From Caenorhabditis elegans (lineage: Eukaryota > Nematoda > Chromadorea > Rhabditida > Rhabditidae): a stretch of DNA of 64,000 bases. The stretch spans positions 7,192,001-7,256,000 of the forward strand of contig NC_003284.9 of NCBI RefSeq assembly GCF_000002985.6. The letters run 5' to 3'. A program made the translations under genes and the position numbers. Shown piece after piece: positions 1 to 64,000 of the stretch (positions within the stretch are counted from its first letter, which is position 1; the number at the start of each line of letters is the position of its first letter). Under the pieces are notes generated by a model. That model saw nothing but the letters and a program-made list of their open reading frames with translations. It made no database searches and was not told the origin of the DNA.

Positions 1-499
1 TCGTTTGAAATATTCCGGGCGGAGTTCTAGCTGATTTCTACTTGGAGTATCATAGAATTGGAAACGGAACGAAATTGCCATAGTATGAAACTTTTAATTT
101 GTATATACAAATATAATCGACCCATTTAATAGGCCTACTGCGGATTAATTTCAGTGCTCCTTCTAAAGGCAGACAATGAAACAGTTGTGTAGTAAAAACA
201 ATGTTCACAAGACCTGAAACAATTTTCTGAAAATTGTTTGATAATATTGTTCAATAAACATAAAAGATGGTTCACAAAATTAAAACTAAATTAAAAATTA
301 ATAAGAAAACCAGTTGTCACAAACGCATTCGCAACCAAAACCGCTAAACGCTATTCCAACTAAAGTTATAATTGCATTTTTTGCAATTAACTGTTTTACC
401 ACAAAACAAAACAAAATTCCAGTTTAACAAATTATCAAAATTCCAATAAGATCCTTTTTTAAATTAAAAAGGTGAGATTTTTCTAGAGAGTCCGAATAG

Positions 500-1119
500 A
501 AAATGGTAACCAAACCGATGACGATGACAATGGTAATCGGATCAATGCAGAAGTTGTTTTGAAATTATTTTCAAAGTCGTTAATTTTGAGAATATTTGAT
601 TTTTTTTAGAGTATGTACTAGATTTGTTCTCTACCTCAAATGATCAAATTCTTTGACTGCATTAAAACAAAATTTTGGCAAAATTATCGAAAATCTCAGA
701 GAAAATAAACAAACAGTCTATCACATTTCAAATGAAGAGGAAGCCAAATTTGAATATAGACGGTCCGATGAAGAATTTTTTGACAATTTATTTTAACTCG
801 GAATGGTTATTAAATTTGATTTTTTTAAATTTATATTTCCCATTATTTTAATTTTTTAATTTATGAAACTTTTTATGTGAAAAAAAAATTTATGTGTTTT
901 TGATTATAACAGATTTTACGTCAGAAGCCGAACCATCTTTAATAAAAAATTTGAAAAAAAAAATCACTTCTACAATTTTCATTTTTCAAATTTGAGCCAT
1001 CAAAGTCAATTAGGAAAATTAATTCTTTCAATCGTTGCAGTTACAGTGCTATTTCAGGATCTTTGAGAGCTCGCCGTGAGCTTGGTTCTGGAGATTCGCA
1101 GATAAAAATTCATGAGTAA
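500..1119 (+). pseudogene. possible coding relic (three short segments)
   Basis: Three stretches on the + strand read like protein in an otherwise very AT-rich region. The first (about 500-607) has a run of Asp/Asn followed by an INAEVVLKLFSKS-like segment. The second (716-796) follows an ACAG acceptor-like site, is acidic, and ends in EEFFDNLF and a stop. The third (1058-1119) follows ATTTCAG and reads SLRARRELGSGDSQIKIHE before a stop. I could not join them into one frame with good splice sites and recognise no family. They may be the end of a gene that starts outside the window, a decayed gene, or chance. Confidence 0.2.
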
Positions 1120-2164
1120 CCGTTTCAAGACATGGGCTATCAAATGGCATAGGTCTCATATGCAAGTCCGATTGGCATCTTCTGATGGTTCCCTAGTGAG
1201 TTTATTAATTCACAAGAGCATTGTATCGGAATTTTGGCAAACTGTTAAAACGGAATTATATGCTTTGTTCAGTTTTGTTTCAGTGTGTTACACAGTTAAT
1301 TGTTTTAGAAACCATTGCAAGCAATTATAACTTTGGTGTTGAAGTTTAGTTGTGAATGAGTTCGTGACAACTGGTTTTCTTATTAGTGTGTATATTAATC
1401 TTGTAGATCATCTCACATGCTTATTAGGCAGTGGTCATTTCTATTTAATTTTGTTTGAAAGGGTTTTAATTTTTTGATTTTTTTTGTTTTGTTTTAGCGA
1501 ACTCAAATTGAAACTAATCGCCAAATTTTATAATAAGGCCTTTTCAAAACATTTGATCAAACGGAAAAGTTTTTTCAAAAAATAAAATTTTGCAGCGGCT
1601 TAGGCACACGAACATCCGACAGGCGATTCAATTGTATCAAATACTTAGTGCTTCTAGGCAAAATGTAGATTTTAGATATAAATTAAGCCCTTTTTCACAG
1701 TTTGTAACGCCAGGGAAAACATTTTTGAGCAAATTTTGAAAAATCTTATCAGAAAAATGTTTTGATTGGGTTAAAAAAACACCTAGAAACTCTACTCCTC
1801 TTTAATGAAAGCTTGTGTTTCAAACTCTTTTTGTGCTTAAATAAATTTTTATGCAAATTCATAATTTTACCAACTTTTTTCCCACTGAAACATTTCAAAC
1901 ATAATGTCAAGTCGTACAAAATCTTATAACTAACGATTTTCTAATCGTATCTCCTGTTATCGTTATCTTTACAATCGAAGATAAACGGCTGAGAAATTTT
2001 AGGTCCGAGGTACACCACTACGCACAATTGCGGATTTTGCACTATTTGGAGAGTTGAGCCAAAACTGTCTTACTTTTTATGAAACTGTGGAATGTTGTAA
2101 ACAATTGGTGAATATATTTATTGTAAAATTTTTATTTGAAAATCATATTCTTTTGTATCGAATT
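1120..2164. other. intergenic, nothing recognised
   Basis: AT-rich sequence with no convincing coding frame, RNA gene or repeat. Confidence 0.5.
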
Positions 2165-2563
2165 TTGGAATTCCACGTTTGAAAACTGCAAGAGCGCCTT
2201 ATGCTGACGTGTGTTAGTTAGATTGAGAGACTCGCACGGAGTAGACGCAGACACACCACACAGCACAAACAGACGTCGACGTCCGCAATTCTCGTTGGTT
2301 ATCGACTCTTTTGTCCCATTCCACCACCAAAACTTGCCACGATTTGATGTTGCTAGGACATAAAGGTCCAGTGGGAAACTGCAAATTCTTTGTTTTCACT
2401 GGTTTTTTTCCATTTGTTAGTTACTAGCTTGATAATTTAAAAATGAAACGTCTCAAAACTAGTTCACTTGACCTACTTCGAACACCAATTTGTATCGTGC
2501 GTCATATTCCTTGCCGTTGCAATTTCACGTGCACTTTTATGAATTTCATAGATTTTTTTTCAG
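2165..2563 (+). promoter_or_regulatory. dnj-7 upstream region
   Basis: A patch richer in GC than its surroundings lies directly before dnj-7. It holds a UPRE-like TGACGTGT (2205-2212), a 12-bp palindrome GACGTCGACGTC (2272-2283) with two ACGT cores, and a CACGTG E-box near 2527. It ends in a T-run plus CAG at 2561-2563, only 16 bases before the start codon, which is typical of an SL trans-splice acceptor. Its function as a promoter is inferred from position. Confidence 0.5.
2205..2212 (+). promoter_or_regulatory. UPRE-like site
   Basis: TGACGTGT matches the core of the XBP1/ATF6 unfolded-protein-response element (TGACGTG followed by G/A) except for the last base. It sits about 370 bases before the start of an ER co-chaperone gene whose relatives are induced by ER stress. 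Binding is inferred. Confidence 0.4.
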
Positions 2564-2579
2564 ATAATTAACCGACAAA

Positions 2580-5500
2580 ATGACTATATACCAACATTTG
2601 CTAATTCTTTGGTCCAGTTTGTTTGGTGAGTTTTTTTTACATTTCTGGGAATAAATCAATGAAAAAACTTTTTAGCATCGACATTTGCTGGAACAGCCGA
2701 GGAAGTTGCAAAACATTTAGAGTTGGGAAGTCAGTTCTTAGCCAGAGTAAGATTTTTATTCTTATTTTTGAAAATCATACTAATTTTTTCAGGCACAATT
2801 TGCGGATGCGCTCACACAATACCATGCGGCTATTGAACTCGACCCAAAAAGTTATCAGGCAATCTACAGACGGGCCACTACTTATTTGGCAATGGGTCGT
2901 GGAAAGGCAGCGATTGTAGATTTAGAACGTGTCTTAGAGTTGAAACCTGACTTTTATGGAGTAAGTTTGGAACTTTTTTGAATCACTGAGAGTTTCATCA
3001 ATTTTCCGTTATTTGCTTAAACATTTCAATAGATATATATTAGAGTGCAATTTTTCAAAAAAAAAAAACATATTTTAACTTTAGGCCAGAATTCAACGAG
3101 GAAACATTCTTCTCAAACAAGGAGAACTAGAAGCCGCAGAAGCTGATTTTAACATTGTGGTGAGAACTAGTCCCAACTTAGAAAAAAACATAAATAAACT
3201 TTTTTCAGCTAAACCACGACTCATCCAATAACGACGTTCAAGAAAAAACAGCTCTGATTGAGCAGCATCGTCAGCTTCGTCATCAAATCAAATCGGCGTA
3301 TGCAGGAGGAGATTGTGCAACTGTTGAGGAATATATCAATCATATTATTGAGATCCAAGTGTGGGACGCGTCTCTTTACAGAATGCGTGCCAAGTGTTTG
3401 GAAGAACGTGGAGAACTCAAGAAGGCTATCCATGACATGCGAATTGTATCCAAACTGAGCACGGATAGTACGGACACCATGTTTGAGACCTCAAAGCTAT
3501 TATATACAGTTGGAGATTTGGAAGAATCTTTAAAGTGAGTTAAATTTAAAAAATACGAAGCAGAGGTTTTCGAAATTATACGGAAACCAGAGAATTAGCT
3601 TAGCAAACATCTCAGCCAGGTTTTCTCGGCAGCTGAGTTTGGCAACCAAATACTAACTGATTAAGATTATTATATAATAACCAGCCGTGGACCGCACCTC
3701 CGGCGCGGCCCCCGACTTCTGGAGCTAAAAACCATTTTTTCTGAAACTACCGTAATCATACAGTACTCCTACCGTACCACCATTGTACCACTACAGTACC
3801 CCGACTATATCCCTACACTAACCCCAACTCACTATCCCTCCAGAAGCTAAAACTTCGCAGACTACAAAGACTACATAGACTACAAACTATGGACAAACGG
3901 AATAAGCGCTTTGTATATAGTAAATGATTATGATAATTATGATTGATGATTATGATAACTGTATAATAATTCAACTTGTCAAATCAAAAATCATATGGAA
4001 ATGTAGACAAATATTTGATTGATTCAAAATTTTAATTAATTTTCGTTAAAAAATTCAATGAAGACCCCCTAGTGTTTGAAAATGGGTCGGTTACCAAAAA
4101 GGTTCCAAAAACCGGCAACTTTCTTGACTTTAAAAATCACATTTGGCAAGAACCTTTGGAATTCGAACTTTGTACTTAGATTTACAATAATTATAAATTA
4201 TCATCACAAAATCGATAATGTGTGAACTTTTCAGCGTTATCCGAGAATGCCTCAAGCTGAACCCAGATCATAAAAGCTGCTACCCATTCTACAAGAAGCT
4301 TCGAAAAGTTGTCAAATCACTTGGTACGCTTTGAAAACTATGAAAATCTGTTTGAAAGTCTTTTTTACTTTTCAGAATCCATGAAAAAGAAAGTAGAAAA
4401 CAGTGACTGGATGGCTTGCCTCGAGGAAGGCCAAAAGACAATGAAGTTCGACCCGACGCCATCAGTACAACTCAACGTCTTCAGAATAACTAACAGGTGT
4501 CAAAGAGAAGCAGGTCATATCAGTGAAGCTATTGCCGAGTGCAATGAAATCCTTAATGATGACCCATCAGATGCTGATATTCTCTGCGAAAGAGCTGAAG
4601 CACATATCCTCGATGAAGATTATGATTCAGGTAGGATACATACTTTTCTTTAGTTTAACTTTTTAATATCGTTAGATTGTTTTCAGCCATTGAAGATTAT
4701 CAAAAAGCGACTGAAGTTAACCCAGATCATCGAGAGGCCAAGGAAGGTCTTGAGCATGCGAAGCGATTAAAAACGCAGGCCGGAAAAAGAGATTACTACA
4801 AAATTCTTGGTGTAAAACGAAATGCGAGCAAACGCGAAATTACAAAGGCCTACCGAAAACTTGCTCAAAAGTGGCACCCAGACAACTTCTCAGACGAGGA
4901 GGAGAAGAAGAAGGCTGAAAAGAAATTCATTGACATTGCGGCCGCTAAAGAAGTTCTTCAAGACGAAGGTTTGCCACTTTTTCACCTATGTTTTGTGTTA
5001 ATACAAATATTCTCAAAAAAAGTTTAGGCGAAAGAAATGCTAATTGGACTGCTTTGTGTCACCATTTCTTTTCATGGCGTATTGTATCATTTTGATCATC
5101 AATTTTGTTTTGCGATGTATCATCGCCATAGACGTTTTAAAAGCAACAAAGATTGTATTAAAGACAACAATAGTCTAGTCTGTAAATATTACGGTTTTTA
5201 TGTTTTCCAGAGAAACGACGTCAGTTCGATCAAGGAGTTGACCCACTGGACCCTGAGGCTCAGAGACAAGGCGGAGGACATCACGGAGGGTAAGGGATCA
5301 AACGAAAATATCAGTAGACATTTGCGTTTCATCAAAAAGTGAAAGCGGTGTGGCAATTTTGTGAATGTTGTAGTTGATTGTTACCTGTTAAATGTTAAAA
5401 TCGGAATATGAGACATGTTTCGTATTTCTAATAAGCATACTTTACTGAACTTTCAAAAATAACTAGAATTGGAAGTAAGACGTATGTATCAAAGCAATAC

Positions 5501-5818
5501 ATATCTCACAGTGTCTTAGATACTTAGGAATATATTTTTAAAGGACAATCAGTTCCTTAAGTTTGATGTTTTGCGGATCTGGGTGTCTGCTGGTGCTCTG
5601 ACTATGATTTAATATTAGTTAGGTACTATTGAGAAAAATATTTATTACTTCAATTTCCACAGCAATTTATTTTAAATGTTGCTGGAACTAAACCTCAATT
5701 TTTATTATTAAAAAATAATTTAATTTATTTCAGATTTGGTCACGGCTTTCCACACGGATTCCATCATTTTGGCGGCGGTGGCGGTGGCGAACACTCTTTC
5801 AAATTTAACTGGGGATAA
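2580..5818 (+). CDS. dnj-7: ER TPR/J-domain co-chaperone (p58IPK/DNAJC3 type)
   Basis: Ten exons: 2580-2625, 2676-2746, 2793-2960, 3085-3159, 3209-3534, 4235-4323, 4376-4630, 4687-4968, 5211-5289, 5734-5818; 491 residues, close to human DNAJC3. A hydrophobic N terminus (about 1-20) is a signal peptide for the ER lumen. Tandem TPR repeats fill about residues 25-370, with TPR signatures such as [22 protein letters not shown] domain follows at about 378-445 ([21 protein letters not shown], with the HPD triad that stimulates Hsp70). The tail is rich in Gly and His and ends HSFKFNWG. The family binds unfolded clients in the ER lumen and hands them to BiP. No KDEL-type signal is seen, as in the vertebrate protein. 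Start chosen as the first ATG after a trans-splice-like acceptor. The gene name is from memory of C. elegans and agrees with the sequence. Confidence 0.93.
3640..3860. repeat. dispersed-repeat-like block in dnj-7 intron 5
   Basis: The 700-base intron 5 (3535-4234) holds a GC-rich tract (GCCGTGGACCGCACCTCC, about 3684-3701) followed by a run of TACCGTA, TACAGTAC and CCTAC motifs unlike the flanking AT-rich intron. This style is common in dispersed C. elegans repeats. The family name is not known to me. Confidence 0.4.
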
Positions 5819-6300
5819 ATGTGTCATTTCATCATCTTCTGCCAGTATCTTCGTCTCTAGGAACCATCAATAATTATTATCCAACATTTTCTTGTATTCT
5901 TCATTGTGTGACCGGGGTTTAAGACTAGCTCCTTCCAAGACTAGTCGGTGATAATTTATGTAATTTTATTTATCTTTAACTAGAAAAAACAACAAAAACT
6001 GTCTGGGTTTTTTTCTCAACTAAACAGGTTTCAAAATGGTGGAATCTTTTAGCCCATCTCTCATCTGTGGCATCAAGAATGTATCTTCCCGTTTCCTACC
6101 TTTCTCATGTTTTCTCACTTTTTTCCTTTTCAGACGCCCGTTCGTGACACGCATTTTTTGAAAATTTTGTAATCTTGTTCATTGTTTTCTACATTTCTAC
6201 GGCTATTTTGTGTTTGGATAATTTACATATTCTACATCCCACAGACTGAATATGTTGCACTGCTTTAAACTAATAAATACTGTGTAAATTTTTTATGTTC
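5819..6300 (+). terminator. dnj-7 3' UTR with AATAAA
   Basis: Noncoding sequence follows the TAA. A canonical AATAAA at 6272-6277 is the likely polyadenylation signal, giving a 3' UTR near 470 bases. Confidence 0.6.
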
Positions 6301-6713
6301 AAAATCCCTTCCTGATCAACGACAAAACAAATTAAAAACATTTCACGAGTCTGCAATCTACTAAAATAGTTGAACTAGACTCTATTTTCTAATCGTGAAC
6401 ACTGCTGAAAAAAACAACGACAGCAGGTCTGTGTTCAAAACAACCAACCATTTTTTTACTTTCAAAACACTTGTGTTTTTGTCTGAAATCAATTAAAAGT
6501 GATCTATAAAAAATTGTGTTTTCAGTTTTATCGGACTGCTTTAATTCCAACCGAATTGTAAGGGAAGTTATTTGAAAAGTGAACCCAAGTCTTTTTGGAA
6601 AAAAGGTAACTTTTGATAATAAGTTAGCAGTTTTTAGTTAAGAATAAATATAATAAATCAATTAGACGATTGTATACCGCCGCAAGACAAGAATACGAAT
6701 TTTCAGAGATGTA

Positions 6714-7003
6714 CTCGGCAAAACGCTACTCCTAGAGCGCGGACAGGGCGCGACTAATTTACGGGCTCGCGCTCCAGTCACACGTTTTTTGGCGTTCCTT
6801 ACGCGCCACATCCGCGCTCTAATCACGACTGCTCCACGCGCATTCCGAATTTGAAAAATTCTTTCGAAATTCTGTGCGTGCGGCTAGGACGCGATCAGAG
6901 CGCCAACATGGCGCGGAAGGAGCGCAAAAAAACAAGTGACTGGAGCGCGAACCCGTAATCTAGTCGTGCCCCGTCCGCGCTCCAGGAGGAGTAATTTGCC
7001 GAG
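6714..7003. mobile_element. foldback (palindromic) repeat, about 290 bp
   Basis: The left arm begins CTCGGCAAAACGCTACTCC and the right arm, read in reverse complement, begins CTCGGCAAATTACTCCTCC. Both continue with GAGCGCGGAC, then TTACGGG, then CGCGCTCCAGTCAC, over more than 100 bp per arm. The centre (about 6838-6890) is itself an imperfect palindrome around CGAATTTGAAAAATTC. It is far richer in GC than the flanks. No ORF is present, so it would be a nonautonomous element. Confidence 0.8.
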
Positions 7004-7505
7004 TTGGTAGGAATTTGTATTATTCACCTAGCCTAATATTAAAAATATTTTTAAACAAACTTTTTATACAGTCCAGTGCTAACATACCAGATTAAAGATG
7101 AAGTAGCAAACTGTCAAATATTATCTCAGATATCCAAAAAATCCTCTATAGGCCAGATTTCATACTATTTTCATGAAAATTCAATAGTTATGGCTGTTTA
7201 AAAGTAAGAAAAATACCTACATTTAGCTGAAAAGCTCGAATTCTAGAAATTTCACAAATTGGATTGTAAAAAAATTAGCGTTTAGTTAAGTTATTGTATA
7301 TTTGGTTCTTATTCTGCATTTTTGATTCATGGATTTTTTTGGCGAGAAACATCCAAAAGTTGTTTAGGTGTCTATCGACTGTAATCAAAGATAAAACTAA
7401 AGATAAACGATCAGAATACAAAAAAATGTGATTGAATACAAGTCACAACAGTGTTTACAGTGACATTGTGCCAATATGGAAATTGAAAAAAAAATTAGTC
7501 CTATC

Positions 7506-7802
7506 GTGCCAAACTGACCAAATATCATAGTAAAACTTCTCGAACATTTTGTGAAAGACTTTTATTTGCAAACAAGAAGTAGCGATTACTGATTGTTTGT
7601 CACTTTTCGAGAATATCATAGGTTTGTCGCATAGCTTTATCGCATGTTCGAATCACAAAAACGTTTGAATTTTAGTATTTGAAACGTGAGTAGACCATAA
7701 AATTAGAAGATTTTTTTATTGAAGGTTTTCTACTGAGAGACTACTACTTTTTGAAGGAAAAGAGAAAATTCTAAAAAAATTGGAAAGTTTTAATATGCTA
7801 CT
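7506..7802. mobile_element. MITE-like repeat, copy A
   Basis: It starts GTGCCAAACTGACCAAATAT followed by CATAGTAAAAC. The same order of motifs (CAAATATCATAGTAAAA, TTTGCCACTTTT-like, TTCGAAT, GTAGACCATAAAATT, GAGGATATTTT-like) recurs at 24012-24319. The right end (GTTTTAATATGCTAC) is a decayed inverted copy of the left end. No ORF. Confidence 0.6.
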
Positions 7803-7974
7803 TTTTCATTTTTGCAACATAGAAGTATTTTAATACAATTTCCTCCCGGATGTTACTCTACCTTTGATGTCACTTTTTTTGCAAAAAAACTCTCAATTAC
7901 TGGACACGTTCCACGGTATTAACAAAGAGTTACGAAATTAGATTTTTGTTTGTTTTAATACTCGACAGTACACA

Positions 7975-8369
7975 TTTTGATCTACGCGCCGCCAAAATAA
8001 AGAGGCGGACCATCGAACTGTCTACAGCCGAGCCACTGTCCACTGATTTTCCGTATGCGCATCTGCGTTTCACGCTCTCTAACCACACGCATTTCGCCCA
8101 TTTTCCCGCCTATCCAATGACGAGTCACACAACAAAGGACGCGCTTCTTTTCTGTTGCACACACCCTCTTTTGGGGTTGTCTCGGTGATACGTCTTGTCT
8201 TCCTGGAAACTAGACTGTATTTCATGCCCACTCGGGGATATTTAAAGATTGTTGCCTCCACTCTTATACTCAATTTATCATCCTCCTTGCGCCTATACTA
8301 ACCGAAATGTGAATTCATATTTCATCCGTATATTTTTTCCTTGTGTTTGTAATAATTTCTCAGTTTCAG
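7975..8369 (+). promoter_or_regulatory. GK5-type kinase gene upstream region
   Basis: A GC-richer block (about 7985-8240) after a long AT-rich stretch, followed by TTTCAG at 8364-8369, 17 bases before the start codon. Open frames on both strands overlap here but show no family likeness and probably only reflect base composition. Promoter role and trans-splicing are inferred. Confidence 0.4.
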
Positions 8370-8386
8370 CATATTAAATTGACACA

Positions 8387-11300
8387 ATGGCAGACGACAG
8401 TGAAAACTTCGTATTAACAGTTGATATTGGCACCACAACCATCCGATCAGTAGTTTATGACTCAAAATGCAAAGAACGCGGCAGTTATCAAGAAAAGGTA
8501 GAGTTATTAGGTTTCAATTTCTAATCAGTTGGGTCTTATACTTTCTTTCAGGTCAACACTATCTACACGACGAGAAATGATGATGAAGTGCTAGTTGAAA
8601 TTGAGCCGGAGCAATTGTTTCTTCAGTTTTTGCGTGTTATCAAGAAAGCTTGTGAGTTGGTTTCTGGCTCCCTACACCTTGTTAAAATGAGGTGGTGCAA
8701 TCAAGTGATGAGAAAGTACTTAGAGCACGTGGGGTGACCGCTTGGAGACTTTGCTCTTACTTTTCTCGGAATAAAGTGTCATGTGTTCAACTAGGCAGAG
8801 TTTCATATTTTGACAAATTCAATCCTGATTGGTTGAATTTTATTCGACCGTGATGATTAATCTTGATGGCCAATATTATCTAAACTTCTATTGTCTGACC
8901 GAGTGTTTCAAAGATCTTTAAAACTCATTTTAGTCTGACCGGTCACATTTAGTAGTGTGAGAATTTGATCGGGCAAATATAAACCGGTTGGTACTTTCCA
9001 AAAGATCAGCAGCATTTAATGCTGATAAATCAGAAAATGTTGAGAAAAAGTCTTCAGGGTGTTCAGGGGGCCACGCCTAAGTACTTTGATTTGTTGAACT
9101 ATTAGCAGCTGTTCCTCTATTCTACAGTAATGAAGGTCTATCCCTTTTATCAGTTAGCAGCATAGATTAAACAAAACCGGTATGATGATATCCGAATAGA
9201 ACTAGTGTGTAGTTTAATGTGTGGTGAAGTGATACGAAAAGATTGACTTTTTGGTAACTGAAGGTTTTTTTTTCCAGATGAAACACTCCCACCAAATGCA
9301 CACGTTGACGTTGGTCTTTGCACTCAGCGAAACTCAATTGTCCTTTGGAACAAGTGAGAAAACAGTTTAATTATGTGAAAACTGTTATTTATTATATTTC
9401 AGAAGGACACTAAAGGAAGAGACACGTATAATCTGCTGGAACGATAAAAGGGCTAACAACAAATGTCACAACTTGAATAACTCGTTTCTTTTGAAGGCAA
9501 GTGCGCATACTTTCAATGGTATCAATGATTTCTTAATTGTAGGCTCTGAATTTGGCCGGCGGTTTCTTGCACTTTGTTACTAGAAAAAACCGTTTTCTCG
9601 CAGCACAACGCCTCAAATTTCTGGGTGGCATGGTGTCCCATCGACTGATGGTCACTATTGATAGATCTGAAAAGCTGAAGCTAATGAAGGCTGATGGAGA
9701 TCTTTGCTACGGATCTCTAGAAACCTGGCTACTTATGCGGTCTTCAAAATCTAATATACTTTGTGTAGAGGCTTCAAATATTTCTCCTTCAGGAATGTTT
9801 GATCCCTGGATTGTAAGTAATCATCGATGATCCGTTTTTTTGAATTATTGTTTTGCTATTTCAGGGTGCTTACAATACTTTGATCATGAAAATCATTGGG
9901 TTTCCAACAGACATGCTTTTTCCTATCGTTGATTCCAATTTGAAAGACATGAACAAACTTCCTATCATTGATAGTTCTCATATTGGAAAAGAATTTACCA
10001 TATCCTCAATTGTAAGTTAACAACAAGACCTCATTCAGTGATAACATTAATTTTCTAGATTGCTGATCAACAGGCAGCAATGTTTGGATGCGGAACATGG
10101 GAGCGAGGCGATGTGAAGATCACTTTAGGAACTGGTACATTTGTCAATGTTCATACAGGAAAAGTTCCCTATGCTTCAATGTCAGGTAAGGTAGTACTTT
10201 GCCCCGAGTGACAATCTAATCCTTATGAACTGCTGTCGACGTTCTGCGATGCGCAATCAAGGGCGGCGCCGCGATCATCATGTTTTTATTTGGGATATTT
10301 TGGTTGATCACAGAAAACCGCAGTTCTGATACATGTGATTTATGCGGCGACGTGACTTGCAATTCCGACACTGAACTTCCAACCACTATAGTGAACGAAA
10401 TGGGAATTGTTTTAGGTCTATATCCACTCGTTGGATGGAGAATCAACGGGGAGACGGATTTCATTGCCGAGGGAAACGCTCATGACACAGCTGTAATTTT
10501 GCATTGGGCTCAGTCGATTGGACTCTTCAATGATGTGACGGAGACTTCAGACATTGCTCTATCAGTGAATGATTCCAATGGAGTAGTGTTCATCCCAGCA
10601 TTCTGTGGAATTCAAACTCCAATCAATGATGAGACGGCGTGTTCAGGATTTATGTGTATCCGACCTGACACTACAAAAGTACACATGTAAGTTTGCAAAC
10701 AGCGCTATCACCTAAAGTGAGAAAGAGAGAGAGATCACACATTAATCTATGTATTAAGAGACACATACTTCCGCTTACTCAGAAACAATGAGGAAATGTG
10801 GGATATAATTTCCAAACAAGTCCATGTACGTATCTTTGTAGCCTTGCCGTCATTTGAAAATCGTTCCCAATTAGCTGAACTACATTCTTGTTACAAATCA
10901 CAGAAATTTTGTGAAAAAAGAAAAGTCAAAAATTCAAACGTGATGATATGTACAATGGTCTTATTTAGTGATTTGTGATAAAGTTCTGCAATAAAAACGT
11001 TGCGCAAACTATAGTTATTTCATCCTCCATTTGGAATGAAAAATAGGAAACAGTTTTAAACTGGTGTGAGATGTTAGTATTACAGCTAAATAGAACGAAA
11101 CACACAATAATTTTGAAAAAAAAACGAATAATCGTAAACTCACTCAGTCATTTGCTCTCAGTTCCGTTTTTCAGTTTGGGGTATTCTTGCAAATTCTCAG
11201 GCGTTTTGCGTTTTTTACATGCAAATTGCAGATCAAACGACAATCACCTTAATACTTTGTCTTATATTACTTTGTCTTTACAGTCCTGAGCTGTCGTAGA

Positions 11301-11823
11301 TCAGGGAACAATGACTTTTCCAACTACGCCTTGAGTAGTTATTTACTTTTGCAGTGACTTATTCAATCGTATACATATCAAACTTTTAGGGTCCGTGCAA
11401 TTCTGGAGTCAATTGCTTTCCGTGTTTATCAAATCTACGCTGCTGCCGAGTCGGAGGTTAACATTAACAAAAACTCTCCAGTCAGGTATATCCAACAAAA
11501 TCATTCCATATACCTGACTTTCACAAACAATAAATGTTTTCAGAATTTGTGGAGGAGTTTCGAATAACAATTTTATCTGCCAGTGCATTGCTGATCTTTT
11601 GGGACGTAAAGTCGAAAGAATGACTGATTCTGATCACGTTGCTGCTCGCGGTGTTGCTCTTCTGACGGGATTCTCCAGTGGAATATGGACTAAAGAAAAA
11701 CTACGAGAGCTTGTTACAGTTGAAGACATTTTCACACCTAATTATGAATCTAGAAAAGGTCTACTAAAAACCTTTCAAACATGGAAAAAGGCAGTTGATC
11801 GATGTCTTGGTTTTTATCATTGA
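8387..11823 (+). CDS. FGGY carbohydrate kinase, glycerol kinase 5 (GK5) type
   Basis: Ten exons: 8387-8497, 8552-8651, 9278-9353, 9403-9496, 9543-9812, 9865-10011, 10059-10185, 10416-10686, 11390-11485, 11544-11823; 523 residues, near the size of human GK5. Phosphate-binding loop VDIGTTTIRSVVYD at about 11-24; ADQQAAMFG carries the FGGY catalytic Asp; LGTGTFVNVHTG is the second phosphate motif; HMVRAILESIAFR lies in the C-terminal lobe. The match to GK5 is continuous (for example GSLETWLL, PWIGAYNTL, YPLVGWRI, AFCGIQTPIND). GK5 proteins are predicted to phosphorylate glycerol or a related polyol. The usual DGG of the adenine-binding segment reads CGG (RICGGVSNN), so activity is uncertain. The intron after exon 4 uses GC-AG. 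The C. elegans locus is perhaps C55B6.1 (memory, unchecked). Confidence 0.88.
8652..9277 (+). other. intron 2 of the GK5-type gene
   Basis: 626-base intron. Nothing recognisable apart from ordinary AT-rich sequence. Confidence 0.6.
9497..9542 (+). other. GC-AG intron
   Basis: The frame across AAG|GCAAGTGCG ... TTGTAG|GCTCTG requires a GC donor. It joins NNSFLLK to ALNLAGGFLHF with no gap. The only nearby GT (four bases downstream) would shift the frame. The donor otherwise fits the AG|GCAAGT consensus known for GC introns. Confidence 0.8.
10687..11389 (+). other. intron 8 of the GK5-type gene
   Basis: 703-base intron that splits codon ATG (AT|G) in HMVRAILES. A short GAGAGAGAGAG-like tract lies near 10720. 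Otherwise nothing recognised. Confidence 0.6.
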
Positions 11824-12085
11824 TTCTACAACACATAATTACAATTTTTCCGGGTATTGCATACATATCGGTTCAATTATGTGCTCATACAATGTTTTTG
11901 CTATTTTATTTCACTTAATTTTACTTTAATATTTCTGCGATTTTATTTCGTTGTTTACTCTTATTTGTCATATTTGTGTTATCTCCCAGAGACTTGTTAA
12001 TTTTTATTCAATGAAATATTTTTATTTTTATCATAAGAATTTACTTTCGTAAAACAAATAAAAGTACTTGATTCATTGACAATTC
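11824..12085 (+). terminator. GK5-type gene 3' UTR with AATAAA
   Basis: AATAAA at 12057-12062 follows an AT-rich untranslated stretch. It is the likely polyadenylation signal. Confidence 0.5.
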
Positions 12086-12622
12086 GTCGCGATTTTTCAA
12101 CAGCTTGTCATGGAAGTATGTAGGTAAAGTTGATTCAGATGATGGCGTGCGTACCCCTTATGATTCAGACCAGTGCTTCGGCCCAGTGTGGATTTCTTAG
12201 TTCCCAGTAAACCCCTAACGTTAAAAACTGTAATTTAGTACTTACCAAAAAATGTTGGCTTTCATAACCATTCTGTTGCAGAACAGTTGGAGGCCAACAT
12301 TGAAGTGTCAATTGGAAAATAATTCAAACTGTGGTTATACTCCTTTTTAAAATCACTCGCGTAATATTACGTAATATTACACGTAACACTTTTCCAATAT
12401 AAATGTATTTTTCTCGAAGAAATATCTTGACTTAAATGAAAATCTAAGTGCACGCCGCAGAGGTCTGAAAACTCCGTTTACTGCTACTAAAGACGTTCAG
12501 TTTTCACTACTTCCCGAGACTTTCCATACCTGAAACTTCGTAAGAAAACCAAATCGTTTGAATATTCCATAGATTTATTTAATTTTATACCACTAGTAAA
12601 ATTCGTTTATATTTTTATAATT
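12086..12622. other. intergenic with a short palindromic duplication
   Basis: No gene seen. GTAATATTAC, itself a palindrome, occurs twice around 12360-12380. Confidence 0.5.
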
Positions 12623-13093
12623 CTATTCGAGCATAACTTCCCCTCCAACAATTTTGTAATCCAAAGATGACTGGAAATCAAAGGTGTCATGAGACTTCAC
12701 CAAATTGTCAATTATTCCTTGACCATTCTCACGACCCATGTTCAAATCTGACGCATTCTTGTAAATTGTATGAAACCACAACACTTATTTTGATAGAATC
12801 TCACTTGGGTTCGTTTCCTGAAAACAATTAAGTGATTTAAAAAATATAAATTTAAAAAAACTTACAAATTGAATCTTCTCGTCAAACATTTCTTATAAAA
12901 CTCAACTTCGTTGGCAAATGAGTCATCTTTAGGTCCAACTCCTCCAACGTATTTGTTGATGATTTTCACAATTTTTAGCTTATTCTCATCCAGTCTGTCG
13001 GTACACTGCCAAACTTGTCCAACGTCTCCAGCGCCAATTTTAGTCGTCAACTTGTATTGTTTGGCAAGAAGCCGATCTTTGACCAGAAGACTC
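12623..13093 (-). pseudogene. kinase-like N-lobe fragment, partial gene or pseudogene
   Basis: Minus-strand exons 12866-13093, 12805-12817 and 12623-12757 join in one frame through introns of 48 and 47 bases, usual sizes for worms. The first exon reads like a protein-kinase N lobe: a glycine loop KIGAGDVGQVWQ, then KIVKIINKY where the ATP-binding Lys would lie, then NEVEFYKKC like an alpha-C helix. The middle exon would be only 13 bases. The last exon ends LDYKIVGGEVMLE and a stop and has no kinase motifs: no HRD, no DFG. I found no good first exon; a coding-like stretch about 13250-13330 upstream is broken by a stop. Either a truncated kinase or CHK-like relic or a short real gene with an exon I missed. 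Confidence 0.45.
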
Positions 13094-14718
13094 CTAAATA
13101 AGTTGATATATTTTAAGATATGGCACTCGAAAGAAAGTTTTAAAAACTCCTGAAGATGATTTCTGCTGTTTCTTAAATCAAAAATAATAAAATAAAACGC
13201 ACATCATATTCGTGATTAATAGAAGAAGTCGTTATGCCAAGCAAGAATGCAACATGAAATTCGGAGCACGATCGAGAAGCTTTTGAAAAGCAAGAAATGA
13301 TTGTGAGACTGATTTTTCTTCACAAATTGACAGTGAATTGACCTCACGTGAAATCGTGGGCTTTTATTTTCCATTTTATTCATTACTTTTCTTTGGTTTT
13401 TCGTTTTTTTTTAAACTTTAAACATTTTCTGAAAATGGCTCCTTGTTGCTGTGAGCCACTCATAGTCAGTAAATGTAAATTAGGCTGAAACATCTGGAAA
13501 AATGTAGTCTGAAAGTCGAAACTAGGTCAAACGATAAGCTAAAAGTCTATAACTTTCGGGGTGTGGGTAATCAAGTATGGACATTCAGATATTCACGTTT
13601 TGACGTGATTATATAGGTCACAAACTATTTTTTTTCTATATATTGAGTTGTGGGTCTTTGGAACTTTGGAACTTTGAACTCTGGGGATAGGAGTATTCAA
13701 ATATGTTTTTTTCTGATTTTGACGTTTTCACGTGATTATCTTGGACACGAACAAATTTATATCAAAATTAAATGTTCCATCTCAGTTTTAATTGCTCTTT
13801 CACAATGTACATCAAAAAAAAACCTTTGAAGTACAACTGCGGCACCGATTGCTTGTGAAAAATTCTGATGATGAAAAACCAAAATGAAACAAGGAAGAAC
13901 GACGGAAATTATATTAACGAATCTATCAATAAATATGCTTATGGAAAAATTGAATACACTAAGGCAGCAAATGAGATCTTGCATAAAAATTAGAGGAAAT
14001 AATCGAATGGAACGAGGCGGTTTGAGTAAAGTGAATGCATGTAAAGATCACATTGCATTATCACACCAGATACACTTACAGATCTACTTATACTTTAATA
14101 GTGCAAATGAAAAAAGTATTTATAACCATAGAAAAAACAAAAGTCGTTAATTGACACAATGAAACTGTACTGTGGTTTTAATCCGTAGACGACTTCTTCA
14201 CATCATTATTTTACTCCTTCCAAAAAAAAACCAATTCTTTAAGTAGCAGGTACCTGGCAGCGGCAGCACTTTGAGAAAAAATAGACTGGTCAAGAAATTT
14301 GACGACGTCCATTTGAATATTTATTCAGCAAATACGTCTCGTTTACCTGCTCTTGATTTCCAATTTCCGCGGTAAATGTGCTCTTTTTTACTAATTTTGT
14401 GCAGAAACTTCACTATCTGTTGTCATTTTTTCAATTGTTCTTTGAAGAATACAGTTTTGCAAGCATTTTTGGCGGAAACTGCATTTTTCTGAGTTGCTTC
14501 GACATACTCCAACAATTTTACATTGAAAACTCATGTAAATATGTATATGTTGTTTGGTTTTAAAAACATAAAGATATAACAAATTCGGCAAAGTTTGAAG
14601 GTCGTTCAAAAGTTCAGATAACCAAAAAGTTACATAATATTCAAGAGAAAGAAATGTGCCGAATTTTAGTAACCAATCTCTGTCACAATATTCCATTTTC
14701 AGATTCTGTTGTTTATAA
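13094..14718. other. intergenic with faint coding-like scraps
   Basis: A + strand frame at about 13882-13993 reads NYINESINKYAYGKIEYTKA and stops soon after. It looks like protein but is only about 38 codons, with no clear splice context. The rest is AT-rich with no recognised element. The end (14691-14702, CCATTTTCAG-like) is the probable acceptor before the channel gene. Confidence 0.35.
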
Positions 14719-17700
14719 ATGACTAATATCAGAGTTGGTGTTTTCCCGCTGGAAAACGATGCTCAGACGTGCTTTGAAGTTCCAAATTGTAAACATCCGG
14801 GTGCTGAAGTAGAAATTCTTAAAATGATTTTCCGCCTAATTGGTGTTAATTATACAATGGTAAGTGTTTTATAATAACAGTTAGTTAAGTTATTGTTTAG
14901 ATTGATGTTTGGAAAAAGTTTGGCCAACAATATGACTTTGGTTCAAAACAGAAAAATGGAAATTGGTCCGGAATGATTGGATTGTTACAGAGTGGTAAAA
15001 ATAGGCAAACATATATAATGCATATATCAAAAAAGAGTAGTTCAAAAATTCACTTTTAATTTATATTTCATTAAGGAAATTCAATTCAAACTAGAGGACG
15101 TGTTCCATTTTATAAATTTGAATGTCACAATTTCTAAGCTTCTAACAATGGTCACTGTAGTTTTTTATGGTGTCTTCTTCACAAATACTAATTCCATACA
15201 TAACCGGTGTTTTTAGCAATACAAGCTAGTAAACGCTTTATTGTTAATTTGCAACATTTCTTGTATTTCCTTTCTGTTTTATGATTTAAATTAAGTACAC
15301 TTTAATAGTAGCTCGTCAACAGACTGAATTAAACTTTTTGACAAAGTCTTCCTTTGGAATGCAAGAACCGGCAGATTCAAATTAAAAATTTGAAGCGTAT
15401 AAAAATCAAAAAATAATTTAGACCAGCTCGACATGATTGGACTTTCAATGAGAATTGCTCCTGAAAGAGAGGAGGTTGTTTTGTTCTCTTATCCAACTCG
15501 AGTTTTTGAGGTTAGTTTTTTTTTCGCTTACAACATTTTATAGTATGTGAAGTCAGCGAGGGAATGCACATTTAAAAATTACTCATATCTTGCTATAATC
15601 ACCAAATATCATAGTAAATGTTTTCAAAAATGTTCTATTAATTTTTGCCTTTTAGTGCAGTTAAAAAACTGTGAAAACTCAGTTCTCACCTATCGTTTCG
15701 TTTAAAAATTGTTACGTTAAAATTTTAACAATTAAATTATAGGTCAATAAATTCCTTTATTCAAACCGGCATTTTCACAATTTCTCAGAATAACTTTGGC
15801 AGTTTACCAAAACGTTGACTAAAAATTGTTTCAAAGTTTCTGAATTTTTTAGATTTAGGATATTTTTACGACATTCAATCATGTTAGATTATTGTAGATG
15901 TATATAGACCAAATCACTTGCCTACGATTCCATATTTTTAACAGCTTAATTTAGAGTGTGTTTATTATTGCACCTCCATCTGTAACTTGTACCCGCCAGT
16001 TTATTTTCAATGCTTTTTCAAAGTCAGTTTGGATTGCAATTGGTTTGCTAGTCATTCTGTTCTATGTTTCTACATTATTAATAAACTATACTAAAATTAT
16101 ACACTTCTACAAGAAACAGTGTATAACTGGATTCTTTGTTGAATTAATTTCGGCAAGTTTAGTGGCTTTTACTGAATTTCAAGTCAATTTTTCAGACAAG
16201 TATTCAATCGTTTCCTGTAAGCTCTCGAATGTTGCTATTAATAATTTTGATTGCTACTTTTTTCATATCACAACTATATCAAACTGATATGTTAGCATTT
16301 TTATCCGTTCCATTAACATATAGCATTCCATTTCGATCAATTAAACAAGCTTTAGGTAAGTTTCTTGAAATAAACATGTTATCATTAACTGGAAACTTCA
16401 GAGCTTGTTGAACATCAAAAAATGTACATTGCCGCATTTGAAAACCAGACATTGTTATGCACTCCAACGACGTGTAGCCTTTTCCAAAAGTCAATTGATA
16501 AAAATCCAGTGAGGCGAGCAAATAAAGATACAGAAGTGCAAGACTTGATCAAGTAAGTTATTTTGATTTTCCATGCGCTAATAAAGTTTTTGTCAAGAGA
16601 ATGAAAGTTTCAAACTTGTTTGCATACATATGTATTGATTTATTATGCGTGGCTCAGATGAGACAAACACTGTTATTAGTCGTTTTTGTCAGTGAAGCAC
16701 GATGAAGCATGCTTTTTTTGATAACCGGATACCATCCGGTTTTGTTAAAACTTATTTGAAGTAGTAAAAAAAGTTTTTCACTGTTTTCGTTAAAATACAA
16801 TGTTCATTTTTTGGTTTTTAAAAAAGGGGTTTATTCACAATTTTTATGTTTTTTTGTTGCAAAAAGTAACCGAAAAAATTAACTGTTTTGTCCGTAAACT
16901 GTTTTTGTTTTTCATTCTATGCTCTTCAGTTGTTGTTTAAAAAGTTTTTAAAAACAATGATTTTCTCTGTCTTTTTAAAGCTTCAAAATGCTTATAAAAT
17001 TAAATTTCTCCAAATTTACCTTTCACATTTCTACCGTTTCTCAAATGCATGCACATTCATCTTGCCACATGTTCATTTATGTCTATATGCACCCTCGTAT
17101 TTATCTACATCAAATTCGATAATTTGCATACAAAGTGTAAAGCATGGTAGCAAACAGGGTGTTGAGGAAACGATGTGTCTACTCGTGTGCGCGAGTCGAG
17201 TCGGGCTCACCGAGTCGTGTGCTGTTTGCATATAAATTATATACGTGTTTCCGTTGGTCCCGAGAATTGGACCACCGTCATCATTTTCCTCCCGCTTTTT
17301 CAATACTAGACGAATTGGGCGCACAGCTGGGATCTACATCTGTCAGTTTGTGCTTGTGCCAGGCGTACAATAGTCACGGACGTTGTACCGTAAACACTGT
17401 ACCAGACGGTCGACAGACGGTACTGTACGCCCAAGAGTCATAATCCGTGGAAACCGATGCAAAACCTAATTATGGTGAGAGGAACTGAACGTGTCCTTGT
17501 TTCTCGAACATACACACGCGTTGCTCTCGGCTTCATACGTGAATAGGTTAATGTGAACCCTTCGAGAACAGGTGACTTTCACCTGCTGTCCTCGAAATTA
17601 AAAAGAAATGGGAATCGGAATTGAAAATGAGTTGCAAGTGTCATTTTCTGTTTTTATGACGTAATGAAAAATGAGCAAAATAAGAAGCCGAGGAAAATAT

Positions 17701-18756
17701 GCTAAAGTAAGAAATGTTTTATTTAGGAAAGGAGGCATCTATCAATCGACAGTTGACAGTGCGCTCTTACCTGGACAACTTTCTTGGCTAAATGTTGATC
17801 AGAAGTTTCTGATAGTACGAGATGAAGATGCACCTTCCTATTACGTAGCATTTACTTTTTCAAAGAAACATAAGAAGCTACTGAAAAAGTTCAATAGTGC
17901 ACTCATTGAAGTGTTGCCAGCTGTGTCTCTTATTACTATCGGACACGGATATAATACAAAGAAAAAACCATTTGAGGTAAGTTAATTTGTAGATTTGTAA
18001 AATTACAGAGATCCTACCGTATCTTTTCTATTATTCAGTATGATAACTTGCATTTTAGGTGATTTTACAGATATCAAAAATAGTTATCATACAACACCGT
18101 AGAGTAACAAATAACTAATGTTTTGCGAGTTAATAGTTTTTGAGAAAAAACAAAAATGGAATTGGTTGTGCAATGGAATGCAAAACTAATAGAAACATAC
18201 CTTATTTTTCAAACAATAGTACCTAGCCGTAACTCTAAAACTTCAGAATCTGCTACGTAACTTGAAAATGGTGTTTTAAACTCAATTATACAATACTATT
18301 TTTTTGCTTTGTTTGAACTATAACTTTGAATCTAAATTGGAAGAAAATGTGTTAAGAATAATTTTTGAGATAATGTAATTATAGTTTTTAACACATTTTG
18401 ATACAGACTGCTCTTCAAAATAACTTATTTTTTCTGAAGTATCATATTTGATTAATTGTTGTTTTTTTTTGTATTTTAGTGAACTTTACTGATCACTGTT
18501 ATGAAATTTTCCAATTAAAAAATGCACTTATTATGATTTTATCACGTGGTATTTAATCATGACTTTAAACTTTCAGATCCGAACTACCAACCCGAGGTCA
18601 TCATTATCAATCAACAATCATCTTTGGCAATTGTTTCGCAGTTTCATCATTATCTCCTCCATCTGTCTTTTTGTCTTTGGTTTAGAGATTCTTTTTCACT
18701 TTCTCTTCCACTTTCGCTCATCTAAATCATATTCTCTTGCATTATTCACTCTGTGA
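14719..18756 (+). CDS. ionotropic-glutamate-receptor-like channel subunit
   Basis: Eight exons: 14719-14859, 14901-14994, 15422-15510, 15955-16161, 16196-16355, 16402-16552, 17727-17976, 18577-18756; 423 residues. First half of the ligand-binding lobe (S1) about 1-125, with DQLDMIGLSMRIAPEREEVV; M1 about 132-152 (SVWIAIGLLVILFYVSTLLI); short pore segment; M3 about 187-205 ending SQLYQTDMLAFL, a degenerate form of the SYTANLAAF gate motif; second half (S2) about 220-360; M4 about 385-411. There is no amino-terminal (LIVBP) domain and no obvious signal peptide, as in the small divergent iGluR/IR-like proteins of nematodes. The canonical Arg for glutamate is not clear, so the ligand is unknown. 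The frame requires a 34-base intron between exons 4 and 5. Role probably sensory or neuronal (inference). Confidence 0.8.
15590..15660. repeat. fragment of the CAAATATCATAGTAAA repeat
   Basis: In intron 3 of the channel gene, CACCAAATATCATAGTAAA followed by TGTTTTCAAAAATG resembles the left end of the MITE-like copies at 7506 and 24012. Only this end is evident. The remaining sequence of this intron (15511-15954) shows nothing else. Confidence 0.45.
16162..16195 (+). other. candidate 34-base intron
   Basis: TTA|GTGGCTTTT ... TTTTTCAG|ACAAGT. Removing these 34 bases joins ELISASL to TSIQSFPVSSRMLLLI and keeps a single frame for all 423 codons. Without it the frame runs into nonmembrane sequence and a stop near 16288. 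A 34-base intron is shorter than the usual worm minimum of about 40. Confidence 0.5.
16553..17726 (+). other. long intron 6 with GC-rich block
   Basis: The first half is AT-rich. From about 17140 to 17560 the sequence turns sharply GC-rich (GTGTGCGCGAGTCGAGTCGG, then several ACGGT/GTACCGT motifs), then reverts. The open frames in the block match no family. It may be an enhancer, an internal promoter or a noncoding RNA; I cannot tell which. Confidence 0.35.
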
Positions 18757-19706
18757 ACTTTCTCACCGAACCTCATTTTCATTTCGAATAAAAGTACCAA
18801 ACTATCGGATTCCGTTCCCATCTGACTGCCTGATGAACATTGACAGGCACATGTGGTGTGATTTGATTTTGTCGAGGATGATGACGCGGAAGCGGATCGA
18901 CGCGTGGATGAGAGCAAAAATAACGTGTTATAGACGAGAAAAAGACCACGAGTGCGCCTGTCCAATCAGGTTTTTATGTGAGTTTACATCGGACCCTTCG
19001 GATGACAGAGGTGATAGGGTGATATAATTCAGTTTATGCTTTTGTTTCAGTCTAGTTCATACCATTTAACTTCACTCAAAAGTGGACTACCGAAGTCTAT
19101 GACTATTTCTAGACCGAAAATGACCGAGAACTATTGAACTTTATATTAAGACTTTCTGAAAGTTTCTCGAAAAAAAGTTATGACCGTACAAAACTTTGGC
19201 AAAAAAGTTTTCAGTTAAAACCTCGAATTTTCCCCACTTATCACTGTCAGTGCAACGGACGAAGTTTTTAATTTTTTTTAGCTGAAAATACTTTTGAACA
19301 GCTATAACTTTTTTAGTGATTCTGAGAATGTCTTCCTAAAATTCCTAAAACCTAAAATTGAATGTATTCTGAACTTTTCGCAAATAAATGGTTCATGAAT
19401 TGGACGCAGAGACTACGGTACACAATTGCAACTTTATTCCATTTGAAATGCATATTTCCCCTCCAACCGTTTGCCCACGACAAGAAAGTAAGAGGATCTG
19501 ACCGGCGAGGCAACAAAAGTTTCTTATTGACTGTCTATTGTGCACCTTTGAAGTGTCCGTTTTGGCAAGCACGCCCTTTTCTTACCTTTTCTCAGTCACT
19601 GACCATTTCATTTGCTCAATTGTTATTCTTCTAGCACCACCGTTCCATTTCATTATGTTCATATTTCTTTGAAGTTGTGTTAATTTAAAAACTTTTTTTA
19701 TTCCAG
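18757..19706. other. channel 3' end and intergenic region
   Basis: AATAAA at 18787-18792, about 30 bases after the stop, is a plausible polyadenylation signal for the channel gene. A GC-richer patch follows at about 18870-19020, and another at about 19470-19610. They may belong to the promoter of the saposin gene. TTCCAG at 19701-19706 directly precedes its start codon and is the likely trans-splice acceptor. Confidence 0.4.
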
Positions 19707-21898
19707 ATGGTTCAAATTATCAACAGAATTTTGATCTCAGTTTCCATATTCTACTTGTGCTATGCACATCCTTACAAAACAAATGCAAAGGATCTCGAAA
19801 AAGACCGAATGCTTACTACCAACGAGTACTATGTTGAAAAGGTTCGAATATTTCCAATAAATCCTCATCTCAAAATCCCTCTTCTTATTCTCTCAGGTGA
19901 ATCAAATGGCCGGCATTAGCTGCGACTTGTGTATGCGAGCCGTTTATGGTGTGAATTATGATTTCATACAGCTGAAGGTAAGCGCTCTTGATTGGATTTC
20001 TCCTTCGTTTAGAGCCGCTGTCGCGGTCAGTTGGTCATAAGCTGTTTCTTCCTGTTTCTGTGTGTTGTAAGTGTATGCTGGTTGAGGGGGGGACTATGAC
20101 GACGTCACAGAAAGGCAGTCAAAATGGCTTTTTTCCTTATTTTTCTAAGAAGAAGACGAAAAAGAGAAAGGCATCTTCTGTGACAGGCAGCACCACACAC
20201 AGCTCACTGCGCGCACAATATATATCGGAAAAGGAAAATAAATATCTTTTATTTTTTGGTTTGGTTGACTGACTAACTTGCCAGAAGCTACAGAATCATA
20301 GGAGAATTGCGAAAATTTAATGATAAATTTTAGAAGGACTTCATTGAAATGATCCGTCTTGACTGTGAAGCATTGTTCCATGAACGGCCTGAAGATATCT
20401 CCGAGTGTATTCGATTCCTCACTACAAAAGTGGAGAAGTATTCAGGAAAGGTGAGCTCGTTTCTAGCGGCTAAGTCCCTTATGCTTCTCTTTCTCTCTCA
20501 ATGTATCTCGCGCTTTCCGTTTTCACAGACAGATTTGATATGATAAACTTGTAAAGTGCTAATGGCGGTAGCAGCGCACGATATAATGCCACATGATTAA
20601 ACCTGATATATCATATTTCTGCCTGGTGCACAGAATTAGCATTCATTCACACTGTTGCCCCGGTAACCGTTTCTTACACACGTACACACACATAAACTCA
20701 TTTTTCATATACAGAATGTATAGTGCAAGTGAATGATGAATGGAATACAAACATGCAGAAGATTGGTTTGAACCTCATTAGTTGCTGATTCTTTTTGTAG
20801 AACCCTTTTCCTCTTGATATTCCCAAAAACAGGCAATGGTCATTAAAAAGCCTTCTACTACTGTACGTTAGTGCCAGATGGTCTTTTTGCAAGCAAGACA
20901 ATTGTTTATAATAGGGAAAAATGCGCGAGAGGAGCATGCTGGAGCACTTCTGTACTGACAGCTTCAGTAGACCGTAAACAATTTTTGAAACCGGATGAGG
21001 GTGACCACCAAAAAACCTATAAACACTTTTTTGTACACCACCATTAATGTTTAGAATTGCGAATTACAGGAGAAGAAGTTGGAGGAAATGTGAAGAGAGA
21101 AGGAAAGATATACATTTTTGTGCATGAATTTTTCAGCTTCATTTGCAATTCAAAAAAGTGGTCGGTGCTCCCACTCTTCCTCCCCACTCGGTCCTGTCCC
21201 ATAGGAAAACCGTAGAGTGACTTTCTGACAAACTTCCGGAAAGTCACTCTAAAATTGTTTACGATTTGGAACTGAAGAGTGGGAGGAAGAGTGACAAATA
21301 TACATATCTATTCAGACAAAAGTAACAGAGTATATACAGAGAATCAAAGTTTAACAAATTGAATATTTACGCTTTTTTCTTTGTTTCCTGAAATCCGCTT
21401 CTCCCCTCTCAATTTATTCGAATCACATCATGCACTAAACGATCTCTTCATCTCATCATCTTTCAACCTGTAATTTTGAATGAAAATCTTAATACCCATC
21501 CATAGTGAATCCTTTTGATTTGTTGTGCTCCGAGCTTTTGATGAATTTTCTGTGCCACCACAGTTTCCACAATCTCTCGTAGGCCCCCTTCTTCTCTAAT
21601 TACCATCTTCAGTTGCGTGACGGTCGGCACAACAGCACCGACATCCACCGAGCAGCTGGCACTTGGTGTCCTTCTCTAAAAGCTTATACCACCTTGATAA
21701 TTACGTACCGTAAACAAGCATAGATTGAATTTTACATGAGCGCGGTGTCAGGACAGCTAAAAGACAGTTCTGGAATTGCAGGTGGAAAAGATCTTGGACT
21801 CTCGACACGTCTGTGTACTTCTTCGAGTTTGTGCGGCCAGTGATGAGGATTACGTGTTGAAGAATAAACTGAGCAGCAACAAAACGGATATGCAATGA
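19707..21898 (+). CDS. secreted saposin-like (SapB) protein
   Basis: Four exons: 19707-19841, 19897-19977, 20334-20450, 21782-21898; 149 residues. A hydrophobic start (ILISVSIFYLCYA) is a signal peptide cut near residue 20. The mature part holds one saposin-B domain with the six expected cysteines: CDLC, LDCEAL, SECIRF, then VCVLLRVC in the last exon, the pairing order of the three disulphides. The charged tail (DEDYVLKNKLSSNKTDMQ) has no retention signal. Saposin-like proteins (the spp family in worms) bind or open lipid membranes, in lysosomes or as secreted antimicrobial peptides; which of these applies cannot be read from sequence. The start ATG directly follows an acceptor. The third intron is 1331 bases and carries a foldback repeat. 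Family number unknown to me. Confidence 0.82.
20962..21277. mobile_element. foldback repeat in saposin gene intron 3
   Basis: CTTCAGTAGACCGTAAACA (20962-20980, continuing ATTTT) is matched in inverted form at 21251-21277 (AAAATTGTTTACG ... CTGAAG). Inside, CCCACTCTTCCTCCCCACTC (about 21169-21188) has an inverted partner beginning near 21275, and AGAGTGACTTTC / GAAAGTCACTCT (21214-21225 and 21239-21250) form a perfect 12-bp stem with a 13-base loop. No ORF. A MITE-like or foldback element is likely. Confidence 0.55.
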
Positions 21899-21936
21899 TT
21901 ACAATTTTTTTTTGATATTTCATAATGTTAATCCCA

Positions 21937-21942
21937 AATAAA
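21937..21942 (+). terminator. AATAAA of saposin-like gene
   Basis: Canonical signal 39 bases after the TGA stop. Confidence 0.55.
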
Positions 21943-24011
21943 ACGATTTTTAATGTATTCAAAAAATTATCGTGGAAAAAGTTACTGAAAAATGTAGTTC
22001 ATTTAAAAAATAATTACTGTGCTATAAAAATAAAAACAAGACGATTCCGTCAGTGAGAAAAAACAAGCCTAAAATATAACAGTTTGTTGAGCAAAATTTT
22101 TCGACTTGTTTATCAAATAGATGTTTATAAAAAAACTAAATTCAAATTCCCCCGTTGGTCAGTTTTGCAGGAATTCAAAATCAGTCTATTTCAGCCACTT
22201 TTGCTGATTTCAAGTTAGTTTTTTTCTCATTTAACCAGAAACTTCTAGTTTTTTCTCTCTTTTAAAATGTTAATTAAGACACTCATACTTCGAGGTTTAG
22301 AGTTTTCCCACATCCACGTCTTCTTCTTTTTTGAGAAATTTCAGAAAAACTCAGAAGAAACAGCATTTAAATAAAATTTACCGATGGCAACCGTTAATTA
22401 AAAATATAACATTTATACATTTGGAAATATTTTTTTTGTTTCAAAAATGAAAAAAAAATCAAACTATTTATAAGTGCCAAAATATATTTTAGACAATTAT
22501 CTTTTATTTCTTTTTAAAGTTTTCACATTTTAATCTTTATCCCTTATTATACAGTAAAATTATGATACTAGTTTCTTTCCAGAACTCTCCGCTTATTTTC
22601 TGTATCTCATGTATACCAAAACCAAATAGCCCGAGGCTTCTACCCGACCGAAGACGTATTCTCATAATTTACTCGAGGTCTAGTATTCATCTTATTCACA
22701 GCAAGACGAACCCTATCGTTTTGTGCTCCGTTCTGTCTTGTTTTCTTCCGATGTGCACACTGTAATAATGCGTCTTGTGTACGTCTGTCGTTGGGGGATG
22801 AAAAGGGGTAGCGGAAAGAAAATTCTGTTTATGTCTATATAGGCAGTGCAAATGACGAGTTTCAACGAAGCGCAAACCATTCATTCCCTTCTTTCACAAG
22901 AATATATTCTTAATTGGCGAAAGCTTTTCCCGCTCTCTTACGCCTTCTCTCACTATCTTTCTCTCTTGTGCAAATCGGGCGAATGAAGCTGTCAATGTTG
23001 CCGTGCGGGACAGATAGTGAGCACAGAAGACAGGCTGCTGTGACGCATGGTGGAAAGAGCTCCTGACCATTTAGGCAGTGGCAGGAGAGCATGAAGAAGC
23101 CATGGTTTGAAATGGAAAGACAGCACTTGAGCGTGCATGCATCGAAGCCCCGGCGGTTTCTCGGTGCTCTTCGGTGAGAAACGACCGACTGGCGGTCGAC
23201 AGAAGAAGATGGAAAAGTAGGTCCGTCTCTCGCGCAACGAGGTCCTTTTCCTTTCCTCTTCATCTCGTTTTTCCTTCTTTTCTGGTGGGTGAATAGAAAA
23301 AGGTTGACAACCGGGTACGACTACCGGCTTCCCTACATACAACCTACAACCCATAAAAATATAAAAGACAGAAAATAACTTTCCTTTTGTGCTCAATGGA
23401 GCCTGATGCCCTTCTCTTAAGAATATACTTGAAAATTGTTTTACATTAGGAATGGTTTTTCGGTTTTGAAAAACTGAAAAAAGTAGAAAAAGATTAGAAT
23501 TGTTTTTGGCAGTGTTTTTGTTACTAATCCCAGAGTATGGATAACCACAATGCTCCAGTCAGCCTGTCATCATGTGATTGCTCACTGCAATCGTCTCTGC
23601 CTGTCGACAATTGCCTAGCTCTGGGGAGGTCGTGCCTGGGCCGCCAACGAAGAGAACTCAACTTTTCCGAGACGGACCGGCTATTAGAATCGTTTCGTGG
23701 GTGTACGCGGGGGCATCTCGCTTCCCTGTCGTTTTCTCCTCTACTCGGTCCCTGCCTGCATCAAAGCTTTACTTTCCGACAAGTACTCTGGAAGATTACG
23801 GCGCATCGGTTTTTGTGAGAAGAATGGCAAGGGAAAAGCAGTGTCTCCGGAAAAGAAAAGGAAACCGACATATTGGGAAAAGAAGTGCGAGAATTTTTGA
23901 AAAGAAAAATGGTTTCGAAAGGTTTTTCACTAGAACTTCTTAATTTTTAGTTCGTTCCTCAATTTAAAAATGAATTAGCACCAGTGAAAATTTGTTGAAA
24001 TTAATTATATA
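21943..24011. other. noncoding, with GC-rich block 22560-23940
   Basis: The first 600 bases are AT-rich. Then a 1.4-kb block is much richer in GC and pyrimidine tracts (for example the CGGTCGACAG area near 23190). It holds overlapping open frames up to 134 codons on both strands with no family likeness, splice logic or start context. It reads as regulatory DNA for the zinc-finger gene downstream, possibly including noncoding first exons. Confidence 0.35.
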
Positions 24012-24319
24012 GTGCCAAAATGACCAAATATCATAGTAAAACTTTTCAAAAAAAAAAAGGAAACATTTTTATTGACAGTCAAAAAAATTAGCAATTACTG
24101 AGTTTTTGCCACTTTTTAAATGAGGAAACTTTTGCACTTTTGCATTTTCGAATTGCTACAATGTTCGAATATTATTATTTGAAACATAAGCAGACCATAA
24201 AATTTGAGGATATTTTATTATCAACGACTACCAAAAAAAAACTGATTACCATTTTTTGAAACAAAATATATAATTTTCTGAAAAATTCTGAAAAGATTTT
24301 ACTATGATATTTTGCCAAC
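24012..24319. mobile_element. MITE-like repeat, copy B
   Basis: The left end is GTGCCAAAATGACCAAATAT then CATAGTAAAAC. The right end, in reverse complement, is GTTGGCAAAATATCATAGTA then AAATC, so the ends are inverted copies sharing AATATCATAGTAAAA. The internal motifs match copy A at 7506-7802. About 308 bp, AT-rich, no ORF. Confidence 0.7.
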
Positions 24320-26467
24320 TGAGTTTTTAACAATTTACCCACTGGCGCTGTCCCACCTCTAGGATTTCAAAATGTTAATTGATAAATTTTGAGAGTAAAT
24401 TCATGCCGTAAAATAAACAATTCGCACTGAATTAGACACATAGTCTTCAACAATACATGATTAATATCTTCTAAATCCCTTTTTCTGACTGAAATCGACC
24501 ACTTCCTATTTGGTCAAATTGTAGATTTGGTGAATTCATCAGTGAAGCTGATAGATCACAACATGTTTATCGTCGGACTTGCCGGACAGCAGAGACTAAC
24601 AAGCGAGAGAAGCAAAACGAGTGAAAAAAGAAAGTGGAGAGAGAGCATAAACACATAGTTTATCTGTATTTCAGAATGTCTCCACAATTCGCCTGCTCTT
24701 TCGTCTCTTCATTCCCCTTTGAATATTTTTCTTCTTCTAGCTTCACCAGGTCTCACCAATTTGTCACGTCCAGATCCGCCTACACGGTGCGATGGATAAG
24801 TGTTGCAAGAAGGGACACGACAAACTGACATACAGGATGAAGCCCTTAGCACACGTTTTATTTTACCGCTGTTTGGTTTCCAAATTGGAAATGTGAAAAT
24901 GGGAGTGGAAAGAGGAGAAGAGAAAGGAAATGAAAAGTAGAAGCAGAAATGGTTAGTGACAAGCGCCGCGGCATGCACTATGCTCATGACAGTCATGAGA
25001 TAGACTACGCAGTTGATCTTTTTTTTGGTGGGAATTTTTTTCAGTATTAAAAATAAAAGTTTTATATTGTGAATTTTGTTGAAACAGCGGCATTATTTTA
25101 CAAAAGTACGTACGGTCGAGTGTTCAGTCAAGGCCGGTGACCTCTTCACAGGTTTACTGAGAAGCGTAAACACGAACCACATGTTGCAACATACACCAGT
25201 CAGATTTTTTGTATTTTTCCAACATCTTTCGTATCGTCCGTTACAGCTTTCCGTTTTTGCGGGTTTTCTAATGGGTGTCAGTTTTCAACCGCACAGGCTC
25301 ACTATCTTGTGTCTATTCCCTCTCTATCCGCTCATTGATTTTTTTGGTGATTACGGCGCACGGCAACTGTGTACAATTTACCTGCTCGCCTGTTTTCGCC
25401 AACTGTCATCGTCATGTTTTCTTCATCTACCGCGCCAAAACTCCCCCTCCTCTCTTCTTGTCGGTTTTCTTTTCGTTTTGTTACTGACAGATCTTGTGAA
25501 ATCTAGAAATGAAATATTATGAGTTTTTTTGTAAAGCAATTTCTTCGCCCAGATGTTTTACGCTGTTGAGTATAGTTTCTTATTAGTTATATTAAATTAA
25601 GTTTGAGAGTGTAATAATGTGTTTGTGAGACAAGCTGAAACATGAAAATTGAATCAAGTAATTTTATTAAACGGATTTAGTTTTGATAGCTAGCTTCAAA
25701 TACAAAAATGAAACCCGTTTGCAAAAATCTAGTTCTGTATCCATGTTCATTTGTAGGAAATATCCCGAATAATGAATAGTTTTGTGCCGTATCCGGCTGG
25801 CACAGTGTGCTCGGCGGAAAAGGCTTGAGCTCTGGTGCTGCTTCTCCTCGACCAACACATTCACTCGCTCCACACTCCCATTCCGACTAGGAAACGAGCT
25901 AGCTGTAGACAGACCGCCAAGTGACGAGTGACCGCATGAATCAGAGAGAGCTTCAAGACTCGTCTCGGGATACTGAGTAGGCACCCCATAGCAAGCCAGA
26001 ACGTTATGCAAAATAGGGCGGAGCCTCCACGTCCCCTGCCTGTCTTTCGTTTTCTATCGTCCACATCGTCGTCGTGGAGCGCCTTCCCTGTTTGGAAAAG
26101 AAGACGTGGTCACCCTTCTATTCACTGTAGAGCTCCGTGCCCTCCACGTCCACGAGTTGAGCTCTCTCCGGCTCCGGCGTTTTCTGTCGCTCCACCCCTT
26201 AGGAATAGCTCGGAGCCCCACCCCTCTCTCTGTGCGCCCGTCCTGTCCGATCGGTCGGCACTCTCCTCCCCCCTCCGTCCGTCCTTTTCATCGTCTCCTT
26301 CTACCAGGAGCACGTTTTACCTTTTCCTGGCACCCATCTATTTTGTGGACAGGGTCCCTCTCTTCACTCCAATCATACTCACTAAATCGTTATTCACAAA
26401 ACATCAACGTTGGCACAGGTTGAAGAAAAGCTGACGTTAAAGAAAACAGAGTCGTTGACCATCCTGG
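24320..26467 (+). promoter_or_regulatory. upstream region of the zinc-finger gene
   Basis: GC-richer blocks near 24550-25010, 25080-25500 and 25790-26330 alternate with AT-rich spacers. The last block is very pyrimidine-rich (TCCACCCCTT, CTCCCCCCTCCGTCC) and ends at a GGCACAG|GTTG acceptor-like site about 50 bases before the start codon, so an upstream noncoding exon or SL site is plausible. Open frames here (up to 148 codons) have no recognisable product. A promoter role is inferred from position and composition. Confidence 0.4.
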
Positions 26468-34045
<7,578 letters not shown>

Positions 34046-34830
34046 ATTTAGTTACATATGTTTTATTGTTGATTAGACATTGAATATCGTTATCCATTAA
34101 CCAATTTTTCTTCCTTACGTTCTCAGAGTCTCTTTTCAATTGCTCAATCACTTTTCTAAGTCAGCCATGCATTTTCGTTCTGCTCTTCCCGTTGGTGTTT
34201 TTTCTAATCGCTCTCGTCACTAAATCTCAGTCAACTACCCGATGTGTCTCATTATTAAATACTCTAGTCACTTTTTTTTTCCATTTTTGTACTCGAAATT
34301 GATTCTTGATGTTTCTTTCTCCCGGAATGCATACCTCATTTCATTGTTAAGGGTGTGGTGGTGCCGGACACTGTAACCACGGATAACCCCCCATTTTGTT
34401 GTCACTTAACTTTCCCTCTGAACAAACTTGTAGAAACTGAATATCTTCTATTTGCACCCTCATCTTTCTATAAATCTATATCCACTAACATCCCAGTACT
34501 CGAATCTAGCTTTTAAATCAAACCCCTCCCAACCATTACGGATAATTGTTTTCAGCAGCATTTGTTGTTGATTTGGAAATGTTTCACTTGATGATAACCT
34601 CATGAGCTACTGTACTTAATATGATTTCGCCAGTTTCACTGTTCTAAGTTCCAAACTAATGTATCTCAAAAATGAAAATCACCTCTATTTAAAAATATTT
34701 ATGCGATATTCATTTGTTACTCATTTTGTCTGTGTGTTGCCAATTTGTCTTCCTTTTCAGAATCTCTTACTTATTTTTCATGACTTGTTTTGTAAGAAAG
34801 AATTCAATAAAATACATTGAATATGAACTA
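34046..34830 (+). terminator. zinc-finger gene 3' UTR with AATAAA
   Basis: A long pyrimidine-rich untranslated stretch ends in AATAAA at 34806-34811. If this signal is used the 3' UTR is about 780 bases, long for a worm gene and able to host microRNA sites. Confidence 0.5.
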
Positions 34831-35550
34831 ATGCATTGAAAAACACATTTGCAAACAAATCATTGACCTCATGACGATTTGCGCTTTAATCTTTAATTTG
34901 TAACAGTTCCAAAAGCTTGACAAATAATAGGGTTTTGAAGTTCTTTGAGAGACAGTATCGATACTTTGTAAATATTTGCTGTCTTTCAAACTGTTTCTCT
35001 TTGATCAAGTTTTCATGCCTCTTGATAATTGTATATACGAATTCAATTTACGATACACAAGTCAGACTAGCTCCCATAAAAACATTTTGTTAAAGAAAAA
35101 CTGCATTTCCTATTCCATAAAACAAACTTTTAAAAAATTTAAAAGCAGAATCACAACACTTACACGAATTTTGTTTGTGTTCACTTAAAATCGCCCATAA
35201 TAGCCAACCAGAGAAAATTCTCCATCTATTTATAGATTTTTTTTTTAATATTTGAGGCACAATTACGGTGTTTTAACAGTGAAGATAAATTAATTTTTGA
35301 GAATCTTTAGAAAAAATTGCGTATTGGACCTCACAAATTGTTTTTGTTTGAAAAATCATTAAACGGAAAAAAAAAGTTTGCTAAATTGTTTTTTTTTGGT
35401 TTTCAAGAATTTAAAATTTTATTGTTGATATTTCTCAAACGATATCTGACCATTCTGATGTTGAACCACATACATATAATTGTTTAGACACTTGCGCTTC
35501 TCCGCTTACATACTGAAATTTACAGGAAAATGTTTTAAGAAACTCAAAAA
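34831..35550. other. AT-rich intergenic
   Basis: Nothing recognised. Confidence 0.5.
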
Positions 35551-36384
35551 TTGTTGAGACTTGAAAAAGCTTCTGACCCTATCCAGCTAAAGATGAATGT
35601 AAAAAAGATATTGGAATCATTACAATGCAACTCTGAAATAAAAACTATAGGAATAAAATACTTGAAAACCATTAAAATTTTGAATGGGTATGAAGAAGAC
35701 AACAACAATTTCTTTTTTAGATTTTCAAGGTTTATTTTTTTGTAAGTAATTTGTTTGGTTTTTTTTTAAATTTAATAACTTTAGTTTACCGTATTTTTTA
35801 ATTACTTTTTTCAGGCGGTCATCATGATTGCAACACTAATAGGAACGCAATTATAATTTTCTAGCTATCATTTTTAGGTTTTCTTGCATTTCAATTCAAA
35901 TAACTGTGACATGATTATTGCTAAAACTGCACAAAATTGAAAAGTACATTCATTGCTTGTCGCAAAAATACTTGAGGTACGCAACTCTCATATAGTGTGC
36001 AAAATTAAATGTGTTTCATTGGAACATTTGATTTGACTACAATTATTCGTCATCAATGGCTCAAAAAACTAAAACCTTACAACCTTACTTATAAGGGTTT
36101 TATGCGCGTAGATAAAAATCCGTATGATTTGAACAACTATAATTTGAAAATTTTGTTGATTTTTCAAGTTTATTACTGTTTGATATTTGGTTTTAGTAAT
36201 CTTATTACTGGACATGGTTATGGCAACTAACTTTCAAAATAATGTTATACATTTAAATAACATGATCAATTCAATTAGAGAAATGTTTAAAAAAAACATT
36301 GCAGCTGCAGGCACACATTATGTATTTCATAAAATTACACTGTTTTATCTTTTTGAGCATTTCACCTATTTTGGGAAGAACTGA
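35551..36384 (+). pseudogene. possible AT-rich gene relic
   Basis: Three consecutive + strand segments look like protein: 35551-35745 (DPIQLKMNVKKILESLQC, then EIKTIGIKYLKTIKILNGYE), about 36021-36160 (TTIIRHQWLKKL, then VDKNPYDLNNYN) and about 36190-36384 (MVMATNFQNNVIHLNNMINS). The middle part weakly recalls the TTxE ... NPYDLG tail of DHHC palmitoyltransferases. No complete splice pattern was found and codon use is extremely AT-rich. It may be a decayed gene or chance. Confidence 0.2.
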
Positions 36385-38724
36385 GACCATTCGTCTGTTC
36401 CACTTTGAATTTGAAACGTTGTTCAGAAAAATTTGATCACTTTATGTTCTCAAGCAATATATTGTGACAACGTTATGAAATGAACATGTGTCTTTTTGAA
36501 AAATAAAATAATTTAAGTGTAGATATTAAAAGTAGCATAAATATGATTTTATTGCTAAAACTTATTCTCGAAAAACAGTTTATTTTTAAGTTACACATCA
36601 TCCAATTTGTTAGTCAAGCGTTTTTTGGTAAATCTATCCATGTATCACGTGGTTTAACTTTGAGAACTCATAACTCGAGTTTTTCGATTTGTTTTTAAAA
36701 TGTTGTTTAAAAAGTAACCGTCTAAAATTTTTTAGATCAATTGTTCAATGTTAAGCCGTAAAACATCATAGAAATTGTTTTTCATTTTTATGTCAGAATT
36801 GTAAACTATTTCACAATATAACTTTATTAGAAACTTTGATATTGTTAATTTGAATACAATATTTCATTTTATTTTGATTATTTCTGGGTCCGCTGCTAAG
36901 CGTTTTTTATATCTCATGTTTGACTACCATAATTTTTATTTTTCATTATGTTGGCCAGTTAATTTTTCCCATTCGAGCGTTTAGATATAAAAAACACTTT
37001 TGAGCATATTATTTTTATTATTTTTTTAAATTATTTTTTTTTATTATCATTATTTTTAATATTCAGTAAAAACCATTTAAATTTTTTTGTAAAAATTTTT
37101 AAAAATTTTCCTGAAAATGAGTTCAACCAAAAAAACATTTCCCACAAATCTTTTGATCGCTTCATTAGGTTTTCAAGAAACTTAAAAAAAACTGTTCTCA
37201 TTATTATTTTTCGCCCTTGATAAGATTTCTGGTGTACTGTATTCTGATTCCCGCATCTTGTTCGAATTTGACTGACATGAGATATAAATTGTTGAATTTG
37301 TTATTTAAACTTCTGAGTTTTTCATTCCGTTTTTTGAACAATAAACTTCCCGCGACAACTTTTCTCATATCCTAAATCAAACAATTAAAACTCAAACGAC
37401 AAGTTCGTCTGTTCCCAGATTCATTCCAAACAAGGGATTTACAAGAGTTCAAACATTTTTCAATTCTTTGAAAACAAAACAGTATGAGTTTGCGGATGGC
37501 GCGGAGAGGTGCGAAAGGAAGTCAAAAACTGGAAATCAGTGTGAAACCCCCGGAAATTCGCATTAAATTAAACCATCAGATGACGTACGTTGCCATGCAA
37601 TTCTTTCAGTTTGAAGATAAATTTTGATGGGTTTTCGCATGCTTGAGAATAGTCCCTCAACGACTAAATAATGGTGAAAATTCCAAAAAAAAAGAGGAAA
37701 TGTGTGAGGAAGCTCGAAAAAAATAAATACACACAAATTGTTTCCTTTCCTACTTACCACAACATGAATTTAACTCTCGGTTTCAGGAACATTTTATTGA
37801 AAGATTGTAATAATTTTCTTCGAAAATTTGAGAAGTGCTTCAAACTAATTAAAGAAATTTCGAAGTCAGATTTTTAAATTGTGTCACGAAAAGTAGCAGA
37901 AAATCAAGTATAGAAGTGCCGACAAATGGGTTTTGAAAGTTCTATCCGTGAAAGCAAATTAAGGATTTTCATCAGTAACGCTAAAAAAATTGTTGATGTG
38001 CTTTCAACATCATGAAACACAACCTACAGAAGTAAAACAAAGTTCGAAATTTCAATTATTTATCTTCCTTAGACTGGTTTGAAACTAGTAAGAAACATAC
38101 AAGGTGTTTAAAATCTATTCCAGAATAGTTGAAATTGTAACTGCTCTATAATGGCAATTTTGATTATTAAATCTGAAGTTCTGAGCTATAATAAAAACAT
38201 TTTTATCTCAAAAGAAAATGTTAAACACGTCTTTTGCGGGCCAATACATTTGAGTTTTAAAGCAAACCTTTCAAAAATTGAAGACTGTTAAGTCACCACT
38301 CTAAAATTCTACACAGTTATCTCAATTCATTTTTGAAACATCCCCCTCTCCACGTAGAATACTAAAAAAATCAATCACTACTCGTTGACCGTTGTTCGAA
38401 AAATTGCCTGCAACCGGTTATTTACAGAGTTCTCCTCTATTTAATTCTCTCTCGGAACAACCATCAATTTTCACAACTTTTTCTTTTTTTGCAAAAGAGA
38501 TAAACAATCACTCTTCTGTTTCGAACATGCGAGAGAAATACTCGGTTTGTTGTTGTCAGTATGAGACCAAGGCCAGCGCAGCGGGACAATTTCGAAATTT
38601 TGAATGCAGCGTCACTTGCCAAGTATGATGCAAAATCTTTGTGTGGGTGTCCAGAAATCCTTCAGATCCATCTCTATTTTCTCGTCAACTTTTTGGCTCA
38701 GCACTTTGTTTGTGTATACATTAC
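36385..38724. other. AT-rich intergenic
   Basis: Long A/T runs, especially 36990-37110. No gene, RNA or repeat recognised. Confidence 0.45.
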
Positions 38725-38730
38725 TTTATT
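38725..38730 (-). terminator. AATAAA of arginine kinase gene
   Basis: TTTATT on the + strand, i.e. AATAAA on the gene strand, about 160 bases after the stop. Confidence 0.5.
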
Positions 38731-38888
38731 GAAACGAGAAAGTAGGTATACACAGGAGCGTAATACAAAATTTTACACTAGCCAAGTAATCATACACAGA
38801 AAGAAGAAGAGAATTAAAGTTAACAAATTGAGATGAATTTAGAGAAGATTGTGTAGAGCAGCCAGCAGCCAGGTGTCCGGTTGATAAT

Positions 38889-40466
38889 TTAAGCAGCCTT
38901 CTCGAGGGCGATGAGGTGGGCAATTCCGTCGTACATTTGCTTGACGGCCTCGAACTCGGTGAGTCCAAGACGAGCCTTGTTGGAGATGTCGTAAACTCCT
39001 CCCTCAGACTCGGAGTGTTCTCCGTGGATACCACGGATTTGAAGCTTGAGTCCATCGCAGATAGACTTGAAGTCTGGCTTGGCCGAGATCTTTGGAAGGC
39101 GGATGTGGACGGAGGCGCGGACGGTGGTTCCCAAGTTGGATGGGCAGAAGGTGAGCCATCCGAGACGGTCGTCACGGGAGAATGGAGCTTGTTTCTCGAT
39201 GGTCTTGACTCCCTTGATGAGACGCTCCAAGACTTGTCCGACGTTTCCTCCCTCTTGCATGGAGATGATACGGAGATGGTCCTCCTCGTTGCACCAGATA
39301 AGGAAGGTCTTCTGGTTGTTGTGGAAGATTCCACGTCCCTTTGGCCAATAACGGCAAGCGTTGGCGGCTTGAAGGAATCTGAAGAACATTTATGTTGTAG
39401 GAACACTCGAACCAATTAGTGTTATCTTACCTGTCTCCCTCCTTGAAGAGGAAGTGATCCTTGATGAGTTGATCTTGGATTTCCTTGGTCATTCCATCCA
39501 GAGGGAAGTACTTTCCAGCGAGCTCTGGGTCAGTGATGTTGTCAAAGATAGCCTTGACCTTGGATTCCATCTCGAGGTAGTTGGCCTCAGAAAGGCATGG
39601 GTTGAATGGGTATCCTTGGAGGGAACGTCCGCAACGGATTCTGGTGGAGTTGATGAACTTTCCTTCTGGGTCAAGATCAACGAGAGCAGAAGTCTTTCCC
39701 TCTCCGAGGTCGGTGTTTGGCTGCTTGGCATCTGGAGCGAATCCGTTGTGGTAGTCCTGAAAAATGAATTGTTCTTTTTAATTGTTCATCGACTGACGTC
39801 AAAGTGTTTGCGAATCGGCAGATGGTCATTTTTAATAACTGTTGGCGCGACGTGAACCGCAAATAGAGTTAGTTACTTTGGGAGCGAGGCCATTGCGTTT
39901 ATGTGCTAGTTTCGGTCACTCAATACGCTAGTAATCCCATTTGAAATTGCGCCGCGTCTTTTTTCCTTGTTTTCTAGTCTATTTCCCTACTATAGCATTG
40001 GAATTTCTCTTATTCATCATTATTTGCCTTCTTGACTATCATGTAAATGGCATTTGATTGTGAAAAGAGCGTCATGATGAGGCAAATCGATACCTGGATC
40101 AGGGGGTCGAAGAGTGGCTTGAAGAGAGTGTAGGCCTCGGCATCTGGGGCGTAGACTCCGACTCCTGAGTCCAAGTTGGCAACTCCGGATTGAATGACGT
40201 CGAGAAGGTTAGCTCCGAGCTTGGTCTTCTTGTCCTTGAGTTGGTCAACAACCTCCTTGGTCAAGTACTTCTTAAGAAGAGAGTGGCACTCTGGGGCAGC
40301 CTGAAAATGATATGTGTTGAATAAGGAAATGATAACAAGTAAAGATAGAACATACCTGGAGCTTGGCATAGCCCTCCTCAATTTTGGCGATCACGTCTGG
40401 GGAAACCGACATTCCTTCTTGCGCTTGGACACAGTGAAGTGAGGTCGAGTAGGCCTCTCGCAGCAT
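38889..40466 (-). CDS. F46H5.3: arginine kinase (phosphagen kinase)
   Basis: Minus-strand exons 40356-40466, 40094-40300, 39431-39756, 38889-39378; 377 residues. It transfers phosphate between ATP and arginine to buffer cellular energy. Seen: N-terminal helical domain with the guanidino-specificity stretch [19 protein letters not shown]; the [10 protein letters not shown] nucleotide-binding segment; [14 protein letters not shown]; the reactive-Cys motif [14 protein letters not shown]; a C terminus LIALEKAA. All catalytic landmarks are present and the length is usual for the family, apart from a short N-terminal extension before MSVSPDV. The frame is also open from the ATG back to an acceptor at 40485, so an upstream exon could add residues. 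Codon use is highly biased (GAG, AAG, CTC), a sign of high expression. The sequence name is from memory of the worm arginine kinases. Confidence 0.93.
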
Positions 40467-40484
40467 CTTGCTATTGCCCCGCCC

Positions 40485-42399
40485 CTAAATAACGATGGAT
40501 GTTTTTTCGTGAACAGACTCAGAGACGATGGGGCGAGAGAGTTGTGGAATTGTGGAGAGTGCGAGTCGAAGCGACGAAAAAGACCCCGCCGCCCCTTTCC
40601 CGCCACTGAACCGATTATGAGTCGACGTTCGAAAACAGACTGTGCATAGTGCGATAGTGTGCAAGAGTGAGATACGCAGACACATTTGGTAATTGTGAAT
40701 AGAACCGACACCCGCCAAATTGTTGTTGACGCGCGCAGTGTGAGAGGATTATGATAAAGATGAGACACTTGTTGGTGTTTGTGGGTCTGAGCAGGATTTT
40801 GGATTTTGGATTTATGAATTCGACTGAAAGATGATCCTAATGGCGTTTTGTTCAAATTCAAAGTATATTTTTTCCAAAAAAAAAGAGATTGCTTGGAAGG
40901 TCCATTTGTCTACAGGGTAAGGGTGGAATTTGTTTACATTCCGCCGGTGAACCAAATAGGTCGGTAGTTCTTTACACTTCGTTGATACTTTGATTTCTAT
41001 AATATTAATTAGAGTATTGTGCAAGTTCCCACGAGAAATAAAAATCCAATTAGGCAAACTTTTGCTGTGAAGCACTCTACTAATTGTCTCCCAACTATCT
41101 CCACAGCTCCAGCTCTTTTTTCTTCCTTCCGTCCTTTCATATCCATATTTTTCTGTGCCGAGAAATTGAATTATTCATGAGCAAGCTCGAGGGAGTGTTT
41201 TACAAACAGCATGTTTGATTAAGTTTCGGTTTCGGTTTCTTAGACTCTAGTTCCAAGAAGCAACTTCTCACCCGAGATGTTTGCGTCAAAAGATCACTGG
41301 TTTTGGGGTTATCTTTGATTGCCGCGAACTGTGTTTTTTCTGTGACGAACCTCACGTTTCTCACTCTACCATTGTATCATTTCTCTATCAATACTGCATC
41401 AAAAGAGGGCATCGAGCGACCACAGTCACTTTTTCTTTGGAAGCGTTGGATGTTTGGAAGTGTGGAAGAGAAGGGTCGAGAACACACACAATGCATATTT
41501 TATTGTTCTTTACGTCCCAAAAGAAATTTATTCAAAAAAATGAGAGAAATAGAGAAGATTAATTTTTTGGCTCTTTTTACGGAACGTCATCTAGATTTTT
41601 CGATTTGCATTGTTCTGACTAAGATTGCTGCCAATTTACATAGTAGACTTTCTACAAAAAAAAAAATCAAACGATCACTTCTGAAAGCCTAGAGGCCTGA
41701 CAACAATGGCTTGTTTACAGATGTACATCATTGCTGATAACGCTATTCTTATCTAGAGTTCTTCAATACAATTCCAGATGTTGAAGTGTTGAAGTATGTC
41801 GTTTCACTCAGATTATTTTACCCTCAATCTGCACAAGAATGCACATTGTCACTTGGTCTCAGTTTCAGATTTGCATCATCATGCCATTCTCTTTTCTCCC
41901 GAGGGTAACTTGATCCGCACAAAAAGTCACACAATTCTCGGTGTAATATTGGACAACGAAACATAGGGCTGTAATGACGTGGCACTGGTCTTCTGATTGT
42001 TGTCAGTGTGAAACAAAAATGTATTTTGTTTCTGATTCGGTGAATCATCTATCAAATGTGATAAATTGAAATACTATGAAATCATGGAAAAAAATGTTCT
42101 TAAAATGTTGATTTTTGCAAATAGTGTCACCAAAAAACAATTTACACAGGATAATCGAAATCTAGGGACAGTCAGTTGGCGATGTATCCAGGAGTTTTGC
42201 AGTAATTGTATTGTGAATGTACGATCCACACATCGCTAACGAAGCCGGGCACAACAGAGCGACTCGAAATTAAGCCGTTTTCTGACTTGCGAATTGTGTT
42301 AGATCCTTAATTCGTGCTCACGGAGCATTATGAGACTAAATAAGGAATTGAAAACCAAGTCATTTCAGTTTTCAGACAAGTCTGTCGTTCATCTGCAGT
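40485..42399 (-). promoter_or_regulatory. region directly upstream of arginine kinase
   Basis: Immediately upstream lies a GC-rich patch (about 40490-40740) that probably includes the promoter or an alternative first exon. AT-rich sequence follows. No factor site could be assigned with confidence. Confidence 0.35.
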
Positions 42400-45190
42400 T
42401 TTCCTTTGATATTGTAAAAAGTAAACTCTTCAGCAATTCCAGTTGACTTGACCGGAAGCAGCTGTTGACCTTACTACCCAAATAGTGATAGAAACTGAAA
42501 GATGTATAACATCTGACCAACAGTCGTTTTCCTCTTTCTATTTTCCTTCAACTGTTTACAAAGTGCGCGAGGTCAGATAACGGCTGTGGAGAAACGGCAT
42601 CTATCCAATTGTGATTTGATGCCGTGCACGTTGCCCTGACACACTTTCCGGTAGAATATTAAGTTACAGTTCTGTCCTTGTACTTTTGATTGCCTTTCTA
42701 CAGGTGTGTACGTGACCCCAAACACTTCGCGACTGCACACCGTTTTTTGCAATGACCATCAATCGGGAGAAGGCCACGTACAAGCAAGAACATACAAACA
42801 TGTTACTACTGAAGCTCACTTTCTTGCTCTCTTTCTTATTGCTTCCCGATTTGTAACACACTTTCTTCTCCCATTTCACTCGGTTTCTCGGTTTAGTGTG
42901 CCGCGGAGGGCGCCGCGCGTTTTTTTTGCCTTCTTGCCAACTGCCACATACGCACACAAAACACATTGGATAGAGAAGAAAGTTGTTTGCCAGTCGGATC
43001 TACGACTCCGCATCTTGCCTAGTGTCTCGGGAATTGAGAAAGAGCATGAGGTCCGCGAGGGGCCTTCTGCCATCATCCGCGGCGCCCGTCCTTCCTTCTC
43101 CCCTTTCTTCCCATTCATAAATACTCGGCAAATGAACTTACTGAATTGAGAAAGAAAGGCGGAAGACAATTGAAATGCGAGAGACAAAGAGATGCAGAGT
43201 TCGAGCAGGAAACGGTTTGGTTTCTGCGCTGTGCATGGTGGTTGTGTGGGCTGTGCGTGCTGGAAAGATATATCAAATCGTGGATATACTTGAATTGACG
43301 TGGCAAATAAATGAAAAACTGTTTGTCAACAGTTGATAAGTGCTGAATGGATTTGATATCAGAACCTATAAAATCTCTCAGAACCTTTCAAATGTCTTCT
43401 AAGACTTTGTGAAAGATAATGATGAATAACTTGGTAGAAAATAAAGAAGTGGTTTTTGAACATCAGTTCTGATTATTTTGATTACAAGAAATGAACAATG
43501 AAAATGAAAACTTATAACGACAGATTTCCAGAAGAAAAAAAATATGTTGAGCCTGGATATGAACAAAAACAGATTACTTTAGCTTCAGGTTGATAAGTAT
43601 CAAGGTAAAAATAACACTGCCAAATATTCGTTCAGATTTGGATAAAATTCAGGTATTCGTCGTCTTGGCAACCATTGTCCCAAATACGGCTTATCGAATA
43701 TATTTGAATGTGCCACTAATCACAACAAGGATTATCTATTTTCACGCCTCCTCCCCACGGTTTCATCCTTTCATTTTGGAAAATAATACTATCTGAATAA
43801 ATATTTTCAATTGCCTCGCTACAAAATTAAAAAAAAAATTGAAACACACACACAGTTATGCGCTGTTGAAAAAAAACATTATAACCTCTATTAATAAACG
43901 CACCATTATTAATCTTCGGGGGATTTTATTTCTTTTGTGTCCTATGTAAAAATGTATAATTCACAACAAACTTAACCTTTTTCTTTTATTTCTGTACTGA
44001 ATTATTATTACTACAATTTCAAGATGTGCCGAGGTGAAAAAATACTATTAAAGTGGGGTGTGCAAAACTGAAAAAGGTAATTCTCGATTGGTTCGATTGC
44101 CAAAAATTATTAAGTTTCAAACATTTTGCTTGAAACAAGCACAAGTTGTATGTTATGACAAATCTGTAAATTTACCCATTATTAACTCGAGAAGCAAAAG
44201 TAATCAAAGTTAAAAAAAAAGATTTTTCAATACTTATACACTTTCTCATTTCAATTGTTCGAAAAGATATTTACTTTCAGTTACTCGTTAGATTTTCCAC
44301 TTAAAAAAAAACACACAAAAAATTGAAAGGTGTGCAAAAGTCCAATTTTTAAAATTTTGATTTCTTCTCAAATCTCGTGGCATTGAATAATTTTTTTTCT
44401 GTACTTCCATAAAATAATTAGTTTGTGAGTGGCTTGCGATTCAGCATTTATCGCCAAAAACAACTTGTTAGACTTCACTTGTTATGCATATCTACATGTA
44501 GCCCTGCTTTTTATCCAGCCGACACATCCATATGGAAAAATTGAAGATTTTTTCTGCGTTCACCCACGTTACTTTTAGACTGCAACAATGTGTCCGAGAG
44601 ATTTTTGAAAAGTCTCATAATGGAATGCACCATTTTCAGACTATTTTTTGTCTCTTTGAGCAACAATTTCGAACGGTTCTTCTTCCTCTAAATAACAGGT
44701 TCATCATTTCTCGTGTTATTTCCTGGTTCTGGGTCGTTTTCTTGTTTCTTCAGTCTAGTTCTTTGACCAACGACAATTGACACATGGGTAATTTATTTCT
44801 CTTCACTTTTTTCCTCTACTCGAATTGACACAAGACTCGGTGGCTCACGCAAACGCTGGATATTACACAACAATTGTTTTCCGGCCATCGGAGAGTATGG
44901 CAAAAAAATGTTGTGAAAAGAAAGAAAGTGGTAGCCGACGAGGATGAGGTTCAAAAGACTCTCATACCGCCATCTGCTATTTCATTGCCGTCGAATGCCA
45001 TCTGTTCCTGCTCTCATCGGCATCCATCTTTCCCGAAGTTGCCGAACATGCTTTACACAGTTAACCTCTATCGGCCAAAGGCTCACGCAACGTTGTGATG
45101 AGCCAGTAGAAAACAGTCAGAAAAAGTGATAAAAAGGGATACGGGATAAGAAGTTACATGAGAAGACAGGAAGATAGAAGGAAGGTTGAT
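42400..45190. other. intergenic with two GC-rich islands
   Basis: Islands at about 42530-43310 and 44460-45120 stand out from AT-rich surroundings. Open frames of up to 147 codons on both strands in the first island match nothing. Candidates are distal promoters or noncoding first exons of arginine kinase, or unannotated noncoding RNA. Confidence 0.3.
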
Positions 45191-47009
45191 CTCCGCGTAA
45201 TAAAACTTTGAGTTTTTCCGAGTTATTTGAAAATTGAATGATTTGGGGATTTTCTAAAACAAGAGAATTTGGAAAATACATTTTTACAAATTATATTGAA
45301 AAGTAGAAAAATAGAACATTTAACTAAAAATTTATAATTTAGACAATATTCAAGTTGAGAAAAATGTTTTTAAAAAATGGTGGATTTTATCAAGATAATT
45401 TAATTCTCAATCTAGACATAAACATCAACCTACTTGTGATATTTTTAGCTATGAACATAATCACCAAGCTTTCCAGAGTCTTTTTTTCTATTTTACAAAG
45501 TTTATTTCACTGCATTGATTGCGCGAAATCAAAATTGGAATAAACTCCAAAAATACCAGATTAACAAACAAATTATGTATCGTGTCACCAAATAAAAAAC
45601 TATTGTTGCTGGAATTAAACAAAAATATAATTATTGAAATAGGCTCATACCTATTACAGTTGGTTCGAACGAACACAATGTTTTTTTGGGAGTGTAAACA
45701 AACAAAAAGAGCCATTAACGTTAATTTGAATACTGAAAGTATATTTTTGTCAGCAATCGAATAGACATTGTGCAATGGGAATTTGACTGCGTTTTCATTT
45801 GCAGGTGTTTCAAAATGTTATATATCAGACAAAAATAAAGTTGCCTTTTTACCTTTTGAAAAGATTTTTGATCAACACATTTTTTAATGCAAAACTTTCA
45901 TATTATTTTTCTGCGAAAAAAAAACAAATGTCGAAAAAAAATTTGTTGAAAAATAAGCCACACACAAAGATGGAACACATTGAAAACACTCAGCACACAT
46001 GCGAAGCCTTTAATTAAAATATTTCTTGCACATTCTCAATTATTCGTCATTTTCATTTTTATCTCAAGTCTTTCAATTTTGCAAATTTTAGACTCCAAGT
46101 ACTAACACCTGATTACTTTAAAAAAATATATATTTTTCTAGTGGTGAATATGGAAATGTGTTTTAAAGTTTGAAATTTTTGAAAACGTGTAGGACGTCAG
46201 TTTGAATAGCACATTTTCATAATATTTTTGAATATTTTGATTTTAACTTTTTGAAAAAAAAAACATTTAAATAAAAGATATAGGACAAAAAACTTTTCTG
46301 TAAATTAATTAATTTATCTTGGAAAAAATTAGATCTTCAACAAACTTTTACATTTTCCAAATTTGTTTGTTTGTTGATTTTTTTCTAAAGTTAATCAATT
46401 AATGCGCAAAAACACTATTTTAAATAAAAGAGGATGGAACTTATTAATTGAATTATTTGCTCCTTACTTGATTGCTGAGATTTCAATCAAGTACATAGTT
46501 AGAGTACTGCAAAAATTGTGCCCGAAAGTATATGTTAACTTCTTTATAATTTTTTCATAAAACGCCATATTATGTATTGAGGGTAGTTGTCAACGTGAAA
46601 CAAAACCACTGCAAAGTACCTACCAAAAATTGTGACAATACTCTCGAGCATCGATGTAACATCTTCTATTGAAAAATTTAATTCGGAAAATTGAGAAAAA
46701 ACAACCAATTATTAAAAATTAAGTAAAAAAACTTTACATATTGAACAAAAGTTATTTGAAATCTGAATTAATATTAACCGAAAATATTCATTCACATCAT
46801 GGCAATGCCAAAAGTCCCGAAAAAATTCAGAATCTTCACAATTTTCTAAACACAATCTAGTGAATAGAGTGGTTAACTGCATAAGTTTGAATGGAGTGGT
46901 ATGTAATACAAACAAGAAATAAAGATACAAAAAATGAGGAGAAGTAAATGGAAACAAAGTTGACAGGTAAGAAAAAATAATTCAATTTAAGTGATCAAGG
47001 GAATAATTA
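45191..47009. other. AT-rich intergenic
   Basis: Nothing recognised except simple A/T runs. The part next to 47009 is the 3' UTR of the CBM48 gene. Confidence 0.45.
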
Positions 47010-50000
47010 TTATTCGACAAAAATAATGTTATTCTGTCCGCCCAAACCGTTTGGCACCTGTTGATAGTCGCTCGACGTCGCCCATTCGCCATTGATCATG
47101 AATCGGAACTCGTGTCTAAAATTATTACTTGAAATTTGTGTTTTGAATTTGAATGTTGTTACCTTCCACGCGTCAAATTGACCGTGACTCCTTTCTTGCC
47201 GCTAACCAGTTTCTCGCATTTCAATGTGCATTTCCAGTTGATAAAACTTCCCTGAAAAATCAAATGAAGACCTATTTGGCAAAAAAAAACTTACCGTCAA
47301 GTAAACTTCCTGCTCTGTGTTCGAAATGGTCAACGTTACATTTCTTCCTTCGTTAGCTCCCCCAAAAATGAATGGATTGGCTCCGGCGAATGGCAGGGCT
47401 GAGACAAGTGGGATGGATGGGATGGCTCCGGTGAAACATGGCTGGTTACTTCCGCTGCAAATACTTGGAATAGTGATATCAAGAGAACCACTGGTATAAC
47501 TTACTTGGCAAGGTTCCAAGTTCCTTGGTTGCTTTGGCTAATGGTGAATCCGTCGGTGGGAATGGTCATGGTGCTGGAGTGACTCCTAAATTATTGGAAT
47601 TTCGATTTCGAATGAAATATTGCTTTGGATGAGGAACACTATATTCACACCGTCAAATACACTGTACACTCGTTTCAATTTTTAAAAATTAAATAAGAAA
47701 AACAAAACATAGTTAGTATTGTTTTCAATTCAACTACTCCGCAAATTTCAGAAAAAAAAATATAAAGTGCATTGCTTTCCAGACGTTAAGTTACAAGTAG
47801 TTCAATAAAATCTGTATTCCTTACCTCACTTCCTGTATTAACCTAAAAATGAAATATGAAAAAATTCTTTAAAGTTTCCTATCTGTTATTTTGAAAATTT
47901 ATTCAGTTTTTGATTTTTATAAAGTCCTTTTTTGGGTAATTCTAGAAAGTGATCAAAGATGTTCATGCAATTTTTCGTTTTTATTTTTATGTAATGAAAT
48001 GATTTACAAGCGCCGTTTTTGATATTTTAAATTCATGAAACATTCAATCTCGTATTGCTCTGACCCCAACTCCAAAGAAAACTCACTGATCATTAAGGCT
48101 TTGAATCTTCGAGTTTGCCGTGTCAAGCAAATTTCTCTGTAGGGCAACAGAGGATTCCAACTCGCCGACCTTCCACTTTGCATCGTTCCACCATTGGGAG
48201 AGCTCACCGAGACGCCACTCCAGCTTGCTCTTCTCTTCGTTGATCTCCCAGACACGCTTCTCGCTGTCCTTCAGCATTTTTTCAGCGTGTGAGGTGTCTG
48301 CTCTGGCCCTGAAAGAAAACCCTAAATTAAAAATTGCTTGTCATTTCAATGCCTTACTTCAATTGTTCAGTGATTCCCTTCAAATATCCGTTCTCCTGTT
48401 CCAACTTGCCGACACGTTCGTTCGCGTACCAGTTAGCCTCCTGGAGCTGTTGCTTCTCAGCCTCAGCTTGACGAATTGAATTGTTGGCCAAGCCGAGTTT
48501 AACCTCTAGTGCTCTGACGGCGGTACTCTTCACTTCTTCATGAGCGTCGGAGTTGAGTTGATTCTCTAAGAATGTTACCCTAAAATAATTTTTTTTCCGA
48601 TTAACTCTTGAACTTTTAAATGTTTTACTTGTCTTTTGCGTTCTTCAAATAATCTTGATTCTCGGAGAATTTGGTCTCAAGATCCTTATTTTTCGATTCA
48701 ACAGTGGCCAACTTGTTTCGAAGCTCTTCAATGACATTGTGCAAGTTGCTGAAAGAACTAATTAAATAATAACGTGAAATGTGCATTTTGATTATCATAC
48801 TTGATTTCTTCATCGTGATCCTGGGATCGTTTCTCGTCGATTTCCGAATCAATTCGAACGAATTTCTCTTCAGAATCAGCCGATTGGGCGGATTCCAACT
48901 TTTTCTCAAGATTTTTGACTTTAAGTTGAGCGGCTGACAAGTCGGATTTGTATTCTTTCACTCTGTTAAGTTGAAAAATTAAAAAAAAATTTAAACATAT
49001 TGAGAAATTAGGGTTATTACCTAATTTTCAGCTCATCATTTCGGTTTCTCAGCTTTTCCAGCTGTCGGTCGTTCTTTTCCTTTTCGGAGTCTCTTCCCTC
49101 GCTCTCCTCGCTGATATTCACATTTTCAGGCTGAGCATCAAACTGGCTTCTTGGCTGATTTTTCTTTGAAGTACTACGAGCACGGGTCTTTCCAGCTGCA
49201 TACACCTTTTGTGACCTTCCACCAAGTCCCGCGGCAGCTAAAATAATGCAAATTCTCTGTTTGTTTCAATTTCGCCGGTCAAATTTGTCACAAATGTACC
49301 ACTCGGAGACCGACAACATGTTTACAAGTTTGAATTGGACAAAAAATGTCAGATCGCTTTTGAAGCATTTGGAGATTTCACAGTTTACACAGCTGCGATC
49401 GTGTTTTGATTGAGCAGGAAAAAAATTAGCTGGTACTTCAAAACTGTTACAAAGCTATGCACTTAAAAAAACACGAAATACTACTTTGGCTTGATGATCA
49501 GATTTTTATGTTACTCAGTCAAATATGTCAAAATTTCAAGAATATTAAAACCAATATTTTGAATTGGTAGAACATTAAACAAATTTTATACAGTAATCCA
49601 TTTTAAATTGCCAGCTCTGGAAAATAGTGGCAACTATTGGGGCAATAAAGAAAATTTTCACTGTTAACGGAAAATTCGTTTTTTTTTTTGAAATGGGCTT
49701 CATGTTTGGATTTGCCCCATGCATGATACTCATTCCTAAACGATTTTGCGAATATAGGTCTTTTTAACCCCAAATTCCACGTAAACCAAATAGAACCAAT
49801 TACCGAAAAGCTTCTGCACAGCTGAAATGTTCTTTTCAAAGGCGTCATTGGCCTTCGAATAGTCGGCAAAATGGGTTCCGTGGCGTGATCCGTGTGCTGC
49901 AAGAAAGAAAAACTTAGACACCGTCGCAAATTTATGGTTCTTGTTTTCCAATTAATGTTTTCTCTCGTATCGACAAGTCGTCTCTCACCTAAATGGATAA

Positions 50001-50791
50001 AAATCGGCACTGAATCCCATCCGTTTGGAGGTGGGTACACCTTGCCGGTGTTGTTGTCGAACCTTGAAATAGAAAAATGTTAAACGTTTTGTTGACTGAC
50101 TGACTGGAACTTTGGATTTGGATAATGCTAATCGACAATGGGAAAGCAGCAAATGTTGTTCTAATATAATCATATTTCTGCGCGGATTGTCTATTTGTAA
50201 ACATGTACATGCATGTTCTAAACCGGTTTCGGATTATCAACTGATTTTTGGGAAAATTGTTTACGTTGACCTATCACTTTGAATTAGACAATTCACGTTT
50301 CACCTGGTGTTAGGGTTAGGGTTAAAAAGAATTGTAAACTTTGATAAGACATATATACACAGTCATTTTTCATTTTGATGGAACGATGGCGCGCGCAATT
50401 CTTTTGTGTTGATCTGAGAACAAACGGTCGAGAATATAATGACTAAATTGACTACGGCAGGTGGCGGTTTCTCCTAATTGGTAACCCAGTGAACCGTTTA
50501 AAATGACGGGTATCGGAAGTGACACTTTGCAAGGACTACATCACTTACAGGAGAGCTTTTCTCTCTCCATCATCTCTGTAGTAGAGTCCATGTGCTCCTG
50601 GGACCACTGATTGGACGGTGGCAAAGTTTAGAGTGGCGTCCTGATCATGGCTCACTTGAACTGGCTCAATTTCGAGACGCACCCAGTCTGAAACAAAAAA
50701 TTTGTTGAAAGTGGTATTCCCTACAACGTGTAATATCAACATCAGTGGTGAACCTACTTGCATCTGGGATTTTGGTAGCAACATCCGCCAT
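47010..50791 (-). CDS. TDP-43 N-terminal-like / coiled-coil / CBM48 protein
   Basis: Minus-strand exons 50758-50791, 50549-50687, 49989-50062, 49804-49896, 49021-49237, 48801-48962, 48629-48748, 48358-48579, 48087-48308, (optional 47825-47842), 47505-47585, 47295-47454, 47163-47251, 47010-47115; 572 residues, or 578 with the microexon. Residues about 12-82 resemble the TDP-43 N-terminal oligomerisation fold (TVQSVVPGAHGLYYRDDGER ... NGWDSVPIFIHLG). About 110-400 is acidic/basic heptad-like coiled coil, including repeated Glu/Lys-rich segments and KLEWRLGELSQWW. The C terminus, about 480-572, is an AMPK-beta-type glycogen-binding module (VYLTGSFINWK ... GRHEFRFMINGEWATSSDY ... GQNNIIFVE). A self-assembling protein that binds glycogen or starch-like glucan is a fair inference; no enzyme domain is seen. 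Probably C. elegans F46H5.7 (memory, unchecked). Confidence 0.85.
47825..47842 (-). other. 18-nt candidate cassette microexon
   Basis: Between exons ending GATCA and starting GAGTCAC lies TTTTTAG|18 bases|GTAAGG on the gene strand. Inclusion adds exactly six codons (LIQEVR) and keeps the frame; skipping also keeps it. Splice sites are near consensus. Confidence 0.55.
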
Positions 50792-51270
50792 TCCCCCTGA
50801 AAAGAGCAGAAATAGCGATCAGATCAGTTGTTCAAATATCAGATTGAAGAGTTCGTTTGGCTTGATGGCAATGATAACAAAAAGAGAGAAGACACTCGGT
50901 ATGGAGAGTGTGGGTGTAGAAATAATGTTGAAATTGAAATAACAGGAGACGAGGAACGAGAGAAGTCGATCAAGAAGAGAAACGAGGTGAAGGGGGGCGG
51001 CGGGCCAAATACGATATTGATAGAAAGAGAGAAAAACGGAAATAAAATTGATTCTCACATACATCTACGTGTCCAAGCCCGCCATGTTGAGCGATCAGGC
51101 CGCCGAGCGCCAACACCGCGAATGAATGCTAAAATTTCGTGCTTGTTGCAGGAGGCACCCTTTGGAGTGAGACGGAACTGTGAGGCGACGAGGAAGAAAA
51201 GGAGTGAAGGCGACGGGGCGCGCGCGCGATCGTTGTGAGTGTCAGAGGTCGAGCGCCCAGGAGGGAAAAT
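50792..51270 (-). promoter_or_regulatory. CBM48 gene upstream region
   Basis: TTTTCAG lies six bases before the start codon (trans-splice or 5' UTR intron acceptor). Farther up, a GC-rich patch with GGGGCGCGCGCGCGATCG (about 51215-51232) and GAGGCGACGAGG is a likely promoter. Confidence 0.4.
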
Positions 51271-53419
51271 GAGGAAAAAACACTGAGAAGAAAAATAAGA
51301 AGGTCATTTTGAATATGACGGAATAGCCCTATATAATTTTGAAAATCGACTTTATTCTTTGGTGATAAATTTTGACAGTTTGCGGAGGGGTTATAAAAAT
51401 TAAATAAAAATAAACAAAAATCAGTTATTAAAAATCGACAATTCGTTCTGTTTTCAGGGAATTGTTGCAGAATGTTAGGCAGTCGGAAACCGTATTAATG
51501 GTGAATTTTACTGTGAGAAATTTAAAAAATGAATGATGTTTCAATTTGAATGTTTCTATGATAACCATTTGAATCATCAATTTTGTTTTAATGAAATAAC
51601 TCCTCAACACAGATATTCCTCAATCTATCAAAACACTTCATATATTCTAAATAAAGTTTCCTCACCCAATCTTCATCACAAGTAAATTTTTTTGTGCGCA
51701 GGCATTTCCAAGACAACCGCCAAAGATTGCCGAAAACAAAGCGGGAAAAAATCCGACTACTGATGATAATAAAACTTTAGATTGAACGATTTGATTGATA
51801 GATATAAAAGTGGGCGTTTGGAAGAAGCAACGCAAAAAAACAATCAACTGAAAGCAAAATTCTTCGAACGATTGTGGTTTCCGATCAAGATGCAGAAATG
51901 GACACAAGTTGGTTTTGCAACAAATGATTCGTCTCCCCCTTGGCGTTTTGTGTGTTCTAATTTGGAAGTGCAATGCGATTCAATCACACAGACAAAAGAA
52001 TTGTCAAAAAAAGGTCACTGGTAGAGGGAACAATCAGGTGTTAGAAGGGATCGCAGCAGTAAACAAAGACTGGACCGACTCTGATAATGGATGAGGCAAC
52101 TAGTGAACATTTTCCACTCTTCGTGTCTTTTCTGCCCTACTCGTATCAATCAAAGATTTTTGACTCTTAAGATAAAAATAGAAGATCTGGCAACAACTAA
52201 TGCAAAGAAAAGTACGAAAGAAAAAAAAGACTTTGAATACAACATTTGGGAGGTTCGGATTTCAAAAAACGTTGAGCTAAAAACTCGAAAAATCGCGTTC
52301 TTTTCGTTGCTTCTTTTGCGTTTTTTCGGGTGTAAAGTAAAACGAAAGAAGAATCAGCGACTGATAAGAAAACAATTTTTGCGGAAAGAGAGCAAAAAAG
52401 AGAAATCTTTGAGGAAGAGAAAAGAGCTAGTGATACCGCAACTTGCAAGGTCCCGTCATGTGTTCCCGCGTTTTTCACGTTCTCACCAAAAACACGTATC
52501 AGAATTAATGAGTCTGTTATTAATGTGAAGTTTGCAACAGAGCAGTGCAAAGAATGGATAAATAAGTTAGTCAAGATAGTTCTTATTAAAATTGAACTAA
52601 AGCCATTTTTTGGAGCAATAAATCAATACAGCTTTAGTTTACTTCAAAAAACAGAAATACTACGTTTTGCTTCAAACACTGAAAGCTAAGGAATAAGACT
52701 TAGTTGCTCTTGAAGCTGCAACTTAGGAGTGCAACTGAATGATTCATAACCACATGTTCAACTTTTCGTTCCTCCCATTTTTCTTTTCGAAAAAAAATTA
52801 TGGGGGTGTTTGTTAGAGAATGTTCGAGAAGTACAAACACAATTTTGAGGTGTTCGGGGTATCAGCGAACATGTCGGATTATTTGATTACGTTTGCAGCG
52901 ACGTTTCATGTGTATCAAAGAGTTATCAGTTGATTTGGTTTCGAAAGGAGGAAAAAGAAAAAGGGCAAATAGAGAACCAAGCAAGAACGTCAATCGGAAA
53001 GAATGAAGCATGTGACTGGATGGTTTTCATGTCCTGATACAGAGGCATTCAAAAATAAAAAAGTTTATCATTCCGCCGTATTCTACTTCATTATCATATT
53101 GCCACATTTTTGATCGTGTGTATTTATTTCGACAAACAAACTATTTGTTTGCAAAGAACAGTAGGAAAGGCCAGAAAAAAAAACATGTCAGAAGGGATTT
53201 TACAAGTATCGAAGGTTGAACATTGAAAATTGAAAAATTTAATAAAAACTTATTTAAATATTGAAAAACAAATCTTGAGATTTTAGTGTGGGGGAAATAG
53301 TGAAATCGATGATGAACGAAAAAACAAATTAAAGAATGTGTGGTTCAGGTAAAGCAAACTAAAATAAAGTCAACTGGTGAATGAGATGGGGTAAAAACAG
53401 AGTCAACGAGGTGAGTATT
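51271..53419. other. intergenic and DOCK 3' UTR
   Basis: No gene recognised. A basic open frame at about 52091-52528 is low-complexity Lys/Arg and not convincing. TTTATT at 53123-53128 (AATAAA on the minus strand) could end the DOCK transcript. Confidence 0.4.
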
Positions 53420-56400
53420 TTATACAACTGTAGGGTCACTGAATTCGGAGATGGTAATCTCGTTTCTTTGCCTAGATAGCATTGGCTTCAGGTGGGTCAC
53501 GAAACTCTCAAAGTTTTCCTCAACATTTCTTTGATACTCCTTCTGATCTTCCCCGATTAATTGACGACAAAGCTCAATAGCTTCCATTGCTTTACATTGC
53601 AAATGCCGAAAAGACAGACGGAGCTTGTTCTGAAGACGATCCACGGGTCGACCACGATCATCAAGCATTGCGTTGGCTAGGAACACATTGGCAATCTGAA
53701 AAATGAATGATTTAAGAACTCTCAAATACACCAAAAAATTCTTTCAGAGTTAACGATATTATTTGTAAATTTTTAAAAACTTGGGGCAACTTTTTGGCAG
53801 GCAACAGCATTAAACAGAGCCGGTCAAATGAATTGCCACGGAGATGGCAAAAATTCTGAGTAAGCGTTTAACAGCAAAATGTTGTCAAAAAATGTTAACG
53901 CCACCAGTTACTCTGATAAATTTTTTGCGCGCAGAAGGCATCAGCTGACCCACAAGCCAACCGGGCAGCCTTCACCTTTTTCACGGAAAAGGTTGGCAAA
54001 AAACAGTGAAATCTTGTCAAGAAGTTACATTAATCGAAGGCTTTCTGCGAAAGCAAAACGGTTTACAGTTGCTTTTTTTTGTATTGTGAGTGTTCTACAT
54101 TGTGAGTGTTCTACAATGATGTACGACCGAACATTTTAGCGTTTGACCAGTTTGGCAAGTTGCTGTACAACCTTAATGTGCATAACAAAACTGTAACTTC
54201 AAAATGTTCAATTCACAATATAACACAGTTTTTGATTCACAGTTGTATTCTTTTGATCCCAACTCTAAAAAACAGTATCAAAACTCTTGCTGAGAGTGCA
54301 ATCTGACTTTTGTTTAAAATCATATGATTCATTGTTAGCTCACCTCAAGTGGGCCCTGGTTTACTGTCGTTCCAATGGAACCTTGAATGAACATTGACAA
54401 CATTTTTGGATTTTTGTGCTGTGCGGCTGCTGAGAGTTCTCGCGTCTTTTTTTCAATGTCTTCAATTGCCACTTCGATTGGTGAAAAATCTTTCACACTT
54501 CGGTTCACAACTTGAAGGCGCGTTTTGATGTAGGGGAACCTAAAAGAAAACAAGATTCGTTGGCATTTTTAACAAAAATTCATGCACTTACGAGTTTTCT
54601 ACTGTCAAAATAGTACGCTTTTTGTACTGCGCGGCCAGCTCTCCCTGCGCTCGACCTTCCATTGTGTACGGAGCTTCGAAGTAGAATCTGGAAATAATCA
54701 GCTAATCGTTTTAGATAATTTATTTGTACTGTTACCTGTTGACATTATTTCTTCGCGTAAAATACGTAGTTCGTTCCATCTTCTCATTATCAGACAGGTA
54801 CACATCGACAAATGTGATTTGAATATATGCCTTTTCTGGATTTAATTTTTCCAGTTGAACTGGTTTTGAGTCTTTCAGCACAACAACATTTCCTTCTCCA
54901 TACATATTTGTGTAGAAAGTTTCCAACCTATTGCTGATTTCATTCAATTTCGAAAATGCAGATTCCTTAAAAAAAATATATTTGTGGGAATTATAACAAC
55001 TTTCTATTTTTACTTTGTAGACAAACTCTGCATTATTCAAGGCTCCAAATAGCTTTCCGTAAAACGCAACTCGGAAAAATGAACCAAAACATCTTTTATC
55101 AATTCCTGGTAATGGTGAGATCCATGCATCGGATTGATTTTCATAATATTCCCCAGTTTCTTTGATTTGATCAGCAGCAATACCTAATCTTTTGTGGGTG
55201 TGAGACACTCGGGAGTAGCTTTTAGTTGCATGATAGTACTTCAAAATGATCTTCGAGAAAGGGAACAGTAGTTCGTAAAGCTGAGCCTTCTCCAGAAGCG
55301 CAAAAGCCTTTTCCAAAATTTTAATCACACCAGCCTCTGTGAAGTGATAAGATTGAATGTGGTTCTCACTATCGGCGCTGAAAAATTAAAATCGAGGTAA
55401 TTTTAATTAAAAAATATTGAAAAAAACAAACTTTTTCAATGAGTTGAAATTCGTTTTAGACTCTTTGATAGCATTGGGTGTAATCTCAGAAAACGTGGCA
55501 GCTCCTTTAGATTCAAACGACAAGTTTTGATCTTTTTGAGCAATGTACTCAAATACAAGTGCACTTGCTTGAAGGTAGCTGTGGGCCGCTTCACAGAGAT
55601 TTCGCTGCTTTTCATGTCGTTCAGCCATGTTAAGAAGCCAAGTTATTCTGAAGAACAGTTCATTCAAATTTTCATTGCCAAAGTAAAATGGTCACCTCAA
55701 ATCTGGATTATTCGAGTATCCTTCAACTAGTTGATACATGAGGTCGATGGTCATTTCATAATCGTTAACATGCTCTCGCATTCTAACAGTACTCAACATG
55801 ATCTTCTGAAGGTTTGCAGTCAACTCTTGCATTTGTTCCGTTAGCTTTTTCTTTGCAGCTATATCAAATGTGTCGTCCTCAGCGGCAAGCTGATTGGCAA
55901 TCTGAAAATTAAAAACGACTGTGAATTTAGCAGTTTCAAACTTTTACAAACCTCCAAACTTCTGATCATGAATTCATCATTCACAAAAATATCGATGCCA
56001 CAGCTTCCAGATAGAAGAGTTGATAGTGCTGTTGAGAGAAAGGTTCGAGCACGTGTCAAGTTCCTATAGAGCTTGAAATTTTCTCTCAAGAAATGATACA
56101 GGCTAACAGTTGCCTGAAAAACGTTAAAAAATGGTTAACTCAAAGATCTAACTGACCATTGTTCTAACGTTCTCCAGCCTAGTTGACGAGCAATGGCGAA
56201 GAATTTGCTGAGAGAGTTCGGCACAAAGCTCGGGGTTTTGCTCCAAAATCATGTCTGGAAACTTGGCAAGGAAATTTTGTTGAGCAGCAAAAATCACTTC
56301 AAGGACCTGGTCGGAAGCGTTACAAGATAAACCGTGCATCTGAAAATGAGAAGTATTTTAGGTTGAGTATGCATGATGCATATTAGCCTTCCTAAAAGAT

Positions 56401-59400
56401 TTTCGAAAAGATATACATTTTTTGCGGAAACGAACTCCTTGAGTGTCCTATGCGCTGTGTCAAGACATCAGTTTAAACATGAATCAGTTATCTTGCACCT
56501 TTCCATGAATGAAAGTTTTAGTATTTACGATTCCAAAAATAAAAAAGTCCACTTACAATAATTGGAAAGATCATTGGCAAAATATGAAACTGTGCATTTT
56601 TGGGATCAGTTGCAACTGCGATTATATTGTCGACAACTTCAATTACACACATAAATACTTCACAAGATACAATCGCATCAGAAGAAAGTGCTTCCAGTGT
56701 GGATATCTGATCGACCTTTGTTTCGCATGTTTCAGAGCTTTGAGCTCTCCATTTCACCTGCCCTGGTTCGGGCTCTTCGTCAAGTTTTGTCAACGAAGTT
56801 TTGTCCGGAGAACGCTTTAAATTTAACGAAGAATAGAAAAATTAACGAAAACATAGTTTCACTTACTCTTGCAGATGCCGGATCATCTTTGATCTCAAAG
56901 GAAGTCATCGTGTGGAACAAAATATGAAGCATTTTCAGCATGTTTTCGTTGTCGAGAGAGCGGATCCAATGTTTTAGGTCTTCTCGATCAATATTTCTGA
57001 GAACCCAAAACACACAGCAAAGGATCTAAAATGTCAACAGTTCAATTTTATCTCTCAATAATTGTTCTCACTGTTTTAGTCATAGGCAGATCCATTTGCT
57101 GTTTTCCAAAGGTTGGATCTGGACTATTTCTTAGCTTTCCAGCAATCGCAGCCATCACATCTTGACGTTGAGTCTGTTCGACGAATGAATTTGTAGATGA
57201 AACATCCGTAGAATTGCGAACCGACCCAGAATGCAAGCATTCGATATTGTCAAGCACAATGGTAACTAGAGGTTTGTAAATATTGGCGACTTGTGCCAAA
57301 GATTCTCCTTCAACAATTCGATCATCTAAGTCATGAGATTGTAGTAGTTCCTTTACTGTTTCAATGGCTCTGAAAATGATTTTTATTGTAGTAATTCAAG
57401 TTTCAAATAATAATTACTTGGCACAAAGTGTTGTTTTTCCTGAGATAATAGAGTCCTTCATATCTGATAAGACTTGTCCAGAAAGGTAATGTGTCGATCT
57501 AGAGATGTCATTCAATGTCCAACTGGTTAAGGAGGAACTGCAAAAAAAAATTGAGTATGCGATATTCAAGTTTGGAAGCTGATGTCTTACCTTTTTGTCC
57601 GGTTTCCGCTCAAGAACGAAGCTGGTGGCACCGCACCACCATTTGTGTTGCCTGATGGTTTGAGATCACTGAGAATGTTGACAATGAGATAGTGTTCATA
57701 TGAACATACAACCCGAACGAAATCAATTTTGATAGACAGAAGTTCATTGCTGTGGACAAGTTTTCTGAAAAATAAAAGTCACTGTTCAACAATCCCCAAT
57801 TGTTAATAATACCTCATGCTTTCCGCAAACGCGATCAAATACTTGTGAACCAACTTCATCACAAATGTGCGATCCATAATGGAGAAACAATCCCTCAAGA
57901 AATATCCAAGAGAATTTGAAATCATTCTCGCTTTGTCTGGATCATTTGTATGACGGATGATAACTTCTTGCGCTAGAATATCAACAAGTGTTTCCAAATT
58001 TTTAAGGAACTGCTCTTCAAATCGACTTTTTCTAGGTGAGTGTATTCTTCCAGTCATGGTGAGATATTCCGAGCATGATTTGAGCTGAATGTAGCAGATT
58101 TCAATAGTGAATAAAAATCAAAGAACTCACAATAATTTCAAGAAGAAACCATGAATGAACCAGAGAAACATCTCTGAGAGAGCCACGAGCGCGTAACCAA
58201 ACTTCCAGCAAGCATTCGTGTAGCCGAATATTTTTTGTTCCGGTGTTAACAGCGGAATGAGTTCGTTCCACGTGTTCTGAGTGTGAGATGAGTATATTGA
58301 ATTAACAAGTTTAAGCCTACCGATCATACTTGAAATTAGACTATTGTCGGTTGGAGACGACTTTAGCTCAACAGGTCTAATGTTCGAATGCGGTTTTGAT
58401 TCTGCAAATAGTTGTTTCAGAAATTAGGAAAACCGATTATTACTATTCAAAATAAATACTCTTTATTCTTTTTTGAACATCGCTAAAGTAGTCTACATGT
58501 AACACTGATATGTTATTGCCTATTTTCGAAACGCATTCTATTGAAAATTACAAAAAAAATTCACCTTGGGCAGCTTGTTTTCTGTATTTCACAAATGAAA
58601 CTAGAAGCATATTACGTTGGTGAGCATCAAGATCGAGATGAAGAACATTCGAAAAGAGCTTCAGTAACTCGCCAATGTACTCAAAAGCTTTCATTGACAG
58701 TTCATCACTGTACGGCGGGTTTGCAATTAAAAACAATAGTCTACTCATGATAAAATGAATGAAAGCGATCAGCTTTTTTGGCTCCGTTTTGCAGAGACCC
58801 TGAAAACTTTTCAATAAATAAACTTGTATTTTTTCAGAAATTAACTGACTTCCAAACTTCGAATAAGTTGAGTTTCTCCCACTGGTGGTTTCCTTGGATC
58901 ATTTGAACTGAGACTTGCTACTCCCGCCAAAAAATTCTCCAGGAACTCGTCTTGCGCATGAACACTAGATATTACTTCTGTCGAGCAGGAAAATATTGGC
59001 TTGTGATTGTCAACCCATTTGAGATTGGGCAGAGCATTGTTAGCGTCCAGGTATCCATATCTAGGAGGCGGTTTCTCTCCGCACACTGGAAGATGGAAAT
59101 TTCCACTGCGAAGTTTTCCATTTCGGTATAGCGGAAGCCACTGAAAATGTTCATTAAACTTTTTTTTAAGTTGAGAAAAATTCAAACCGTGTATCCAATA
59201 GGTGATTCGGTTGATGAAGAGTCTCCTTCTTTACAAGAGATGTGATAAACTGTGAACAGGAGGTGGTGTCCATCATTAAGATCACATGGGAGGGACAATT
59301 TGATTTCATCAGTGAAATGGGGAGTTCTAAACAAAAATTGATTTTAAATTTTGGCAAAATATTTTGCAAGACAAACCTGTTGTGATAAATCACCGAGGTT

Positions 59401-62400
59401 TTTGCACTTGTCAGAAAACTCATTCTAGTAGATCCATTTTCAAAAACTACTTCTTGGGCAGTTTCATTCGCATCCATTAATTCGATCTGAACAAAACTAT
59501 TGTAATTGTATAGGTGTTAAATGTAGGTACCTTAATCATGATATTTCTTGCGTTGCCAGTGCGATTCGACAAATTTATGTGTTTTGGGTACACGAATATT
59601 ACATTTTTGTATGACTTGTTCAAGCTAGCTTGGTAGATTGGAATCTCCATTGCTTCATGTATCACACGTTCACTATTCAATGTAAGATTGCTCCCATGAC
59701 TTTGGTACTCTTTGCTTTTGTTGGAGCCTGAAATTAGTAATGCAGTTCATTAGTCAAAATAACTAATCTGATTCTTACCAGCTAAAGTCAATTCTAACTC
59801 AAAATTGAACATTTTCTTGTGAACTTTTCCATTTGTTCTGCGCATCTCACTGCATATTCGATAGATGTCCTCGTCAGAAGTTTTGTCTCCTTCCTGGCGG
59901 ATGAATGAACTGAATTTCAAATTACAGGAAGGCATATTCTCAATATTCTCAGGAACTTCTTGACTTGTTGGCAAATTGGAAACTGAAAACTTAAGTTATT
60001 CTACTCATACGTTCGTATTTTGTACCCGGCGCGAATTTCCTTTTTGTGAGTGGAGTCCGAACACGGCTGAAAACTGTCGCTGCTGATGTTCCACTTCCAA
60101 ATCGTCGGAGAGTTGATCCCATTGATGCAATCGAAGTTCTATCCGCACTCGTAATACTGCATTGATCATCTTGAGATTGTCCAGCGGCTGAATAAAATGT
60201 TGAAATAATGCTTTAAAAATATTTGGTTTTACTTGTTAGCACGGCCCCTGAGGCAGTGGTGCATTGAGACATCATCATTGGATCTGTTCGTCTATCAAAA
60301 CTAGATGCGCCAGTAGAAACATTTGCTTTATAGATTCTCTGGAGGTCGATTACTTGAAAGCCGAGCGGTGACCGGTAAGCTCCTGAAAATATGTAAGTAA
60401 GAAATGTTTGTTTGATAGGCAAATTTTACCCAGTCGTTGGCAATTTTTCTCAGCAGCTCGCTCTAGTCGTTCCATATTGTTCTCATCTTTAGTTCCTGTA
60501 TATGGCTCACTGTTCTCGAATACATCATTCTGTTGAAGCACTTTCTCAATCTGAAATTTGTTTTCTCAATGGATACATGCAGTCTGACATTCAAAACGCT
60601 CGCACCTTCACAACAAGAAACATGTCTTCCAGTTTGCCAGTGACGTTGAATAAAACTTGCATGTAGCTGAAAACAAACATGTTTGTAATCTCGATTCATT
60701 TTCGATTCATATTCAAAAAGCTTACTTATTTATAAAGTTTGGCTGATGGGAGCCCAGCATGTCCAACTTGTCGTGATCAGCAATATTAAAGTACATAGAT
60801 TCTGTGACTTTCTGCCTGTTTTTGATATCATAAATTGCCATGGATGCAAAAAGTGGTTCGAAAAATGGGTCCGCAGCGGCCTGAGAATATAAATTAAAGT
60901 TGAAACTTACAATCTAAGAAACACACTTTTTCAACTTTAACAAAAAGTTTCGGCGTTTCTTCTTGTTCCGGTAGACGTGGTACGCCCCTTTTCTCCCATT
61001 TCCAACTTTTTTCCTCTTCGTTTATACAATTCATGAAGTGCTTCACACGATTTTTAGAGAGCATCGAATACAGCAACGTGTTTTTGTCGATTGCAGATTT
61101 TTTGAGCATAGATACTGAAATAAATTGGAGGATTTTTTTTTTTTAATTTTTTTTAATTTCGGATTATAAAATTCAAACCATAAAACTGCTCTGTAGCACA
61201 TTTAGTCGGGTCGATTGTGTCGAAAGATCCTCCGTCAATTGAGATTGTGCTGGGTTCTCTGTCCATTATTCGGAGTCCATTATGAAAAATCTGAGGACGA
61301 AGTGAACGAAGAGCTGTTAATTTTTCCAAGTTCCAGCGGTCTTTAATGTCTTCAGTTCCGAGTTGAGCATATCTGAAAAAAACATGCCATCATTTTGGTG
61401 TCCGGTGCAAATTCAGATTTTTTGGCACTTAATCGTTTCTCCGCAATATCTAGAGATATAAGAAGTAATGTTTAAAATTGTATTATTATTATTATTATAC
61501 GTAAACTCGGAATTTTTAATAATACTTACTTTATTTTGTTAAACATATTTTGAAAACACATCACTGAACGTCACAGTGTTATCAGTAAAAATTGTTCAGT
61601 GTTTTATTCTCTCTGTTTTCATTTTAAAAGTTTGTTTGGTAGCACATTACTTCTTGTATTTTGTTTCTTTAAAACATTTTTCTAGAGACGTTCCAGCTCA
61701 ATTTTCTTTAAATTATAAGAAGTGGTTTTTTATTTTTTATTTAACTTTTGTGTTTTGTGAAAACGATTTCTAACACATAAACACCAAAGTTTCTCGCTGT
61801 TAAATGCCTTCATTCCGGTGTGCGGAAAATTTTCTAATTCCGAAAGTTTTCCGTCAAAAAGAGTGAGGTTTTCTTCACCTCCTCATAATTTATTCAGTTT
61901 CGTGACAAAAAGTTGCCTTTCCAGGTTGCTTCTTATATTTGAAAAAACTCACTTTCTATTAACAAGCGAAAAATTGTCACAATAAAATCCGCAAATGTCC
62001 CGAACATGATTTTCAATACTGAAAAAGCACATTAAATGTTGAAAATTTGAATGGAATAAACTTACTTCGGAATAGTTGTGTAGTTATGATCTGTTAACCC
62101 GTCTTGTCGGATAGTTGTTACCTCGACGTCGTCTGACACGTATTCAAAAAGTCTTAAAAGCAAATAATATACTAGTTTTGTTTCAACAAAAAATACTCAC
62201 GGCTTAGAAGACTTTGGGGAAGAAATCGAATAAAGAAGGCATGTTTTACGTTGGTCCAACAGTGCTTCCACATCGACGGGTGGCACGGGCTCGGTGAATT
62301 GTATCTGAAGAGAAAGGAGTGCGCAGATGTGTAATAATTATTGATTTACCTTTTCCATCATTGAAACCGCCAAATCCAATCCATTATCGCCTTCTGACAG

Positions 62401-62593
62401 CCGGTGGATTGGATGTAGTCCACTTATTACATGCTTCCGTACTTCTGACGCCGTAACTCTGAAAAATATAATGATAAATTAAAAAATTTTTAAAGACATA
62501 ATTGAAAATTACTTACTTGCTTCGTTTCTTCACAAACGCCCGCTTGCCATCAGCAGGCTTCATTTCCAGTGAACTTTTCCTATCAAGACCCAT
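53420..62593 (-). CDS. DOCK-C family RhoGEF (DOCK6/7/8 type)
   Basis: Thirty-five minus-strand exons from 62517-62593 (first) to 53420-53695 (last), summing to 2032 residues, close to the 2050-2140 of human DOCK6/7/8. Layout: DOCK-C N-terminal region about 30-350; linker rich in Ser/Thr about 440-500; DHR1/C2 lipid-binding domain about 570-720 ([46 protein letters not shown]); long armadillo-like helical middle; DHR2 catalytic domain about 1560-2010 ([71 protein letters not shown]). DHR2 loads Cdc42 and/or Rac with GTP, controlling actin and neuronal or migratory cell shape. The frame is open for four codons before the chosen ATG, so an upstream exon may extend it. No truncation seen. Confidence 0.92.
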
Positions 62594-62960
62594 TACTTTG
62601 TCATCTGAAATTCACTTATTTCAATTTAAAATCGCAAAAAAACAACTGTATAATTGCTTTACAAAAACAGTGTTTGGCTAAACAACATGCGGCGGGCGCA
62701 ACGAAATGTCGTATTGGAGGGAACGGGTGAGTGTGTGGTGGTGTGTATAGGAGGAAACGAGGAGAGGACACTGGGAGGACACCAATCTCATTGAAGTGAG
62801 AAGAAGAAGAGAAGGAAGAATAACGCAGCAGGCCAGGAAATATTTCTCTGGGCAAATATTGTGTTGCGAGCACAGATATTGTGTGTCAGGAACAGTGGTT
62901 ATTTTAGTAATTGGGAGTTTGAAAAGTGTTCGGGATGATACTTTAACGAATAAATATTAT
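62594..62960 (-). promoter_or_regulatory. DOCK gene upstream region
   Basis: TTTCAG ends just before the ATGACAAAGTA that leads to the start, a trans-splice or intron acceptor. A GC-richer, purine-rich patch (about 62690-62830) follows and is a candidate promoter. Confidence 0.4.
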
Positions 62961-64000
62961 TTTATTTTGGACAACAATACATCTGTAACGTTCATGGTTT
63001 CGTTTTTTTTTCTATTTAAGTTAATTGGATTTATTACGTTCAGTGCAAATTTATTTTTAATACAATTTTTCATGATCTATTGGTTGCTTCAGTTTTTATT
63101 AGAATTTTCTCAAATGTAAAGTACCGTCAGTAAGAGTTTTGTATAATTACAAACATAACAATCATTATTATTTAATTTTATTACATGTGCAAACAGTATT
63201 TAGCGTTCACATGAAATTTCAGTAAAACCTTTTGGAGAATTGTCAATTTTTACTTGGTTTTTAGAGTAAACTCAAACATTGATGGAGGTTAGCATTTATG
63301 CAGGTTTTTTACAACTCACACAAGGTGCAAAAAAAAGAGAGTAATTAAAGTATAAGAATCATAGAACAAACTGTTGTTTTTGCTGATTTTGAAAATTGAA
63401 ATAGATAAAAATTGAGGCATTTTTGTTCAAGTAAATTGGTGTGTAAGATTAATATTGAAAAACATGATGAATAATGGCTACTAGAGCTGTGCGGCTGTCA
63501 TCTGTCGGCGTCAGCCAAAAGCCGAAACATTGACCTTGTTTCGGCTGACGCCGACAGCCAAAAAAAAAGTAACTCGGCTGTTTGCGCCAGCCAAAATATA
63601 CTTTCAACAATATAAACTTCTTTATTCATTTTTTGAGCTACTATACGGAGTGTTTTATTTTAGTTTTTAGCATATGGTTTTTTCCAGCTTGCTGTTTTTT
63701 GCAACATTTTTTTAAAATATGTGTTTCACTTTATTGTCTTCGAATAAAAATAAGTTCATAAGTTATCACAAACATTTTATATTTAAAAAAGTAGATAGCA
63801 GACAGCACAGCTGAAATTTTTTTTGGCAAGCTCATTCGAATTTTGAATTATCTCTCGGCTTGAAAAAATGTAATACATCACTAAAGCGATATGTGCAGTA
63901 TTAAAATTTGATTATGGATTGCATTATCAACATTTTTTAAAAGCAATTAAGCAGAGGTGCTGAAACATTGCAATGATATCGTTTTCATTCAAATTCCCAA
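62961..64000. other. AT-rich intergenic to window end
   Basis: No gene recognised. It contains the hairpin repeat listed at 63502-63557. Confidence 0.5.
63502..63557. repeat. GC-rich inverted repeat (hairpin)
   Basis: CTGTCGGCGTCAGCC ... GCCGAAAC is mirrored by GTTTCGGCTGACGCCGACAG within 56 bases. It is preceded by AGAGCTGTGCGGCTG and followed by degenerate GGCTG units up to about 63597, suggesting a dispersed repeat rather than a one-off. Confidence 0.7.

Follow-up and report, generated by a model that had tools for sequence, protein, structure and literature searches.

The gene at positions 50791 to 47010, on the minus strand of the window (the whole stretch of 64,000 nucleotides of Caenorhabditis elegans DNA that was analyzed), has a predicted product with a TDP-43-type N-terminal domain, a long coiled coil, and a C-terminal carbohydrate-binding module (CBM) of the AMPK-beta type. 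F46H5.7 is the most likely identity of this gene, and the name is used here. The presence in one gene of a self-association domain familiar above all from the disease protein TDP-43, a coiled coil and a CBM suggests a self-assembling glycogen adaptor and not an RNA-binding protein. By its predicted domains, the protein is neither TDP-43 nor an AMPK-beta subunit.

Both domains are familiar ones, and automatic annotation of the C. elegans genome probably already lists them. No publication on their combination was found, with a domain-name query that matched mostly other words, and the publications that name F46H5.7 do not discuss its domains in the excerpts available. The additions made here to the first-pass annotation of this DNA are a predicted paralogue on chromosome II that lacks the CBM, and an NPF motif that goes together with a published two-hybrid link to EH domains.

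Results

Organization and identity of the gene

The coding region is predicted from splice sites to consist of 14 exons, all on the minus strand: 50791-50758, 50687-50549, 50062-49989, 49896-49804 and 49237-49021 (exons 1-5), 48962-48801, 48748-48629, 48579-48358, 48308-48087 and 47842-47825 (exons 6-10), and 47585-47505, 47454-47295, 47251-47163 and 47115-47010 (exons 11-14). It starts with the ATG at 50791 and ends with a TAA at 47010, the same limits as in the first-pass annotation. All 13 introns have GT..AG borders, and the joined sequence of 1737 nt encodes 578 residues with no internal stop, so the earlier claim that the exons join in one frame holds. Exons 5 to 11 are in phase 2 at every 3' end, and exon 10 is an in-frame microexon of 18 nt (47825..47842) that joins the coiled coil to the linker. 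A TTTTCAG acceptor is located just 5' of the ATG and would suit trans-splicing.

A search of the protein against Pfam, with the program hmmscan, finds two families over their cut-offs, TDP-43_N and AMPK1_CBM, both with scores about twice the cut-off. Ten other families match below their own cut-offs, and most of these are coiled-coil models. With the reversed protein as a control, neither domain is matched, and the single match (CBM32) is below its cut-off. No RRM or enzyme family is over cut-off for F46H5.7, in agreement with the earlier statement that the protein has no RNA-binding or catalytic domain. RRM is absent from the hmmscan list up to an E value of 1, against the two RRMs that mark orthologues of TDP-43 (TARDBP).

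The window covers positions 7,192,001-7,256,000 of contig 6, which is presumably C. elegans chromosome X. The neighbors of the gene in the window include profile matches to ATP:guanido phosphotransferase (38889-39389, minus strand) and to DOCK-type DHR-2 (54732-55385, minus strand). The published annotation of F46H5.7, made by homology to yeast, has a wording that we take to fit Mdg1. This annotation, in a proteomic table, refers to G-protein pheromone signalling and a plasma-membrane protein (PMC6762213). Mdg1 has an AMPK-beta-like glycogen-binding domain (PMC5266329), and F46H5.3 is a putative arginine kinase (PMC12851583). The two neighboring stretches therefore make F46H5 the most likely clone, and the Mdg1-like annotation, together with the few places in the genome that match the glycogen-binding domain (four, to be read as at least four), leads to the name F46H5.7. 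As the name was derived in this way, the published findings on F46H5.7 could concern a neighboring gene instead.

The N-terminal domain

The TDP-43_N domain (Pfam PF18694) covers residues 19-81 and is encoded by exons 2 and 3, with one intron inside (49993..50667, minus strand). Its hmmscan score is 63.5 bits, with a cut-off of 27.1 and an E value of 1.7e-17. The motif PGAHGLYYR is located at residues 41-49, and the GW pair at 72-73. A phmmer search of PDB sequences with residues 1-113 gives ten matches, eight of which are to human TDP-43 (best E 0.0011), and the remaining two are weaker and unrelated. With a two-sequence profile of F46H5.7 and the chromosome II paralogue, all eight PDB matches are to TDP-43 (best E 1.2e-7). 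The scores, the motifs and the PDB matches confirm the TDP-43-type N-terminal domain that had been recognized earlier.

The ungapped phmmer alignment of F46H5.7 to TDP-43 is less favorable at the positions of the basic head than a gapped one, and the gapped alignment is preferred here since the strand retains its hydrophobic pattern in it. In the gapped alignment, position 48 of TDP-43 is matched with E53 of F46H5.7, beside the gap. The S48E mutant of TDP-43, which is presumably assembly-deficient, is present among the PDB matches.

The head-to-tail assembly of TDP-43 is mediated by an acidic tail and a basic head, and it is lost in the double mutants E17A/E21A and R52A/R55A (PMC5491494). A sixfold mutant that blocks head-to-tail assembly involves E14, E17, E21, Q34, R52 and R55 (PMC5656600). 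These positions were compared in a four-sequence alignment of TDP-43, TDP-1, F46H5.7 and the chromosome II paralogue. The equivalent residues in F46H5.7 are E19, Q22, D26, V39, K55 and L58, with identity or charge kept at three of the six positions (E19, D26 and K55) and lost at the others (Q22, V39 and L58). The paralogue has E12, E15, D19, A32, K50 and K53, and keeps identity or charge at five of the six. The TDP-1 residues are E, E, T, S, R and Q, with three kept. As TDP-1 is no better preserved than F46H5.7, a count of three does not by itself exclude assembly, and the interface residues of F46H5.7, as aligned, neither prove nor exclude self-association. With five positions kept against three, the paralogue is the better candidate to form a polymer, and F46H5.7 a possible partner.

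The conserved segment and the coiled coil

The N-terminal domain is followed by a segment (residues 91-118, HFADYSKANDAFEKNISAVQKLFAAAGL; exon 4 and the start of exon 5; 49224..49873, minus strand) that is conserved in the chromosome II paralogue, with 14 of the 28 residues being identical (tblastn). Beyond it, a heptad-periodic and proline-free segment, roughly residues 165-427 in exons 5-9 (48087..49085, minus strand), is predicted to form a coiled coil. There is no proline in residues 165-432, and the heptad hydrophobic moment is 4.8 s.d. above that of 500 shuffles. This signal and the coiled-coil families matched below cut-off agree with the long coiled coil described earlier between the two ends. 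A genome search with the coil gives two matches, both in F46H5.7 itself.

Exons 8 and 9 have equal lengths (222 nt) and equal phase, but an origin by duplication was rejected, as their local score of 36 is reached by 241 of 2000 plain shuffles and by 1415 of 2000 heptad-preserving shuffles. The LIR-like pattern [WFY]xx[LIV] has six matches, at 13, 33, 73 and 79 (in or just before TDP-43_N), 220 (coil) and 561 (CBM). A GCAC...GCAC pair at 48739-48784 (minus strand) spans the 3' splice site of the in-frame, 120-nt exon 7, and could be a MEC-8 site. MEC-8 is reported to promote the inclusion of a cassette exon of F46H5.7 in touch neurons (PMC8934639).

The C-terminal CBM and the NPF motif

The AMPK-beta-type CBM (CBM48) covers residues 502-577 and is encoded by exons 12-14 (47016..47333, minus strand). 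It is defined by the Pfam profile (AMPK1_CBM, PF16561) and by alignment to AMPK-beta CBMs. The hmmscan score is 50.2 bits, with a cut-off of 26.8 and an E value of 3.1e-13, and the motifs FINW and FRFMINGEW are located at residues 517-520 and 547-555. Among the best 60 of 115 matches of the last 143 residues to PDB sequences, AMPK-beta CBMs are at the top (best E 1.2e-7), and the weaker ones include designed proteins, a pullulanase and antibody light chains. The earlier assignment of an AMPK-beta-like CBM48 is well founded on these results.

The residue at the position of AMPK-beta T148, which we take to be a further sugar contact, is G570 in F46H5.7. The residues of rat AMPK-beta1 that are critical for glycogen, W100, K126, W133 and N150 (PMC4032982), align with W520, R548, W555 and N572. 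Three of the four are identical, and the change of K126 to Arg is conservative. AKINbeta2 keeps the two tryptophans and not K126 and N150, and still binds starch (PMC4032982). Contact of the F46H5.7 CBM with glycogen is plausible from this alignment.

The closest CBM in the worm is that of a gene at X:13.757 Mb (32% identity over 74 residues, E 5e-15), followed by those of a gene at III:11.237 Mb (E 9e-8) and a chromosome IV gene (E 0.002). The genes on X and III are presumably aakb-1 and aakb-2. The CBM is one open stretch in these two genes, whereas it is divided over three exons in F46H5.7. The AMPKBI domain of AMPK-beta subunits is not found in F46H5.7 by hmmscan, and a profile search of the genome finds it only at X:13.758 and III:11.238 Mb. 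F46H5.7 is therefore not expected in an AMPK complex. A fourth AMPK1_CBM gene of the worm is located near 9.1014 Mb of chromosome IV (positions 5288-5560 of locus L010, plus strand), where an exon scores 36.5 bits over half of the profile. The exon is close to a reading frame that, by eye, resembles a cytochrome P450.

The linker before the CBM contains an NPF motif (residues 487-489; 47370..47378, minus strand), which is a possible EH-domain ligand. F46H5.7 is one of the 26 EH-domain interactors from a worm two-hybrid screen (PMC3570524, Table 2), 14 of which have an NPF motif (PMC3570524). According to the same source, there is an earlier report with the EH domains of ITSN-1, and the gene has no human orthologue and an unknown function.

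The paralogue on chromosome II and the genome census

The genome searches covered an assembly of 100,286,401 bases in 7 contigs. TDP-43_N is found at three places. The first is a chromosome II gene whose RRM-like reading frames were recognized by eye and which is presumably tdp-1, and the others are F46H5.7 and a second gene of chromosome II. By profile, TDP-43_N is carried by at least three worm genes and not by tdp-1 alone. A genome search with CBM_48 (PF02922) gives no match. As worms should have a branching enzyme bearing this module, a profile search can overlook domains that are split over exons, and the genome has at least three TDP-43_N places and at least four AMPK1_CBM places.

The paralogue is located at G000:C2:7157041-7160847 (4041-7847 of locus L008), on the plus strand, and its spliced model has 12 exons and 517 residues in one frame. 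The TDP-43_N score is 72.8 bits, neither a CBM nor an RRM family is over cut-off, and there is no NPF. Its heptad signal (z 8.6) is stronger than that of F46H5.7. The two proteins have 36% identity in their aligned N-terminal regions, including the segment after the domain. A BLASTP comparison gives E 4e-20, with 25% identity over 310 columns, although this value is for a one-sequence database and is in part due to coil composition. The exon-level matches are weaker, with E values of 1e-4 and 8e-4 on 6500 bases. The coil of the paralogue also matches the ATG16 profile, with 33.3 bits against a cut-off of 33.7. A role in autophagy was dropped, since matches of this kind, with scores under the cut-off, are seen in 10 of 14 control genomes and at 16 places in C. 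elegans, and a WD40 domain is part of the published description of both worm ATG-16 proteins (PMC11581207).

The TDP-43_N domain, the following segment and the long heptad-periodic part are common to both loci, so the CBM is what F46H5.7 has in addition. F46H5.7 is not likely to be an artefact of merged genes. The best argument is that the paralogue, which is outside the window, shares the N-terminal join. The join to the CBM is predicted from phase and splice sites only.

Discussion

Our preferred reading, which is tentative and has somewhat less than an even chance, is that F46H5.7 is a non-catalytic coiled-coil glycogen adaptor, with the N-terminal domain in association, perhaps with the paralogue, and with EH proteins docking on it. 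The coiled coil would produce at least a dimer, and the oligomer would present several CBMs per complex, giving avidity and a joint grip on the glycogen particle. The TDP-43_N domain would add contacts, either weak ones between its own copies or, with greater likelihood, contacts to the paralogue, in which the acidic tail and the basic head are better preserved. Intersectin, Eps15 and other EH proteins would bind the NPF motif, and glycogen would thereby be tethered to endocytic membranes. We count in favor of the adaptor both domains over cut-off, the sugar contacts, the heptads, the five of six positions in the paralogue, the NPF motif and the listing among EH interactors. Against it we count G570 at the T148 position, the three of six assembly positions lost in F46H5.7, its listing with NXF-1, and the inferred gene name.

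The first-pass annotation had predicted a polymerising scaffold on glycogen. This goes beyond the evidence, as glycogen contact is plausible but three of the six interface positions are lost. Homology to TDP-43_N and the identity or charge kept by E19, D26 and K55 at TDP-43 positions 14, 21 and 52 do suit self-polymerization of the domain head to tail as in TDP-43, with filaments coating glycogen, and three of six, as in TDP-1, does not exclude it. On the other hand, E17, Q34 and R55 of TDP-43 are replaced by Gln, Val and Leu, double changes at such positions abolish TDP-43 assembly, E53 occupies the place of an S48E change that is presumably assembly-deficient, and the ungapped alignment is still less favorable, so that we consider the model unlikely. 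A mixed head-to-tail assembly of the X and chromosome II proteins through their diverged TDP-43_N domains is more doubtful still. In such an assembly, the tail of the X protein would be usable and its head half-disabled, and the protein would serve as a cap or branch, recruiting glycogen by its CBM and EH-domain endocytic proteins by its NPF motif. If true, the TDP-43 assembly domain would here serve a purpose other than RNA biology, with assembly tied to glycogen.

The yeast-homology annotation of F46H5.7, in the wording that fits Mdg1 (PMC6762213), would also suit a signalling scaffold, in which the CBM is a glucose-signalling or protein-docking module, like that of yeast Mdg1. This is improbable, as the sugar-contact residues are kept, and a module for docking alone could do without them. 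F46H5.7 is also listed in an NXF-1 immunoprecipitate, with few peptides (the last three columns give 3, 1 and 0; PMC6762213). Either mRNA export or noise would account for this listing, and the adaptor reading leaves it unexplained. A function in RNA metabolism, for which this listing and the TDP-43-like domain could speak, is nevertheless hardly credible, with so few peptides and with no RNA-binding family, RRM included, reaching its cut-off. It is very unlikely, moreover, that the two ends are mostly separate products, a short TDP-43_N-plus-coil form ending in intron 9 (47843-48086, minus strand) and an internally started CBM form. Read-through from exon 9 meets an immediate in-frame stop (CAG TGA), intron 9 has two AATAAA, M440 precedes the CBM and could start the second form, and the short form would resemble the paralogue. 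In addition, the 310 bases that follow the TAA (46700-47009, minus strand) lack an AATAAA, the next on this strand being at 45506. However, the AATAAA pair is at chance level (P of at least two, 0.185, by Markov resampling) and was rejected as an isoform signal, and all joins are in frame with GT..AG borders, exons 5-11 ending in phase 2.

The adaptor reading can be compared with known systems. F46H5.7 shares the N-terminal domain with TDP-43 and worm TDP-1, but it has a coiled coil and a CBM in place of RRMs over cut-off. It shares the CBM with AMPK-beta subunits, but not AMPKBI. In comparison with the paralogue, which has neither CBM nor NPF, it keeps three rather than five of the six assembly positions. 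STBD1 is a non-catalytic glycogen-binding adaptor that is thought to tether glycogen to membranes. It has a CBM20 and an N-terminal membrane anchor, and is not known to have a TDP-43_N domain or a long coiled coil. By analogy, F46H5.7 may work like such a tether, with CBM48 instead of CBM20. Yeast Mdg1 and rice-blast Abl1 also have an AMPK-beta-like glycogen-binding domain without the C-terminal part of AMPK-beta, although this domain is described as N-terminal in Abl1 and is C-terminal in F46H5.7, and the excerpt available mentions neither TDP-43_N nor a long coiled coil for them (PMC5266329).

In a 2025 review of worm models (PMC12820612), TDP-1 is described as the sole protein homologue of TDP-43 in C. 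elegans. Judged from the profile matches, this may hold for full-length TDP-43 and not for the N-terminal domain. The two further worm genes with TDP-43_N offer natural versions of this domain for studying association apart from RNA binding, in an organism where gene deletion is easy. If its CBM binds glycogen, F46H5.7 would be a candidate non-enzymatic glycogen adaptor of the worm, with a possible link to endocytosis.
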